From NCBI GenBank assembly GCA_016793775.1, contig JAEULK010000058.1:1-37151 (forward strand): a stretch of DNA of 37,151 nucleotides, read 5' to 3'. How positions within the stretch are numbered: the first letter of the stretch is position 1; every line of letters begins with the position of its first letter. The notes beneath the pieces are model-generated. The model searched no databases. It was not told the origin of the DNA and worked only from the letters and a program-made list of their open reading frames with translations. Source of the stretch: Sphingopyxis sp. (lineage in GTDB: Bacteria; Pseudomonadota; Alphaproteobacteria; Sphingomonadales; Sphingomonadaceae). Both the position numbers and the translations under genes were made by a program. Below, piece after piece: positions 1-37,151 of the stretch.

Positions 1-420
1 AGCTGGGCGTTCGTGATCCTGCGCAACTGTTTCCTGTCGCAGATGCGGCGCAAGAAATTCACCGCCGATTATGACGAGATCGCCGCCGAGCGCCTGCTCG
101 TCGCGCCCGACGACCAGGACGACAGCCTGCATCTGGGCGACGTCCAGCGTGGGCTGTTGATGCTGCCCATCGACCAGCGCGAGGCGCTGGTGCTGATCGG
201 TGCCGGGCAGTTGTCCTATGAGGAGGCGGCGGCGATCTGTGGCTGCGCGGTGGGGACGATGAAGAGCCGCGTGTCGCGCGCGCGCACCGCATTGCACGAT
301 ATATTGGAGGGCGGCCAGATGCCGCGCCGCAGCGGCGACGCGCTGCCCGCGAGCGAGGTGTTCCGCAGCATCATGGACGATGTCGACAGCCTGACCTCGA
401 ACGGGCCGAGCGGGGGGTAG
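1..420 (+). CDS. ecfG: ECF sigma factor, EcfG-type general stress response (3' part)
   Basis: The frame is open from the first base, so the N-terminus lies outside the window and the GTG at 13 is probably not the true start. The visible 139 residues begin in region 2.4 (AFVILRNCFLSQMRRKKF). A region 4 helix-turn-helix follows near residues 70-100 (LSYEEAAAICGCAVGTMKS, then RVSRART). The protein is expected to direct RNA polymerase to GGAAC/CGTT-type promoters during general stress. It would be held by the anti-sigma factor NepR and released when phosphorylated PhyR binds NepR. The convergent phyR gene supports this assignment. nepR is not in the window and may lie just upstream. Family call firm; the EcfG subgroup is inferred from context. 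Confidence 0.85.
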   Translation, partial: SWAFVILRNCFLSQMRRKKFTADYDEIAAERLLVAPDDQDDSLHLGDVQRGLLMLPIDQREALVLIGAGQLSYEEAAAICGCAVGTMKSRVSRARTALHDILEGGQMPRRSGDALPASEVFRSIMDDVDSLTSNGPSGG

Positions 421-428
421 CCTATGTT

Positions 429-450
429 CCCCTCCCGCAAGCGGGAGGGG
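429..450. repeat. Perfect 10-bp-stem hairpin between convergent ecfG and phyR
   Basis: Arms 429-438 and 441-450 are exact reverse complements (CCCCTCCCGC / GCGGGAGGGG). The hairpin fills the 36-bp gap between two convergent stop codons. It could end transcription from both sides, but neither side has a T-run, so it is not a canonical intrinsic terminator. Related C-rich/G-rich stems occur at 33915-33940 and 36794-36816. Confidence 0.6.
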
Positions 451-456
451 AGAAGA

Positions 457-1245
457 TCAGGCGGCCAGTTGCGGCGTGAAGAGCAGGCTCTGGCTGATCG
501 CCGCGCGCACCGTGTTTTCGCGGAACGGCTTCGAGATCAGGAAGGTCGGCTCGACGCGATTGCCGGTGAGCAGCTTTTCGGGGAAGGCGGTGATGAAGAT
601 CGCCGGCACCGGGGCGATCGCCAATATGTCCTGCACCGCGTCGATCCCCGAGGAGCCGTCGGCGAGCTGGATGTCGGCGAGCACCAGTCCGGCATCGCTG
701 TTCGCGAACGCGGCGACGGCGTCCGCATGGGTGGTCGCGACCCCGGCGACTTCGTGGCCGAGATCGCGGACGATCTGTTCGAGGTCCATCGCGATCAGCG
801 GCTCGTCCTCGATGATCAGCACCGAGGTGCGCGATTCGCGTTCGAGATCCTCGACCGCCTCGCCGAGCAGGATTGCGACGGTCGCATCGTCGGTGCCGGT
901 GATCAGCGATGCTTCCTCGTTGGAAAAGCCTTCGAGCGCGGTGAGCAGCAGAATCTGGCGGCCGAGCGGGGTCAGGCGCGACAGGCGGCGGGTCGCGGCG
1001 CGCACGAAGGCGGTTTCGTCGTCGGCCTCGCCATCCTCGATGAAGGCGCTTTCCCAGATGCGGTGGAAGGTGCGGTAGAGGTCGATGCGGATGCCGTCGT
1101 CGGTCCGGAATTCGTCGGGCGCGGCGACGATCACCTCCAGCATGGTATGCACGAAATTGTCGCCATGCTGCTGGCTGCCGGTCAGCGCGCGCGCATAGCG
1201 ACGCAGGAACGGCAGATGTCCGCGGATTTCTTCGCCCAAGCTCAT
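457..1245 (-). CDS. phyR: PhyR: sigma-factor-mimic response regulator of the general stress response
   Basis: The 262-aa product has an N-terminal ECF-sigma-like domain (about 1-135) and a C-terminal receiver domain (about 140-258). Asp191 in LADIQL is the expected phosphoacceptor, with the acidic pair IIEDEP at 144-149 and Lys239 in SKPF. FITAFPEKLLTG (217-228) resembles the PhyR-type receiver signature. Phosphorylated PhyR is known to bind NepR through its sigma-like domain and so free EcfG. The ATG at 1245 is chosen because a strong GGAGG lies just upstream and the product then has family-typical length and layout. The open frame runs much further upstream but only antisense to the kinase gene. 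Confidence 0.95.
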   Translation of the reverse strand: MSLGEEIRGHLPFLRRYARALTGSQQHGDNFVHTMLEVIVAAPDEFRTDDGIRIDLYRTFHRIWESAFIEDGEADDETAFVRAATRRLSRLTPLGRQILLLTALEGFSNEEASLITGTDDATVAILLGEAVEDLERESRTSVLIIEDEPLIAMDLEQIVRDLGHEVAGVATTHADAVAAFANSDAGLVLADIQLADGSSGIDAVQDILAIAPVPAIFITAFPEKLLTGNRVEPTFLISKPFRENTVRAAISQSLLFTPQLAA

Positions 1246-1270
1246 GCAGATACCTCCCTCTGGAAAAACC

Positions 1271-1298
1271 AATACGCGCAGGCGAGCGATCGGGTTCC
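1271..1298 (-). promoter_or_regulatory. EcfG-type (general stress sigma) promoter of phyR
   Basis: Read on the minus strand, GGAAC (1298-1294) is followed after 17 nt by CGTATT (1276-1271). This matches the alphaproteobacterial EcfG consensus GGAAC-N16/17-CGTT except for one -10 base. The -10 ends about 25 nt upstream of the phyR ATG, leaving room for the GGAGG ribosome binding site. It implies positive feedback of the sigma factor on phyR, as known in related bacteria. Confidence 0.75.
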
Positions 1299-1464
1299 GG
1301 TGGCGGAGTCGGAATCTGCGCAACTTGTTCGCACGCGATGCGTAACAGGGCTGGGACGCTGTTGGGCCGCGGCGCGGGGGATTGGCTTTCGCCTTCTTTC
1401 GCTTCGTCTGGTCACCCTGTTTGTTTAAGGACCGAATCATGGCACAGCGACCCCGGGATATGGC

Positions 1465-2973
1465 GTGATGACGCCGGGGGATGACAGGGGGGCAGGCTTG
1501 GCGGACGGTGGGGATCGGGACCTGGCGCACGACGAAGACCGGCGGCTGCGCACGCTGCGCGAATATCGCATCCTGGACACCGCGCCCGAACCGGCATTCG
1601 ACCGGGTGACCAAGCTCGTCGCCGATCTGTTCGACGCGCCCATCGTGCTTGTTTCTTTGATCGACGATTGCCGGCAATGGTTCAAATCGGCGGTGGGTCT
1701 CGACGTCGCCGAGACGCCGCGCGATATCAGCTTCTGTCAGTTCGTGGTCGCCGCGAACAAGCCGATGGTCGTGACCGATGCCTTGGCCGATCCGCGTTTT
1801 CGCGACAATCCGCTGGTTACCGGGGCCCCCGACATCCGCTTCTACGCCGGGGTTCCGCTGCGCGCCTATAATGAGGTCGTGCTGGGTACCTTGTGCGTCA
1901 TCGACCGCAAGCCGCGCCCGCCGCTGACCCCCGCCGAAATCGAACGGCTTGAGGATTTCGCGGCGATCATCATGGCCGAGGCCGACCTTCGCCGGATCAG
2001 TATCGAGCGCGACGCTGCGGGCCATATGCTCGAACGCGCGCTGGATTTTTCGGGGGTGGCGACCTGGCAGCTCGACCCGCGCACCGACAAGCTGCGCTGG
2101 CACGGTGCGGTCGCCGAGCTGTGGGGTGCCGATTACGAGAGCGCGCTCGCCACCGCGGAACAGGCATTCGAGCGTATCCATCCCGAAGATCATGCGCTGG
2201 TGCGCGCGGTGCTCGAGGATTCGATGGCGAACGGCACGCCCTATGCGGTCGAGCATCGCATCCTGCACCCCGAGCGCGGCATCCGCTGGCTGTCGATCCG
2301 CGGCGACTGGGACGTGCGCTCGAACGACGCGCTGCTGACCGGGGTCAGCATCGACATCACCGAACAGCGCAACCGGCGCGACAATGACACGATATTGATG
2401 CGCGAGCTGCACCACCGGATGCGCAACCTGTTCGCGACGGTGGGTGCGATCATCTCGCTGACCCGCCACGCCGCGACCGACGTCGATGACTATGTCGACC
2501 GGATCAGCAGCCGGCTCGACGCACTCAACCGCGCGCAGAATGTCCTGCTCGGCGCCAATTTCCTGACCGGGTCGATGCACGCGCTGATGCGCGAGGTCGA
2601 GGCGGCCTTTCCGCGCGTCATCTGGTCGGGTCCCGACCTGGAGCTGCCCGAAAATGCCGTGGTCGCGATGGCCTTGCTGTTCAACGAACTGGCGACCAAC
2701 GCGGTCAAGCATGGCGCGCTCGCGAGCGAGACCGGGCAGGTCGGGGTGCATTGGACGCAGGATGCCGAAGGCGAGGCCGACCGCCGGTTCGAGCTGGTCT
2801 GGACCGAAAGCGGCGGCGCGCCGGTCGAGGGCCCCCCGGAGCGGACGAGCTTTGGTACCTTGCTGATGGAGCGCAGCGTGCGTAACAATCTGGGCGGGAC
2901 GATCGAGCGGCGCTGGGAGCCGGGCGGTCTGGTCTGCACGATCACGCTTCCGGCGAAGTGGCGAGAGGCGTAA
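1465..2973 (+). CDS. HWE-family sensor histidine kinase (GAF-PAS-HWE)
   Basis: The 502-aa soluble kinase has no evident membrane segment. A GAF domain spans about 45-170 (for example RFYAGVPLRAYNEVVLGTLC), a PAS/PAC domain about 190-300 ending in GVSIDITEQ, and then the HWE catalytic core. The phosphoacceptor is probably His317 in ELHHRMRNLF. The ATPase part shows LLFNELATNAVKHGAL and the family's WxE motif in VWTESGG. HWE kinases and related kinases phosphorylate PhyR, and the gene lies divergent from phyR, so PhyR is the likely partner (inference). The start is GTG 1465 or ATG 1468; neither has a good ribosome binding site. An ATG at 1439 is in another frame and stops after nine codons. Confidence 0.88.
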   Translation: MMTPGDDRGAGLADGGDRDLAHDEDRRLRTLREYRILDTAPEPAFDRVTKLVADLFDAPIVLVSLIDDCRQWFKSAVGLDVAETPRDISFCQFVVAANKPMVVTDALADPRFRDNPLVTGAPDIRFYAGVPLRAYNEVVLGTLCVIDRKPRPPLTPAEIERLEDFAAIIMAEADLRRISIERDAAGHMLERALDFSGVATWQLDPRTDKLRWHGAVAELWGADYESALATAEQAFERIHPEDHALVRAVLEDSMANGTPYAVEHRILHPERGIRWLSIRGDWDVRSNDALLTGVSIDITEQRNRRDNDTILMRELHHRMRNLFATVGAIISLTRHAATDVDDYVDRISSRLDALNRAQNVLLGANFLTGSMHALMREVEAAFPRVIWSGPDLELPENAVVAMALLFNELATNAVKHGALASETGQVGVHWTQDAEGEADRRFELVWTESGGAPVEGPPERTSFGTLLMERSVRNNLGGTIERRWEPGGLVCTITLPAKWREA

Positions 2974-2996
2974 TAGAAGAGGCGGGGGCCTTGAAC

Positions 2997-3737
2997 ATGG
3001 CATTGGAAGCGCTGGTCGCGCGCTTGTCCTTCTACAGCGAAATCGGCGACGCCGAGCGGGCCAAGCTGCTCGCGCTCGGCAGCAAGGTGCGAAGCTTTGC
3101 CGCGGGGCAGGAAATCGTCAGCGCGGGCGAGCCGATGGACGCGGTGCTGGTGATGCGCGACGGCTGGGCCGCACGCTACAAGGAACTGGAGGACGGGCGC
3201 CGCCAAATCCTCAACATATTGCTGCCAGGCGATATCTTCGACCTGCAGGTGCTGGTCGCGGCCGAGGCCGACCATAGCGTGCTCGCGATCACCGCCGGGT
3301 CGGCCTATGCGATTCCGCCGCAGGCGGTGCGCGATGTGATGTCGGGATCGGGAGCATTGACCATGGCCTTCTGGTGGACCCAGGTCCAGGAGGAGGCGTT
3401 CCTGCGCGAACAGATCGTGCGCAACGGGCGGCAGAGCGCGCAGGAGCGGATCGGGCATCTGCTGCTCGAACTCCATCGCCGCGCGCAGATCGTCAATCTG
3501 GCGAACGGCGACGCGATGCGGTTGCCGATGACACAGACGCAGATCGCCGACACGCTGGGGCTGACCCCGATCCACACCAATAGGGTGCTGCGGCGGCTGG
3601 TGCGCGAGGGCTATATCGAGATGAACCGGCAGTGGATCCGTTTCCTCGACGCCGATGCGCTGGCGGCGATGTGCGATTTCGACCCCGCTTATTTTCACCT
3701 CGACGCGTTCCGGATGCGGTTGGGGCGGAGCGGCTAA
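2997..3737 (+). CDS. Crp/Fnr-family transcriptional regulator
   Basis: The 246-aa protein has an N-terminal cyclic-nucleotide-binding-type beta-roll (about 5-125; GDIFDLQVLV, MRDGWAARYKE) and a C-terminal HTH_CRP domain (about 145-215; MTQTQIADTLGLTPIHTNRV then LRRLVREG). No Fnr-type cysteine cluster is seen, so oxygen sensing through an Fe-S cluster is unlikely. The ligand is unknown. The start is taken at ATG 2997 with a purine-rich GAGGCGGGGG upstream; a longer start at 2958 would overlap the kinase gene. The short gap to the kinase suggests co-transcription and a possible link to stress signalling. Such Crp-like genes often sit near stress and light regulators in sphingomonads. Confidence 0.85.
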   Translation: MALEALVARLSFYSEIGDAERAKLLALGSKVRSFAAGQEIVSAGEPMDAVLVMRDGWAARYKELEDGRRQILNILLPGDIFDLQVLVAAEADHSVLAITAGSAYAIPPQAVRDVMSGSGALTMAFWWTQVQEEAFLREQIVRNGRQSAQERIGHLLLELHRRAQIVNLANGDAMRLPMTQTQIADTLGLTPIHTNRVLRRLVREGYIEMNRQWIRFLDADALAAMCDFDPAYFHLDAFRMRLGRSG

Positions 3738-3746
3738 CCTAGGTTT

Positions 3747-3761
3747 GTTCTTTTTTTGTTC
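3747..3761 (+). promoter_or_regulatory. LexA (SOS) box upstream of the DNA repair operon
   Basis: A perfect GTTC-N7-GTTC lies here: GTTC at 3747-3750, seven T residues, GTTC at 3758-3761. This is the LexA recognition pattern of alphaproteobacteria. It falls between the stop of the Crp-like gene and the first codon of a four-gene repair operon, about 20 bp before ATG 3782. It predicts LexA repression and DNA-damage induction of the genes at 3782-9060. Confidence 0.8.
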
Positions 3762-3781
3762 CGCATGCTATGCCGGTCGGT

Positions 3782-5032
3782 ATGAGCAGCAAGACGATTC
3801 TCCAGAAGCTCGCGGTGCTGGCGGACGCTGCCAAATATGATGCGTCCTGCGCCTCGTCGGGGACGGTGAAGCGCGATTCCACAGGTACGAAGGGGATCGG
3901 ATCGACCGAGGGCATGGGCATCTGCCACAGCTATGCGCCCGACGGGCGCTGCATCTCGCTGCTGAAAATCCTGCTCACCAATTTCTGCGTCTATGACTGC
4001 CGCTTCTGCATCAACCGCGCGTCGAGCAATGTCGAACGCGCGCGTTTCAGCCCGCAGGATGTCGTCGCGCTGACGCTCGATTTCTACAAGCGCAACTATA
4101 TCGAGGGGCTGTTCCTTTCCTCGGGGATCATCCGATCGGAAGATTATACGATGGAGCAGCTCGTCGAGGTCGCGCGCATCCTGCGCGAGGAGCATCTTTT
4201 CCAGGGCTATATCCATCTCAAGACGATCGCGGGCGCCGACCCCGCGCTGGTCGCGCTCGCGGGGCTCTATGCCGATCGCCTGTCGACCAATGTCGAGCTG
4301 CCGACCAAGGCGGGGCTGGAGAGCTTCGCGCCGGAGAAGAAGCCCGCGACGATCCGCAAGACGATGGCGTCGGTGCGCGTCGGCGCCGAAGATGCGATCG
4401 ACGCCGCCAAAAACAGGCTGATCGGCAAGGCGAAGCCGCCGCGCTTCGCGCCTGCGGGGCAGTCAACGCAGATGATCGTCGGCGCCGACGCGGCGCGCGA
4501 CGACGACATATTGGCGACCGCGGACAATCTCTATTCGGGCTATCACCTGCGCCGCGTCTATTATTCGGCGTACAGCCCGATCCCCGACGCGAGCAGCGCG
4601 CTGCCGCCGGTGCGCCCGCCTTTGATGCGCGAGCATCGGTTGTACCAGGCCGATTGGCTGCTGCGCTTCTATGGCTTCGCGCCGCAAGAGATCATGGAGG
4701 GGGCGAGCGGGGGCATGCTCGACCTCGCGATCGATCCCAAGCTCGCCTGGGCGCTGATGCGGCGCGACATCTTTCCCGTCGATATCAACCGCGCCCCGCG
4801 CGAATTGCTGCTGCGCGTGCCGGGATTGGGCACGCGCGCGGTCGACCGGATCGTCGCGGTGCGGCGCACCGGCAAGCTGCGGCTGGGCGATCTGGCCAAG
4901 CTGACGGCGTCGGTGAAGAAGGTCCTGCCGTTCATCGTGACGCTCGACTGGCGGCCGGGGAAGCTCACCGACAGCGCCGACCTGCGCGCGCGCTTTGCGC
5001 CGCCGGCGGAGCAGCTGGCGCTCGCCCTGTGA
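3782..5032 (+). CDS. Putative DNA modification/repair radical SAM protein (UDG-linked)
   Basis: A 416-aa radical SAM enzyme. The cluster motif CVYDCRFC (C-x3-C-x2-C, about residues 69-76) lies in ILLTNFCVYDCRFCINR and should bind the [4Fe-4S] cluster that cleaves SAM. The N-terminus LAVLADAAKYDASCASSG and the stretch GRCISLLKILLTNF fit the family named for its linkage to uracil-DNA-glycosylase-like genes. A C-terminal helix-hairpin-helix (DINRAPRELLLRVPGLGTR) supports DNA binding. The substrate is unknown. ATG 3782 is preferred; an in-frame ATG at 3770 would add four residues, and neither has a clear ribosome binding site. It is first in an operon with the UdgX fusion 10 bp downstream and follows a LexA box. 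Confidence 0.88.
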   Translation: MSSKTILQKLAVLADAAKYDASCASSGTVKRDSTGTKGIGSTEGMGICHSYAPDGRCISLLKILLTNFCVYDCRFCINRASSNVERARFSPQDVVALTLDFYKRNYIEGLFLSSGIIRSEDYTMEQLVEVARILREEHLFQGYIHLKTIAGADPALVALAGLYADRLSTNVELPTKAGLESFAPEKKPATIRKTMASVRVGAEDAIDAAKNRLIGKAKPPRFAPAGQSTQMIVGADAARDDDILATADNLYSGYHLRRVYYSAYSPIPDASSALPPVRPPLMREHRLYQADWLLRFYGFAPQEIMEGASGGMLDLAIDPKLAWALMRRDIFPVDINRAPRELLLRVPGLGTRAVDRIVAVRRTGKLRLGDLAKLTASVKKVLPFIVTLDWRPGKLTDSADLRARFAPPAEQLALAL

Positions 5033-5042
5033 GGCCCGTTCT

Positions 5043-6470
5043 ATGAAGGAAGTGGTGCTGGAACGGCCGGGCGATTTCGCCGAATGGCGCGGGGTGGCGC
5101 GCGCGCTGCTCGCCGGCGGGGTGGCGCCCGAGGATGTGAGCTGGCGCGGCGGCGAGGAAGGCGCGTCGCTGTTCGGCGATGAGGCGCCGGTGGATGCGGC
5201 GGGCGCGGTGACGCTGCCGCGCGAATTGCTGGCGATGGCGGACCGGGTGATCTGTCATCGCGGCGCCGAAATACCCGCGCGGCTCTATCGCCTCGTCTGG
5301 CGCGCCGCGCGCGAGCGGCAGTTGCTGGCGCGGACGACCGATGCCGACGTCGACTGGCTGCGCAAGACCGACAAGGCGATCCGCCGCGACATTCACAAGA
5401 TGCACGCCTTCGTGCGCTTCCGGCGGCTGGGCGAAGCGGCGGGGCGCGAAAGTTTCGCCGCGTGGTTCGAGCCCGACCACCGCATTTTGCGCCTCACCGC
5501 GCCCTTCTTCCAGCGCCGCTTCTACGGCATGGATTGGGCGATACTCACCCCCGACGCACGCGCCATCTGGCACGACGAGACGCTGAGCTACGGCCCCGGC
5601 GGCACGCGCGGCGAGGTGCCCGAGAGCGATGTCGTCGAGGACCAGTGGCGCACCTATTATGGCGCGATCTTCAACCCCGCGCGGGTCAAGATCGACGCGA
5701 TGCGCGCCGAGATGCCGAAGAAATATTGGCACAATCTGCCCGAAGCGCAGGATATCGCGCCGTTGCTCGCGGGAGCGCGCGCGCGCGTGGAACGGATGCG
5801 CGCGGCCGCCGTTTCGGCTGCGAACCCGCGAACGGAGAAATGGCGCACGCGCGTGGCTGACGACCTGCTTCTCGAAGACGAGCTGACCTCGCTCGGCGCC
5901 GTCGCGCGTGCGGTGGGGCAGTGCACGCGCTGCCCGCTCCACTGCAATGCGACGCAGGCGGTGGCGGGCGAGGGACCGGCGGCGGCGCGGATCATGGTCG
6001 TCGGCGAACAGCCGGGCGATCGGGAGGATCTGCAGGGCCGCCCGTTTGTCGGGCCGGCGGGGCAGGTGCTGGACGCGGCGCTCGACGAAGCGGGGCTCGA
6101 CCGGCGGCGGCTGTTCCTGACCAACGCGGTCAAGCATTTCAAGTTCGAGCCGCGCGGCAAGCGCCGGCTGCACCAGAACCCCACCGCGGGCGAGATCGAC
6201 ATCTGCCGCTGGTGGCTCGACAAGGAGCGCGCGCTGGTGCAGCCCGATTTGATCGTCACGCTGGGCGCGAGCGCTTTGCGCGGGGTGACGGGAAAGAGCG
6301 CGAGCATCAAGTCGATGCGCGGGCAGGTGCACGAATTGGCGGGGGGCACAAAATTGGTCGCGACGATCCACCCCTCCTTCCTGCTGCGCCTGCCCGACCG
6401 GGATCGTGCGGCAGAGGAGCGGGCGGCTTTCGTCGCCGACCTGGCGCGCGCGCGAAAGCTCGCGGCCTGA
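5043..6470 (+). CDS. DUF4130-UdgX fusion: uracil-DNA-crosslinking glycosylase-like protein
   Basis: The 475-aa protein joins an N-terminal DUF4130 domain (about 1-235, unknown role in DNA metabolism) to a family-4-like uracil-DNA glycosylase domain (about 280-470). Candidate Fe-S cysteines are C294, C297, C301 and C388. Motif A is GEQPGDREDLQGRPFVGPAG (321-340), and the C-terminal motif is HPS (443-445). The KRRLH loop at 373-377 is diagnostic of UdgX, whose histidine (here H377) forms a covalent bond with the deoxyribose after uracil excision, trapping the enzyme on DNA. ATG 5043 follows the rSAM stop by 10 bp. A longer frame start at 4995 would overlap the rSAM gene. The two are known neighbours and probably act together, though the joint reaction is unknown. 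Confidence 0.9.
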   Translation: MKEVVLERPGDFAEWRGVARALLAGGVAPEDVSWRGGEEGASLFGDEAPVDAAGAVTLPRELLAMADRVICHRGAEIPARLYRLVWRAARERQLLARTTDADVDWLRKTDKAIRRDIHKMHAFVRFRRLGEAAGRESFAAWFEPDHRILRLTAPFFQRRFYGMDWAILTPDARAIWHDETLSYGPGGTRGEVPESDVVEDQWRTYYGAIFNPARVKIDAMRAEMPKKYWHNLPEAQDIAPLLAGARARVERMRAAAVSAANPRTEKWRTRVADDLLLEDELTSLGAVARAVGQCTRCPLHCNATQAVAGEGPAAARIMVVGEQPGDREDLQGRPFVGPAGQVLDAALDEAGLDRRRLFLTNAVKHFKFEPRGKRRLHQNPTAGEIDICRWWLDKERALVQPDLIVTLGASALRGVTGKSASIKSMRGQVHELAGGTKLVATIHPSFLLRLPDRDRAAEERAAFVADLARARKLAA

Positions 6471-7483
6471 TGGCGAAGGCCAGGACCTGGATCGAACCGC
6501 ATCCGAGCGGCATTTATGTGAAGCCCGCCGATGTGTGGATCGACCCCTCGCGCCCCGTCGAACGCGCCGCCGTCACCCACGGCCATGCCGACCATGCGCG
6601 CAGCGGCCATGGGTCGGTGTTCGCCACCCCCGAAACGCTGGCGATCATGGCGCTGCGCTATGGCGTCGACGCCGAGGCGAGCCACAATGCGGCCTTTCCC
6701 TATGGCGAAGGTTTCGAGCGCGGCGGGGTGCGTTTCAGCTTCCATCCCGCAGGCCATGTGCTGGGCAGCGCGCAGATCCTGATGGAATATGCCGGCGAAA
6801 GGATCGTCGTTACCGGCGATTACAAGCGCCGCGCCGACCCGACGTGCGCGCGCTTCGCGGTGGTGCCGTGCGACATCTTCGTCACCGAGGCGACCTTCGG
6901 CCTGCCGGTGTTCCGCCACCCGCCGACCGAGGGCGAGATCGCCAAGCTGATCGGCGCGGTGCGGGCGGAACCCCAGCGCTCGGTGCTCGTCGGGGCCTAT
7001 GCGCTGGGCAAGGCGCAGCGCGTTATTGCGGAGCTGCGCGAGGCGGGGTGGGATGCGCCGATCTATATCCACGGCGCGCTCGAGAAGATGTGCAACCTCT
7101 ACGCCGTGCATGGCATCGACCTTGGCGAATTGCGGCTGGTTTCAGAGACCGACAAGGCCGAGATGGCGGGGCAGATCGTGCTGGCGCCGCCCTCGGCCCT
7201 GAACGATCGCTGGTCGCGGCGGCTGCCCGATCCGGTCACCGCGATGGCGTCGGGCTGGATGCGCGTGCGCCAGCGGGCGCGGCAGCGGATGGTCGAACTG
7301 CCGCTGGTCATTTCGGACCATGCCGACTGGGACGAACTGACCGCGACGATAATCGACGTGAACCCGAAGGAGACGTGGATCACCCACGGCAGCGAGGACG
7401 GGCTGCTGCGCTGGTGCGAACTGCATCAGCGTAAGGCGCGCGCGCTGCATCTGGTGGGCCGCGACCTGGAGGAGGAATCGTGA
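6470..7483 (+). CDS. Ligase-associated DNA damage response exonuclease (MBL/beta-CASP)
   Basis: The 337-aa protein has the metallo-beta-lactamase signature THGHADHARSGH (ligands H37, H39, D41, H42). Further metal-site motifs are HPAGHVLGS (92-100) and TGDYKR, with ISDHADWDEL and WITHGSEDG near the C-terminus, as in beta-CASP nucleases of the SNM1/CPSF type. Proteins of this type are encoded next to a particular ATP-dependent ligase and are annotated as ligase-associated exonucleases. The start ATG overlaps the UdgX stop by one base (TGATG), and the end overlaps the ligase start by four bases, so all are translationally coupled. Substrate polarity cannot be read from sequence. Confidence 0.88.
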   Translation: MAKARTWIEPHPSGIYVKPADVWIDPSRPVERAAVTHGHADHARSGHGSVFATPETLAIMALRYGVDAEASHNAAFPYGEGFERGGVRFSFHPAGHVLGSAQILMEYAGERIVVTGDYKRRADPTCARFAVVPCDIFVTEATFGLPVFRHPPTEGEIAKLIGAVRAEPQRSVLVGAYALGKAQRVIAELREAGWDAPIYIHGALEKMCNLYAVHGIDLGELRLVSETDKAEMAGQIVLAPPSALNDRWSRRLPDPVTAMASGWMRVRQRARQRMVELPLVISDHADWDELTATIIDVNPKETWITHGSEDGLLRWCELHQRKARALHLVGRDLEEES

Positions 7484-9060
7484 AGCGCTTCGCGGCCCTG
7501 ATCGACCGGCTGATCTACACGCGCTCGCGCAATAGCAAGCTCGCGCTGATCGTCGATTATTTGAAGCACACCCCCGATCCCGACCGCGGCTGGGCGATCG
7601 CCGCGCTGACCGAGAGCCTCGATTTTCCGGCGGTAAAGGCGGGGACGGTGCGAACGCTGCTGGCGACGCGGGTCGACGAGGACTTGTTCCGGCTGTCGCG
7701 GCATTTCGTCGGCGATACGGCGGAGACCGCGGCGCTGCTGTGGCCCGATGCGGCGGGGGCGAAGGACGACCTCAGCGTCAGCCAGGCGGTCGATGCGCTG
7801 GCTTCCGCCACCCGCAGCGACGCCCCCGCCATCGTCGCGTCGCTGCTCGACCGGCTCGACGCCGACGGGCGCTATGCCTTGCTCAAGCTCGCGCTCGGCG
7901 GGATGCGCGTCGGGGTGTCGGCGCGGCTCGCGAAACAGGCCTTCGCTTTGGCGTTCGACGTGCCCGTCGACGATGTCGAGGAGCTGTGGCACGCGATCCC
8001 GCCGCCCTATGCGCCGCTCTTCGCCTGGGGCGAGGGGCGGGCGGAGCGGCCCGACCTCGCCGACGTCGCCTTCTTCCGCCCCTTCATGCTCGCGCATCCG
8101 CTGGAGGAGGAGAGCATCGACCTCGCCGATTATGCCGCCGAATGGAAATGGGACGGCATCCGCGTGCAGATCGTGCGCAGTGGAAAGGGGGGCGGCGGCG
8201 AGACGCGCATCTACAGCCGCGGCGGCGAGGAGATCAGCGGGGCGTTTCCCGAGTTGGTGACGGCCTTCGACCAGGATGCGGTGATCGACGGCGAACTGCT
8301 CGTGCGCGGCGACGCACAGGGCGGGGAGGCGGCGAGCTTCAATGCGTTGCAGCAGCGGTTGGGGCGCAAGGTCGTGTCGAGGAAGATGCTCGCCGATTAC
8401 CCGGCCTTCGTGCGCGTCTATGACCTACTCGGGGTCGATGGCGAGGATCTGCGCGGTTTGCCGTGGAGCGAGCGGCGCGCCAGGCTGGAGGCGTTCGTGC
8501 CGCGCCTCGCCGACAGCCATTTCGACCTGTCGCAGCTGATCGACGCGACCGACTTCGACGACCTTACCGAGCGCCGCGCCGGCGCGCGCGACGCGGCGAT
8601 CGAGGGGGTGATGCTCAAGCGTCGCGATGCGCCCTATGTGGCGGGCCGCCGCGCCGGGCTGTGGTACAAATGGAAACGCGACCCGCTGACCGCCGATTGC
8701 GTCATGATGTATGCGCAGCGCGGCAACGGCCGCCGCGCGAGCTTTTATTCGGATTATACCTTCGGCTGCTGGAGCGAGACGGGCGAGCTGCTGCCGGTCG
8801 GCAAGGCCTATTCGGGTTTCACCGACGAGGAGCTGAAATGGCTCGACAAGTTTGTCCGCGACAACACGCTGAACCGCTTCGGGCCGGTGCGCGAGGTCGA
8901 GAAGTCGCTGGTGCTGGAGGTGGCGTTCGATTCGATCCATGCGTCGAAGCGCCACAAGTCGGGGCTCGCGATGCGCTTTCCGCGCATTTCGCGCATCCGC
9001 CGCGACAAGCCCGCCGAGGAAGCCGACCGTATTGCGACCTTGCTGGCGATGGCGACCTAG
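7480..9060 (+). CDS. ATP-dependent DNA ligase (ligase-associated damage response type)
   Basis: The 526-aa protein has an N-terminal DNA-binding domain (about 1-200), an adenylation domain and an OB-fold (about 420-526). The nucleophile is Lys223 in EWKWDGIR; other motifs are IYSRGGEEI (III-like), DGELLV (IIIa-like), EGVMLKRRDAPY (IV) and GLWYKWKRD (V). It seals nicks using ATP and is additional to the essential NAD-dependent LigA expected elsewhere. The GTG start at 7480 has a strong GGAGGAATC upstream and overlaps the exonuclease stop by four bases. The helicase and PdeM-type phosphoesterase often found with this pair are not adjacent here. The end overlaps the convergent lactate dehydrogenase by four bases. 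Confidence 0.92.
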   Translation: MKRFAALIDRLIYTRSRNSKLALIVDYLKHTPDPDRGWAIAALTESLDFPAVKAGTVRTLLATRVDEDLFRLSRHFVGDTAETAALLWPDAAGAKDDLSVSQAVDALASATRSDAPAIVASLLDRLDADGRYALLKLALGGMRVGVSARLAKQAFALAFDVPVDDVEELWHAIPPPYAPLFAWGEGRAERPDLADVAFFRPFMLAHPLEEESIDLADYAAEWKWDGIRVQIVRSGKGGGGETRIYSRGGEEISGAFPELVTAFDQDAVIDGELLVRGDAQGGEAASFNALQQRLGRKVVSRKMLADYPAFVRVYDLLGVDGEDLRGLPWSERRARLEAFVPRLADSHFDLSQLIDATDFDDLTERRAGARDAAIEGVMLKRRDAPYVAGRRAGLWYKWKRDPLTADCVMMYAQRGNGRRASFYSDYTFGCWSETGELLPVGKAYSGFTDEELKWLDKFVRDNTLNRFGPVREVEKSLVLEVAFDSIHASKRHKSGLAMRFPRISRIRRDKPAEEADRIATLLAMAT

Positions 9061-10205
9061 CGCCAGCGCAGGTTGGCGGGGCCGAGGTCGGCGAGGCTCT
9101 TGGCGCCCATCAATTTCATGCCGCGCTCGATTTCGGCGCGGAGCAGGGCGATGGCGCGGGTGACGCCTTCCTCGCCCGCGGCGGCGAGGGCGTAGAGGTA
9201 GAGGCGCCCGCCCGAACAGGCTTTTGCGCCGACCGACAGGGCTTTGAGCACATGGGTGCCGCGAGTGATACCGCCGTCGCAGATGACCTCGATCCGGTCG
9301 CCCACCGCATCGACGATTTCGGCGAGCGCGTCGAAGGGCGCGCGGCTGCCGTCGAGCTGGCGCCCGCCGTGGTTCGAGACCATGATCGCCGTGGCGCCGA
9401 TATCGACGGCGCGCTTGGCATCCTCGACCGCGACGATGCCCTTGAGGCAGAAGGGGCCGTCCCATTTTTTGCGTATCGCCTCGGCGCGGCTCCAGTCCAG
9501 GCTCTGGTCGAGCATCGAGGTGAAATATTCGGCGACCGATTTGGGGACGCTCGACCCTTCGGAGACATGGGTAGCCAGATTGGGCAGGCTGAATTTTTCG
9601 CGGAGGACATAGTTCAGCCCCCAGCCGGGCTTGATCGCATAGCTCAGCATATTGCCCGGCGTGAAGCGCGGCGGCGAGGTGAAGCCCGAGCGCAGGCAGC
9701 GTTCGCGGTTGCCGCCGACGATCGTGTCGACGGTGAGCGCGACCGCGTCGAATTGCGCGTTGCGCGCGGCGTCGAGCATCGCCTGGTTGAGGCCCTCGTC
9801 GTGATGGACATAGAGCTGGAACAGCTTGGGCCCGTCGGTGAGCGCGCCGGCTTCCGCAAGGCTGATCGTGGCGAGGCTGGAGATGCCGGCGACGGTTCCG
9901 GCACGGGCGGCGGCGCGCAGCACGGCGCGCTCGCCCTGCCAGTGGAACAGGCGCTGGAGCGCGGTCGGCGAGAGGAAGAGCGGCATCGCCATCTCGCGCC
10001 CGAACAGGGTGGTGCGCATGTCGATGCTCTGCACGCCTGCAAGCACGCGCGGGACGAGGTCGCAATCGTCGAAGGCGGCGCGGTTGCGGCGGCGCGTTAC
10101 CTCGTCGTCGGCGGCGCCGTCGATATAGTCGAACACCGGCCAGGGCAGGCGGCGCTTCGCGAGCGCGCGGAAATCGTCGATATTGTGGCAGTCGGTGAGT
10201 TTCAC
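9057..10205 (-). CDS. lldD: FMN-dependent L-lactate dehydrogenase / alpha-hydroxy-acid dehydrogenase
   Basis: The 382-aa protein belongs to the FMN-dependent alpha-hydroxy-acid oxidase family. It shows the N-terminal DFRALAKRRLPWPVFDYIDG, FMN contacts around FLSPTALQRLFH, and the catalytic motif SNHGGRQLDG with H279 and R282. Lys255 in CLKGIV is the expected flavin-contacting lysine. Such enzymes oxidise L-lactate to pyruvate and pass electrons to the quinone pool; mandelate or glycolate specificity cannot be excluded. The start is GTG 10205 with a weak AAGAA-type ribosome binding site, and no better in-frame start is near. It is separated from the upstream oxidase gene by a palindromic repeat, so co-transcription is uncertain. 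Confidence 0.88.
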   Translation of the reverse strand: MKLTDCHNIDDFRALAKRRLPWPVFDYIDGAADDEVTRRRNRAAFDDCDLVPRVLAGVQSIDMRTTLFGREMAMPLFLSPTALQRLFHWQGERAVLRAAARAGTVAGISSLATISLAEAGALTDGPKLFQLYVHHDEGLNQAMLDAARNAQFDAVALTVDTIVGGNRERCLRSGFTSPPRFTPGNMLSYAIKPGWGLNYVLREKFSLPNLATHVSEGSSVPKSVAEYFTSMLDQSLDWSRAEAIRKKWDGPFCLKGIVAVEDAKRAVDIGATAIMVSNHGGRQLDGSRAPFDALAEIVDAVGDRIEVICDGGITRGTHVLKALSVGAKACSGGRLYLYALAAAGEEGVTRAIALLRAEIERGMKLMGAKSLADLGPANLRWR

Positions 10206-10222
10206 TTCTTATGTTTCTGCTG

Positions 10223-10289
10223 GTGTCGAGCGACGTCGAGACACGCGAGGCCGTGCACGAACTCAGCGTGTCTCGACTTCGCTCGACAC
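10223..10289. repeat. Long near-perfect inverted repeat (REP-like palindrome)
   Basis: Two 23-bp arms, 10223-10245 and 10267-10289, are reverse complements with a single mismatch; the core is GTGTCGAGCGACGTCGAGA paired with TCTCGACTTCGCTCGACAC. The loop is 21 bp. It lies in the gap between the oxidase stop (10318) and the lactate dehydrogenase start (10205). Sequences of this type are common dispersed palindromes in sphingomonad genomes (recalled, not searched). It may act as a transcript stabiliser or attenuator. Confidence 0.8.
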
Positions 10290-10317
10290 GAACGGGAATT
10301 GAGGTTCGTGCCGGGCA

Positions 10318-11574
10318 TCAGAACACCGTGCGCGCCGCGACGGTGCCCTTGCTCGCGAAGCTGAACCGCGGTTCGACGGGGAGGTTCGGGTCGAGAATAT
10401 GCGCGGCGACGCGTTTGCCGACCGCGGGGCCGTTCTTGAAGCCATGGCCCGATCCGCCGCCGACGAGCCAGACATGCGGCTGGCCGGGGAAGCGGTCGAT
10501 CAGATAGTCGCCGTTCGAGCTGTTCTCATATTGGCAGACGCGCCCGCCGATCAGCGGTGCGGTGGCGAGGGCGGGGAAGCGGCGCGCGACATAGGCGCGG
10601 GCTTCGGCGATGCCCGCGGCGGTGAGCGCGCGATCCTGGGTGTCGGGGTCGACCACCGGCCCATGGACGTCGATCGCGATCTTGAACCCCGCGCCTTCGA
10701 GGTCGGGGATGCCATAGACGATGCGGCCGTTGTTGAAATCGGCCCAGACCGGCAGGTTCGGCGGGGCGAAGCGCGTGTCCCCCTGCGCGGCGCCGAAATG
10801 ATAGACCTCCTGCCGCGTCGCGACGATCTTGCCCATCAGATGCTGCGGGAAAAGCTCGGCGAGCCAGGGGCCGCAGGCATAGACGAGATGGTCGGCGGTG
10901 CCGCCGTCGGGGAGCGTGTGGCGCTGGATCTTCTTCGACAGGAGGGGGGCGGGCATGACCACGGGTTCGACCGCGATCTGCGCGTCGGCGATCACTTCCT
11001 GCACGCCGCGGCCCGCGATCAGCGCGCCGGTCTCGGTCTCGAGGATGCCGGTCTCGCCCTGGTAGAATTGGATCTGGCGGTATTTGTTCTGGAGCCAGGT
11101 CACGTCGCCATGTTCGTGGCCGACGCGGTTCGCCTGGAGCCAGGCGAGCGACTGCTGGGTGTAGGCGTCGCCCGATGGTGCGAACCAGAGCACGCCGGTG
11201 TTGTGGAAGATCGGGGCGCTGGCGCTGTCGGAGAGGGTTTTCCAGAGGCCGAGCGATTCGCGCGCCATGTCCGAATAGATGCTGTCGGCGCCGTACCCCA
11301 TGCGGATGACGCGGCTCTCGCCGCCCGACGAGGATCGGACATGGCCCGCGCCATAGGCGTCGAACAGGCGCACCGACTTGCCGGCACGCAGCAGGTGCCA
11401 GGCGGTCCAGGCGCCGAAGACCCCGGCGCCGATCACCGCGACGTCGATATGCTGGACGGTCGGCCTGGCGGCCTTGCGCTTCTTCGATTGTCGCTCCTTG
11501 CGCTCGGCCGCCGCGGCGGCGGTGGCGACGGGGAGCGCGGCAAGGCTCGCGAGGAGGGTGCGGCGGGTGGTCAT
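10318..11574 (-). CDS. FAD-dependent oxidase of the SolA/MSOX family with Tat-like leader
   Basis: The 418-aa protein starts with MTTRRTLLASLAALPVATAA, a twin-arginine signal-like leader, followed by a very basic linker (ERKERQSKKRKAAR). The Rossmann motif GAGVFGAWTAWHLL then binds FAD. Cys347 in GGRVCQYENSSNGDYLID aligns with the cysteine that holds FAD covalently in monomeric sarcosine oxidase and N-methyltryptophan oxidase (family knowledge). It probably oxidises an N-methylated or cyclic amino acid, substrate unknown. An exported form would differ from the cytosolic SolA. ATG 11574 is chosen because it gives the leader and overlaps the upstream isomerase stop by four bases; a longer frame lies inside that gene. 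Confidence 0.82.
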   Translation of the reverse strand: MTTRRTLLASLAALPVATAAAAAERKERQSKKRKAARPTVQHIDVAVIGAGVFGAWTAWHLLRAGKSVRLFDAYGAGHVRSSSGGESRVIRMGYGADSIYSDMARESLGLWKTLSDSASAPIFHNTGVLWFAPSGDAYTQQSLAWLQANRVGHEHGDVTWLQNKYRQIQFYQGETGILETETGALIAGRGVQEVIADAQIAVEPVVMPAPLLSKKIQRHTLPDGGTADHLVYACGPWLAELFPQHLMGKIVATRQEVYHFGAAQGDTRFAPPNLPVWADFNNGRIVYGIPDLEGAGFKIAIDVHGPVVDPDTQDRALTAAGIAEARAYVARRFPALATAPLIGGRVCQYENSSNGDYLIDRFPGQPHVWLVGGGSGHGFKNGPAVGKRVAAHILDPNLPVEPRFSFASKGTVAARTVF

Positions 11575-12401
11575 GTCGTGGGTCCTCCCGTCGACCAGGC
11601 GATCAGGGCGCGGCCGTTGCCGCCGAGCGTGGCGAGACCGGCGGCGTCGCTCAGGAGCCAGCATTCGCCGGGTTGCCATGCTGCGGCACCGATGGCGCCG
11701 CTGCCGTCGACGGGGATAAACCAGACTGGGCCGGTAGCGCCAATATCGGGGAGCGCGGCGAAATTTTCACTATGCGCGTCGACCAGCGCGAATTTGGGGC
11801 CGGTGACGAGGCGGTCGATGCCGACCGCGATCGGTGTCCGCAGGTTCGCGGTCAGATAGGGGCCGGCCTCGGCGCAGGTCATCGCTTCGTCCAAATGCAG
11901 CTCTCGCGGGCGGCCATAGTCGTAGAGGCGATAGGTGATGTCGGCATATTGCTGGACCTCGATCAGCGACAGGCCGCCGCCGATCGCATGGATCGTGCCG
12001 GGGGTGACGTGGAAATGATCGCCGGGGGCGATGGGCTTCCAGTCGATGAGGTCCTCGATGCTGCCGTCGAGCGCCGCGGCGCGGAGCCGGTCGGGCGAGA
12101 CGCGCTGTTCGAGGCCGAGGCCGATGACGGCGTCGTCGGCGGCGTCGAGGATCAGCCAGGCCTCTTCCTTGCCTTGCCGCGCGCCGATGGCATGCGCCTG
12201 CGCGTCGTCGGGGTGGACCTGCACCGACAGCGCTTCGGAGGTGAAGAGATATTTGACGAGCAAAGCGGGCTCGGGCGAGCCGGCGGGCAGCTCGAACCAG
12301 ATCTCGCCGATCCGTTCGCCGCCCGCGTCGAAAAGCGGGCCGATATCGTCGCGGCCCCAGGGCTTGGCGACGCGGCGCGGGATCAGGCGGGTGGCCCCCA
12401 T
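11571..12401 (-). CDS. manA: Class I mannose-6-phosphate isomerase
   Basis: The 276-aa cupin-type type I phosphomannose isomerase interconverts mannose-6-phosphate and fructose-6-phosphate. The N-terminus RVAKPWGRDDIGPLF matches the family. Zn ligands are expected at Q61 and H63 (SVQVHPDD), at the glutamate in GKEEAW, and at the histidine in VTPGTIHAIGGG. It is shorter than E. coli ManA (about 390 aa), as in the compact bacterial subgroup. It overlaps the oxidase gene by four bases (ATGA), so the two are co-transcribed, though their functional link is not obvious. It may supply mannose units for polysaccharide synthesis. Confidence 0.85.
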   Translation of the reverse strand: MGATRLIPRRVAKPWGRDDIGPLFDAGGERIGEIWFELPAGSPEPALLVKYLFTSEALSVQVHPDDAQAHAIGARQGKEEAWLILDAADDAVIGLGLEQRVSPDRLRAAALDGSIEDLIDWKPIAPGDHFHVTPGTIHAIGGGLSLIEVQQYADITYRLYDYGRPRELHLDEAMTCAEAGPYLTANLRTPIAVGIDRLVTGPKFALVDAHSENFAALPDIGATGPVWFIPVDGSGAIGAAAWQPGECWLLSDAAGLATLGGNGRALIAWSTGGPTT

Positions 12402-12405
12402 CGGG

Positions 12406-14052
12406 TCAGCCGCCCTTCTTGTAATAACGATAGCCGCCGATCCAGGTTTCGAGCGGGACCATGCGGCGAATCTCGTCGGGGCTGGCGAGCATCGGGTCGC
12501 TATCGACGATCAGGAAGTCGGCGCGCATCCCGGGCATCAACGTGCCGATCCGGTCCTCCGCAAAGCCCGCAAAGGCCGCGGTGCGGGTGAAGCCGTCGAG
12601 CGCGGTTTCGCGGTTCACCGCCTCCTCGGGGCGCCAGCCGCCGAAGGGCTGGCCCGCGGCATCGGTGCGCGAGATGGCGGCGGCGATGCCGGGGAAGGGA
12701 TTGGCGCTTTCGACAGGCACGTCGGAGCCGAAGGCGAGGCGGGCGCCGGCGGCTTGCAGGCTGCGCCAGGCATAGGCGCCCTTCAGCCGGTCGGGTCCGA
12801 GCCGCGCTTCGGCCATCAGCCGGTCCGACGGCTGATGGATCGGCTGCATCGAGGCGATGACCTTCAGTTGCGCGAAGCGGGGGATGTCGGCGGGATCGAT
12901 GATTTGCGCATGTTCGATGCGCCAGCGGCGCTCGCCCGGCAGGTCGGCGTTGAGGTCGGTGATCGCGTCGAGCGCTTCGGCATTGGCGGCGTCGCCGATC
13001 GCGTGGATCGCGACCTGAAACTTGTCCATCGAGGCGCGCACCATCTTGTTGCGGAGCTGCGCCGGGGTGAGCAGGGGCAAGCCCTTCTGCCCCGCCGCGT
13101 CGCTATAGGGCGCCTTGAGCCAGGCGCCGCGCGAGCCGAGTGCGCCGTCGAGATAGAGCTTCACCCCGACCATGCGCAGGCGATCGTCGTAGAGCCAGGG
13201 GGTGGGTTCGCCGCCCGCTATCAGCGTCATATTGTCGATATCGCCGCCATAGCTCATGATCCGGATCGCGAGCTGTTTCTTGTCGCCGGCGCGGCGATAG
13301 CTTTGCCATTCGGCGATCGTCGTGCCCATGTCGGCGATCGCGGTGATCCCCTGTTCGAGCAGTTTCTGCTGCGCGAGCAGGAAGGCGCGGTCGAGATCGC
13401 GCGCCAGCGGCTTGGGCTTGGCCTGATCGATCAGGCCCATGGCGGCATCGACGAATACCCCGGCGGGTTTGCCGCCCGCCATCTCGATACGCCCGCCCTC
13501 GGGCGATTTGGTCGTCGCGGTGACCTTGGCCGCGGCGATCGCGGCGCTGTTCGCCCAGCCGGCATGGCCGTCGACGCGCTCGAGCCACACCGCGCGGTTC
13601 GGCACCACCGCGTCGAGATCGGCGGCGGTCGGGAAGCGGCCGAGGCTCCATTTCTCCTGATTCCAGCCGAAGCCGATGATCCAGGGGATTTCGGGATTGT
13701 CGGCGGCATATTTGGCGATCGCCGCCTGCGCTTCGGCGAGCGATTTGGTCCCGCTGAGGTCGAGGAGCATGAGCTGGAAACCCAGCCCCATGATATGGCC
13801 GTGTCCGTCGATCAGGCCGGGAATGAGGGTGCGGCCCTTGCCGTCCTCCTTGAAATCGGGGCGTTCGGGGCGCTTGTCCTTGCGGTCGAGCAACTGCTTG
13901 ACCTTGCCCTGGCCGTCGATGAGTAGGCCGGTGAAGCGGACGAGTTTGCCGTCCTTGTCGAGGGTGAGGCCGTTGACATTGTCGACGAGCGTGTCGGCAT
14001 GGGCGGGGACAGCGAGGGCGAGCGCGGCGACCGCGAGGAGCAGGCGCCTCAC
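12406..14052 (-). CDS. Exported YtcJ-like amidohydrolase
   Basis: The 548-aa protein opens with a signal peptide (MRRLLLAVAALALAVPAHA, cleavage near ADT). The amidohydrolase metal motif DGHGHIMGLG comes next, then HAIGDAANAEALDAI and IEHAQIIDP, and the late aspartate in LAFGSDVPVES. The C-terminal GTLMPGMRADFLIVDSDP is typical of the YtcJ-type D-aminoacylase-like branch. The substrate is unknown; periplasmic or lipid-surface hydrolysis of amides is likely. The GTG start at 14052 overlaps the upstream reductase stop by four bases (GTGA); a much longer open frame upstream is antisense-like noise inside that gene. The stop is four bases from the isomerase start, so a run of coupled genes from 14927 down to 10318 is likely. 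Confidence 0.87.
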   Translation of the reverse strand: MRRLLLAVAALALAVPAHADTLVDNVNGLTLDKDGKLVRFTGLLIDGQGKVKQLLDRKDKRPERPDFKEDGKGRTLIPGLIDGHGHIMGLGFQLMLLDLSGTKSLAEAQAAIAKYAADNPEIPWIIGFGWNQEKWSLGRFPTAADLDAVVPNRAVWLERVDGHAGWANSAAIAAAKVTATTKSPEGGRIEMAGGKPAGVFVDAAMGLIDQAKPKPLARDLDRAFLLAQQKLLEQGITAIADMGTTIAEWQSYRRAGDKKQLAIRIMSYGGDIDNMTLIAGGEPTPWLYDDRLRMVGVKLYLDGALGSRGAWLKAPYSDAAGQKGLPLLTPAQLRNKMVRASMDKFQVAIHAIGDAANAEALDAITDLNADLPGERRWRIEHAQIIDPADIPRFAQLKVIASMQPIHQPSDRLMAEARLGPDRLKGAYAWRSLQAAGARLAFGSDVPVESANPFPGIAAAISRTDAAGQPFGGWRPEEAVNRETALDGFTRTAAFAGFAEDRIGTLMPGMRADFLIVDSDPMLASPDEIRRMVPLETWIGGYRYYKKGG

Positions 14053-14927
14053 TTCGCCAGCCTCGTCACCAGCGAGCTGGTGTCGCGGCGGCCGTTGCCG
14101 AGTTTCTGGACGTCGGCGTAGAATTGGTCGACGAGGCTGGCGACGGGCAGGGTCGCGCCATTCACTCGGGCTTCCTCGAGCGCGAGCCCGAGGTCCTTGC
14201 GCATCCAGTCGACCGCGAAGCCGAAGTCGAATTCGTCCTTCGCCATGGTGTTCCAGCGGTTGAGCATCTGCCAGCTCGCCGCGGCACCGCCCGACACCGC
14301 CTCGAACACCTTGTCGGTGTCGAGCCGCGAGGCCTGCGCGAAACGCAGCGCTTCGGACAGGCCCTGGATCACCCCGGCGATCGCGATCTGGTTGACCATC
14401 TTGGTCGTCTGGCCCGCGCCGGGGCCGCCGATATGGACCATGCGCGCGGCATAGGCCTGCATGATCGGCGCCGCCGCCTCGAACGCGGCTTTCTTGCCGC
14501 CGCACATGATCGACAGCGTGCCGTTCTGGGCGCCGGCCTCGCCGCCCGAGACGGGGGCATCGACGACGAGCAGGCCGGGCTCCTCGGCCTCGACCGACAA
14601 TTGGCGGGCGATGCGCGCCGAGACGGTGGTGTGGTCGATGAAAAGCGCGCCACGCTTCATCGCCCGAAAAGCCCCGTCGCGGCCGAGCGCGACCTGGCCG
14701 AGATCGTCGTCGTTGCCGACGCAGGTGATCACGACATCGGCGCCGTCGGCGGCCTCGGCCGGGGTCGCGACCGCCCGCCCGCCATAGAGTTGGGTCCAGG
14801 CGTCGGACCTGGCGCGGGTGCGGTTATAGACGGTGACGTCGTGCCCCGCCTTGGCGAGATGGCCCGCCATCGGACCGCCCATGACGCCGATGCCGAGGAA
14901 GCTGATACGCAATTTTTCGTTGCTCAT
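14049..14927 (-). CDS. NAD(P)-dependent beta-hydroxyacid dehydrogenase (3-HIBADH/GLYR family)
   Basis: The 292-aa protein has the N-terminal dinucleotide-binding motif FLGIGVMGGPMAGHLAKAGH and NRT at the second strand. The substrate-binding signature is DAPVSGGEAGAQNGTLSIMC, and the catalytic lysine lies in GPGAGQTTKMVNQ. Members reduce or oxidise 3-hydroxyisobutyrate, tartronate semialdehyde or glyoxylate; the exact substrate is not readable here. ATG 14927 is followed by the family-typical MSNEKLRISFLG. It is first in the minus-strand cluster, divergent from threonine ammonia-lyase across 60 bp, where both promoters must lie. Confidence 0.87.
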   Translation of the reverse strand: MSNEKLRISFLGIGVMGGPMAGHLAKAGHDVTVYNRTRARSDAWTQLYGGRAVATPAEAADGADVVITCVGNDDDLGQVALGRDGAFRAMKRGALFIDHTTVSARIARQLSVEAEEPGLLVVDAPVSGGEAGAQNGTLSIMCGGKKAAFEAAAPIMQAYAARMVHIGGPGAGQTTKMVNQIAIAGVIQGLSEALRFAQASRLDTDKVFEAVSGGAAASWQMLNRWNTMAKDEFDFGFAVDWMRKDLGLALEEARVNGATLPVASLVDQFYADVQKLGNGRRDTSSLVTRLAK

Positions 14928-14987
14928 GGCGAGGGGTCATAACGGCGGTTTGCGCGGCGCGCCAGATAGGCTAGGGCCAGCCGCGTT

Positions 14988-16238
14988 ATGACCGATCAAC
15001 TGACCCTGACCGCCGCCGCCGATCTTCCGGCGATCACATTGGACGATGTGCGCGCGGCGGCGGGGCGAATTAATGGCGCGGTCGTGCGCACGCCGACGCT
15101 CCATTCGCAGACCTTGTCCGAGCTGGTCGGCGCCGAAGTGTGGCTGAAATTCGAGAACCTGCAGTTCACCGCGGCCTATAAGGAGCGCGGTGCGCTGAAT
15201 GCGCTGCTGCTGCTCGACGACGAGGCGAAGGCGCGCGGCGCGATCGCGGCGTCGGCGGGCAATCATGCGCAGGGCCTCGCCTATCATGGCAAGCGCCTCG
15301 GCGTGCCGGTCACCATCGTGATGCCGAGCACGACGCCGCAGGTGAAGGTGTCGCAGACCGCGAGCCATGGCGCGACGATCGTGCTGCACGGCGAGACGTT
15401 CGACGATGCCTATGCGCATGCGCGCGTGCTGGAAGCCGAGCGCGGGCTGACCTTCGTCCACCCCTTCGATCATCCGCATGTCGCGGCGGGGCAGGGGACG
15501 GTCGCGCTCGAAATGCTCGAGGATGTGCCCGAACTCGATACGCTGATCGTGCCGATCGGCGGCGGCGGGCTGCTCGCCGGCATGGGCACCGCGGCGCGCG
15601 GGATCAAGAACGACATGCGCCTCGTCGGCGTGCAGGCCGAGCTTTATCCGTCGATGTATGCCGAGCTGAACGGCGTCGACATGGCGTGCGAGGGCGACAC
15701 GCTGGCCGAGGGTATCGCGGTGAAGGAGCCGGGCAGCTATACGCGCAAGCTGGTCGCCGAGCTCAACGACGATATCGTGCTGGTCGCCGAGCGGCATCTG
15801 GAACGCGCGGTGAGCCTGCTCTTGCAGATCGAAAAGACCGTGGTCGAGGGCGCGGGCGCGGCGGGGCTGGCGGCGATGCTGGCGCATCCCGAGGAGTTCA
15901 AGGGGCGCAAGGTCGGGCTGGTGCTGACCGGCGGCAATATCGACACGCGGCTGCTGGCGAATGTGCTGCTGCGCGACCTTGCGCGGTCGGGGCGGATCGC
16001 GCGGCTGCGCATCCGGTTGCAGGACCGGCCGGGCGCGCTGTTCAAGGTGATGAAGCTGTTCGACGAGAAACAGGTCAATATCATCGAAATCTATCACCAG
16101 CGCATCTTCACGACGCTGCCCGCCAAGGGGCTGATCACCGACATCGAATGCGAGGCGCGCGACCGCGAGCATTTGGACAGCCTGGTCGCGGCGCTCCGCG
16201 AGGCGGGGTATATGGTGACGACTGTCGAGTTGGCATGA
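14988..16238 (+). CDS. ilvA: Threonine ammonia-lyase (threonine dehydratase)
   Basis: The 416-aa PLP enzyme deaminates L-threonine to 2-oxobutanoate. PLP is held by Lys65 in TAAYKERGAL; SAGNHAQGLAYH and the glycine-rich phosphate loop PIGGGGLLAGMGTA follow. The C-terminal part from about 335 (RIRLQDRPGALFKVMKLFDE) is a single ACT domain, so this is the short form with one regulatory domain. The single ACT domain is compatible with either catabolic or biosynthetic use. The ATG at 14988 lies in a 60-bp divergent promoter region. The stop overlaps the start of the 75-aa gene (ATGA). Confidence 0.92.
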   Translation: MTDQLTLTAAADLPAITLDDVRAAAGRINGAVVRTPTLHSQTLSELVGAEVWLKFENLQFTAAYKERGALNALLLLDDEAKARGAIAASAGNHAQGLAYHGKRLGVPVTIVMPSTTPQVKVSQTASHGATIVLHGETFDDAYAHARVLEAERGLTFVHPFDHPHVAAGQGTVALEMLEDVPELDTLIVPIGGGGLLAGMGTAARGIKNDMRLVGVQAELYPSMYAELNGVDMACEGDTLAEGIAVKEPGSYTRKLVAELNDDIVLVAERHLERAVSLLLQIEKTVVEGAGAAGLAAMLAHPEEFKGRKVGLVLTGGNIDTRLLANVLLRDLARSGRIARLRIRLQDRPGALFKVMKLFDEKQVNIIEIYHQRIFTTLPAKGLITDIECEARDREHLDSLVAALREAGYMVTTVELA

Positions 16239-16462
16239 CGCTCCGGCCCTACTGGATCACGGTTGAGGGCAAGCTGGGCATTGGTGTTACGGCGCAGGAC
16301 GAGCAGAAGGCGCTTGTCCTTGCTGCGCCTGCGCTTGGCGAATCCGATGTTAGATCGATCGATCCGCTTTCGAGTATGAGCGAGTTGGATCAGGGCCATG
16401 TTGTTCCGAACATGGGCAACTGGTTCAAGCGCGGCGTATGGTTCCCGCTCGGCTTCGACTAG
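16235..16462 (+). CDS. Small conserved-looking protein of unknown function (75 aa)
   Basis: The ATG at 16235 overlaps the ilvA stop by four bases, indicating translational coupling. The 75-aa product begins MTLRPYWITVEGKLGIGVTA and ends in an aromatic motif GHVVPNMGNWFKRGVWFPLG. I recall short bacterial proteins with a similar PNMG...RGxWFPLG ending but cannot name a family or function. There is no signal peptide or membrane segment. The thioesterase start follows 10 bp after the stop. Coding status is supported by tight packing and the patterned C-terminus. Confidence 0.65.
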   Translation: MTLRPYWITVEGKLGIGVTAQDEQKALVLAAPALGESDVRSIDPLSSMSELDQGHVVPNMGNWFKRGVWFPLGFD

Positions 16463-16472
16463 ACGCGACGAA

Positions 16473-16865
16473 ATGAAAGAGTTCACCCTCTCGCTCACCG
16501 CCACGCCCGAGAGCATCGACGAGCTCGGCCATGTCAACAATGCGGTGTGGGTGCAGTGGATCCAGCAGGTCGCGACGGGGCATTGGGATGCCGCAGCGCT
16601 GCAGAGCCATAAGGACGCCTATATCTGGGTCGTGGTGCGGCACGAGATCGATTATCTGCGCGCGCTGGGGCCGGGCGAGACGGTGACCGCGCGGACGTGG
16701 GTTGCCGACAAGCCGCAGGGGGCGAAGTTCGACCGGTTCATGGAGTTCACCGGCGCCGACGGACGCGTGCATGTGCGGGCGCGGACGGTGTGGGCGCTGC
16801 TCGACAAGGCGAGCGGGCGACCGCTGCGGGTGACGGATGACGTCGTCGCGCCGTTCGTCGGATGA
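16473..16865 (+). CDS. Acyl-CoA thioesterase (4HBT hot-dog fold)
   Basis: The 130-aa single hot-dog-domain protein shows DELGHVNNAVWVQWIQQ, the 4-hydroxybenzoyl-CoA-thioesterase-type active site and central helix. A conserved-looking strand RHEIDYLRALGPGETVTART follows. It should hydrolyse an acyl-CoA thioester, substrate unknown. The ATG at 16473 is chosen because MKEFTLSLTATPESIDELG is the usual opening of the fold; an upstream in-frame start at 16398 would lie within the preceding gene. The stop overlaps the GNAT start by four bases (ATGA). Confidence 0.85.
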   Translation: MKEFTLSLTATPESIDELGHVNNAVWVQWIQQVATGHWDAAALQSHKDAYIWVVVRHEIDYLRALGPGETVTARTWVADKPQGAKFDRFMEFTGADGRVHVRARTVWALLDKASGRPLRVTDDVVAPFVG

Positions 16866-17344
16866 TCATCCGCCCCGCAACCCCCGCCGACCGCGCCGCG
16901 ATCTGGGCGATCCTCGAACCCGTGATCCGGGCAGGCGAAACCTATACGCTCGATCGCGACATGGATGAGGATGCGGCGCTCGCTTACTGGTTCGGGGCAG
17001 ACAAGGCGGTGTTCGTCGCCGAGGAGGATGGCGTCGTGCTCGGCACCTATTACCTGCGCGCCAACCAGGCGGGGGGCGGCGCGCATGTCGCGAACTGCGG
17101 CTATATGACCGGTGCCGCGGCGACCGGGCGCGGGGTGGCGCGGGCGATGGCGCTGCACAGCTTCGACGCGGCGAAAGCGCGGGGCTTTCGTGCGATGCAA
17201 TTCAACTTCGTGGTGGCGAGCAACACCCGCGCGGTCGGGCTGTGGCAGTCGCTGGGGTTCGAGACCGTCGGGCGGCTGCCGGGGGCGTTCGCGCATCCGG
17301 TGCTGGGGTTCGTCGATGCGCTGGTGATGTTTCGGGCGCTTTGA
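16862..17344 (+). CDS. GNAT-family N-acetyltransferase
   Basis: The 160-aa GNAT fold starts MIIRPATPADRAAIWAILEP. Acetyl-CoA-binding motif A is read in AATGRGVARAMALHSFDAAK (Q/R-x-x-G-x-G/A type), followed by NTRAVGLWQSLGFETVGRLP, the common GNAT motif B region. The acceptor is unknown; the length and GAFAHPVLGFVDALVM ending resemble PhnO/YhhY-like small-molecule acetyltransferases. It is coupled by a four-base overlap to the thioesterase and ends two bases before the convergent MarR gene stop. Confidence 0.87.
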   Translation: MIIRPATPADRAAIWAILEPVIRAGETYTLDRDMDEDAALAYWFGADKAVFVAEEDGVVLGTYYLRANQAGGGAHVANCGYMTGAAATGRGVARAMALHSFDAAKARGFRAMQFNFVVASNTRAVGLWQSLGFETVGRLPGAFAHPVLGFVDALVMFRAL

Positions 17345-17345
17345 C

Positions 17346-17813
17346 CTAGTTGCGGGCGCGCTCGCGCAGGGGGCGGTCTTCGAGCGCGCGCAGCGTTTTC
17401 AACAGCACGGCGTGCGTATCGCCGGTCTCTACGAAGAGACGTTCGTAAACGTTCGAAATTCCGGCGGTGTAGCTGTCTAGCAGCGCCATTTGCACCGCCC
17501 CCTTTTCGGTCAGGCGGAACAGCTTGCGCCGCGCGTCGGCGGGGTCGGCGTGCTGGGTGACGAGGCCGAGGCGCAGCAGCGCGGGGCTTTTCTGGACCAC
17601 CAGCTGGTGCGACTGGCCGAGCGTGCGGGCAAGCTCGGCGGCGGACGCCTCGCCCGCCTGGCGCAAGGCGGTGAGCAAGGAGCAGGAGCGGACCGGGATG
17701 ACGATGCCGGCGTCGGCGAACAGCTCGCGCGTCTGCTCCTCGATCCGCGTGCTCAGCGCTTCGCTGAGGCGCCCGAGGAAGCTGATGTCGTCCAGTTCAG
17801 TCGAGGCGGGCAT
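17346..17813 (-). CDS. MarR-family transcriptional regulator
   Basis: The 155-aa winged-helix protein shows SLLTALRQAGEASAAELART as helix 1/2 of the DNA-binding domain, recognition helix QSHQLVVQKSPALLRLGLVT and wing ADPADARRKLFRLTEKG. Terminal helices would form the dimer interface. It is likely a repressor responding to a small ligand. Its start overlaps the end of the S41 peptidase gene by 17 bases, so both are in one operon. The 38-bp perfect palindrome in front of that operon is the obvious candidate operator (inference). Confidence 0.87.
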   Translation of the reverse strand: MPASTELDDISFLGRLSEALSTRIEEQTRELFADAGIVIPVRSCSLLTALRQAGEASAAELARTLGQSHQLVVQKSPALLRLGLVTQHADPADARRKLFRLTEKGAVQMALLDSYTAGISNVYERLFVETGDTHAVLLKTLRALEDRPLRERARN

Positions 17814-19110
17814 AATCTTGGGTCGTTCCGTCGCGGTTGAGGCGGGTGAGCGCGACGACCTTGCCGCCTTTGCGCGCGATGCGAAAGCGGAAGTCGCGCA
17901 CGCCCTCGATGGCGAGGAGGTCGCCGCCGAGCGGTTCGAGCGTCAGGCGGAGGCGCTCGCGCCAGGTGTAGAGCAATTTGCCTTGGGCGAGGTCGATGCG
18001 GCGGCCTTCGTAGCGGCCGGCGATGGCCTTGAGCGCGGCGGGGGTCGGTTGCGGACGCGGGGCGAGCATGGGGGCGAACCAGTCGGCGTCGGCCTGCTTT
18101 GCAGGGTCGGCCCTGGCGAGGTCGGCGAGCGCAAGGCGATGCGCCGCGACGAGCGCGTCGGCGGAGGCGACCTGATGGTCGGGAGTCACGCCCTGCCCCT
18201 CGAAATCGCCGCGATCGACGGGGTCGCGGATCTGGCCGATCGGGACCTGGAGGAAGAAGTCGGTGCCGACGGGCTTGCGGTCCACCGGGTGCGCGCCGCC
18301 CGCGGTGCGCTCGCCGACGAGCGTCGCGCGGCCAAGCTTTTTCAGCGTGTAGGCGAACCATTCGGCCGCCGAGAAGCTGGTCGAGCCGGTGAGGACATAG
18401 ACGGGCTTGCCGGTCAGGCGCTTGGCGGGGAGCGCGGGGAGGACCCACTGGCCGCGTTCGACGCGGCGGCCGTCGAGGGTGTAGTAATAATCGAACAGCT
18501 CCTGATCCTTGTCGCCGGGGAAGAGCTGGCTCGCCAGCAGCTGCGCCATTTCGAGGTGGCCGCCGTTGTTGTAGCGCAGGTCGTAGATCACCGCGTCGCC
18601 ATTCTCGACGAAGCGCATCGCGGCGGCGGCGGCGTCGTAACCGAGTTCGGGGTCGGCGAAGTGCGACAGGTCGACATAGGCGATATTGCCGTCGAGATAG
18701 CGCAGGCCGGTGAAGCCGAAATTGCTGCGCGCCTCGTCGCGGCGATCCTGTTCACGCAGCTCGGCAGCGCGGGCGGGGTCCTGCTGGGCGGCATAGTCGG
18801 CGACCCAGTCGGGATCGACGCCGACCGAAAAATGCAGGTCGTTGCTGGCGGCGATCAGATCGTCGGTGAGTTCGTTCGCGAGGGTGCGGCGATCGGGCGC
18901 GGCGTCGTAATCGCCGGCGTCGAGGTGGCGGCGCAAGGTCGCGGCGATGGTCTTGGCCTTGTCGGGAAAGACATAATTGGCCTCGAGCGCCTGGCCGAGC
19001 TGTTCGACGACGGCGCGCTTGTCGGCGGGGGTGAGCGGGGTCTCGCTCGCGGCGGCGGGGAATGCCAGCCACGCGGCGGCAGTGGTGAGCAGGAGGGGCC
19101 AGCGGGTCAT
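17797..19110 (-). CDS. Exported S41-family peptidase
   Basis: The 437-aa protein opens with a signal peptide (MTRWPLLLTTAAAWLAFPAAA). An N-terminal helical domain of the S41 type follows (ADKRAVVEQLGQALEANYVF). The protease core contains YDLRYNNGGHLEMAQLLAS and the nucleophile region TGSTSFSAAEWFAYTL, where S247 is the likely catalytic serine. It resembles the interphotoreceptor retinoid-binding/tricorn-like branch rather than PDZ-containing CtpA. The C-terminal 100 residues form an extra domain. The role is probably periplasmic peptide degradation. ATG 19110 is chosen because of the GGAGTTCTT ribosome binding site and the signal peptide; the open frame upstream runs through the palindrome. 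Confidence 0.85.
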   Translation of the reverse strand: MTRWPLLLTTAAAWLAFPAAASETPLTPADKRAVVEQLGQALEANYVFPDKAKTIAATLRRHLDAGDYDAAPDRRTLANELTDDLIAASNDLHFSVGVDPDWVADYAAQQDPARAAELREQDRRDEARSNFGFTGLRYLDGNIAYVDLSHFADPELGYDAAAAAMRFVENGDAVIYDLRYNNGGHLEMAQLLASQLFPGDKDQELFDYYYTLDGRRVERGQWVLPALPAKRLTGKPVYVLTGSTSFSAAEWFAYTLKKLGRATLVGERTAGGAHPVDRKPVGTDFFLQVPIGQIRDPVDRGDFEGQGVTPDHQVASADALVAAHRLALADLARADPAKQADADWFAPMLAPRPQPTPAALKAIAGRYEGRRIDLAQGKLLYTWRERLRLTLEPLGGDLLAIEGVRDFRFRIARKGGKVVALTRLNRDGTTQDYARLD

Positions 19111-19127
19111 AAGAAGAACTCCGAATC

Positions 19128-19165
19128 GATCTATACAATATATTGCGCAATATATTGTATAGATC
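19128..19165. promoter_or_regulatory. 38-bp perfect palindrome, candidate MarR operator
   Basis: Positions 19128-19165 equal their own reverse complement across all 38 bases. Inside are two copies of CAATATATTG (19136-19145 and 19148-19157), each itself a 10-bp palindrome, separated by CG. The centres are therefore 12 bp apart, fitting two adjacent dimer sites. The block is strikingly AT-rich for this genome. It ends 17 bp before the S41 start codon, next to its ribosome binding site, and 95 bp before the divergent VOC gene. Occupancy by the operon's own MarR protein is inferred. Confidence 0.75.
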
Positions 19166-19260
19166 AGCGAGGCAAGAGCGTGGGTGGCGGCGCGGAACGA
19201 TTTTCGGCGGGTGCAGGTTTCCGAAACCGCGGCAGGCCGACGCGAAGAGGAGCGAAACGC

Positions 19261-19689
19261 ATGGAAACGCAATTGTTGCATCGCGGTCGGTTGATCGACC
19301 ATATCCAGCTGACGGTCGCCGATCTGAAGGCGAGCCCGCGCCTTTTACGAAGCGATCTTCAACGTGCTGGGCATGCCGATCGGCGGCGAGGCGGAGGATT
19401 ATTTCTGGATCGACGAATTGGTCGTGTCGTCGAAGGACGGCCAGGCGGCGACCGGCGAGCTGACCGGGCGGACCATCTGGCGTTTCAGGCGGCGGACCGC
19501 GTGATGGTCGATGGATTTTACAAGGCGGGGCTGGCGGCGGGCGGCACCGATCATGGCGCGCCGGGCGAGCGGCCCTATCATCCCGGCTATTATGCGGCCT
19601 TCCTGCTCGACCCCGACGGGAACAATATCGAGGCGGTCTATCATGGCGCGCACCAGCGGAGCGCGCCGTCGGTCGAGATCAAATTTTAG
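19261..19689 (+). pseudogene. VOC/glyoxalase-fold gene with two compensating frameshifts
   Basis: The reading frame from ATG 19261 (AGAGGAG upstream) is open for 142 codons and starts LIDHIQLTVADLKAS like a VOC protein. It ends with a clear VOC C-terminus (AAFLLDPDGNNIEAVYHG). Between them the family sequence is in another frame: AFYEAIFNVLGMPIGGEAED and DELVVSSKDGQAATGELTGR. An extra C at 19335-19337 shifts the frame, and a missing C at 19474-19475 restores it, scrambling about 46 residues. Either the copy is non-functional or the sequence has two indel errors. The repaired product would be a small metal-dependent lyase- or dioxygenase-like protein of unknown substrate, divergent from the S41-MarR operon. 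Confidence 0.8.
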
Positions 19690-19699
19690 GCGCCGCCGC

Positions 19700-21853
19700 T
19701 CAGTCGGCGGCGGGGCGCGTCCAGCCTTGCTTGTACTTCTCGAACCAGGCGATGATCGCCGACGCCTTGGCCGCCGATTGCGAGGGGCGCGCGGCGATGC
19801 TGCCGTGACCGGCGCCGGGGACGGTGATCAATGCGGTGGGGACGCCGCGGAGGCGGAGCGCGGTATAATATTGCTCGGACTCGCTGACCGGGGTGCGATA
19901 ATCTTCGGCACCGACGATCACCATCGTGGGGGTCTCGACCTGGCCGACGAGCGACAGCGGTGAGCGCGACCAGAAGAGTTCGGGTTTTTCCCACGGCATC
20001 GCGCCGAGCCAGTAGCGGCCGAAGAAGGCGGGGCCGTCGGCGGTGAGCGCCTGCGTGGTCCAGTTGATCACCGGTTTTTGCGCGACCGCGGCCTTGAAGC
20101 GGTTGGTCTTGCCGACGATCCAGCTGGTGAGCACGCCGCCGCCCGATCCGCCGGTGACGAAGAGCGCGTCGGGATCGGCGATGCCGAGCGCGATGGCGCG
20201 GTCGACGATGCTGATGAGGTCGAAATAGTCATTGCCCGGATAGGCCTTGTCGATCTCGTTCGCGAAGGCCGCGCCATAGCTGGTCGAGCCGCGCGGGTTC
20301 GCCGAGAGCACGGCGTAACCCGCGGCGGCGTAGAGCTGGTTGTCGGTCGCGAAATGCGGTCCGTAGGCGGCGAAAGGGCCGCCGTGGATTTCGAGGATCA
20401 GCGGGACCCTGGTGCCTTCGACATAGCCGGGGGGCAGGGTCAGCCACCCTTCGATCTCTTTGCCGTCGTGGCTTGACGGGGCGGTGATCTTGCGGACTTC
20501 GCCGAACGCCTTGGCCTCGCGCAAACTGCGGTTGAGGTCGGTCAGCATGCGTGTCTTGCCGCCGCTCGTCAGCTGGACCTCGGCGGGGCGCGTCGCGGTG
20601 CCCCCGGTAAAGGCGATGGCGCCCGCGTTCGAGACCGAGAAGCTGCCGCCGGTATAGGGACGGTCGAGCCCGCCGCCCGACAGGCCTTTTGCGACGTCGC
20701 GCACCGATCCGTCGAGGCCGATGCGCGCGACCCTGGTTTCGCCATGGTCGTCATATTGGGCGTAGAGCGCGGTGCCGCCGCTGTCCCACAGGATCGTGTC
20801 GGCGCTATGGTCCCAATTGGCGGTGAGGCTGCGGCGGCCCATGCCGTCGCGGTTCATCACATAGATTTGCACATTTTCATAAGCGCGCAGATTGTCGTCG
20901 AAGCCCAGCCAGGCGATCTTGCTGCCGTCGGGAGAAGCGACCGGGCTGGCGTCGGGGCCGTTGCGGTCGGTGAGCCGGACCACGCCGCCACTCGCGACGT
21001 CGAGCGCATAGATTTCGCTTTCGAGCGGGTCATTCTCCCAGTCGGGCTTGCGGTTGGCGCCGAAATAGAGCGTCTTGCCGTCGCGCGACCAACTCAGGGG
21101 GCCGCCGTCGTGATAGGGGCCGAAGCTGAGCTGGCGCGGCGAACCGCCGGTCGCCGGTACGATAAAGATTTTCTCATAGCCGGGCTCGATATAGCCCTCG
21201 CCGTCGGCGCGGTAGGTGAGCAGGTCGCGAACCTCCAGCGGTTCGGCCCATTTGGCGCCCTCGGGCTTGTTCGCGGGGGCCTTGCCGAATTTGGGACCGT
21301 CGTCCTTGACGAGCATCGTGTAGGCGATCGTCTTGCCGTCGGGCGACCAGGCGAGGCTCGACGGGCTGGTCGGCAGGCCGGTAAGCCGCACCCGCTCGCC
21401 GCCGTCCATCCAGCGCACCCAGAGCTGCGCGCTGCCTCCCTCGGTCGAGGCATAGGCAAGCCGCTTGCCATCGGGCGACCAGCGCGGCGCGAAGGCGGCG
21501 CCATCGGTGCCGGCGATCGCGACCTCGTCGCCGGTCGCGGTGTCGATCTGCCAGATCGCGTTGACCGCGCGATCGGCCATGATGTCGTTGGCGCGGCGGA
21601 CATAGGCGATGCGGCGGCCATCGGGGCTGATTTGCGGATCGGAAGCGATCGCGAGGTCGAACAGATCCTCTCCGGTGAAGCGGCGCTGCGGGCCGGTGCG
21701 CGCGCTGCCGCTGGCCGACGCCGACATCGCGGGTTGGGCAGGCTGGGCGGCGGGGGCGGTTTCGGAAGGAGCGGGCGGGGGCGTGTCCTGCGCGGCGGCG
21801 AGTGGCGCGGCGAAGGCGAGCAGGCTCGCACCGAAATAGGCCAGTTTGTGCAT
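19700..21853 (-). CDS. Exported S9-family prolyl oligopeptidase-like serine peptidase
   Basis: The 717-aa protein begins with a signal peptide (MHKLAYFGASLLAFAAPLAAA) and a Pro/Ala-rich linker. A WD40-like beta-propeller (TolB/DPP-type repeats such as SPDGRRIAYVRR and SPDGKRLAYAST) extends to about residue 440, followed by an alpha/beta-hydrolase domain. The catalytic triad is read as S570 in TGGSGGG, D651 in GAEDYRTP and H683 in GAGHGS. It should cleave short peptides or acyl-peptides in the periplasm. It stands alone; the convergent VOC gene ends 10 bases away. Confidence 0.9.
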   Translation of the reverse strand: MHKLAYFGASLLAFAAPLAAAQDTPPPAPSETAPAAQPAQPAMSASASGSARTGPQRRFTGEDLFDLAIASDPQISPDGRRIAYVRRANDIMADRAVNAIWQIDTATGDEVAIAGTDGAAFAPRWSPDGKRLAYASTEGGSAQLWVRWMDGGERVRLTGLPTSPSSLAWSPDGKTIAYTMLVKDDGPKFGKAPANKPEGAKWAEPLEVRDLLTYRADGEGYIEPGYEKIFIVPATGGSPRQLSFGPYHDGGPLSWSRDGKTLYFGANRKPDWENDPLESEIYALDVASGGVVRLTDRNGPDASPVASPDGSKIAWLGFDDNLRAYENVQIYVMNRDGMGRRSLTANWDHSADTILWDSGGTALYAQYDDHGETRVARIGLDGSVRDVAKGLSGGGLDRPYTGGSFSVSNAGAIAFTGGTATRPAEVQLTSGGKTRMLTDLNRSLREAKAFGEVRKITAPSSHDGKEIEGWLTLPPGYVEGTRVPLILEIHGGPFAAYGPHFATDNQLYAAAGYAVLSANPRGSTSYGAAFANEIDKAYPGNDYFDLISIVDRAIALGIADPDALFVTGGSGGGVLTSWIVGKTNRFKAAVAQKPVINWTTQALTADGPAFFGRYWLGAMPWEKPELFWSRSPLSLVGQVETPTMVIVGAEDYRTPVSESEQYYTALRLRGVPTALITVPGAGHGSIAARPSQSAAKASAIIAWFEKYKQGWTRPAAD

Positions 21854-21945
21854 GATATCGTGCCCCTTTTTGCTGGTGGCGAGGGTCTGTACCTTTCGCG
21901 CTGGCTGGTCAACCGCCCGGCGGGACCCGTGCCGTCGTGACGCAA

Positions 21946-23625
<1,680 letters not shown>

Positions 23626-23699
23626 AAGCGGACGATCCGTTCGGCTTTGGGCGCAAGAAACGGGGCGCCGATGGGGGTGGGGCGCGGCATAGCGCGGAC

Positions 23700-24494
23700 A
23701 TGACCAGCGAGACAATGCCCGCAGGGACCGTGCCCGCAGGGACCGTGCCCGCAGGGACCGTGCCCGCAGAGCCAACGACCGTGTTGGCACACATCGACGC
23801 CCGCCTCGCCGCGATCGATTGGCCGGCGCTTTATGCCGCGCTCGATGCCGAGGGGTGGGCGGTGGTGCCGGGGCTGCTCGACGCGGCCGCCTGCGACGCG
23901 ATGGCGGCGCGGTACGACGCGCCCGAGGGGTTTCGCAGCCATGTGCAGATGGCGCGGCACGGGTTCGGGCGGGGGGAATATCGCTATTTCGCTTATCCCT
24001 TGCCGCCGCTGGTCGCGGGGCTGCGGACGGCGCTCTATGCGCGGCTGGCGCCCATCGCCAACCGTTGGCACGAGCGGATGGGGATGGCGGTACGCTTTCC
24101 CGAAAGCCATGCCGACTTCCGGGCGCGCTGCCACGCGGCGGGGCAGGCGCGGCCGACGCCGCTGCTGCTGTCCTATGGTGCGGGCGACTATAATTGCCTG
24201 CACCAGGACCTGTACGGCGCGCATGTGTTTCCGTTGCAACTGGCGGTGCTGCTGTCGGCGCCGGGGACCGATTTTACGGGCGGCGAGTTCGTGCTGACCG
24301 AGCAAAGGCCGCGGATGCAGTCGCGCGCCGCCGTCGTGCCGCTGGGCAAGGGCGATGCGGTGATCTTTGCGGTCAATGCGCGGCCGGTGACGGGCGCGCG
24401 CGGCGATTACCGCGTGGCGATGCGGCACGGCGTGAGCGCGGTGCGCGAGGGGCGGCGGCGGGTGCTGGGGGTGATCTTTCACGATGCGGGGTGA
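23700..24494 (+). CDS. 2-oxoglutarate-Fe(II) oxygenase (DUF2086-like)
   Basis: The 264-aa protein has the iron facial triad H168 and D170 (NCLHQDLYG) and H243 (AMRHGVSAV), with a 2-oxoglutarate-binding arginine in GRRR (251-254). AVLLSAPGTDFTGGEFVLTE is the double-stranded beta-helix strand typical of oxygenase-superfamily hydroxylases. The target (protein side chain or small molecule) is unknown. Residues 7-23 are a repetitive GTVPA stretch encoded by a 15-bp tandem repeat, and the conserved fold begins only around residue 40. The start is probably ATG 23700; an ATG at 23715 inside the frame is also possible. Confidence 0.85.
   Translation: MTSETMPAGTVPAGTVPAGTVPAEPTTVLAHIDARLAAIDWPALYAALDAEGWAVVPGLLDAAACDAMAARYDAPEGFRSHVQMARHGFGRGEYRYFAYPLPPLVAGLRTALYARLAPIANRWHERMGMAVRFPESHADFRARCHAAGQARPTPLLLSYGAGDYNCLHQDLYGAHVFPLQLAVLLSAPGTDFTGGEFVLTEQRPRMQSRAAVVPLGKGDAVIFAVNARPVTGARGDYRVAMRHGVSAVREGRRRVLGVIFHDAG
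23716..23770 (+). repeat. 15-bp tandem repeat encoding GTVPA in the oxygenase N-terminus
   Basis: The unit TGCCCGCAGGGACCG is present at 23716-23730, 23731-23745 and 23746-23760, plus ten bases of a fourth copy (one changed). The unit is a multiple of three, so copy-number changes keep the frame and alter only the unstructured N-terminal tail. It may vary between strains. Confidence 0.85.
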
Positions 24495-24567
24495 GAGGCG
24501 CCCCACGTCCTGTCACATCGCGGCAATCCTGGCGCCATAGCTTTCGGGCGATTGCAGGAGCCCGATC

Positions 24568-25479
24568 ATGGACGACGGCCTTTCCGACCTCGACCGCATA
24601 AAGGACGAAATCGCCGACAGCTTCGACGAGGAGCTGGAGATGGAGGTGGACGAGAGCCGGCTCGAGGCCCTGCTTGCCGACCTTTCCGATCACCCGGATC
24701 GCGAGGCGCTCGACCGGCGCATCTATTTCCGCGAGCTGTTCCGCCTGCAGCACGAGCTGGTGGTGCTGCGGGACTGGGTCCAGCGCAGCGGGCTGAAGGT
24801 CGCGGTGCTGTTCGAGGGGCGCGATTCGGCGGGCAAGGGCGGGGCGATCAAACGGATCAACCAGCGGCTCAATCCGCGTGTGTGCCGCGTCGTCGCGCTG
24901 CCCGCGCCGAGCGAGCGCGAGCGCAGCCAATGGTATTTTCAGCGCTATGTCGCGCATCTGCCCACGGCGGGCGAGATCGTCCTGTTCGACCGCAGCTGGT
25001 ACAACCGCGCCGGGGTCGAGCGCGTGATGGGATTCTGCACCGCCGACGAGTGCGAGGAATTCTACCGCTCGGTGCCCGAGTTCGAGCGCATGCTGGTGCG
25101 ATCGGGGATCATCCTGCTGAAATACTGGTTTTCGATCACCGACGACGAGCAGCAGTTCCGGTTCCAGATGCGGATTCACGACCCGCTGAAACAATGGAAA
25201 TTGTCGCCGATGGACGTCGAATCGCGCCGCCGCTGGGAGGATTATACGCGCGCCAAGGAGATCATGCTGGAGCGCACGCATATCGCCGAGGCGCCCTGGT
25301 GGCTGGTCGAGGCGGTCGACAAGAAAAAGGCGCGGCTGAACTGCATCGCGCATCTGCTGGAACAGATCCCGTATCAGGAGGTGGAAAAGCCCGAGGTGGT
25401 GCTGCCCGAACGGGTGCGGCACGACGATTATGCGCGCCGCGAGATCCCGCCGGAGATGTATGTGCCGGAGCGGTATTGA
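24568..25479 (+). CDS. ppk2: Polyphosphate kinase 2 (PPK2 family)
   Basis: The 303-aa protein is a single-domain PPK2. Walker A is GRDSAGKG (84-91) in AVLFEGRDSAGKGGAIKRIN. Walker B is FDRSWYNRAGVERVMGF (from 140), with D141 as a metal ligand, and the lid/substrate part is RIHDPLKQWKLSPMD. It transfers phosphate between polyphosphate and nucleoside di- or triphosphates in the cytoplasm. The N-terminal 50 residues are acidic and variable. The ATG at 24568 follows AGGAG at good spacing. No EcfG-type promoter is seen in the 73-bp upstream gap. Confidence 0.92.
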   Translation: MDDGLSDLDRIKDEIADSFDEELEMEVDESRLEALLADLSDHPDREALDRRIYFRELFRLQHELVVLRDWVQRSGLKVAVLFEGRDSAGKGGAIKRINQRLNPRVCRVVALPAPSERERSQWYFQRYVAHLPTAGEIVLFDRSWYNRAGVERVMGFCTADECEEFYRSVPEFERMLVRSGIILLKYWFSITDDEQQFRFQMRIHDPLKQWKLSPMDVESRRRWEDYTRAKEIMLERTHIAEAPWWLVEAVDKKKARLNCIAHLLEQIPYQEVEKPEVVLPERVRHDDYARREIPPEMYVPERY

Positions 25480-25708
25480 GGGGCGTATTGGCGCGGCGAG
25501 GGATAGCCAGCGATATCCGGCGCCATAGCGCGGGCCGATGACGCCGCCGGATTTCATGGCCAAATCGCGCAACGTCGAGTTGCAGGTGTACACGGCATTC
25601 CAAAGCAATATGGGGATATAAGAACCAAGCTGGCGGGATTGCCTTGTTCTCTATTTGATCCCCTGCTAGACGTTGTAAGCTGCGATTTTTCATGCTTGAG
25701 GCTATGCC
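25480..25708. other. Boundary between PPK2 and restriction-modification module
   Basis: This 229-bp gap changes from GC-rich to clearly AT-richer sequence near 25565. A weak promoter-like pair, TTGTTC (25644-25649) and TAGACG (25667-25672) with 17-bp spacing, may serve the methyltransferase gene. A seven-codon mini-ORF (ATG 25692 to TGA 25712, MLEAMP) ends over the methyltransferase GTG. A 27-codon open frame (25538-25621) has no support as a gene. Confidence 0.4.
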
Positions 25709-27361
25709 GTGACACAAAAATTCTGCCAACTGCGTCAGCGAAGCGGACTCGAGTTGGCAGACGTCGCTTCAGAATTTCGCGAATCGTTAGACACCGTTTT
25801 TCGTTGGGAGAATGGTGAGGTCATGGCTCCCGATCGCGTGCTTCGATCGCTGGCAATAATGGCCGATTTTTCGCCCATTCTTGCGAATGATCGAATTGAT
25901 GGATCTGTTTCGGACGGCAGCGGCGAGCCATTAAAGCCTGAACTAGTTACGCCAAGGGAACGCAAATCGCAGCTTGGGCAATTCATGACGCCAAAGAGCG
26001 TTGCTGATTTCATGTCCTCCTTGTTTGACCCGCCGAAATTTGGCGGCGTCCGATTGTTGGATGCGGGGGCGGGTCAAGGGGCTTTGATTGCGGCTTTCTT
26101 CGAGCGCCTGCAGGAATTTCCCGGGGAATACCCTGTTTGCGGCACGGCCCATGAATTCGACGAGGAAATTGTTCCGTCGCTTCGCACGGCCCTTGCCGAG
26201 ATTTGTGCGCGGACCAAAGTCGAGGTGCAATTGGTCGTGGGCGATTTCGTCGAGGAGGCTGCCAAGAGCATCTGCCTTGGTCAGGGCGCGCGCTATACTC
26301 ACGCCATTTTGAACCCCCCCTATAAGAAGATCGGTAGTGGTTCGAAGCACCGTGCATTGCTTCGCGCCGCCGGCCTGGAAACCGTCAATTTGTACACGGG
26401 CTTTGTTGGGTTGGCGCTAGAGTTGCTCGAACAGGGTGGAGAACTGGTGGCGATCGTCCCTCGGAGCTTCTGTAACGGCCCATATTATGAGCCTTTCCGC
26501 CGTTTCATCTTGGGTCGGGCCGCGATCCGACATATTCATTTGTTCGAAGCGCGCAATAAAGCGTTCAAGAATGATGGCGTTCTGCAAGAGAACATCATCC
26601 TCAAAATTGTGCGTGGAGGCGAGCAGGGAGCGGTTACAGTCTCCACGTCGCGCGACGATAGCTTTCAGGATTATGATGAAAAGGCCTATGCCTTTGAGCG
26701 CATCGTGTTCCCCGACGATCGGAATCGATTCATTCACATCCCGACTGGAAGCGACGAACAAGTGCTCGAACGTGCCAGCTTCGGCCATAGTCTCGCGGAC
26801 CTCGGCTTATCCGTTTCCACCGGCCCAATTGTCGATTTCCGAATGAAGAACGACCTGCGGGCGGAACCCGACCATGAGACGGTGCCTTTGCTTTACCCTG
26901 GTCATTTCAATAGCCTGGGCCTGGAATGGCCGCAGGCAGGGTTCAAGAAGGCCAACGCCATTCGCGATACGATGGCAACACGCAAATGGCTCTATCCGAA
27001 CGGCTTTTATACTGTAGTGCGCCGATTTTCTTCGAAAGAGGAGCGCCGGAGGATCGTCGCTAACGTGATAGATCCCTCGCGCTTGCCGACAGAGAGGATT
27101 GGCATCGAAAACCACCTCAATGTTTTTCATTCAAAGCGTCAGCCCATTTCAGAGGATTTGGCGCATGGCCTTGCGACCTATTTGGGCGCCAAGGCCGTCG
27201 ATACCTATTTTCGTCGCTTCAATGGCCATACGCAGGTCAATGCGACGGATCTTCGCATGATGCGATACCCGAGCATCGATACGTTGATCGCGTTGGGGCA
27301 ATGGGCCAAGGGTCGCAGCGTTTCGCAGGATGAAGTCGACGAACGGGTGAATGGCCTTTGA
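25709..27361 (+). CDS. Type II DNA adenine-N6 methyltransferase with N-terminal HTH (BsuBI/PstI system)
   Basis: The 550-aa gamma-type N6-adenine methyltransferase has motif I LLDAGAGQGALIAAF (SAM binding, D118) and motif IV NPPY (202-205), followed by a target-recognition C-terminal half. The first 50 residues look like a helix-turn-helix with RFW pattern (LELADVASEF, TVFRWENGEV), which could bind the operon's own promoter, as in other methyltransferases with N-terminal HTH domains. Pairing with a BsuBI/PstI-type endonuclease suggests it modifies adenine in CTGCAG (inference). GTG 25709 is the chosen start. Base composition is lower in GC than the flanks, so horizontal gain is likely. It overlaps the endonuclease gene by four bases. 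Confidence 0.88.
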   Translation: MTQKFCQLRQRSGLELADVASEFRESLDTVFRWENGEVMAPDRVLRSLAIMADFSPILANDRIDGSVSDGSGEPLKPELVTPRERKSQLGQFMTPKSVADFMSSLFDPPKFGGVRLLDAGAGQGALIAAFFERLQEFPGEYPVCGTAHEFDEEIVPSLRTALAEICARTKVEVQLVVGDFVEEAAKSICLGQGARYTHAILNPPYKKIGSGSKHRALLRAAGLETVNLYTGFVGLALELLEQGGELVAIVPRSFCNGPYYEPFRRFILGRAAIRHIHLFEARNKAFKNDGVLQENIILKIVRGGEQGAVTVSTSRDDSFQDYDEKAYAFERIVFPDDRNRFIHIPTGSDEQVLERASFGHSLADLGLSVSTGPIVDFRMKNDLRAEPDHETVPLLYPGHFNSLGLEWPQAGFKKANAIRDTMATRKWLYPNGFYTVVRRFSSKEERRRIVANVIDPSRLPTERIGIENHLNVFHSKRQPISEDLAHGLATYLGAKAVDTYFRRFNGHTQVNATDLRMMRYPSIDTLIALGQWAKGRSVSQDEVDERVNGL

Positions 27362-28323
27362 TCGATCACAAACATATTGCCGATGCACTCCAAATCCTGG
27401 TCGATCTCGGCCTGCCGCGTGCCCAGCAGAATGACCGTTCTGCACTCACGCTTCTAGCCTTGCTGGATTTGACACCGGAAATGGACTGGAAGGGTGCTGG
27501 CTCACCGCTAATCGGCATCACGCCCATCATGCACTGGATCAGAGTCGAATATGGCAGGGACTATAAGCCGAACACCCGTGAAACGTTCCGCCGGCAGACG
27601 ATGCACCAGTTCGTCCTGGCAGGCATCGCGTTATACAATCCGGACGAGCCGGGGCGGGCGGTCAATAGCCCGCGCGCGGCCTACCAAGTCTCGCCACATG
27701 CGCTCGCTCTACTAAGAACCTATGGCCAAGCTGGCTGGGCCAAGCGGTTGACGGCTTACCAAGCCAATATAAAAACGTTGACCGCCCGATATGCTCGCGA
27801 GCGCGAAATGGAACGAGTGCCCGTCAGGCTTCCCTATGGGGCCGAACTACGACTGAGCCCCGGCGAGCATAGCACTCTGATCCGTGCGGTTGTCGAGGAG
27901 TTCTTGCAGCGTTTCGTACCCGGCGGCAGCCTGATCTATGCGGGCGATACCGGTGAGAAGATGGGTTTCTTCGATCGTGAGCAGCTGAAAACGCTGGGCG
28001 TGATGATCGATAATCATGGCAAGATGCCCGATGTGGTGATTTATGACGCCGAGAGAAACTGGTTGCTATTGATCGAAGCGGTCACCAGCCATGGCCCTGT
28101 CGATGGAAAGCGCCACAATGAATTGATGACGCTGTTCACGGGGTCAACGGCAGGATTGGTTTACGTCACCGCTTTTCCCACCCGGGCTGTCATGGCCCGG
28201 TACCTGGGAGAGATTGCATGGGAATCAGAAGTCTGGGTTGCCGACTCCCCCACCCATATGATTCATTTCAATGGCGTGCGGTTTTTGGGACCCTATGAGG
28301 AGGGACCGTCGGCTGCAAGATGA
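27358..28323 (+). CDS. BsuBI/PstI-type type II restriction endonuclease
   Basis: The 321-aa protein has a C-terminal PD-(D/E)xK-like nuclease domain typical of BsuBI/PstI enzymes: GKMPDVVIYDAERNWLLLIE with P224-D225 and E240, followed by AVTSHGPVDGKRHNEL. The N-terminal half is mostly helical. It is predicted to cut at CTGCAG (family inference). The start is taken as TTG 27358, which overlaps the methyltransferase stop by four bases (TTGA); the next methionine is at about residue 42, which would cut into the N-terminal domain. Translation coupling and a weak start codon would keep nuclease below methyltransferase, as expected for such systems. Confidence 0.87.
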   Translation: MIDHKHIADALQILVDLGLPRAQQNDRSALTLLALLDLTPEMDWKGAGSPLIGITPIMHWIRVEYGRDYKPNTRETFRRQTMHQFVLAGIALYNPDEPGRAVNSPRAAYQVSPHALALLRTYGQAGWAKRLTAYQANIKTLTARYAREREMERVPVRLPYGAELRLSPGEHSTLIRAVVEEFLQRFVPGGSLIYAGDTGEKMGFFDREQLKTLGVMIDNHGKMPDVVIYDAERNWLLLIEAVTSHGPVDGKRHNELMTLFTGSTAGLVYVTAFPTRAVMARYLGEIAWESEVWVADSPTHMIHFNGVRFLGPYEEGPSAAR

Positions 28324-28329
28324 CGTCGA

Positions 28330-28344
28330 AGCCAGTCGCTGGCT
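28330..28344 (+). terminator. Weak hairpin after the restriction gene
   Basis: AGCCAG and CTGGCT (28330-28335, 28339-28344) pair around a three-base loop, followed by AATTAATAA rather than a T-run. It lies seven bases after the endonuclease stop and could be a weak terminator. Confidence 0.3.
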
Positions 28345-28372
28345 AATTAATAACCAAATAGGTAAAAATATG

Positions 28373-28402
28373 TTGACATCGTAACGCTGATCTGGCACAT
28401 AG
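28373..28402 (+). promoter_or_regulatory. Candidate promoter of the GTA-like cluster
   Basis: TTGACA (28373-28378) is followed after 18 bp by ACATAG (28397-28402), a partial match to a -10 box, and lies 89 bp before the first gene of the cluster. The stretch 28340-28410 is AT-rich. Control by GTA regulators cannot be read from it. Confidence 0.35.
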
Positions 28403-28490
28403 ATCGCATCATGCGGAATTGCGAGTCGGGCCGGGGGCTCTTCCGAGGGGAGGGGCTTTGCGGCCCGTTTGCTTTTGGGGCGAGGTGGGT

Positions 28491-29048
28491 ATGGAGGATG
28501 AGATCGGGGCCGGGCCGGTGGGGCCGTTGCAGCGGCGCAAGCCGCGCGCGAACGGGTGGACGATGGCGCGGCGCAAGGCGTTTCTGGAGGAGCTGGCCGA
28601 GAGCTGTAACGTCGAGCGCGCGCGCAAGGCGGCGGGGATGGGGTCGGGCGGGGTGTACCGGCTGCGCCAGCGCGATCCGCTGTTCGCCGAGCAATGGCAG
28701 GCGGCGCTGATGCTGGGATATGAAAGGCTGGAGATGGCGTTGCTGCGCCGGGCGATCGAGGCGGTCGAGGGGCTGACGCTCGACGCCGCCGACGAGGCGC
28801 GGCAGCCGGTCGAGAAGATGAGCGTCGCCGAGGCGATGGCGGTGCTGCGCCAGCATCGCGCGAGCGTCGAGGGCGGCACGGCGCGGCGGCTGCGCCCCAT
28901 GGCGCGGCAGGCCGCGACGCAGCAGGAGGTCGATGCGATCGTGATCCAGCGCATCCGGATGGTGAAGCGGCGGCGGTTGCTGCGCCATCGCGACGGGTCG
29001 GCGGTGGCCCTGCCCCAACCGCCGCCCCAACCGCGCGGGGGCGCGTGA
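28491..29048 (+). CDS. GTA g1-like small terminase subunit
   Basis: The 185-aa protein has an N-terminal helix-turn-helix-like part (ARRKAFLEELAESCNVERAR, KAAGMGSGGVYRLRQRDPLF), a long helical middle (LGYERLEMALLRRAIEAVEG) and a basic C-terminal tail (RIRMVKRRRLLRHRDG). This matches the layout of small terminases of RcGTA-like clusters that recruit DNA and TerL. ATG 28491 has GAGGTGGG upstream; a longer frame from 28419 is open but lacks a ribosome binding site. The stop overlaps the TerL GTG by four bases. Confidence 0.75.
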   Translation: MEDEIGAGPVGPLQRRKPRANGWTMARRKAFLEELAESCNVERARKAAGMGSGGVYRLRQRDPLFAEQWQAALMLGYERLEMALLRRAIEAVEGLTLDAADEARQPVEKMSVAEAMAVLRQHRASVEGGTARRLRPMARQAATQQEVDAIVIQRIRMVKRRRLLRHRDGSAVALPQPPPQPRGGA

Positions 29049-30424
29049 AGCGGCGGTGGCGCGCGCCCAAGGCGCGGGCGGTCAAGGACTGGACGCCGCA
29101 GCGGCTGACCGCCTGGTCGGAGATCGTCTTTGCGCAGCTATCGGGGTTGACCCCCAAGGAACTGCGATGGGTGATGCAAGGCATGACCGCGGCGCAGCTG
29201 AGCGAGCTGGCGCGGCGCTGGTATGGCCAGCAGAATGACGGGCAGCGCGAACCCGCGGGCGACTGGCGCATCTGGCTGATCCAGGCGGGGCGCGGGTTCG
29301 GCAAGACGCGCGCAGGCGCCGAATGGGTGAGCCAGGTCGCGCGCGCCGTGCCGGGGGCGCGGATCGCGCTGGTCGCGGCGACGATCGCCGACGGGCAGCG
29401 GGTGATGATCGAGGGGCCGAGCGGGCTGATCGCGGTGAAGCGCGACCATGAGGCGGTGCGCTGGGCGCCGGGGCGGCGCGAGCTGATTTTCGACAGCGGG
29501 GCGGTGGCGACGCTCTATTCGGCGGAGGCCGGCGAGGAATTGCGCGGGCCCGAGCATCATGCGGCCTGGTGCGACGAACTGGCGAAATGGCGGCGCGGGA
29601 CCGCGGCGTGGGACAATCTGATGCTGGGCATGCGGCTGGGCGAGCGCCCGCGCGTCGTGGTGACGACGACGCCGCGGACCAATGATGCGATGCGGCGGGT
29701 GCTGGCGGCACCGGGGATGCTGCCCACCTATGGGCGCACCGGCGAGAATCCGTATCTGCCGGCAAGCTTCGTCGAGGCGATGCTGGCGAGTTACGGCGGG
29801 ACGCGGCTGGGGCGGCAGGAACTGGGCGGCGAAATGCTGGAGGATGTCGAGGGCGCGCTGTGGACGCGGGCGCTGATCGAGGGAGCCCGCGTCGATGCCG
29901 ATGCGGTCGGCAAGCCGGTGCGCGTGGTGATCGGGGTCGATCCGCCGGCGACGTCGGAGGGCGATGCGTGCGGGATCGTGGTGGCGGCCTTGCTGCGCGA
30001 TGGGCGGCTGGCGGTGATCGAGGATGCGAGCGTCGAAAAGGCCTCGCCCGCGCGCTGGGCGCAGGCGGTCGCGGCGGCGGCGGCGCGCTGGGGCGCCGAC
30101 CGGGTGGTGGCCGAGAGCAATATGGGCGGCGAGATGGTCGCGGGCACGCTGCGCGCGGCCGCGATCGCCCTGCCGGTGAAGGCGGTGCATGCGAGCGTCG
30201 GCAAGGCGCGGCGCGCGGAGCCGGTGGCGCTCGCCTATGAGCGCGGGCAGGTGGTGCACGCGGGGGTGTTCGCGGCGTTGGAAGACGAGCTGTGCGGGTT
30301 GCAGGTCGGCGGGGGTTATGCGGGGCCGGGGCGGTCGCCGGATCGGGCGGATGCTTGCGTGTGGGCCTTGGCGGAGTTGCTGCGCGGGGTTGGCGTGGCG
30401 GGGCCGGGGGTGACGAGGATCTAG
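29045..30424 (+). CDS. Terminase large subunit (RcGTA g2-like)
   Basis: The 459-aa packaging motor-nuclease has Walker A GRGFGKT (82-88) and Walker B CDELAKW with D177/E178. The coupling motif is TTTPR (208-211). The RNase H-like nuclease domain carries acidic residues D299 (VIGVDPP), E357 (VAESNMGGE) and D433/D436 (SPDRADACVW). It should pump and cut DNA for headful packaging. All catalytic residues appear intact. GTG 29045 overlaps the g1 stop. It is the most clearly recognisable member of the cluster and, with its neighbours, points to a GTA-type rather than a classical prophage layout. Confidence 0.9.
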   Translation: MKRRWRAPKARAVKDWTPQRLTAWSEIVFAQLSGLTPKELRWVMQGMTAAQLSELARRWYGQQNDGQREPAGDWRIWLIQAGRGFGKTRAGAEWVSQVARAVPGARIALVAATIADGQRVMIEGPSGLIAVKRDHEAVRWAPGRRELIFDSGAVATLYSAEAGEELRGPEHHAAWCDELAKWRRGTAAWDNLMLGMRLGERPRVVVTTTPRTNDAMRRVLAAPGMLPTYGRTGENPYLPASFVEAMLASYGGTRLGRQELGGEMLEDVEGALWTRALIEGARVDADAVGKPVRVVIGVDPPATSEGDACGIVVAALLRDGRLAVIEDASVEKASPARWAQAVAAAAARWGADRVVAESNMGGEMVAGTLRAAAIALPVKAVHASVGKARRAEPVALAYERGQVVHAGVFAALEDELCGLQVGGGYAGPGRSPDRADACVWALAELLRGVGVAGPGVTRI

Positions 30425-30425
30425 C

Positions 30426-30553
30426 TCACGCGGAGGCGCGGAGACGCGGAGAAGAAAAGAAGAGAAAGAGATTTTTCGCGCAGAGGGCGCAGAGAAAGGG
30501 AATTGGCGGCTTTGCCGCCTTGTTCTTCTCTGCGGCTCCGCGTCTCCGCGTGA
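30426..30553. repeat. Large imperfect palindrome between terminase and portal genes
   Basis: Arms of 31 bp, 30426-30456 and 30523-30553, pair with three mismatches (core TCACGCGGAG / CTCCGCGTGA and GAGAAGAA / TTCTTCTC). Nested inside is GGCGGC-TTT-GCCGCC (30505-30519). It begins two bases after the terminase stop and looks like an inserted dispersed repeat. Confidence 0.8.
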
Positions 30554-30624
30554 ACCGGTTCTGTGCGGCCTCGGCGTCTCTGCGCGCATTTTCGGGTAGA
30601 GGTGCAAACCGCCGGTGCCCCTCC

Positions 30625-30662
30625 ACCATCCTTCGGATGGTCCCCCTCCCCGTGCCGGGGAG
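30625..30662. repeat. Double hairpin upstream of the portal gene
   Basis: Two perfect 7-bp hairpins lie side by side: ACCATCC-TTC-GGATGGT (30625-30641) and CTCCCCG-TGC-CGGGGAG (30646-30662). They are embedded in a C-rich stretch. The portal start follows 19 bp later. The pattern recalls repeats common in sphingomonad intergenic regions. Confidence 0.7.
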
Positions 30663-30681
30663 GATCTTGTGGGAGAATTTT

Positions 30682-31785
30682 ATGAACTGGTTTGGCCGCA
30701 AGGCCGCGTCGTCCGCGACGCGGCCCGCTTTGTCGCGGGTTTATGGGAGCTGGTCGGCGCCGGCGCCGCTGTCGTTCGAGGCGCAGGTGCGCGCGGGCTA
30801 TCTGGAAAATCCGATCGTCCAGCGGTCGGTGCGGCTGGTCGCCGAGGCGGTCGGCGGCGCGCCGCTGGAGGCGAGCGATCCGGCGCTGGCGGCGCTGGTG
30901 GCGGCGACGTCGGGCGGCCAGGGGTTGATCGAGACGCTGGCGGCGCAGTTGCTGCTGCACGGCAATGGCTATGTACAGATCCTGGCCGATGGGGCGGGGG
31001 CGCCGGCGGAGCTGTTTGCGCTGCGCCCCGAGCGGGTGACGGTCGAGGCCGATGCGCGGGGGTGGCCGGTCGCCTATCGCTACAAGGCGGGGGGCAGCGC
31101 GGCGGTGCTGGCGGCGGAGGACGGCGCGGGGCGTACCGCTGTCGTGCATCTGAAGGCGGCGCATCCGCTGGACGATCATTATGGCGCGGGATGCCTGGGC
31201 GCGGCGGCGGCGGCGATCGCGGCGCATAACGCGGCGACGGGGTGGAACCGCGCGCTGCTGGACAATGCGGCGCGGCCGTCGGGGGCGCTGGTCCATGATC
31301 CGGGCGAGAAGGGCGTGCCGCTGTCGGCCGAGCAGGTCGAGCGGCTGCGCGAGGAACTGGCCGAGGGTTTTACGGGCGGGGCGAATGCGGGGCGGCCGTT
31401 GCTGCTGGAGGGCGGGCTGAAGTGGCAGGCGCTGAGCCTGTCGCCGGCGGACATGGATTTCCTGGAACTGAAGCATAGCGCGGCGCGCGAGATCGCGGTG
31501 GCGTTCGGGGTGCCGCCGATGCTGCTCGGGCTGCCGGGGGATGCGACCTACGCCAATTACAAGGAGGCGAACCGGGCGCTGTGGCGGCTGACGGTGCTGC
31601 CGCTGGCGGGGAAGATCCTGGGCGGCATCGCGCAGGGGCTGCGCGGGTGGTTTCCCGATGCGGCGCTGGCGGTGGACCTCAATAAGGTGCCGGCGCTGAC
31701 CGAGGAGCGGATGATGCTGTGGCGCGAGGTGTCGGCGGCGGACTGGCTGACGGGCGAGGAAAAGCGGGCGTTGCTGGGGCTTTGA
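30682..31785 (+). CDS. Phage portal protein, HK97 type (RcGTA g3-like)
   Basis: The 367-aa portal protein would form the dodecameric ring at the head vertex through which DNA passes. Family features include PIVQRSVRLVAEAVGG near the N-terminus, ETLAAQLLLHGNGYVQIL, the conserved LSPADMDFLELKHSAAREIA and FGVPPMLLGLPGDATYANYKEANRAL. The C-terminus ends in an ALTEERMMLWREV helix. ATG 30682 has GGGAGAA upstream. It is separated from TerL by 257 bp of palindromic repeats, unusual for this normally compact cluster, but the frame is intact. Confidence 0.9.
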   Translation: MNWFGRKAASSATRPALSRVYGSWSAPAPLSFEAQVRAGYLENPIVQRSVRLVAEAVGGAPLEASDPALAALVAATSGGQGLIETLAAQLLLHGNGYVQILADGAGAPAELFALRPERVTVEADARGWPVAYRYKAGGSAAVLAAEDGAGRTAVVHLKAAHPLDDHYGAGCLGAAAAAIAAHNAATGWNRALLDNAARPSGALVHDPGEKGVPLSAEQVERLREELAEGFTGGANAGRPLLLEGGLKWQALSLSPADMDFLELKHSAAREIAVAFGVPPMLLGLPGDATYANYKEANRALWRLTVLPLAGKILGGIAQGLRGWFPDAALAVDLNKVPALTEERMMLWREVSAADWLTGEEKRALLGL

Positions 31786-31788
31786 AGC

Positions 31789-31864
31789 GTCGCCCCCGCG
31801 TAGGCGAGGGACGCGATCGGCGCAGCGCCGGGTTGTCAGCGGCCCCCGCCTTCGCGGGGGCGAC
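31789..31864. repeat. Perfect 12-bp inverted repeat between portal and DUF6127 genes
   Basis: GTCGCCCCCGCG (31789-31800) and CGCGGGGGCGAC (31853-31864) are exact reverse complements. They are separated by 52 bp that contain a second, shorter stem. The element starts four bases after the portal stop and ends 13 bp before the next start codon. Confidence 0.75.
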
Positions 31865-31877
31865 GGGAGATCATGCT

Positions 31878-32189
31878 ATGGATGAGGATGAGGCGCTGGC
31901 GCGGCTGGTCGTGCTGGCGGGGACGGGTGCGCCTGCGGATGCGGCGGTGCTGCGCGCGTTGATCGAGGAGGCGAGCGAACTGGGGGCGCGGCGGGCGCTG
32001 GCGCGGTTGGGCTTGTCCGACGCGGCGGCGCGCGACGACATGGTCGATCTGCGACAACTGCTGGGGGCGTGGCGCGACGCCAAGACGAGCGCGTGGAAGG
32101 CGGCGGTCGACTGGGCGGTGCGCGGACTGCTGGCGTTGCTGGTCGTCGGGCTGGCGGTGAAGATGGGGTTGCCGGGGTTGCTGCGGTGA
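31878..32189 (+). CDS. DUF6127-like small membrane protein of the GTA cluster
   Basis: The 103-aa protein starts MDEDEALARLVVLAGTGA, with a helical middle (LIEEASELGARRALARLGLS, LRQLLGAWRDAKTSAWKAA). It ends in one hydrophobic segment (VRGLLALLVVGLAVKMGLPG) that probably spans the membrane. It resembles the DUF6127 proteins encoded between portal and protease genes of sphingomonad GTA-like clusters (recalled). The function is unknown. ATG 31878 is chosen by composition and position; the frame is open upstream through the repeat. The stop overlaps the GTG of the protease by four bases. Confidence 0.7.
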   Translation: MDEDEALARLVVLAGTGAPADAAVLRALIEEASELGARRALARLGLSDAAARDDMVDLRQLLGAWRDAKTSAWKAAVDWAVRGLLALLVVGLAVKMGLPGLLR

Positions 32190-32671
32190 GGGGGTCAATA
32201 AATAGGGACAGTCCCCATTTAATCGCGCCGGCTCCGCCCCCCGAGCCGTTCGCGCCAATAAATAGGGACTGTCCCTATTTATTGCGATTCGCGGGCTATG
32301 CGTCGGTGTTCGACCGCGTCGATCGCGGGGGCGATGTGGTGCGGGCGGGGGCGTTCGCGGCGAGCCTGGCGGCGGGGCGGGCGGTGCCCTTGTTGTGGCA
32401 GCATCGGCCGGGCGCCGTGGTCGGCACGATCGAGACTTTGGCGGAGGATCAGCGCGGGCTGCGGGTGGTGGCGCGGGTGACGCATCCGACCGCGGCGGCG
32501 CTGGTCGCGCGCGGGGCGCTGACCGGATTGTCCTTTGGCTATCGGGTGACGGCGGCGCGCGGGAGCAATCCGCGCGAGCTGCTGGGGCTCGACCTTGCCG
32601 AAGTGAGTTTGGTGGCGGCGCCGATGCAGGCGCTGGCGCGGGTGATTGCGGTGAATCTGGTGAAGGAGTGA
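32186..32671 (+). CDS. HK97-type prohead maturation protease (RcGTA g4-like)
   Basis: The 161-aa U35-type protease shows RFAGYASVFDRVDRGGDVVR, the family opening, with catalytic His73 in LLWQHRPGAVVG and Ser116 in GALTGLSFGYRVTAARG. It would trim scaffold and capsid during head assembly. The start is GTG 32186 (overlapping the DUF6127 stop), or TTG 32282 at the first family residue. If GTG is used, residues 5-12 and 25-32 are encoded by two copies of a palindromic repeat (INRDSPHL, INRDCPYL), an N-terminal extension of about 32 residues not expected in the family. Confidence 0.82.
   Translation: MRGSINRDSPHLIAPAPPPEPFAPINRDCPYLLRFAGYASVFDRVDRGGDVVRAGAFAASLAAGRAVPLLWQHRPGAVVGTIETLAEDQRGLRVVARVTHPTAAALVARGALTGLSFGYRVTAARGSNPRELLGLDLAEVSLVAAPMQALARVIAVNLVKE
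32196..32284 (+). repeat. Two copies of a REP-like palindrome at the protease 5' end
   Basis: Copy 2 (32256-32284) is a perfect palindrome around one central base: CAATAAATAGGGAC-T-GTCCCTATTTATTG. Copy 1 (32196-32224) has the same left arm and three mismatches in the right arm. They lie 60 bp apart in direct orientation, so both are read in the same frame. GGGAC-n-GTCCC palindromes of this type are widespread REP sequences linked to RAYT transposases (family knowledge). They look inserted. Confidence 0.85.
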
Positions 32672-32676
32672 CGGGC

Positions 32677-33819
32677 ATGGAGTTGGATATCGAAGTGAAG
32701 GCCGATGCGCTGGACGGCGCGTTCGATGCGGTGTTGGCGGCGGAGGCGGTCGATGATTTGAAAGCCTCGGTCGCGGCGCTGAAGGCGCAGGTCCATGCAC
32801 AGGCGGTCGCGGCGGCGCGGCTGCCGCTCGACGGAGCGAAGGCGGCCGATCCGGCGCGCGATGCCTTTGTCGAACGGTACCTGCGTCGGGGCATCGACGC
32901 GGGCGTCGAGATGAAGAGCCTGTCGGGGGCGTCGGGCGCCGAGGGCGGCTATGCGGTGCCACGCGAGATTGACGGGTCGATCGCGGCGATGCTGAAGTCG
33001 CTGTCGCCGATCCGCAGCATCGCGACCGTCGTGCAGACGGGGACGAGCGGTTATCGCAAGCTGGTCGCGACCGGGGCGACGGGCGCGGGCTGGGTCGGCG
33101 AGACCGCGGCGCGGCCCGAGACGGGGACGCGCAGCTTTGCCGAAATCGCGCCGCCCAGCGGCGAGCTTTATGCCAATCCGGCGGCGAGCCAGGCGATGCT
33201 CGACGATGCGATGTTCGATGTCGAAAGCTGGCTGGCCGACGAGATCGCCCGCGAGTTCGCGGTGGCCGAGGGCGCGGCCTTCGTGAGCGGCAATGGCACG
33301 AGCCGGCCCAAGGGCTTCCTCGATTATGCGACGACCAACGAGGTCGATGGCACCCGCGCGTTCGGGACGCTGCAATATCTGGCGTCGGGCGCGGCGGGGG
33401 CGTTCGCGGCGTCGAACCCGCAGGACAAGCTGGTCGAGCTGGTGCACAGCCTGCGCGCGCCGTACCGGCAGGGTGCGGCCTGGGTGATGAACAGCGACAC
33501 GCTGGCGCGAATCCGCAAGTTCAAGACGAGCGACGGCGCCTTCCTGTGGCAGCCGGGGCTGGTCGAGGGGCAGGCGGCGACCCTGCTCGGTTATCCGGTG
33601 GTCGAGGCCGAGGATATGCCGGCGGTGGGGGCGAACAGCCTGTCGATCGCCTTCGGCAATTTCCGCGCCGGTTATCTGATCGCGGACCGCGGCGAGACGC
33701 GCATCCTGCGCGATCCGTTCAGCAACAAGCCCTTTGTGCATTTTTATGCAACCAAGCGCGTGGGCGGTGCGATCATCAATTCGGAATCGATCAAGCTGAT
33801 GAAATTCGCCGCCAGCTGA
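32677..33819 (+). CDS. Major capsid protein, HK97 fold (RcGTA g5-like)
   Basis: The 380-aa capsid precursor starts with a helical scaffold-like segment (MELDIEVKADALDGAFDAVL through about residue 65). The HK97 body follows: GAEGGYAVPREIDGSIAAML, SPIRSIATVVQTGTSGYRKL and AFVSGNGTSRPKGFLDYATT. Near the end it shows PFVHFYATKRVGGAIINSES. The protease just upstream probably removes the N-terminal delta domain. The gene has a GAAGGAG ribosome binding site and is followed by an intrinsic terminator, which is unusual in the middle of such an operon. Confidence 0.92.
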   Translation: MELDIEVKADALDGAFDAVLAAEAVDDLKASVAALKAQVHAQAVAAARLPLDGAKAADPARDAFVERYLRRGIDAGVEMKSLSGASGAEGGYAVPREIDGSIAAMLKSLSPIRSIATVVQTGTSGYRKLVATGATGAGWVGETAARPETGTRSFAEIAPPSGELYANPAASQAMLDDAMFDVESWLADEIAREFAVAEGAAFVSGNGTSRPKGFLDYATTNEVDGTRAFGTLQYLASGAAGAFAASNPQDKLVELVHSLRAPYRQGAAWVMNSDTLARIRKFKTSDGAFLWQPGLVEGQAATLLGYPVVEAEDMPAVGANSLSIAFGNFRAGYLIADRGETRILRDPFSNKPFVHFYATKRVGGAIINSESIKLMKFAAS

Positions 33820-33834
33820 TCTGGCGCGCGATGC

Positions 33835-33890
33835 GGCGCCCGGTCATGGTCACTTTCCCTTTCGGTGACGGGCCGGGCGCCTATTTTTCC
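33835..33890 (+). terminator. Intrinsic terminator after the capsid gene
   Basis: GGCGCCCGG (33835-33843) pairs perfectly with CCGGGCGCC (33873-33881), with extra pairing inside (GTCAC/GTGAC), followed by TATTTTTCC. It starts 15 bp after the capsid stop. Confidence 0.7.
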
Positions 33891-33914
33891 TATCGGATCG
33901 GTAGCGCCGACCTT

Positions 33915-33940
33915 CTCCCCTCCCGCAGGCCGGAGGGGAG
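33915..33940. repeat. C-rich/G-rich hairpin downstream of the capsid gene
   Basis: CTCCCCTCC (33915-33923) pairs with GGAGGGGAG (33932-33940). The stem resembles those at 429-450 and 36794-36816. Confidence 0.6.
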
Positions 33941-34011
33941 ATCCGCTAATGTCTAGACCGTTCGCGCGATCCGGCCCCTGTTTCCCATCCTGACGAAAGG
34001 ACGGCTCGACC

Positions 34012-35379
34012 ATGCCGACGTTGTTTTTTGCCGACCTGGTGCGCGAGACGAGCGGCGCGACGGGCACGGGACCTTTTGCCCTGAGCGGCGCGGTGGCGGG
34101 GCATCGGCGCTTTGCCGATGTCGTGCCCGGGGGTGCGAGCTTTTACTATAGCATCGCCGGGGTGCGGCATGCGGGGGAGTGGGAGGTCGGAACCGGGTCG
34201 CTGGATGGCGAGGGGCGGCTGGTGCGCGGCGCCGTCGCGGCTTCGTCGAACGGCGGGGCGCCCGTCGGCTTTTCTTCGGGGGTGAAGACGGTCGCGCTGA
34301 CCGTCGGCGCGGGGTGGCTGACGGCGACCGATGTCGCGCTGGCCGCGGCCAATGCGGGCATCGCGGCCAATGGCGCGGGACTGAGCGTGGCGGGGGTGAC
34401 GATCGCGGCGCAGGGCGTCGCGATCGGCGCGGCGCAGGCGGCCATTGCCGCGCATGACGGCGCAATCGCGGGCAAGCAGCCGATCTCGACCGGGCATGGC
34501 GCGGCGACGTCGGTCGATGCGACCGACAGTGTAACGCTGCGGCGCGGCAGCGGCTGGGTGAATGCGCCGGCGACGGCGCTGGTGCATCAGCGGAGCGGCG
34601 GCGGTTTCGTCTGTGCGGGCAATCTGGGGATCGGCGACGAGACGCCGGGGCAGCGGCTGGTGGTCAAGGCCAGTTCGGCAGTCGACGGCAGCGCGCCGGT
34701 GGTGGTCGAGATCGCGGATACGCAGGCGGGCACCGCGGGCTGGACCGCCAACGCCGCCTTTGCCGCGATCAATTTCCGCAGCAGCGACGGCTCGGTAAGC
34801 GGCGCGGGGGTGCGCGCGCAGATCGCGGCGACGATGCCGGCGACGCATGGCGGACAAACCGACCTGAAGTTCAGCGTGTCGAACGCGGCGCTGCTCGACC
34901 GGTCGGCGGTGCTCGACACGGCGGGGCGGTTTCGTCCCGGCGCCGACAATTTGCAGACGCTGGGGATGAGCGGCTTTCGCTGGTCGACCGTCTATGCAGC
35001 GACAGGGACGATCAACACATCGGACGCGCGCGAGAAACAGTGGCGCGGCGCGGCGAGCGCGGCGGAGCTCCGCGCAGCGCGGCGGATATTGGGCGAGCTG
35101 GGGTTTTTTCAGTGGCACGATGCGATCGCGGCGAAGGGCGCCGATGGGGCGCGGCGGCACTTCGGGGTGCGGGCGCAGGCGGTGTGGGACATCATGGCCG
35201 ACGAAGGGCTGGTCGATCCGATCGATGGCGCGGGGCAGCCGGGGAACACGCCTTATGCCTTTTTGTGCTTCGACCGCTGGGTCGATGCGGACGGGGTGTG
35301 GCACGACCGCTTTGGAGTGCGCGGCGACCAACTGGCTTTGTTCCTGATCGCCGGGCTGGCGAGCGAGGTGGCGGCATGA
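34012..35379 (+). CDS. Tail-fibre-like protein with C-terminal S74 chaperone domain
   Basis: The 455-aa protein begins LFFADLVRETSGATGTGPFA, an opening shared by many phage tail proteins. A repetitive Ala/Gly-rich coiled middle follows (about 100-160), then a beta-rich part. From about residue 333 it has an intramolecular-chaperone (peptidase S74) domain with S337-D338 in INTSDAREK, which normally cleaves itself off after trimerisation. The C-terminal RRHFGVRAQAVWDIMADEGL fits S74. It probably forms a trimeric receptor-binding fibre. Its place, between capsid and head-connector genes, is unusual, and it is preceded by its own AAAGGA ribosome binding site after a terminator. Confidence 0.75.
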   Translation: MPTLFFADLVRETSGATGTGPFALSGAVAGHRRFADVVPGGASFYYSIAGVRHAGEWEVGTGSLDGEGRLVRGAVAASSNGGAPVGFSSGVKTVALTVGAGWLTATDVALAAANAGIAANGAGLSVAGVTIAAQGVAIGAAQAAIAAHDGAIAGKQPISTGHGAATSVDATDSVTLRRGSGWVNAPATALVHQRSGGGFVCAGNLGIGDETPGQRLVVKASSAVDGSAPVVVEIADTQAGTAGWTANAAFAAINFRSSDGSVSGAGVRAQIAATMPATHGGQTDLKFSVSNAALLDRSAVLDTAGRFRPGADNLQTLGMSGFRWSTVYAATGTINTSDAREKQWRGAASAAELRAARRILGELGFFQWHDAIAAKGADGARRHFGVRAQAVWDIMADEGLVDPIDGAGQPGNTPYAFLCFDRWVDADGVWHDRFGVRGDQLALFLIAGLASEVAA

Positions 35380-35564
35380 TCGGCAGGCGGGCGCTGGGCG
35401 CGGCGGCGGTCGGCGACACGGGCGTGCGCGACCTGGCGAGCGAATATCCGGGGCCGCGCGTGGGCGCGGTGCGCGGAGCGGAGCATGGGACGCGTGCGGG
35501 ATCGCAGCGCGGCGAACGCGCGGTGCGGGTGCGGCGGGATGCACGGGAGGAGCGAGCGATATGA
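35376..35564 (+). CDS. Small basic protein of unknown function (62 aa)
   Basis: ATG 35376 overlaps the tail-fibre stop and its TGA overlaps the next start (ATGA both times), so it is translationally coupled on both sides. The product is Arg/Gly-rich (MIGRRALGAAAVGDTGVRDL start) with no recognisable domain. High-GC composition can keep such a frame open by chance, so coding status rests on the packing alone. Confidence 0.45.
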   Translation: MIGRRALGAAAVGDTGVRDLASEYPGPRVGAVRGAEHGTRAGSQRGERAVRVRRDAREERAI

Positions 35565-35842
35565 GCCTGGTGATCAAGGATCCGGGGGCGCGGGTCGATT
35601 ATGCGGTCGATTGGGGCGATGCCTATGTCGATGAGCAGGTGATCGTCGAAGCGAGCTGGGCGGTCGAACCCGAGGTGGCGGGCGGTGTCGCGGTGTCGGG
35701 CGCGAGCCATGATCTGCTGCGCTGCGCCGCGACGCTGGAGGGCGGCATTGCGGGGGGCGTCTATCGCGTCACCAACCGGGTGACGCTGAGCGACGGGCAG
35801 ATCGATGAGCGGTCGTTGACCGTGCGGGTGGAGGAACGCTGA
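35561..35842 (+). CDS. Phage fibre-tail adaptor / cement-like protein
   Basis: The 93-aa all-beta protein reads SLVIKDPGARVDYAVDWGDA at the start and VYRVTNRVTLSDGQIDERSL near the end. This pattern is found in small immunoglobulin-like proteins annotated as phage cement or fibre-tail adaptor proteins (recalled). It sits beside a tail-fibre gene, so it may dock the fibre or decorate the head. The stop and the g6 start share one base (TGATG). Confidence 0.65.
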   Translation: MSLVIKDPGARVDYAVDWGDAYVDEQVIVEASWAVEPEVAGGVAVSGASHDLLRCAATLEGGIAGGVYRVTNRVTLSDGQIDERSLTVRVEER

Positions 35843-36399
35843 TGATCGTCGGAATCGACAAGGGCGCGGCGCCGGTTGGCGTTGCCGAGGCGAAGGCGTG
35901 GCTGCGGCTGGGCGGACCCCAGGACGATGCGGTGGTTGCGGGGCTGATCCGCAGCGCGGTGGATTTGTGCGAGGCCTTTACCGGGCAGATGCTGATCGCG
36001 CGGACGGTGACCGAGGAGGTGCCGCCGCGCGCCGGGGCGATCGTGCTGGCCAAAAGGCCGGTGGTCGCGATCGAGGCGGTGACGGGGCTGGTCGGCGAGG
36101 AGGAGGCGCCGCTGGGCGCGGAGGCCTGGCGCGTCGCGATCGACCGCGACGGCATGGCGCGGCTGTGGGTCGACGATCCCGGCGATGCGCAGCGGCTGCG
36201 CGTCGTGTATCGCGCCGGGCTGGCGGCGGAGGCGAATGGCGTGCCCGAGGCGATCCGCCAGGGCGTGGCACGGATGATCCAGCATCTGCACGGCGCGCGC
36301 GACGACGATGGAAAAGATGGGGGCGAGGTGCCGGCGATCATCGCGGCGCTGTGGCAGCCGTGGCGGCGGATCGGCCTGGGTGCGGACGTGCGGCGATGA
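35842..36399 (+). CDS. Head-tail connector protein (RcGTA g6-like)
   Basis: The 185-aa connector of the gp6 type shows VAEAKAWLRLGGPQDDAVVA, LIRSAVDLCEAFTGQMLI and the C-terminal AIRQGVARMIQHLHGARDDD. These are typical of the helical adaptor ring that binds the portal. The middle is beta-rich. A g7 (stopper) gene would normally follow, but the next gene is g8, overlapping by four bases. Confidence 0.85.
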   Translation: MIVGIDKGAAPVGVAEAKAWLRLGGPQDDAVVAGLIRSAVDLCEAFTGQMLIARTVTEEVPPRAGAIVLAKRPVVAIEAVTGLVGEEEAPLGAEAWRVAIDRDGMARLWVDDPGDAQRLRVVYRAGLAAEANGVPEAIRQGVARMIQHLHGARDDDGKDGGEVPAIIAALWQPWRRIGLGADVRR

Positions 36400-36785
36400 G
36401 CGCCGAACAGGCGCTGCGCGCCGCGGCGCTGGCGCTGCTGGCGGGCGATGCCGCGCTGGCGGCGCTGGTGCACGGCGTGTTCGACGGCGTGCCGGCGCGG
36501 GCGAGCGCGCCCTATCTCAGCGTCGGCGCAGCCGAGGGCAGCGATTGGGGGACCAAGGATGTCGCGGGACGCGAGGTGCGGCTGGTGCTGACCCTGGTCG
36601 GCGCGGGCGAGGCGGCTGGCGATGCGGCGGCGGCGCGGGTCGAGGCCTTGGTGCCGGGGCTGCGCGGCGATACCGGGGGCTGGCGGATCGTCGGGGCGCG
36701 GGTGGTGCGGACGCGGTTCGGCTTTGCCAAGGATGGCGGATGGCGGCACGAGATGGTGGTGCGGTGCCGGTGTCTGGTGGGGTGA
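36396..36785 (+). CDS. DUF3168 protein, tail terminator-like (RcGTA g8-like)
   Basis: The 129-aa protein reads LRAAALALLAGDAALAALVH then PYLSVGAAEGSDWGTKDVAG and TRFGFAKDGGWRHEMVVRCR, matching the DUF3168 family of GTA g8. Proteins of this type cap the tail tube at the head-proximal end. The tail-tube gene g9 expected next is not in the window; repeats and an insertion sequence follow instead. Confidence 0.85.
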   Translation: MSAEQALRAAALALLAGDAALAALVHGVFDGVPARASAPYLSVGAAEGSDWGTKDVAGREVRLVLTLVGAGEAAGDAAAARVEALVPGLRGDTGGWRIVGARVVRTRFGFAKDGGWRHEMVVRCRCLVG

Positions 36786-36793
36786 AGGCTATT

Positions 36794-36816
36794 CCCCTCC
36801 CTTCTTCTGGGAGGGG
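36794..36816. repeat. C-rich/G-rich hairpin after the g8-like gene
   Basis: CCCCTCCC (36794-36801) and GGGAGGGG (36809-36816) form a perfect 8-bp stem with loop TTCTTCT. It lies eight bases after the g8 stop. Confidence 0.65.
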
Positions 36817-36863
36817 TTAGGGGGGGGTCGCCGCAGGCGTTCTTTTTGGCCGCGGACCCACCC

Positions 36864-37011
36864 CTAGGGCCGATCGACATTCAGCCCTGACGGCCTGCAA
36901 ATGGCGGCTTTCCGCGCTTCCGGTGCTCACGTACTTTAAGTACGCTGCGCTCCGGGTCACGGAAAACCACCATTTTCGGCACGTCATCTTCTGAATGTCG
37001 ATCGGCCCTAG
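36864..37011. repeat. 148-bp palindromic (MITE-like) element
   Basis: The ends are perfect 21-bp inverted repeats (36864-36884 and 36991-37011, outer bases CTAGGGCCGATCGACATTCA on the left). The interior is a further imperfect palindrome centred near ACGTACTTTAAGTACGC. No coding frame is present. It looks like a non-autonomous dispersed repeat. Confidence 0.75.
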
Positions 37012-37018
37012 CTGCGAC

Positions 37019-37151
37019 TAGGCTCAGGACCTATTAAATTGTTTGCGCGACGGTTGGCAGGGTGATTCAAGGTTGCAGGAGGTGCAGCCATGAGTGATCT
37101 GTTGTTGCTGAGCGAGTCGCAGATGCGCCGGATCGAAGCGCATTTTCCGTT
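37019..37151 (+). mobile_element. IS5-family insertion sequence, left end (partial)
   Basis: From about 37019 the sequence (AGGCTCAGGACCTATTAAAT) resembles left ends of IS5-family elements of the IS427/IS1031 type and leads into a transposase gene at 37090. The exact left terminus and the target duplication cannot be fixed without the right end. Confidence 0.6.
37090..37151 (+). CDS. IS5-family transposase, N-terminal fragment
   Basis: The ATG at 37090 has GGAGG upstream. The 20 visible residues (MSDLLLLSESQMRRIEAHFP) match the usual start of IS5-family DDE transposases, which open MSD-x-L followed by QM-x-R-x-x-x-x-FP. The rest is outside the window, so completeness is unknown. Confidence 0.75.
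   Translation, partial: MSDLLLLSESQMRRIEAHFP

What the first reader, a model, noticed from the sequence alone, without database searches (positions are those of the whole stretch)
3747..9060. LexA box heading a four-gene repair operon that merges the rSAM-UdgX pair with the ligase-associated exonuclease and ligase
A perfect GTTC-N7-GTTC lies 20 bp before the radical SAM gene, and four genes follow with spacings of 10, -1 and -4 bp. The rSAM/DUF4130-UdgX pair and the exonuclease/ligase pair are each known as separate neighbourhoods of unknown joint function. Here they form one transcription unit with an SOS signature. This suggests a pathway: rSAM chemistry on a damaged base, covalent capture or excision by UdgX, end processing by the MBL exonuclease, and sealing by the ATP ligase.
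Basis: partly seen in the sequence, partly recalled or inferred. Interest (0 to 1): 0.75.

Follow-up and report, generated by a model that had tools for sequence, protein, structure and literature searches.

The report
SOS-controlled four-gene DNA repair operon
In Sphingopyxis-type bacteria, two DNA-repair gene pairs that usually sit apart are joined into one apparent operon behind a conserved switch of the DNA-damage (SOS) response, which links an enzyme family that traps damaged DNA to a nuclease and ligase whose job is still unknown.

Summary
GTTC-N7-GTTC lies at 3747-3761, 20 bp before the rSAM start codon (3782); four genes follow with spacings of +10, -1 and -4 bp: TIGR03916 rSAM, DUF4130-UdgX fusion, TIGR04122 exonuclease, TIGR04120 ligase. 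The motif alone is not significant in this window (0.77 expected). Comparison settles it: 25 of 25 same-genus relatives that carry the rSAM (of 35 examined) have the box, with invariant half-sites and varying spacer, and the same gene order. This genome has the motif before lexA, recA and uvrA. Of 77 named rSAM loci, 72 have a box within 60 bp, against 26 of 21,269 control tiles.

SOS control of the rSAM-UDG pair is already in print. I found no description of its merger with exonuclease-ligase. Further support: two relatives lost rSAM-UdgX but kept the box before exo-ligase; three Sphingorhabdus-type loci have both pairs divergent around one box, with another rSAM lineage; the ligase accompanies the rSAM in 21 of 24 class genomes against 76 of 360 others.

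The reaction order is untested, close linkage is rare outside the genus, and exo-ligase often persists without rSAM. New variant of a known kind.

The parts
3747..3761 (+). LexA box GTTC-N7-GTTC (direct repeat, alphaproteobacterial type)
   Evidence: conserved in 26 of 26 genus loci; same motif before lexA, recA, uvrA in this genome
3782..5032 (+). radical SAM protein, TIGR03916 (rSAM_link_UDG); CxxxCxxC at residue 73 counted from ATG 3770; HhH-like C-terminal segment (below Pfam cut-off)
   Evidence: 545.5 bits, cut-off 343.5; motif; start chosen by comparison with relatives
5043..6470 (+). DUF4130 / TIGR03915 - UdgX (TIGR03914) fusion, 475 aa
5754..6449 (+). UdgX domain (residues 238-469) with motif A GEQPG, R-loop KRRLH (His377, codon 6171-6173), motif B HPS
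6470..7483 (+). metallo-beta-lactamase-type ligase-associated exonuclease, TIGR04122, HGHADH at residue 37
   Evidence: 459.8 bits, cut-off 325; motif; the only match in the genome
7480..9060 (+). ATP-dependent DNA ligase, TIGR04120, KWDG at residue 223
   Evidence: 770.3 bits, cut-off 400; motif

Best explanation
A LexA-repressed SOS operon, conserved in most of the Sphingopyxis-type genomes examined, that co-induces two repair modules: a lesion-capture module (rSAM + DUF4130-UdgX) and an end-processing and sealing module (MBL exonuclease + ATP ligase). Steps: (1) DNA damage loads RecA on ssDNA, LexA is cleaved, and the promoter under the box is freed (inferred from motif conservation and known alphaproteobacterial SOS biology). 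(2) One mRNA yields all four proteins, coupled by 1- and 4-bp overlaps (anatomy shown; transcript inferred). (3) The UdgX domain removes uracil or a related base and stays covalently attached to the abasic site through His377, capping it (chemistry published for M. smegmatis UdgX; residue present here; not tested here). (4) The rSAM with DUF4130 acts on the same or a neighbouring base lesion, or matures the capped site (speculative). (5) The exonuclease trims the strand carrying the lesion or cap, and the ligase seals after gap filling (inferred from families). Likelihoods: LexA control about 0.93; single transcription unit about 0.9; the two modules work on the same lesions about 0.45; this exact order about 0.2. 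The confidence below is for the statement that the two modules are co-induced by LexA release to act in one damage response.
For: Box in 25 of 25 same-genus rSAM loci and the window, half-sites invariant in 26 of 26, 18 different operator sequences. Same four-gene order in 25 of 25; in one (G029) the ligase is cut by a contig end. Named set: 27 loci with rSAM-UdgX-exo co-directional, 27 of 27 with box; 72 of 77 rSAM loci with box within 60 bp against 26 of 21,269 control tiles. The two sets overlap: 13 of the 27 are the same DNA as unnamed loci. This genome's motif set includes lexA, two recA, uvrA and a ribonucleotide reductase large subunit. Low dN/dS in all four genes (0.055-0.161, 4 close relatives). 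G006 and G027, placed among four-gene strains on the exo tree (supports 84-88), lack rSAM-UdgX but keep the box 60 bp before exo with a 13-codon ORF overlapping the exo start. L149, L163, L169: exo-ligase divergent from rSAM-UdgX around one box, with rSAMs of another lineage (p-AU 5.4e-5). Co-occurrence 21 of 24 against 76 of 360 in the class, 68 of 83 against 47 of 314 in the phylum. Seven fetched loci of families f46 and f128 have a box between divergent lhr and exo-ligase.
Against: No expression or binding data. 9 of 35 same-genus relatives keep the ligase without rSAM, 3 of them with exo-ligase and no box near it (G002, G009, G030), so the modules are separable. G004 and G022 keep only the UdgX domain, without box. 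Outside the genus the modules are mostly far apart: in the class sample, of 21 genomes (own left out) with both, only G390 has them within 20 kb; in the phylum sample, of 68, only G028 (same genus), G390, G749 and G640. Of 35 fetched loci with an exo match (3 of them chosen for linkage), only 6 have a box within 300 bp before exo. Co-occurrence is not corrected for phylogeny, and the class and phylum samples share genomes. The AU group was named after seeing the tree. No consensus sigma-70 promoter is recognised. Five of 77 named rSAM loci have no box within 60 bp (one has it at -93), and G037, of another family, has rSAM-UdgX with no box in the fetched stretch.
Confidence: 0.6

Rival explanations
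1. Regulatory hitch-hiking: the exo-ligase pair, a general damage-response module, gained SOS induction by lying behind an SOS-controlled rSAM-UdgX pair. Co-induction is real but the two pairs repair different lesions and share no substrate.
For: Modules separable in 9 of 35 relatives; boxes near exo-ligase apart from rSAM in families f46 and f128, so SOS control of exo-ligase does not need UdgX next to it; rSAM-UdgX has a box with no exo-ligase nearby in 42 of 77 named loci.
Against: Strong co-occurrence of ligase and rSAM across class and phylum although mostly unlinked; two different rSAM lineages came to lie next to exo-ligase.
Confidence: 0.35
2. SOS-induced interstrand-crosslink or platinum-adduct repair: the exonuclease digests past an unhooked crosslink (as SNM1-type MBL nucleases do) and the ligase closes the gap, with UdgX and rSAM dealing with the crosslinked base remnant.
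For: NCBIfam names the ligase 'cisplatin damage response' and the exonuclease 'DNA damage response'; sequence similarity of the exonuclease to CPSF73-like nucleases. The SNM1 comparison is recalled.
Against: The origin of the cisplatin name could not be read (paper not held); nothing in the sequence ties UdgX or DUF4130 to crosslinks.
Confidence: 0.25
3. Chance motif: GTTC-N7-GTTC in an AT-rich intergenic stretch, not a LexA site.
For: 0.77 matches expected in the window; about half of the genome's 82 matches are background.
Against: Conserved at the same place in 26 of 26 genus loci with variable spacer, and within 60 bp in 72 of 77 named loci.
Confidence: 0.02

Closest known systems
SOS-regulated two-gene COG1573-COG4277 (UDG and partner) operon of Bacteroidetes (PMC8565304, passages read; it cites da Rocha 2008 for Alphaproteobacteria and Erill 2016 for Verrucomicrobia, neither held)
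   Same: UDG-family gene and the COG4277 partner, which I take to be the rSAM (the equation COG4277 = rSAM is recalled), behind a LexA-type site
   Different: Two genes there; here exonuclease and ligase are appended to the same unit
LexA-predicted CAC3343-CAC3344 of Clostridium acetobutylicum (PMC3828012, passages read)
   Same: Putative DNA modification/repair rSAM plus one partner behind a LexA site
   Different: Partner of unknown function; no exonuclease or ligase mentioned in the operon
LigB / Lhr helicase / phosphodiesterase / MBL-nuclease operon (PMC10140301, passages read; Ejaz and Shuman 2018 cited there, not held)
   Same: Same kinds of ligase and MBL nuclease
   Different: Here lhr (G000:C49:154096) and the phosphoesterase (G000:C49:140427) lie elsewhere, and exo-ligase is joined to rSAM-UdgX
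M. smegmatis UdgX (PMC10359453, abstract and passages read; PDB 6ajo)
   Different: Here fused behind DUF4130; R-loop KRRLH instead of KRRIH

Membership tests
Alphaproteobacterial LexA (SOS) operon | GTTC-N7-GTTC operator close before the first gene | tested here: met
   3747-3761, 20 bp before ATG 3782; 26 of 26 genus loci
Alphaproteobacterial LexA (SOS) operon | Genome encodes lexA and recA with the same operator | tested here: met
   lexA C96:266615-267283(-) with box at 267324; two recA with boxes
Alphaproteobacterial LexA (SOS) operon | LexA binding and induction by DNA damage | not testable with these tools
   needs gel shift and RNA measurement
UdgX | motif A GEQPG, R-loop ending in the nucleophilic His, motif B HPS | tested here: met
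UdgX | covalent complex with uracil-derived abasic DNA | not testable with these tools
   assay needed
TIGR03916 rSAM linked to UDG | score over curated cut-off and CxxxCxxC cluster motif | tested here: met
   545.5 against 343.5 bits; CVYDCRFC
Ligase-associated four-gene cluster (exo, ligase, Lhr, phosphoesterase) | exo and ligase adjacent | tested here: met
Ligase-associated four-gene cluster (exo, ligase, Lhr, phosphoesterase) | Lhr and phosphoesterase in the same cluster | tested here: not met
   Lhr and phosphoesterase on contig C49, window is C11
Single transcription unit | same strand, short or overlapping junctions, no internal terminator or promoter above chance | tested here: met
   +10, -1, -4 bp; no promoter-like site, 3 terminator-like sites against 3.5 expected, none at a junction
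Single transcription unit | one mRNA across the junctions | not testable with these tools
   RT-PCR or RNA-seq

The most novel reading that the evidence does not exclude
The rSAM/DUF4130-UdgX and exonuclease-ligase families are the two halves of one widespread SOS repair pathway for a base lesion that is first captured covalently (a bacterial, SOS-induced counterpart of covalent abasic-site capping) and then removed with its DNA flank and resealed; Sphingopyxis shows it as one operon, while most genomes carry the halves unlinked.
Probability: 0.3. Interest if true: 0.8.

Novelty: new variant of a known kind. Interest (0 to 1): 0.5.

Why it matters
The role of the bacterial LigB-type ligase operon and the damage it targets are stated to be unknown (PMC10140301, passages read), and what UdgX and its rSAM partner repair is, to my knowledge, open as well. 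A genus in which all four genes form one apparent SOS operon, and natural relatives that have lost one half, make the shared-pathway question directly testable by epistasis in one organism.

Tried and rejected

Rows dropped: one search left out, of 80 named loci, two without an rSAM match and one with the rSAM cut by the contig end (L108, which also has UdgX-exo-ligase). In the co-occurrence counts the window's own genome was removed and only matches over the family cut-off were counted. In one search hits covering under 70% of a query were left out, under 75%. The trees used 48 and 45 chosen rows, not all. Of the genome's 82 motif matches I scanned the neighbourhood of 27: 8 were the loci returned first, 19 were picked by eye mostly for AT-rich spacers, so they are not a random sample; 12 downstream ORFs were given to family searches. 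The lexA site was added by position.

Full report
What is there. The window is contig C11 of an unnamed 3.93 Mb genome. The nearest named relatives of its UdgX protein are Sphingopyxis strains (record titles), so I take it to be a Sphingopyxis or close kin (inference). The box GTTCTTTTTTTGTTC is at 3747-3761. The genes are rSAM 3782-5032 (TIGR03916), DUF4130-UdgX fusion 5043-6470 (TIGR03915 plus TIGR03914), exonuclease 6470-7483 (TIGR04122) and ligase 7480-9060 (TIGR04120), all over their curated cut-offs. The gene after the ligase, an FMN-dependent dehydrogenase, runs the other way.

Is the box real. In the window alone it is not significant: one match, 0.77 expected. In the genome there are 82 matches against 42 for the reversed control pattern. 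I scanned 27 of the 82 sites, not a random sample, and gave 12 downstream ORFs to family searches. They include two recA genes, a uvrA (cut by the stretch end), a ribonucleotide reductase large subunit and a PA0069-family rSAM, plus ImuA-, RmuC- and SbcD-like genes below their cut-offs and an ATPase with KaiC/AAA_25 and LapB-type zinc-ribbon domains (RadA-like, my reading); three (L071, L085, L088) have no clear repair link or no family. Several of the other sites lie before ORFs without an evident repair link. The single lexA match (C96:266615-267283, minus) has a box at 267324-267338. So the genome very probably uses this operator.

Conservation. One search covered 60 genomes: the window's own and 59 relatives, 35 of them of the same genus. 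The rSAM is over the cut-off in 27: own, 25 of the 35 same-genus relatives, and G037 of another family. All 25 have the box right before the rSAM and the order rSAM-UdgX-exo-ligase; in G029 the ligase is cut by a contig end and a second piece lies on another contig. Over the 26 loci including the window the eight half-site bases never vary, whereas the spacer does (18 different 15-mers). A Crp-type regulator lies upstream in the window and four relatives and is not matched upstream in the other 21. G037 has rSAM-UdgX but no perfect box in the fetched stretch.

Wider distribution. A scan of named genomes with the UdgX protein kept the best 80 of 546 related stretches. Of 77 with a usable rSAM match, 72 have a perfect box within 60 bp of the match start, against 26 of 21,269 control tiles from the same loci. 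Without it are L147 (box at -93), L156, L160, L176 and L178. Co-directional rSAM-UdgX-exo occurs in 27, 27 of them with the box; 24 are titled Sphingopyxis, the others Sphingomonadaceae (L105), Alphaproteobacteria (L107) and Sphingomonadales (L123). Thirteen of the 27 are the same DNA as loci of the unnamed set, so the sets are not independent: together they hold 26 + 14 = 40 distinct loci. Another 47 have rSAM-UdgX with no exo-ligase match nearby, and 3 have exo-ligase divergent within 300 bp.

Loss and rearrangement. Of the ten same-genus relatives without rSAM, nine have the ligase; G003 has none. G006 and G027 keep a perfect box 60 bp before exo, and a 13-codon ORF whose stop overlaps the exo start, so promoter and coupling look preserved after loss of rSAM-UdgX; on the exo tree both lie among four-gene strains (supports 84-88, not starred). 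G004 and G022 keep the UdgX domain alone before exo-ligase, with no box, even allowing one mismatch, in the 307 and 400 bp before it; G004's motif A reads GEPPG. G002, G009 and G030 have exo-ligase with no box nearby. G015 and G017 have a ligase at about 65% identity and no exo match in the stretch.

Second arrangement. L149, L163 and L169 (two Sphingomonadales assemblies and a Sphingorhabdus) carry ligase-exo on one strand and rSAM-UdgX on the other, with a single box between them. Their rSAMs fall in a clade of other Sphingomonadales (100*), while the Sphingopyxis rSAM groups with Blastomonas (99*) and next to Hyphomonadaceae and kin (94, not starred). Holding the two together as one clade is rejected (p-AU 5.4e-5, quick tree, group named after seeing the tree). 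Their exonucleases are sister to those of Sphingopyxis (support 87, not starred). Either the two modules came together twice, or the rSAM-UdgX pair was replaced in place; both readings favour a link.

Co-occurrence. With the window's own genome removed and only matches over cut-off counted, 21 of 24 class genomes with the rSAM have the ligase, against 76 of 360 without (Fisher p 5e-11); in the phylum sample 68 of 83 against 47 of 314 (p 1e-30). These are not corrected for phylogeny, and the samples overlap. Against the idea, close linkage is rare: in the class sample only G390 of the 21 has both within 20 kb; in the phylum sample only G028 (same genus), G390, G749 and G640 of 68. Contig breaks could hide some.

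SOS control of exo-ligase elsewhere. Of 40 loci fetched around ligases (3 chosen for linkage, 37 for diversity), 35 had an exo match and 6 of these a box within 300 bp before exo: L186, L188, L205-L208. In a seventh, L187, a box lies 41 bp before the lhr match and 0.7 kb before exo. All seven come from families f46 and f128 and have lhr divergent from exo-ligase; five other loci with that layout (L189, L190, L196, L213, L221) have no box. Hence boxes near this module occur apart from rSAM-UdgX, which also feeds the hitch-hiking rival.

What is known. PMC8565304 (passages) reports LexA-type control of a two-gene COG1573-COG4277 unit in Bacteroidetes and cites earlier reports for Verrucomicrobia and Alphaproteobacteria. 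PMC3828012 (passages) predicts LexA control of an rSAM plus unknown-function pair in Clostridium. PMC3765255 (passages) notes in a legend that DUF4130 is associated with SplB-like rSAM and UDG genes. PMC10140301 (passages) says the role of the LigB operon is unknown. PMC1839093 (passages) lists an ATP-dependent ligase CC3610 in Caulobacter; I did not check its distance from the rSAM pair. No listing or passage from the ten searches that I saw describes the merged operon.

Verdict. The regulatory claim stands; the operon claim stands on anatomy and conservation. The pathway claim is a good hypothesis with independent support but no direct test, and about as likely to be co-induction of separate modules as a single pathway. 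I score interest 0.5: SOS control of rSAM-UDG is already reported, but the tie to exo-ligase and the natural loss series make an old open question testable.

Noticed in passing
G000:C9:354 (L073) and G000:C37:5182 (L080): Two recA genes (both over the TIGR02012 cut-off), each behind a GTTC-N7-GTTC box; a true second recA or a foreign contig in the assembly.
   Followed up: no
L186, L187, L188, L205-L208 (families f46, f128): LexA-type box between divergent lhr and exo-ligase: possible SOS control of the ligase-associated cluster apart from rSAM-UdgX.
   Followed up: partly
L093 and L098 (G006, G027): 13-codon ORF between LexA box and exo whose stop overlaps the exo start, apparently left after loss of rSAM-UdgX.
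   Followed up: partly
L092 (G004) and L097 (G022): UdgX domain alone, without DUF4130 and rSAM, directly before exo-ligase.
   Followed up: partly
G000:C102:21192 (L089) and L097:9302: A short-chain-dehydrogenase-like gene behind a LexA-type box in two genomes of the genus (name by eye).
   Followed up: no
G000:C13:22349 (L075): PA0069-family radical SAM gene 24 bp behind a perfect LexA-type box: a second SOS-type rSAM in this genome.
   Followed up: no
G337:C11, G707:C17, G775:C2 (same genus g87): TIGR04120 ligase match split in two pieces in one open frame near model position 160, suggesting a small insertion in the ligase of that genus.
   Followed up: no
L136 (Sphingopyxis sp. PET50): rSAM with box, but the best UdgX piece ends early and no exo-ligase match follows.
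   Followed up: no
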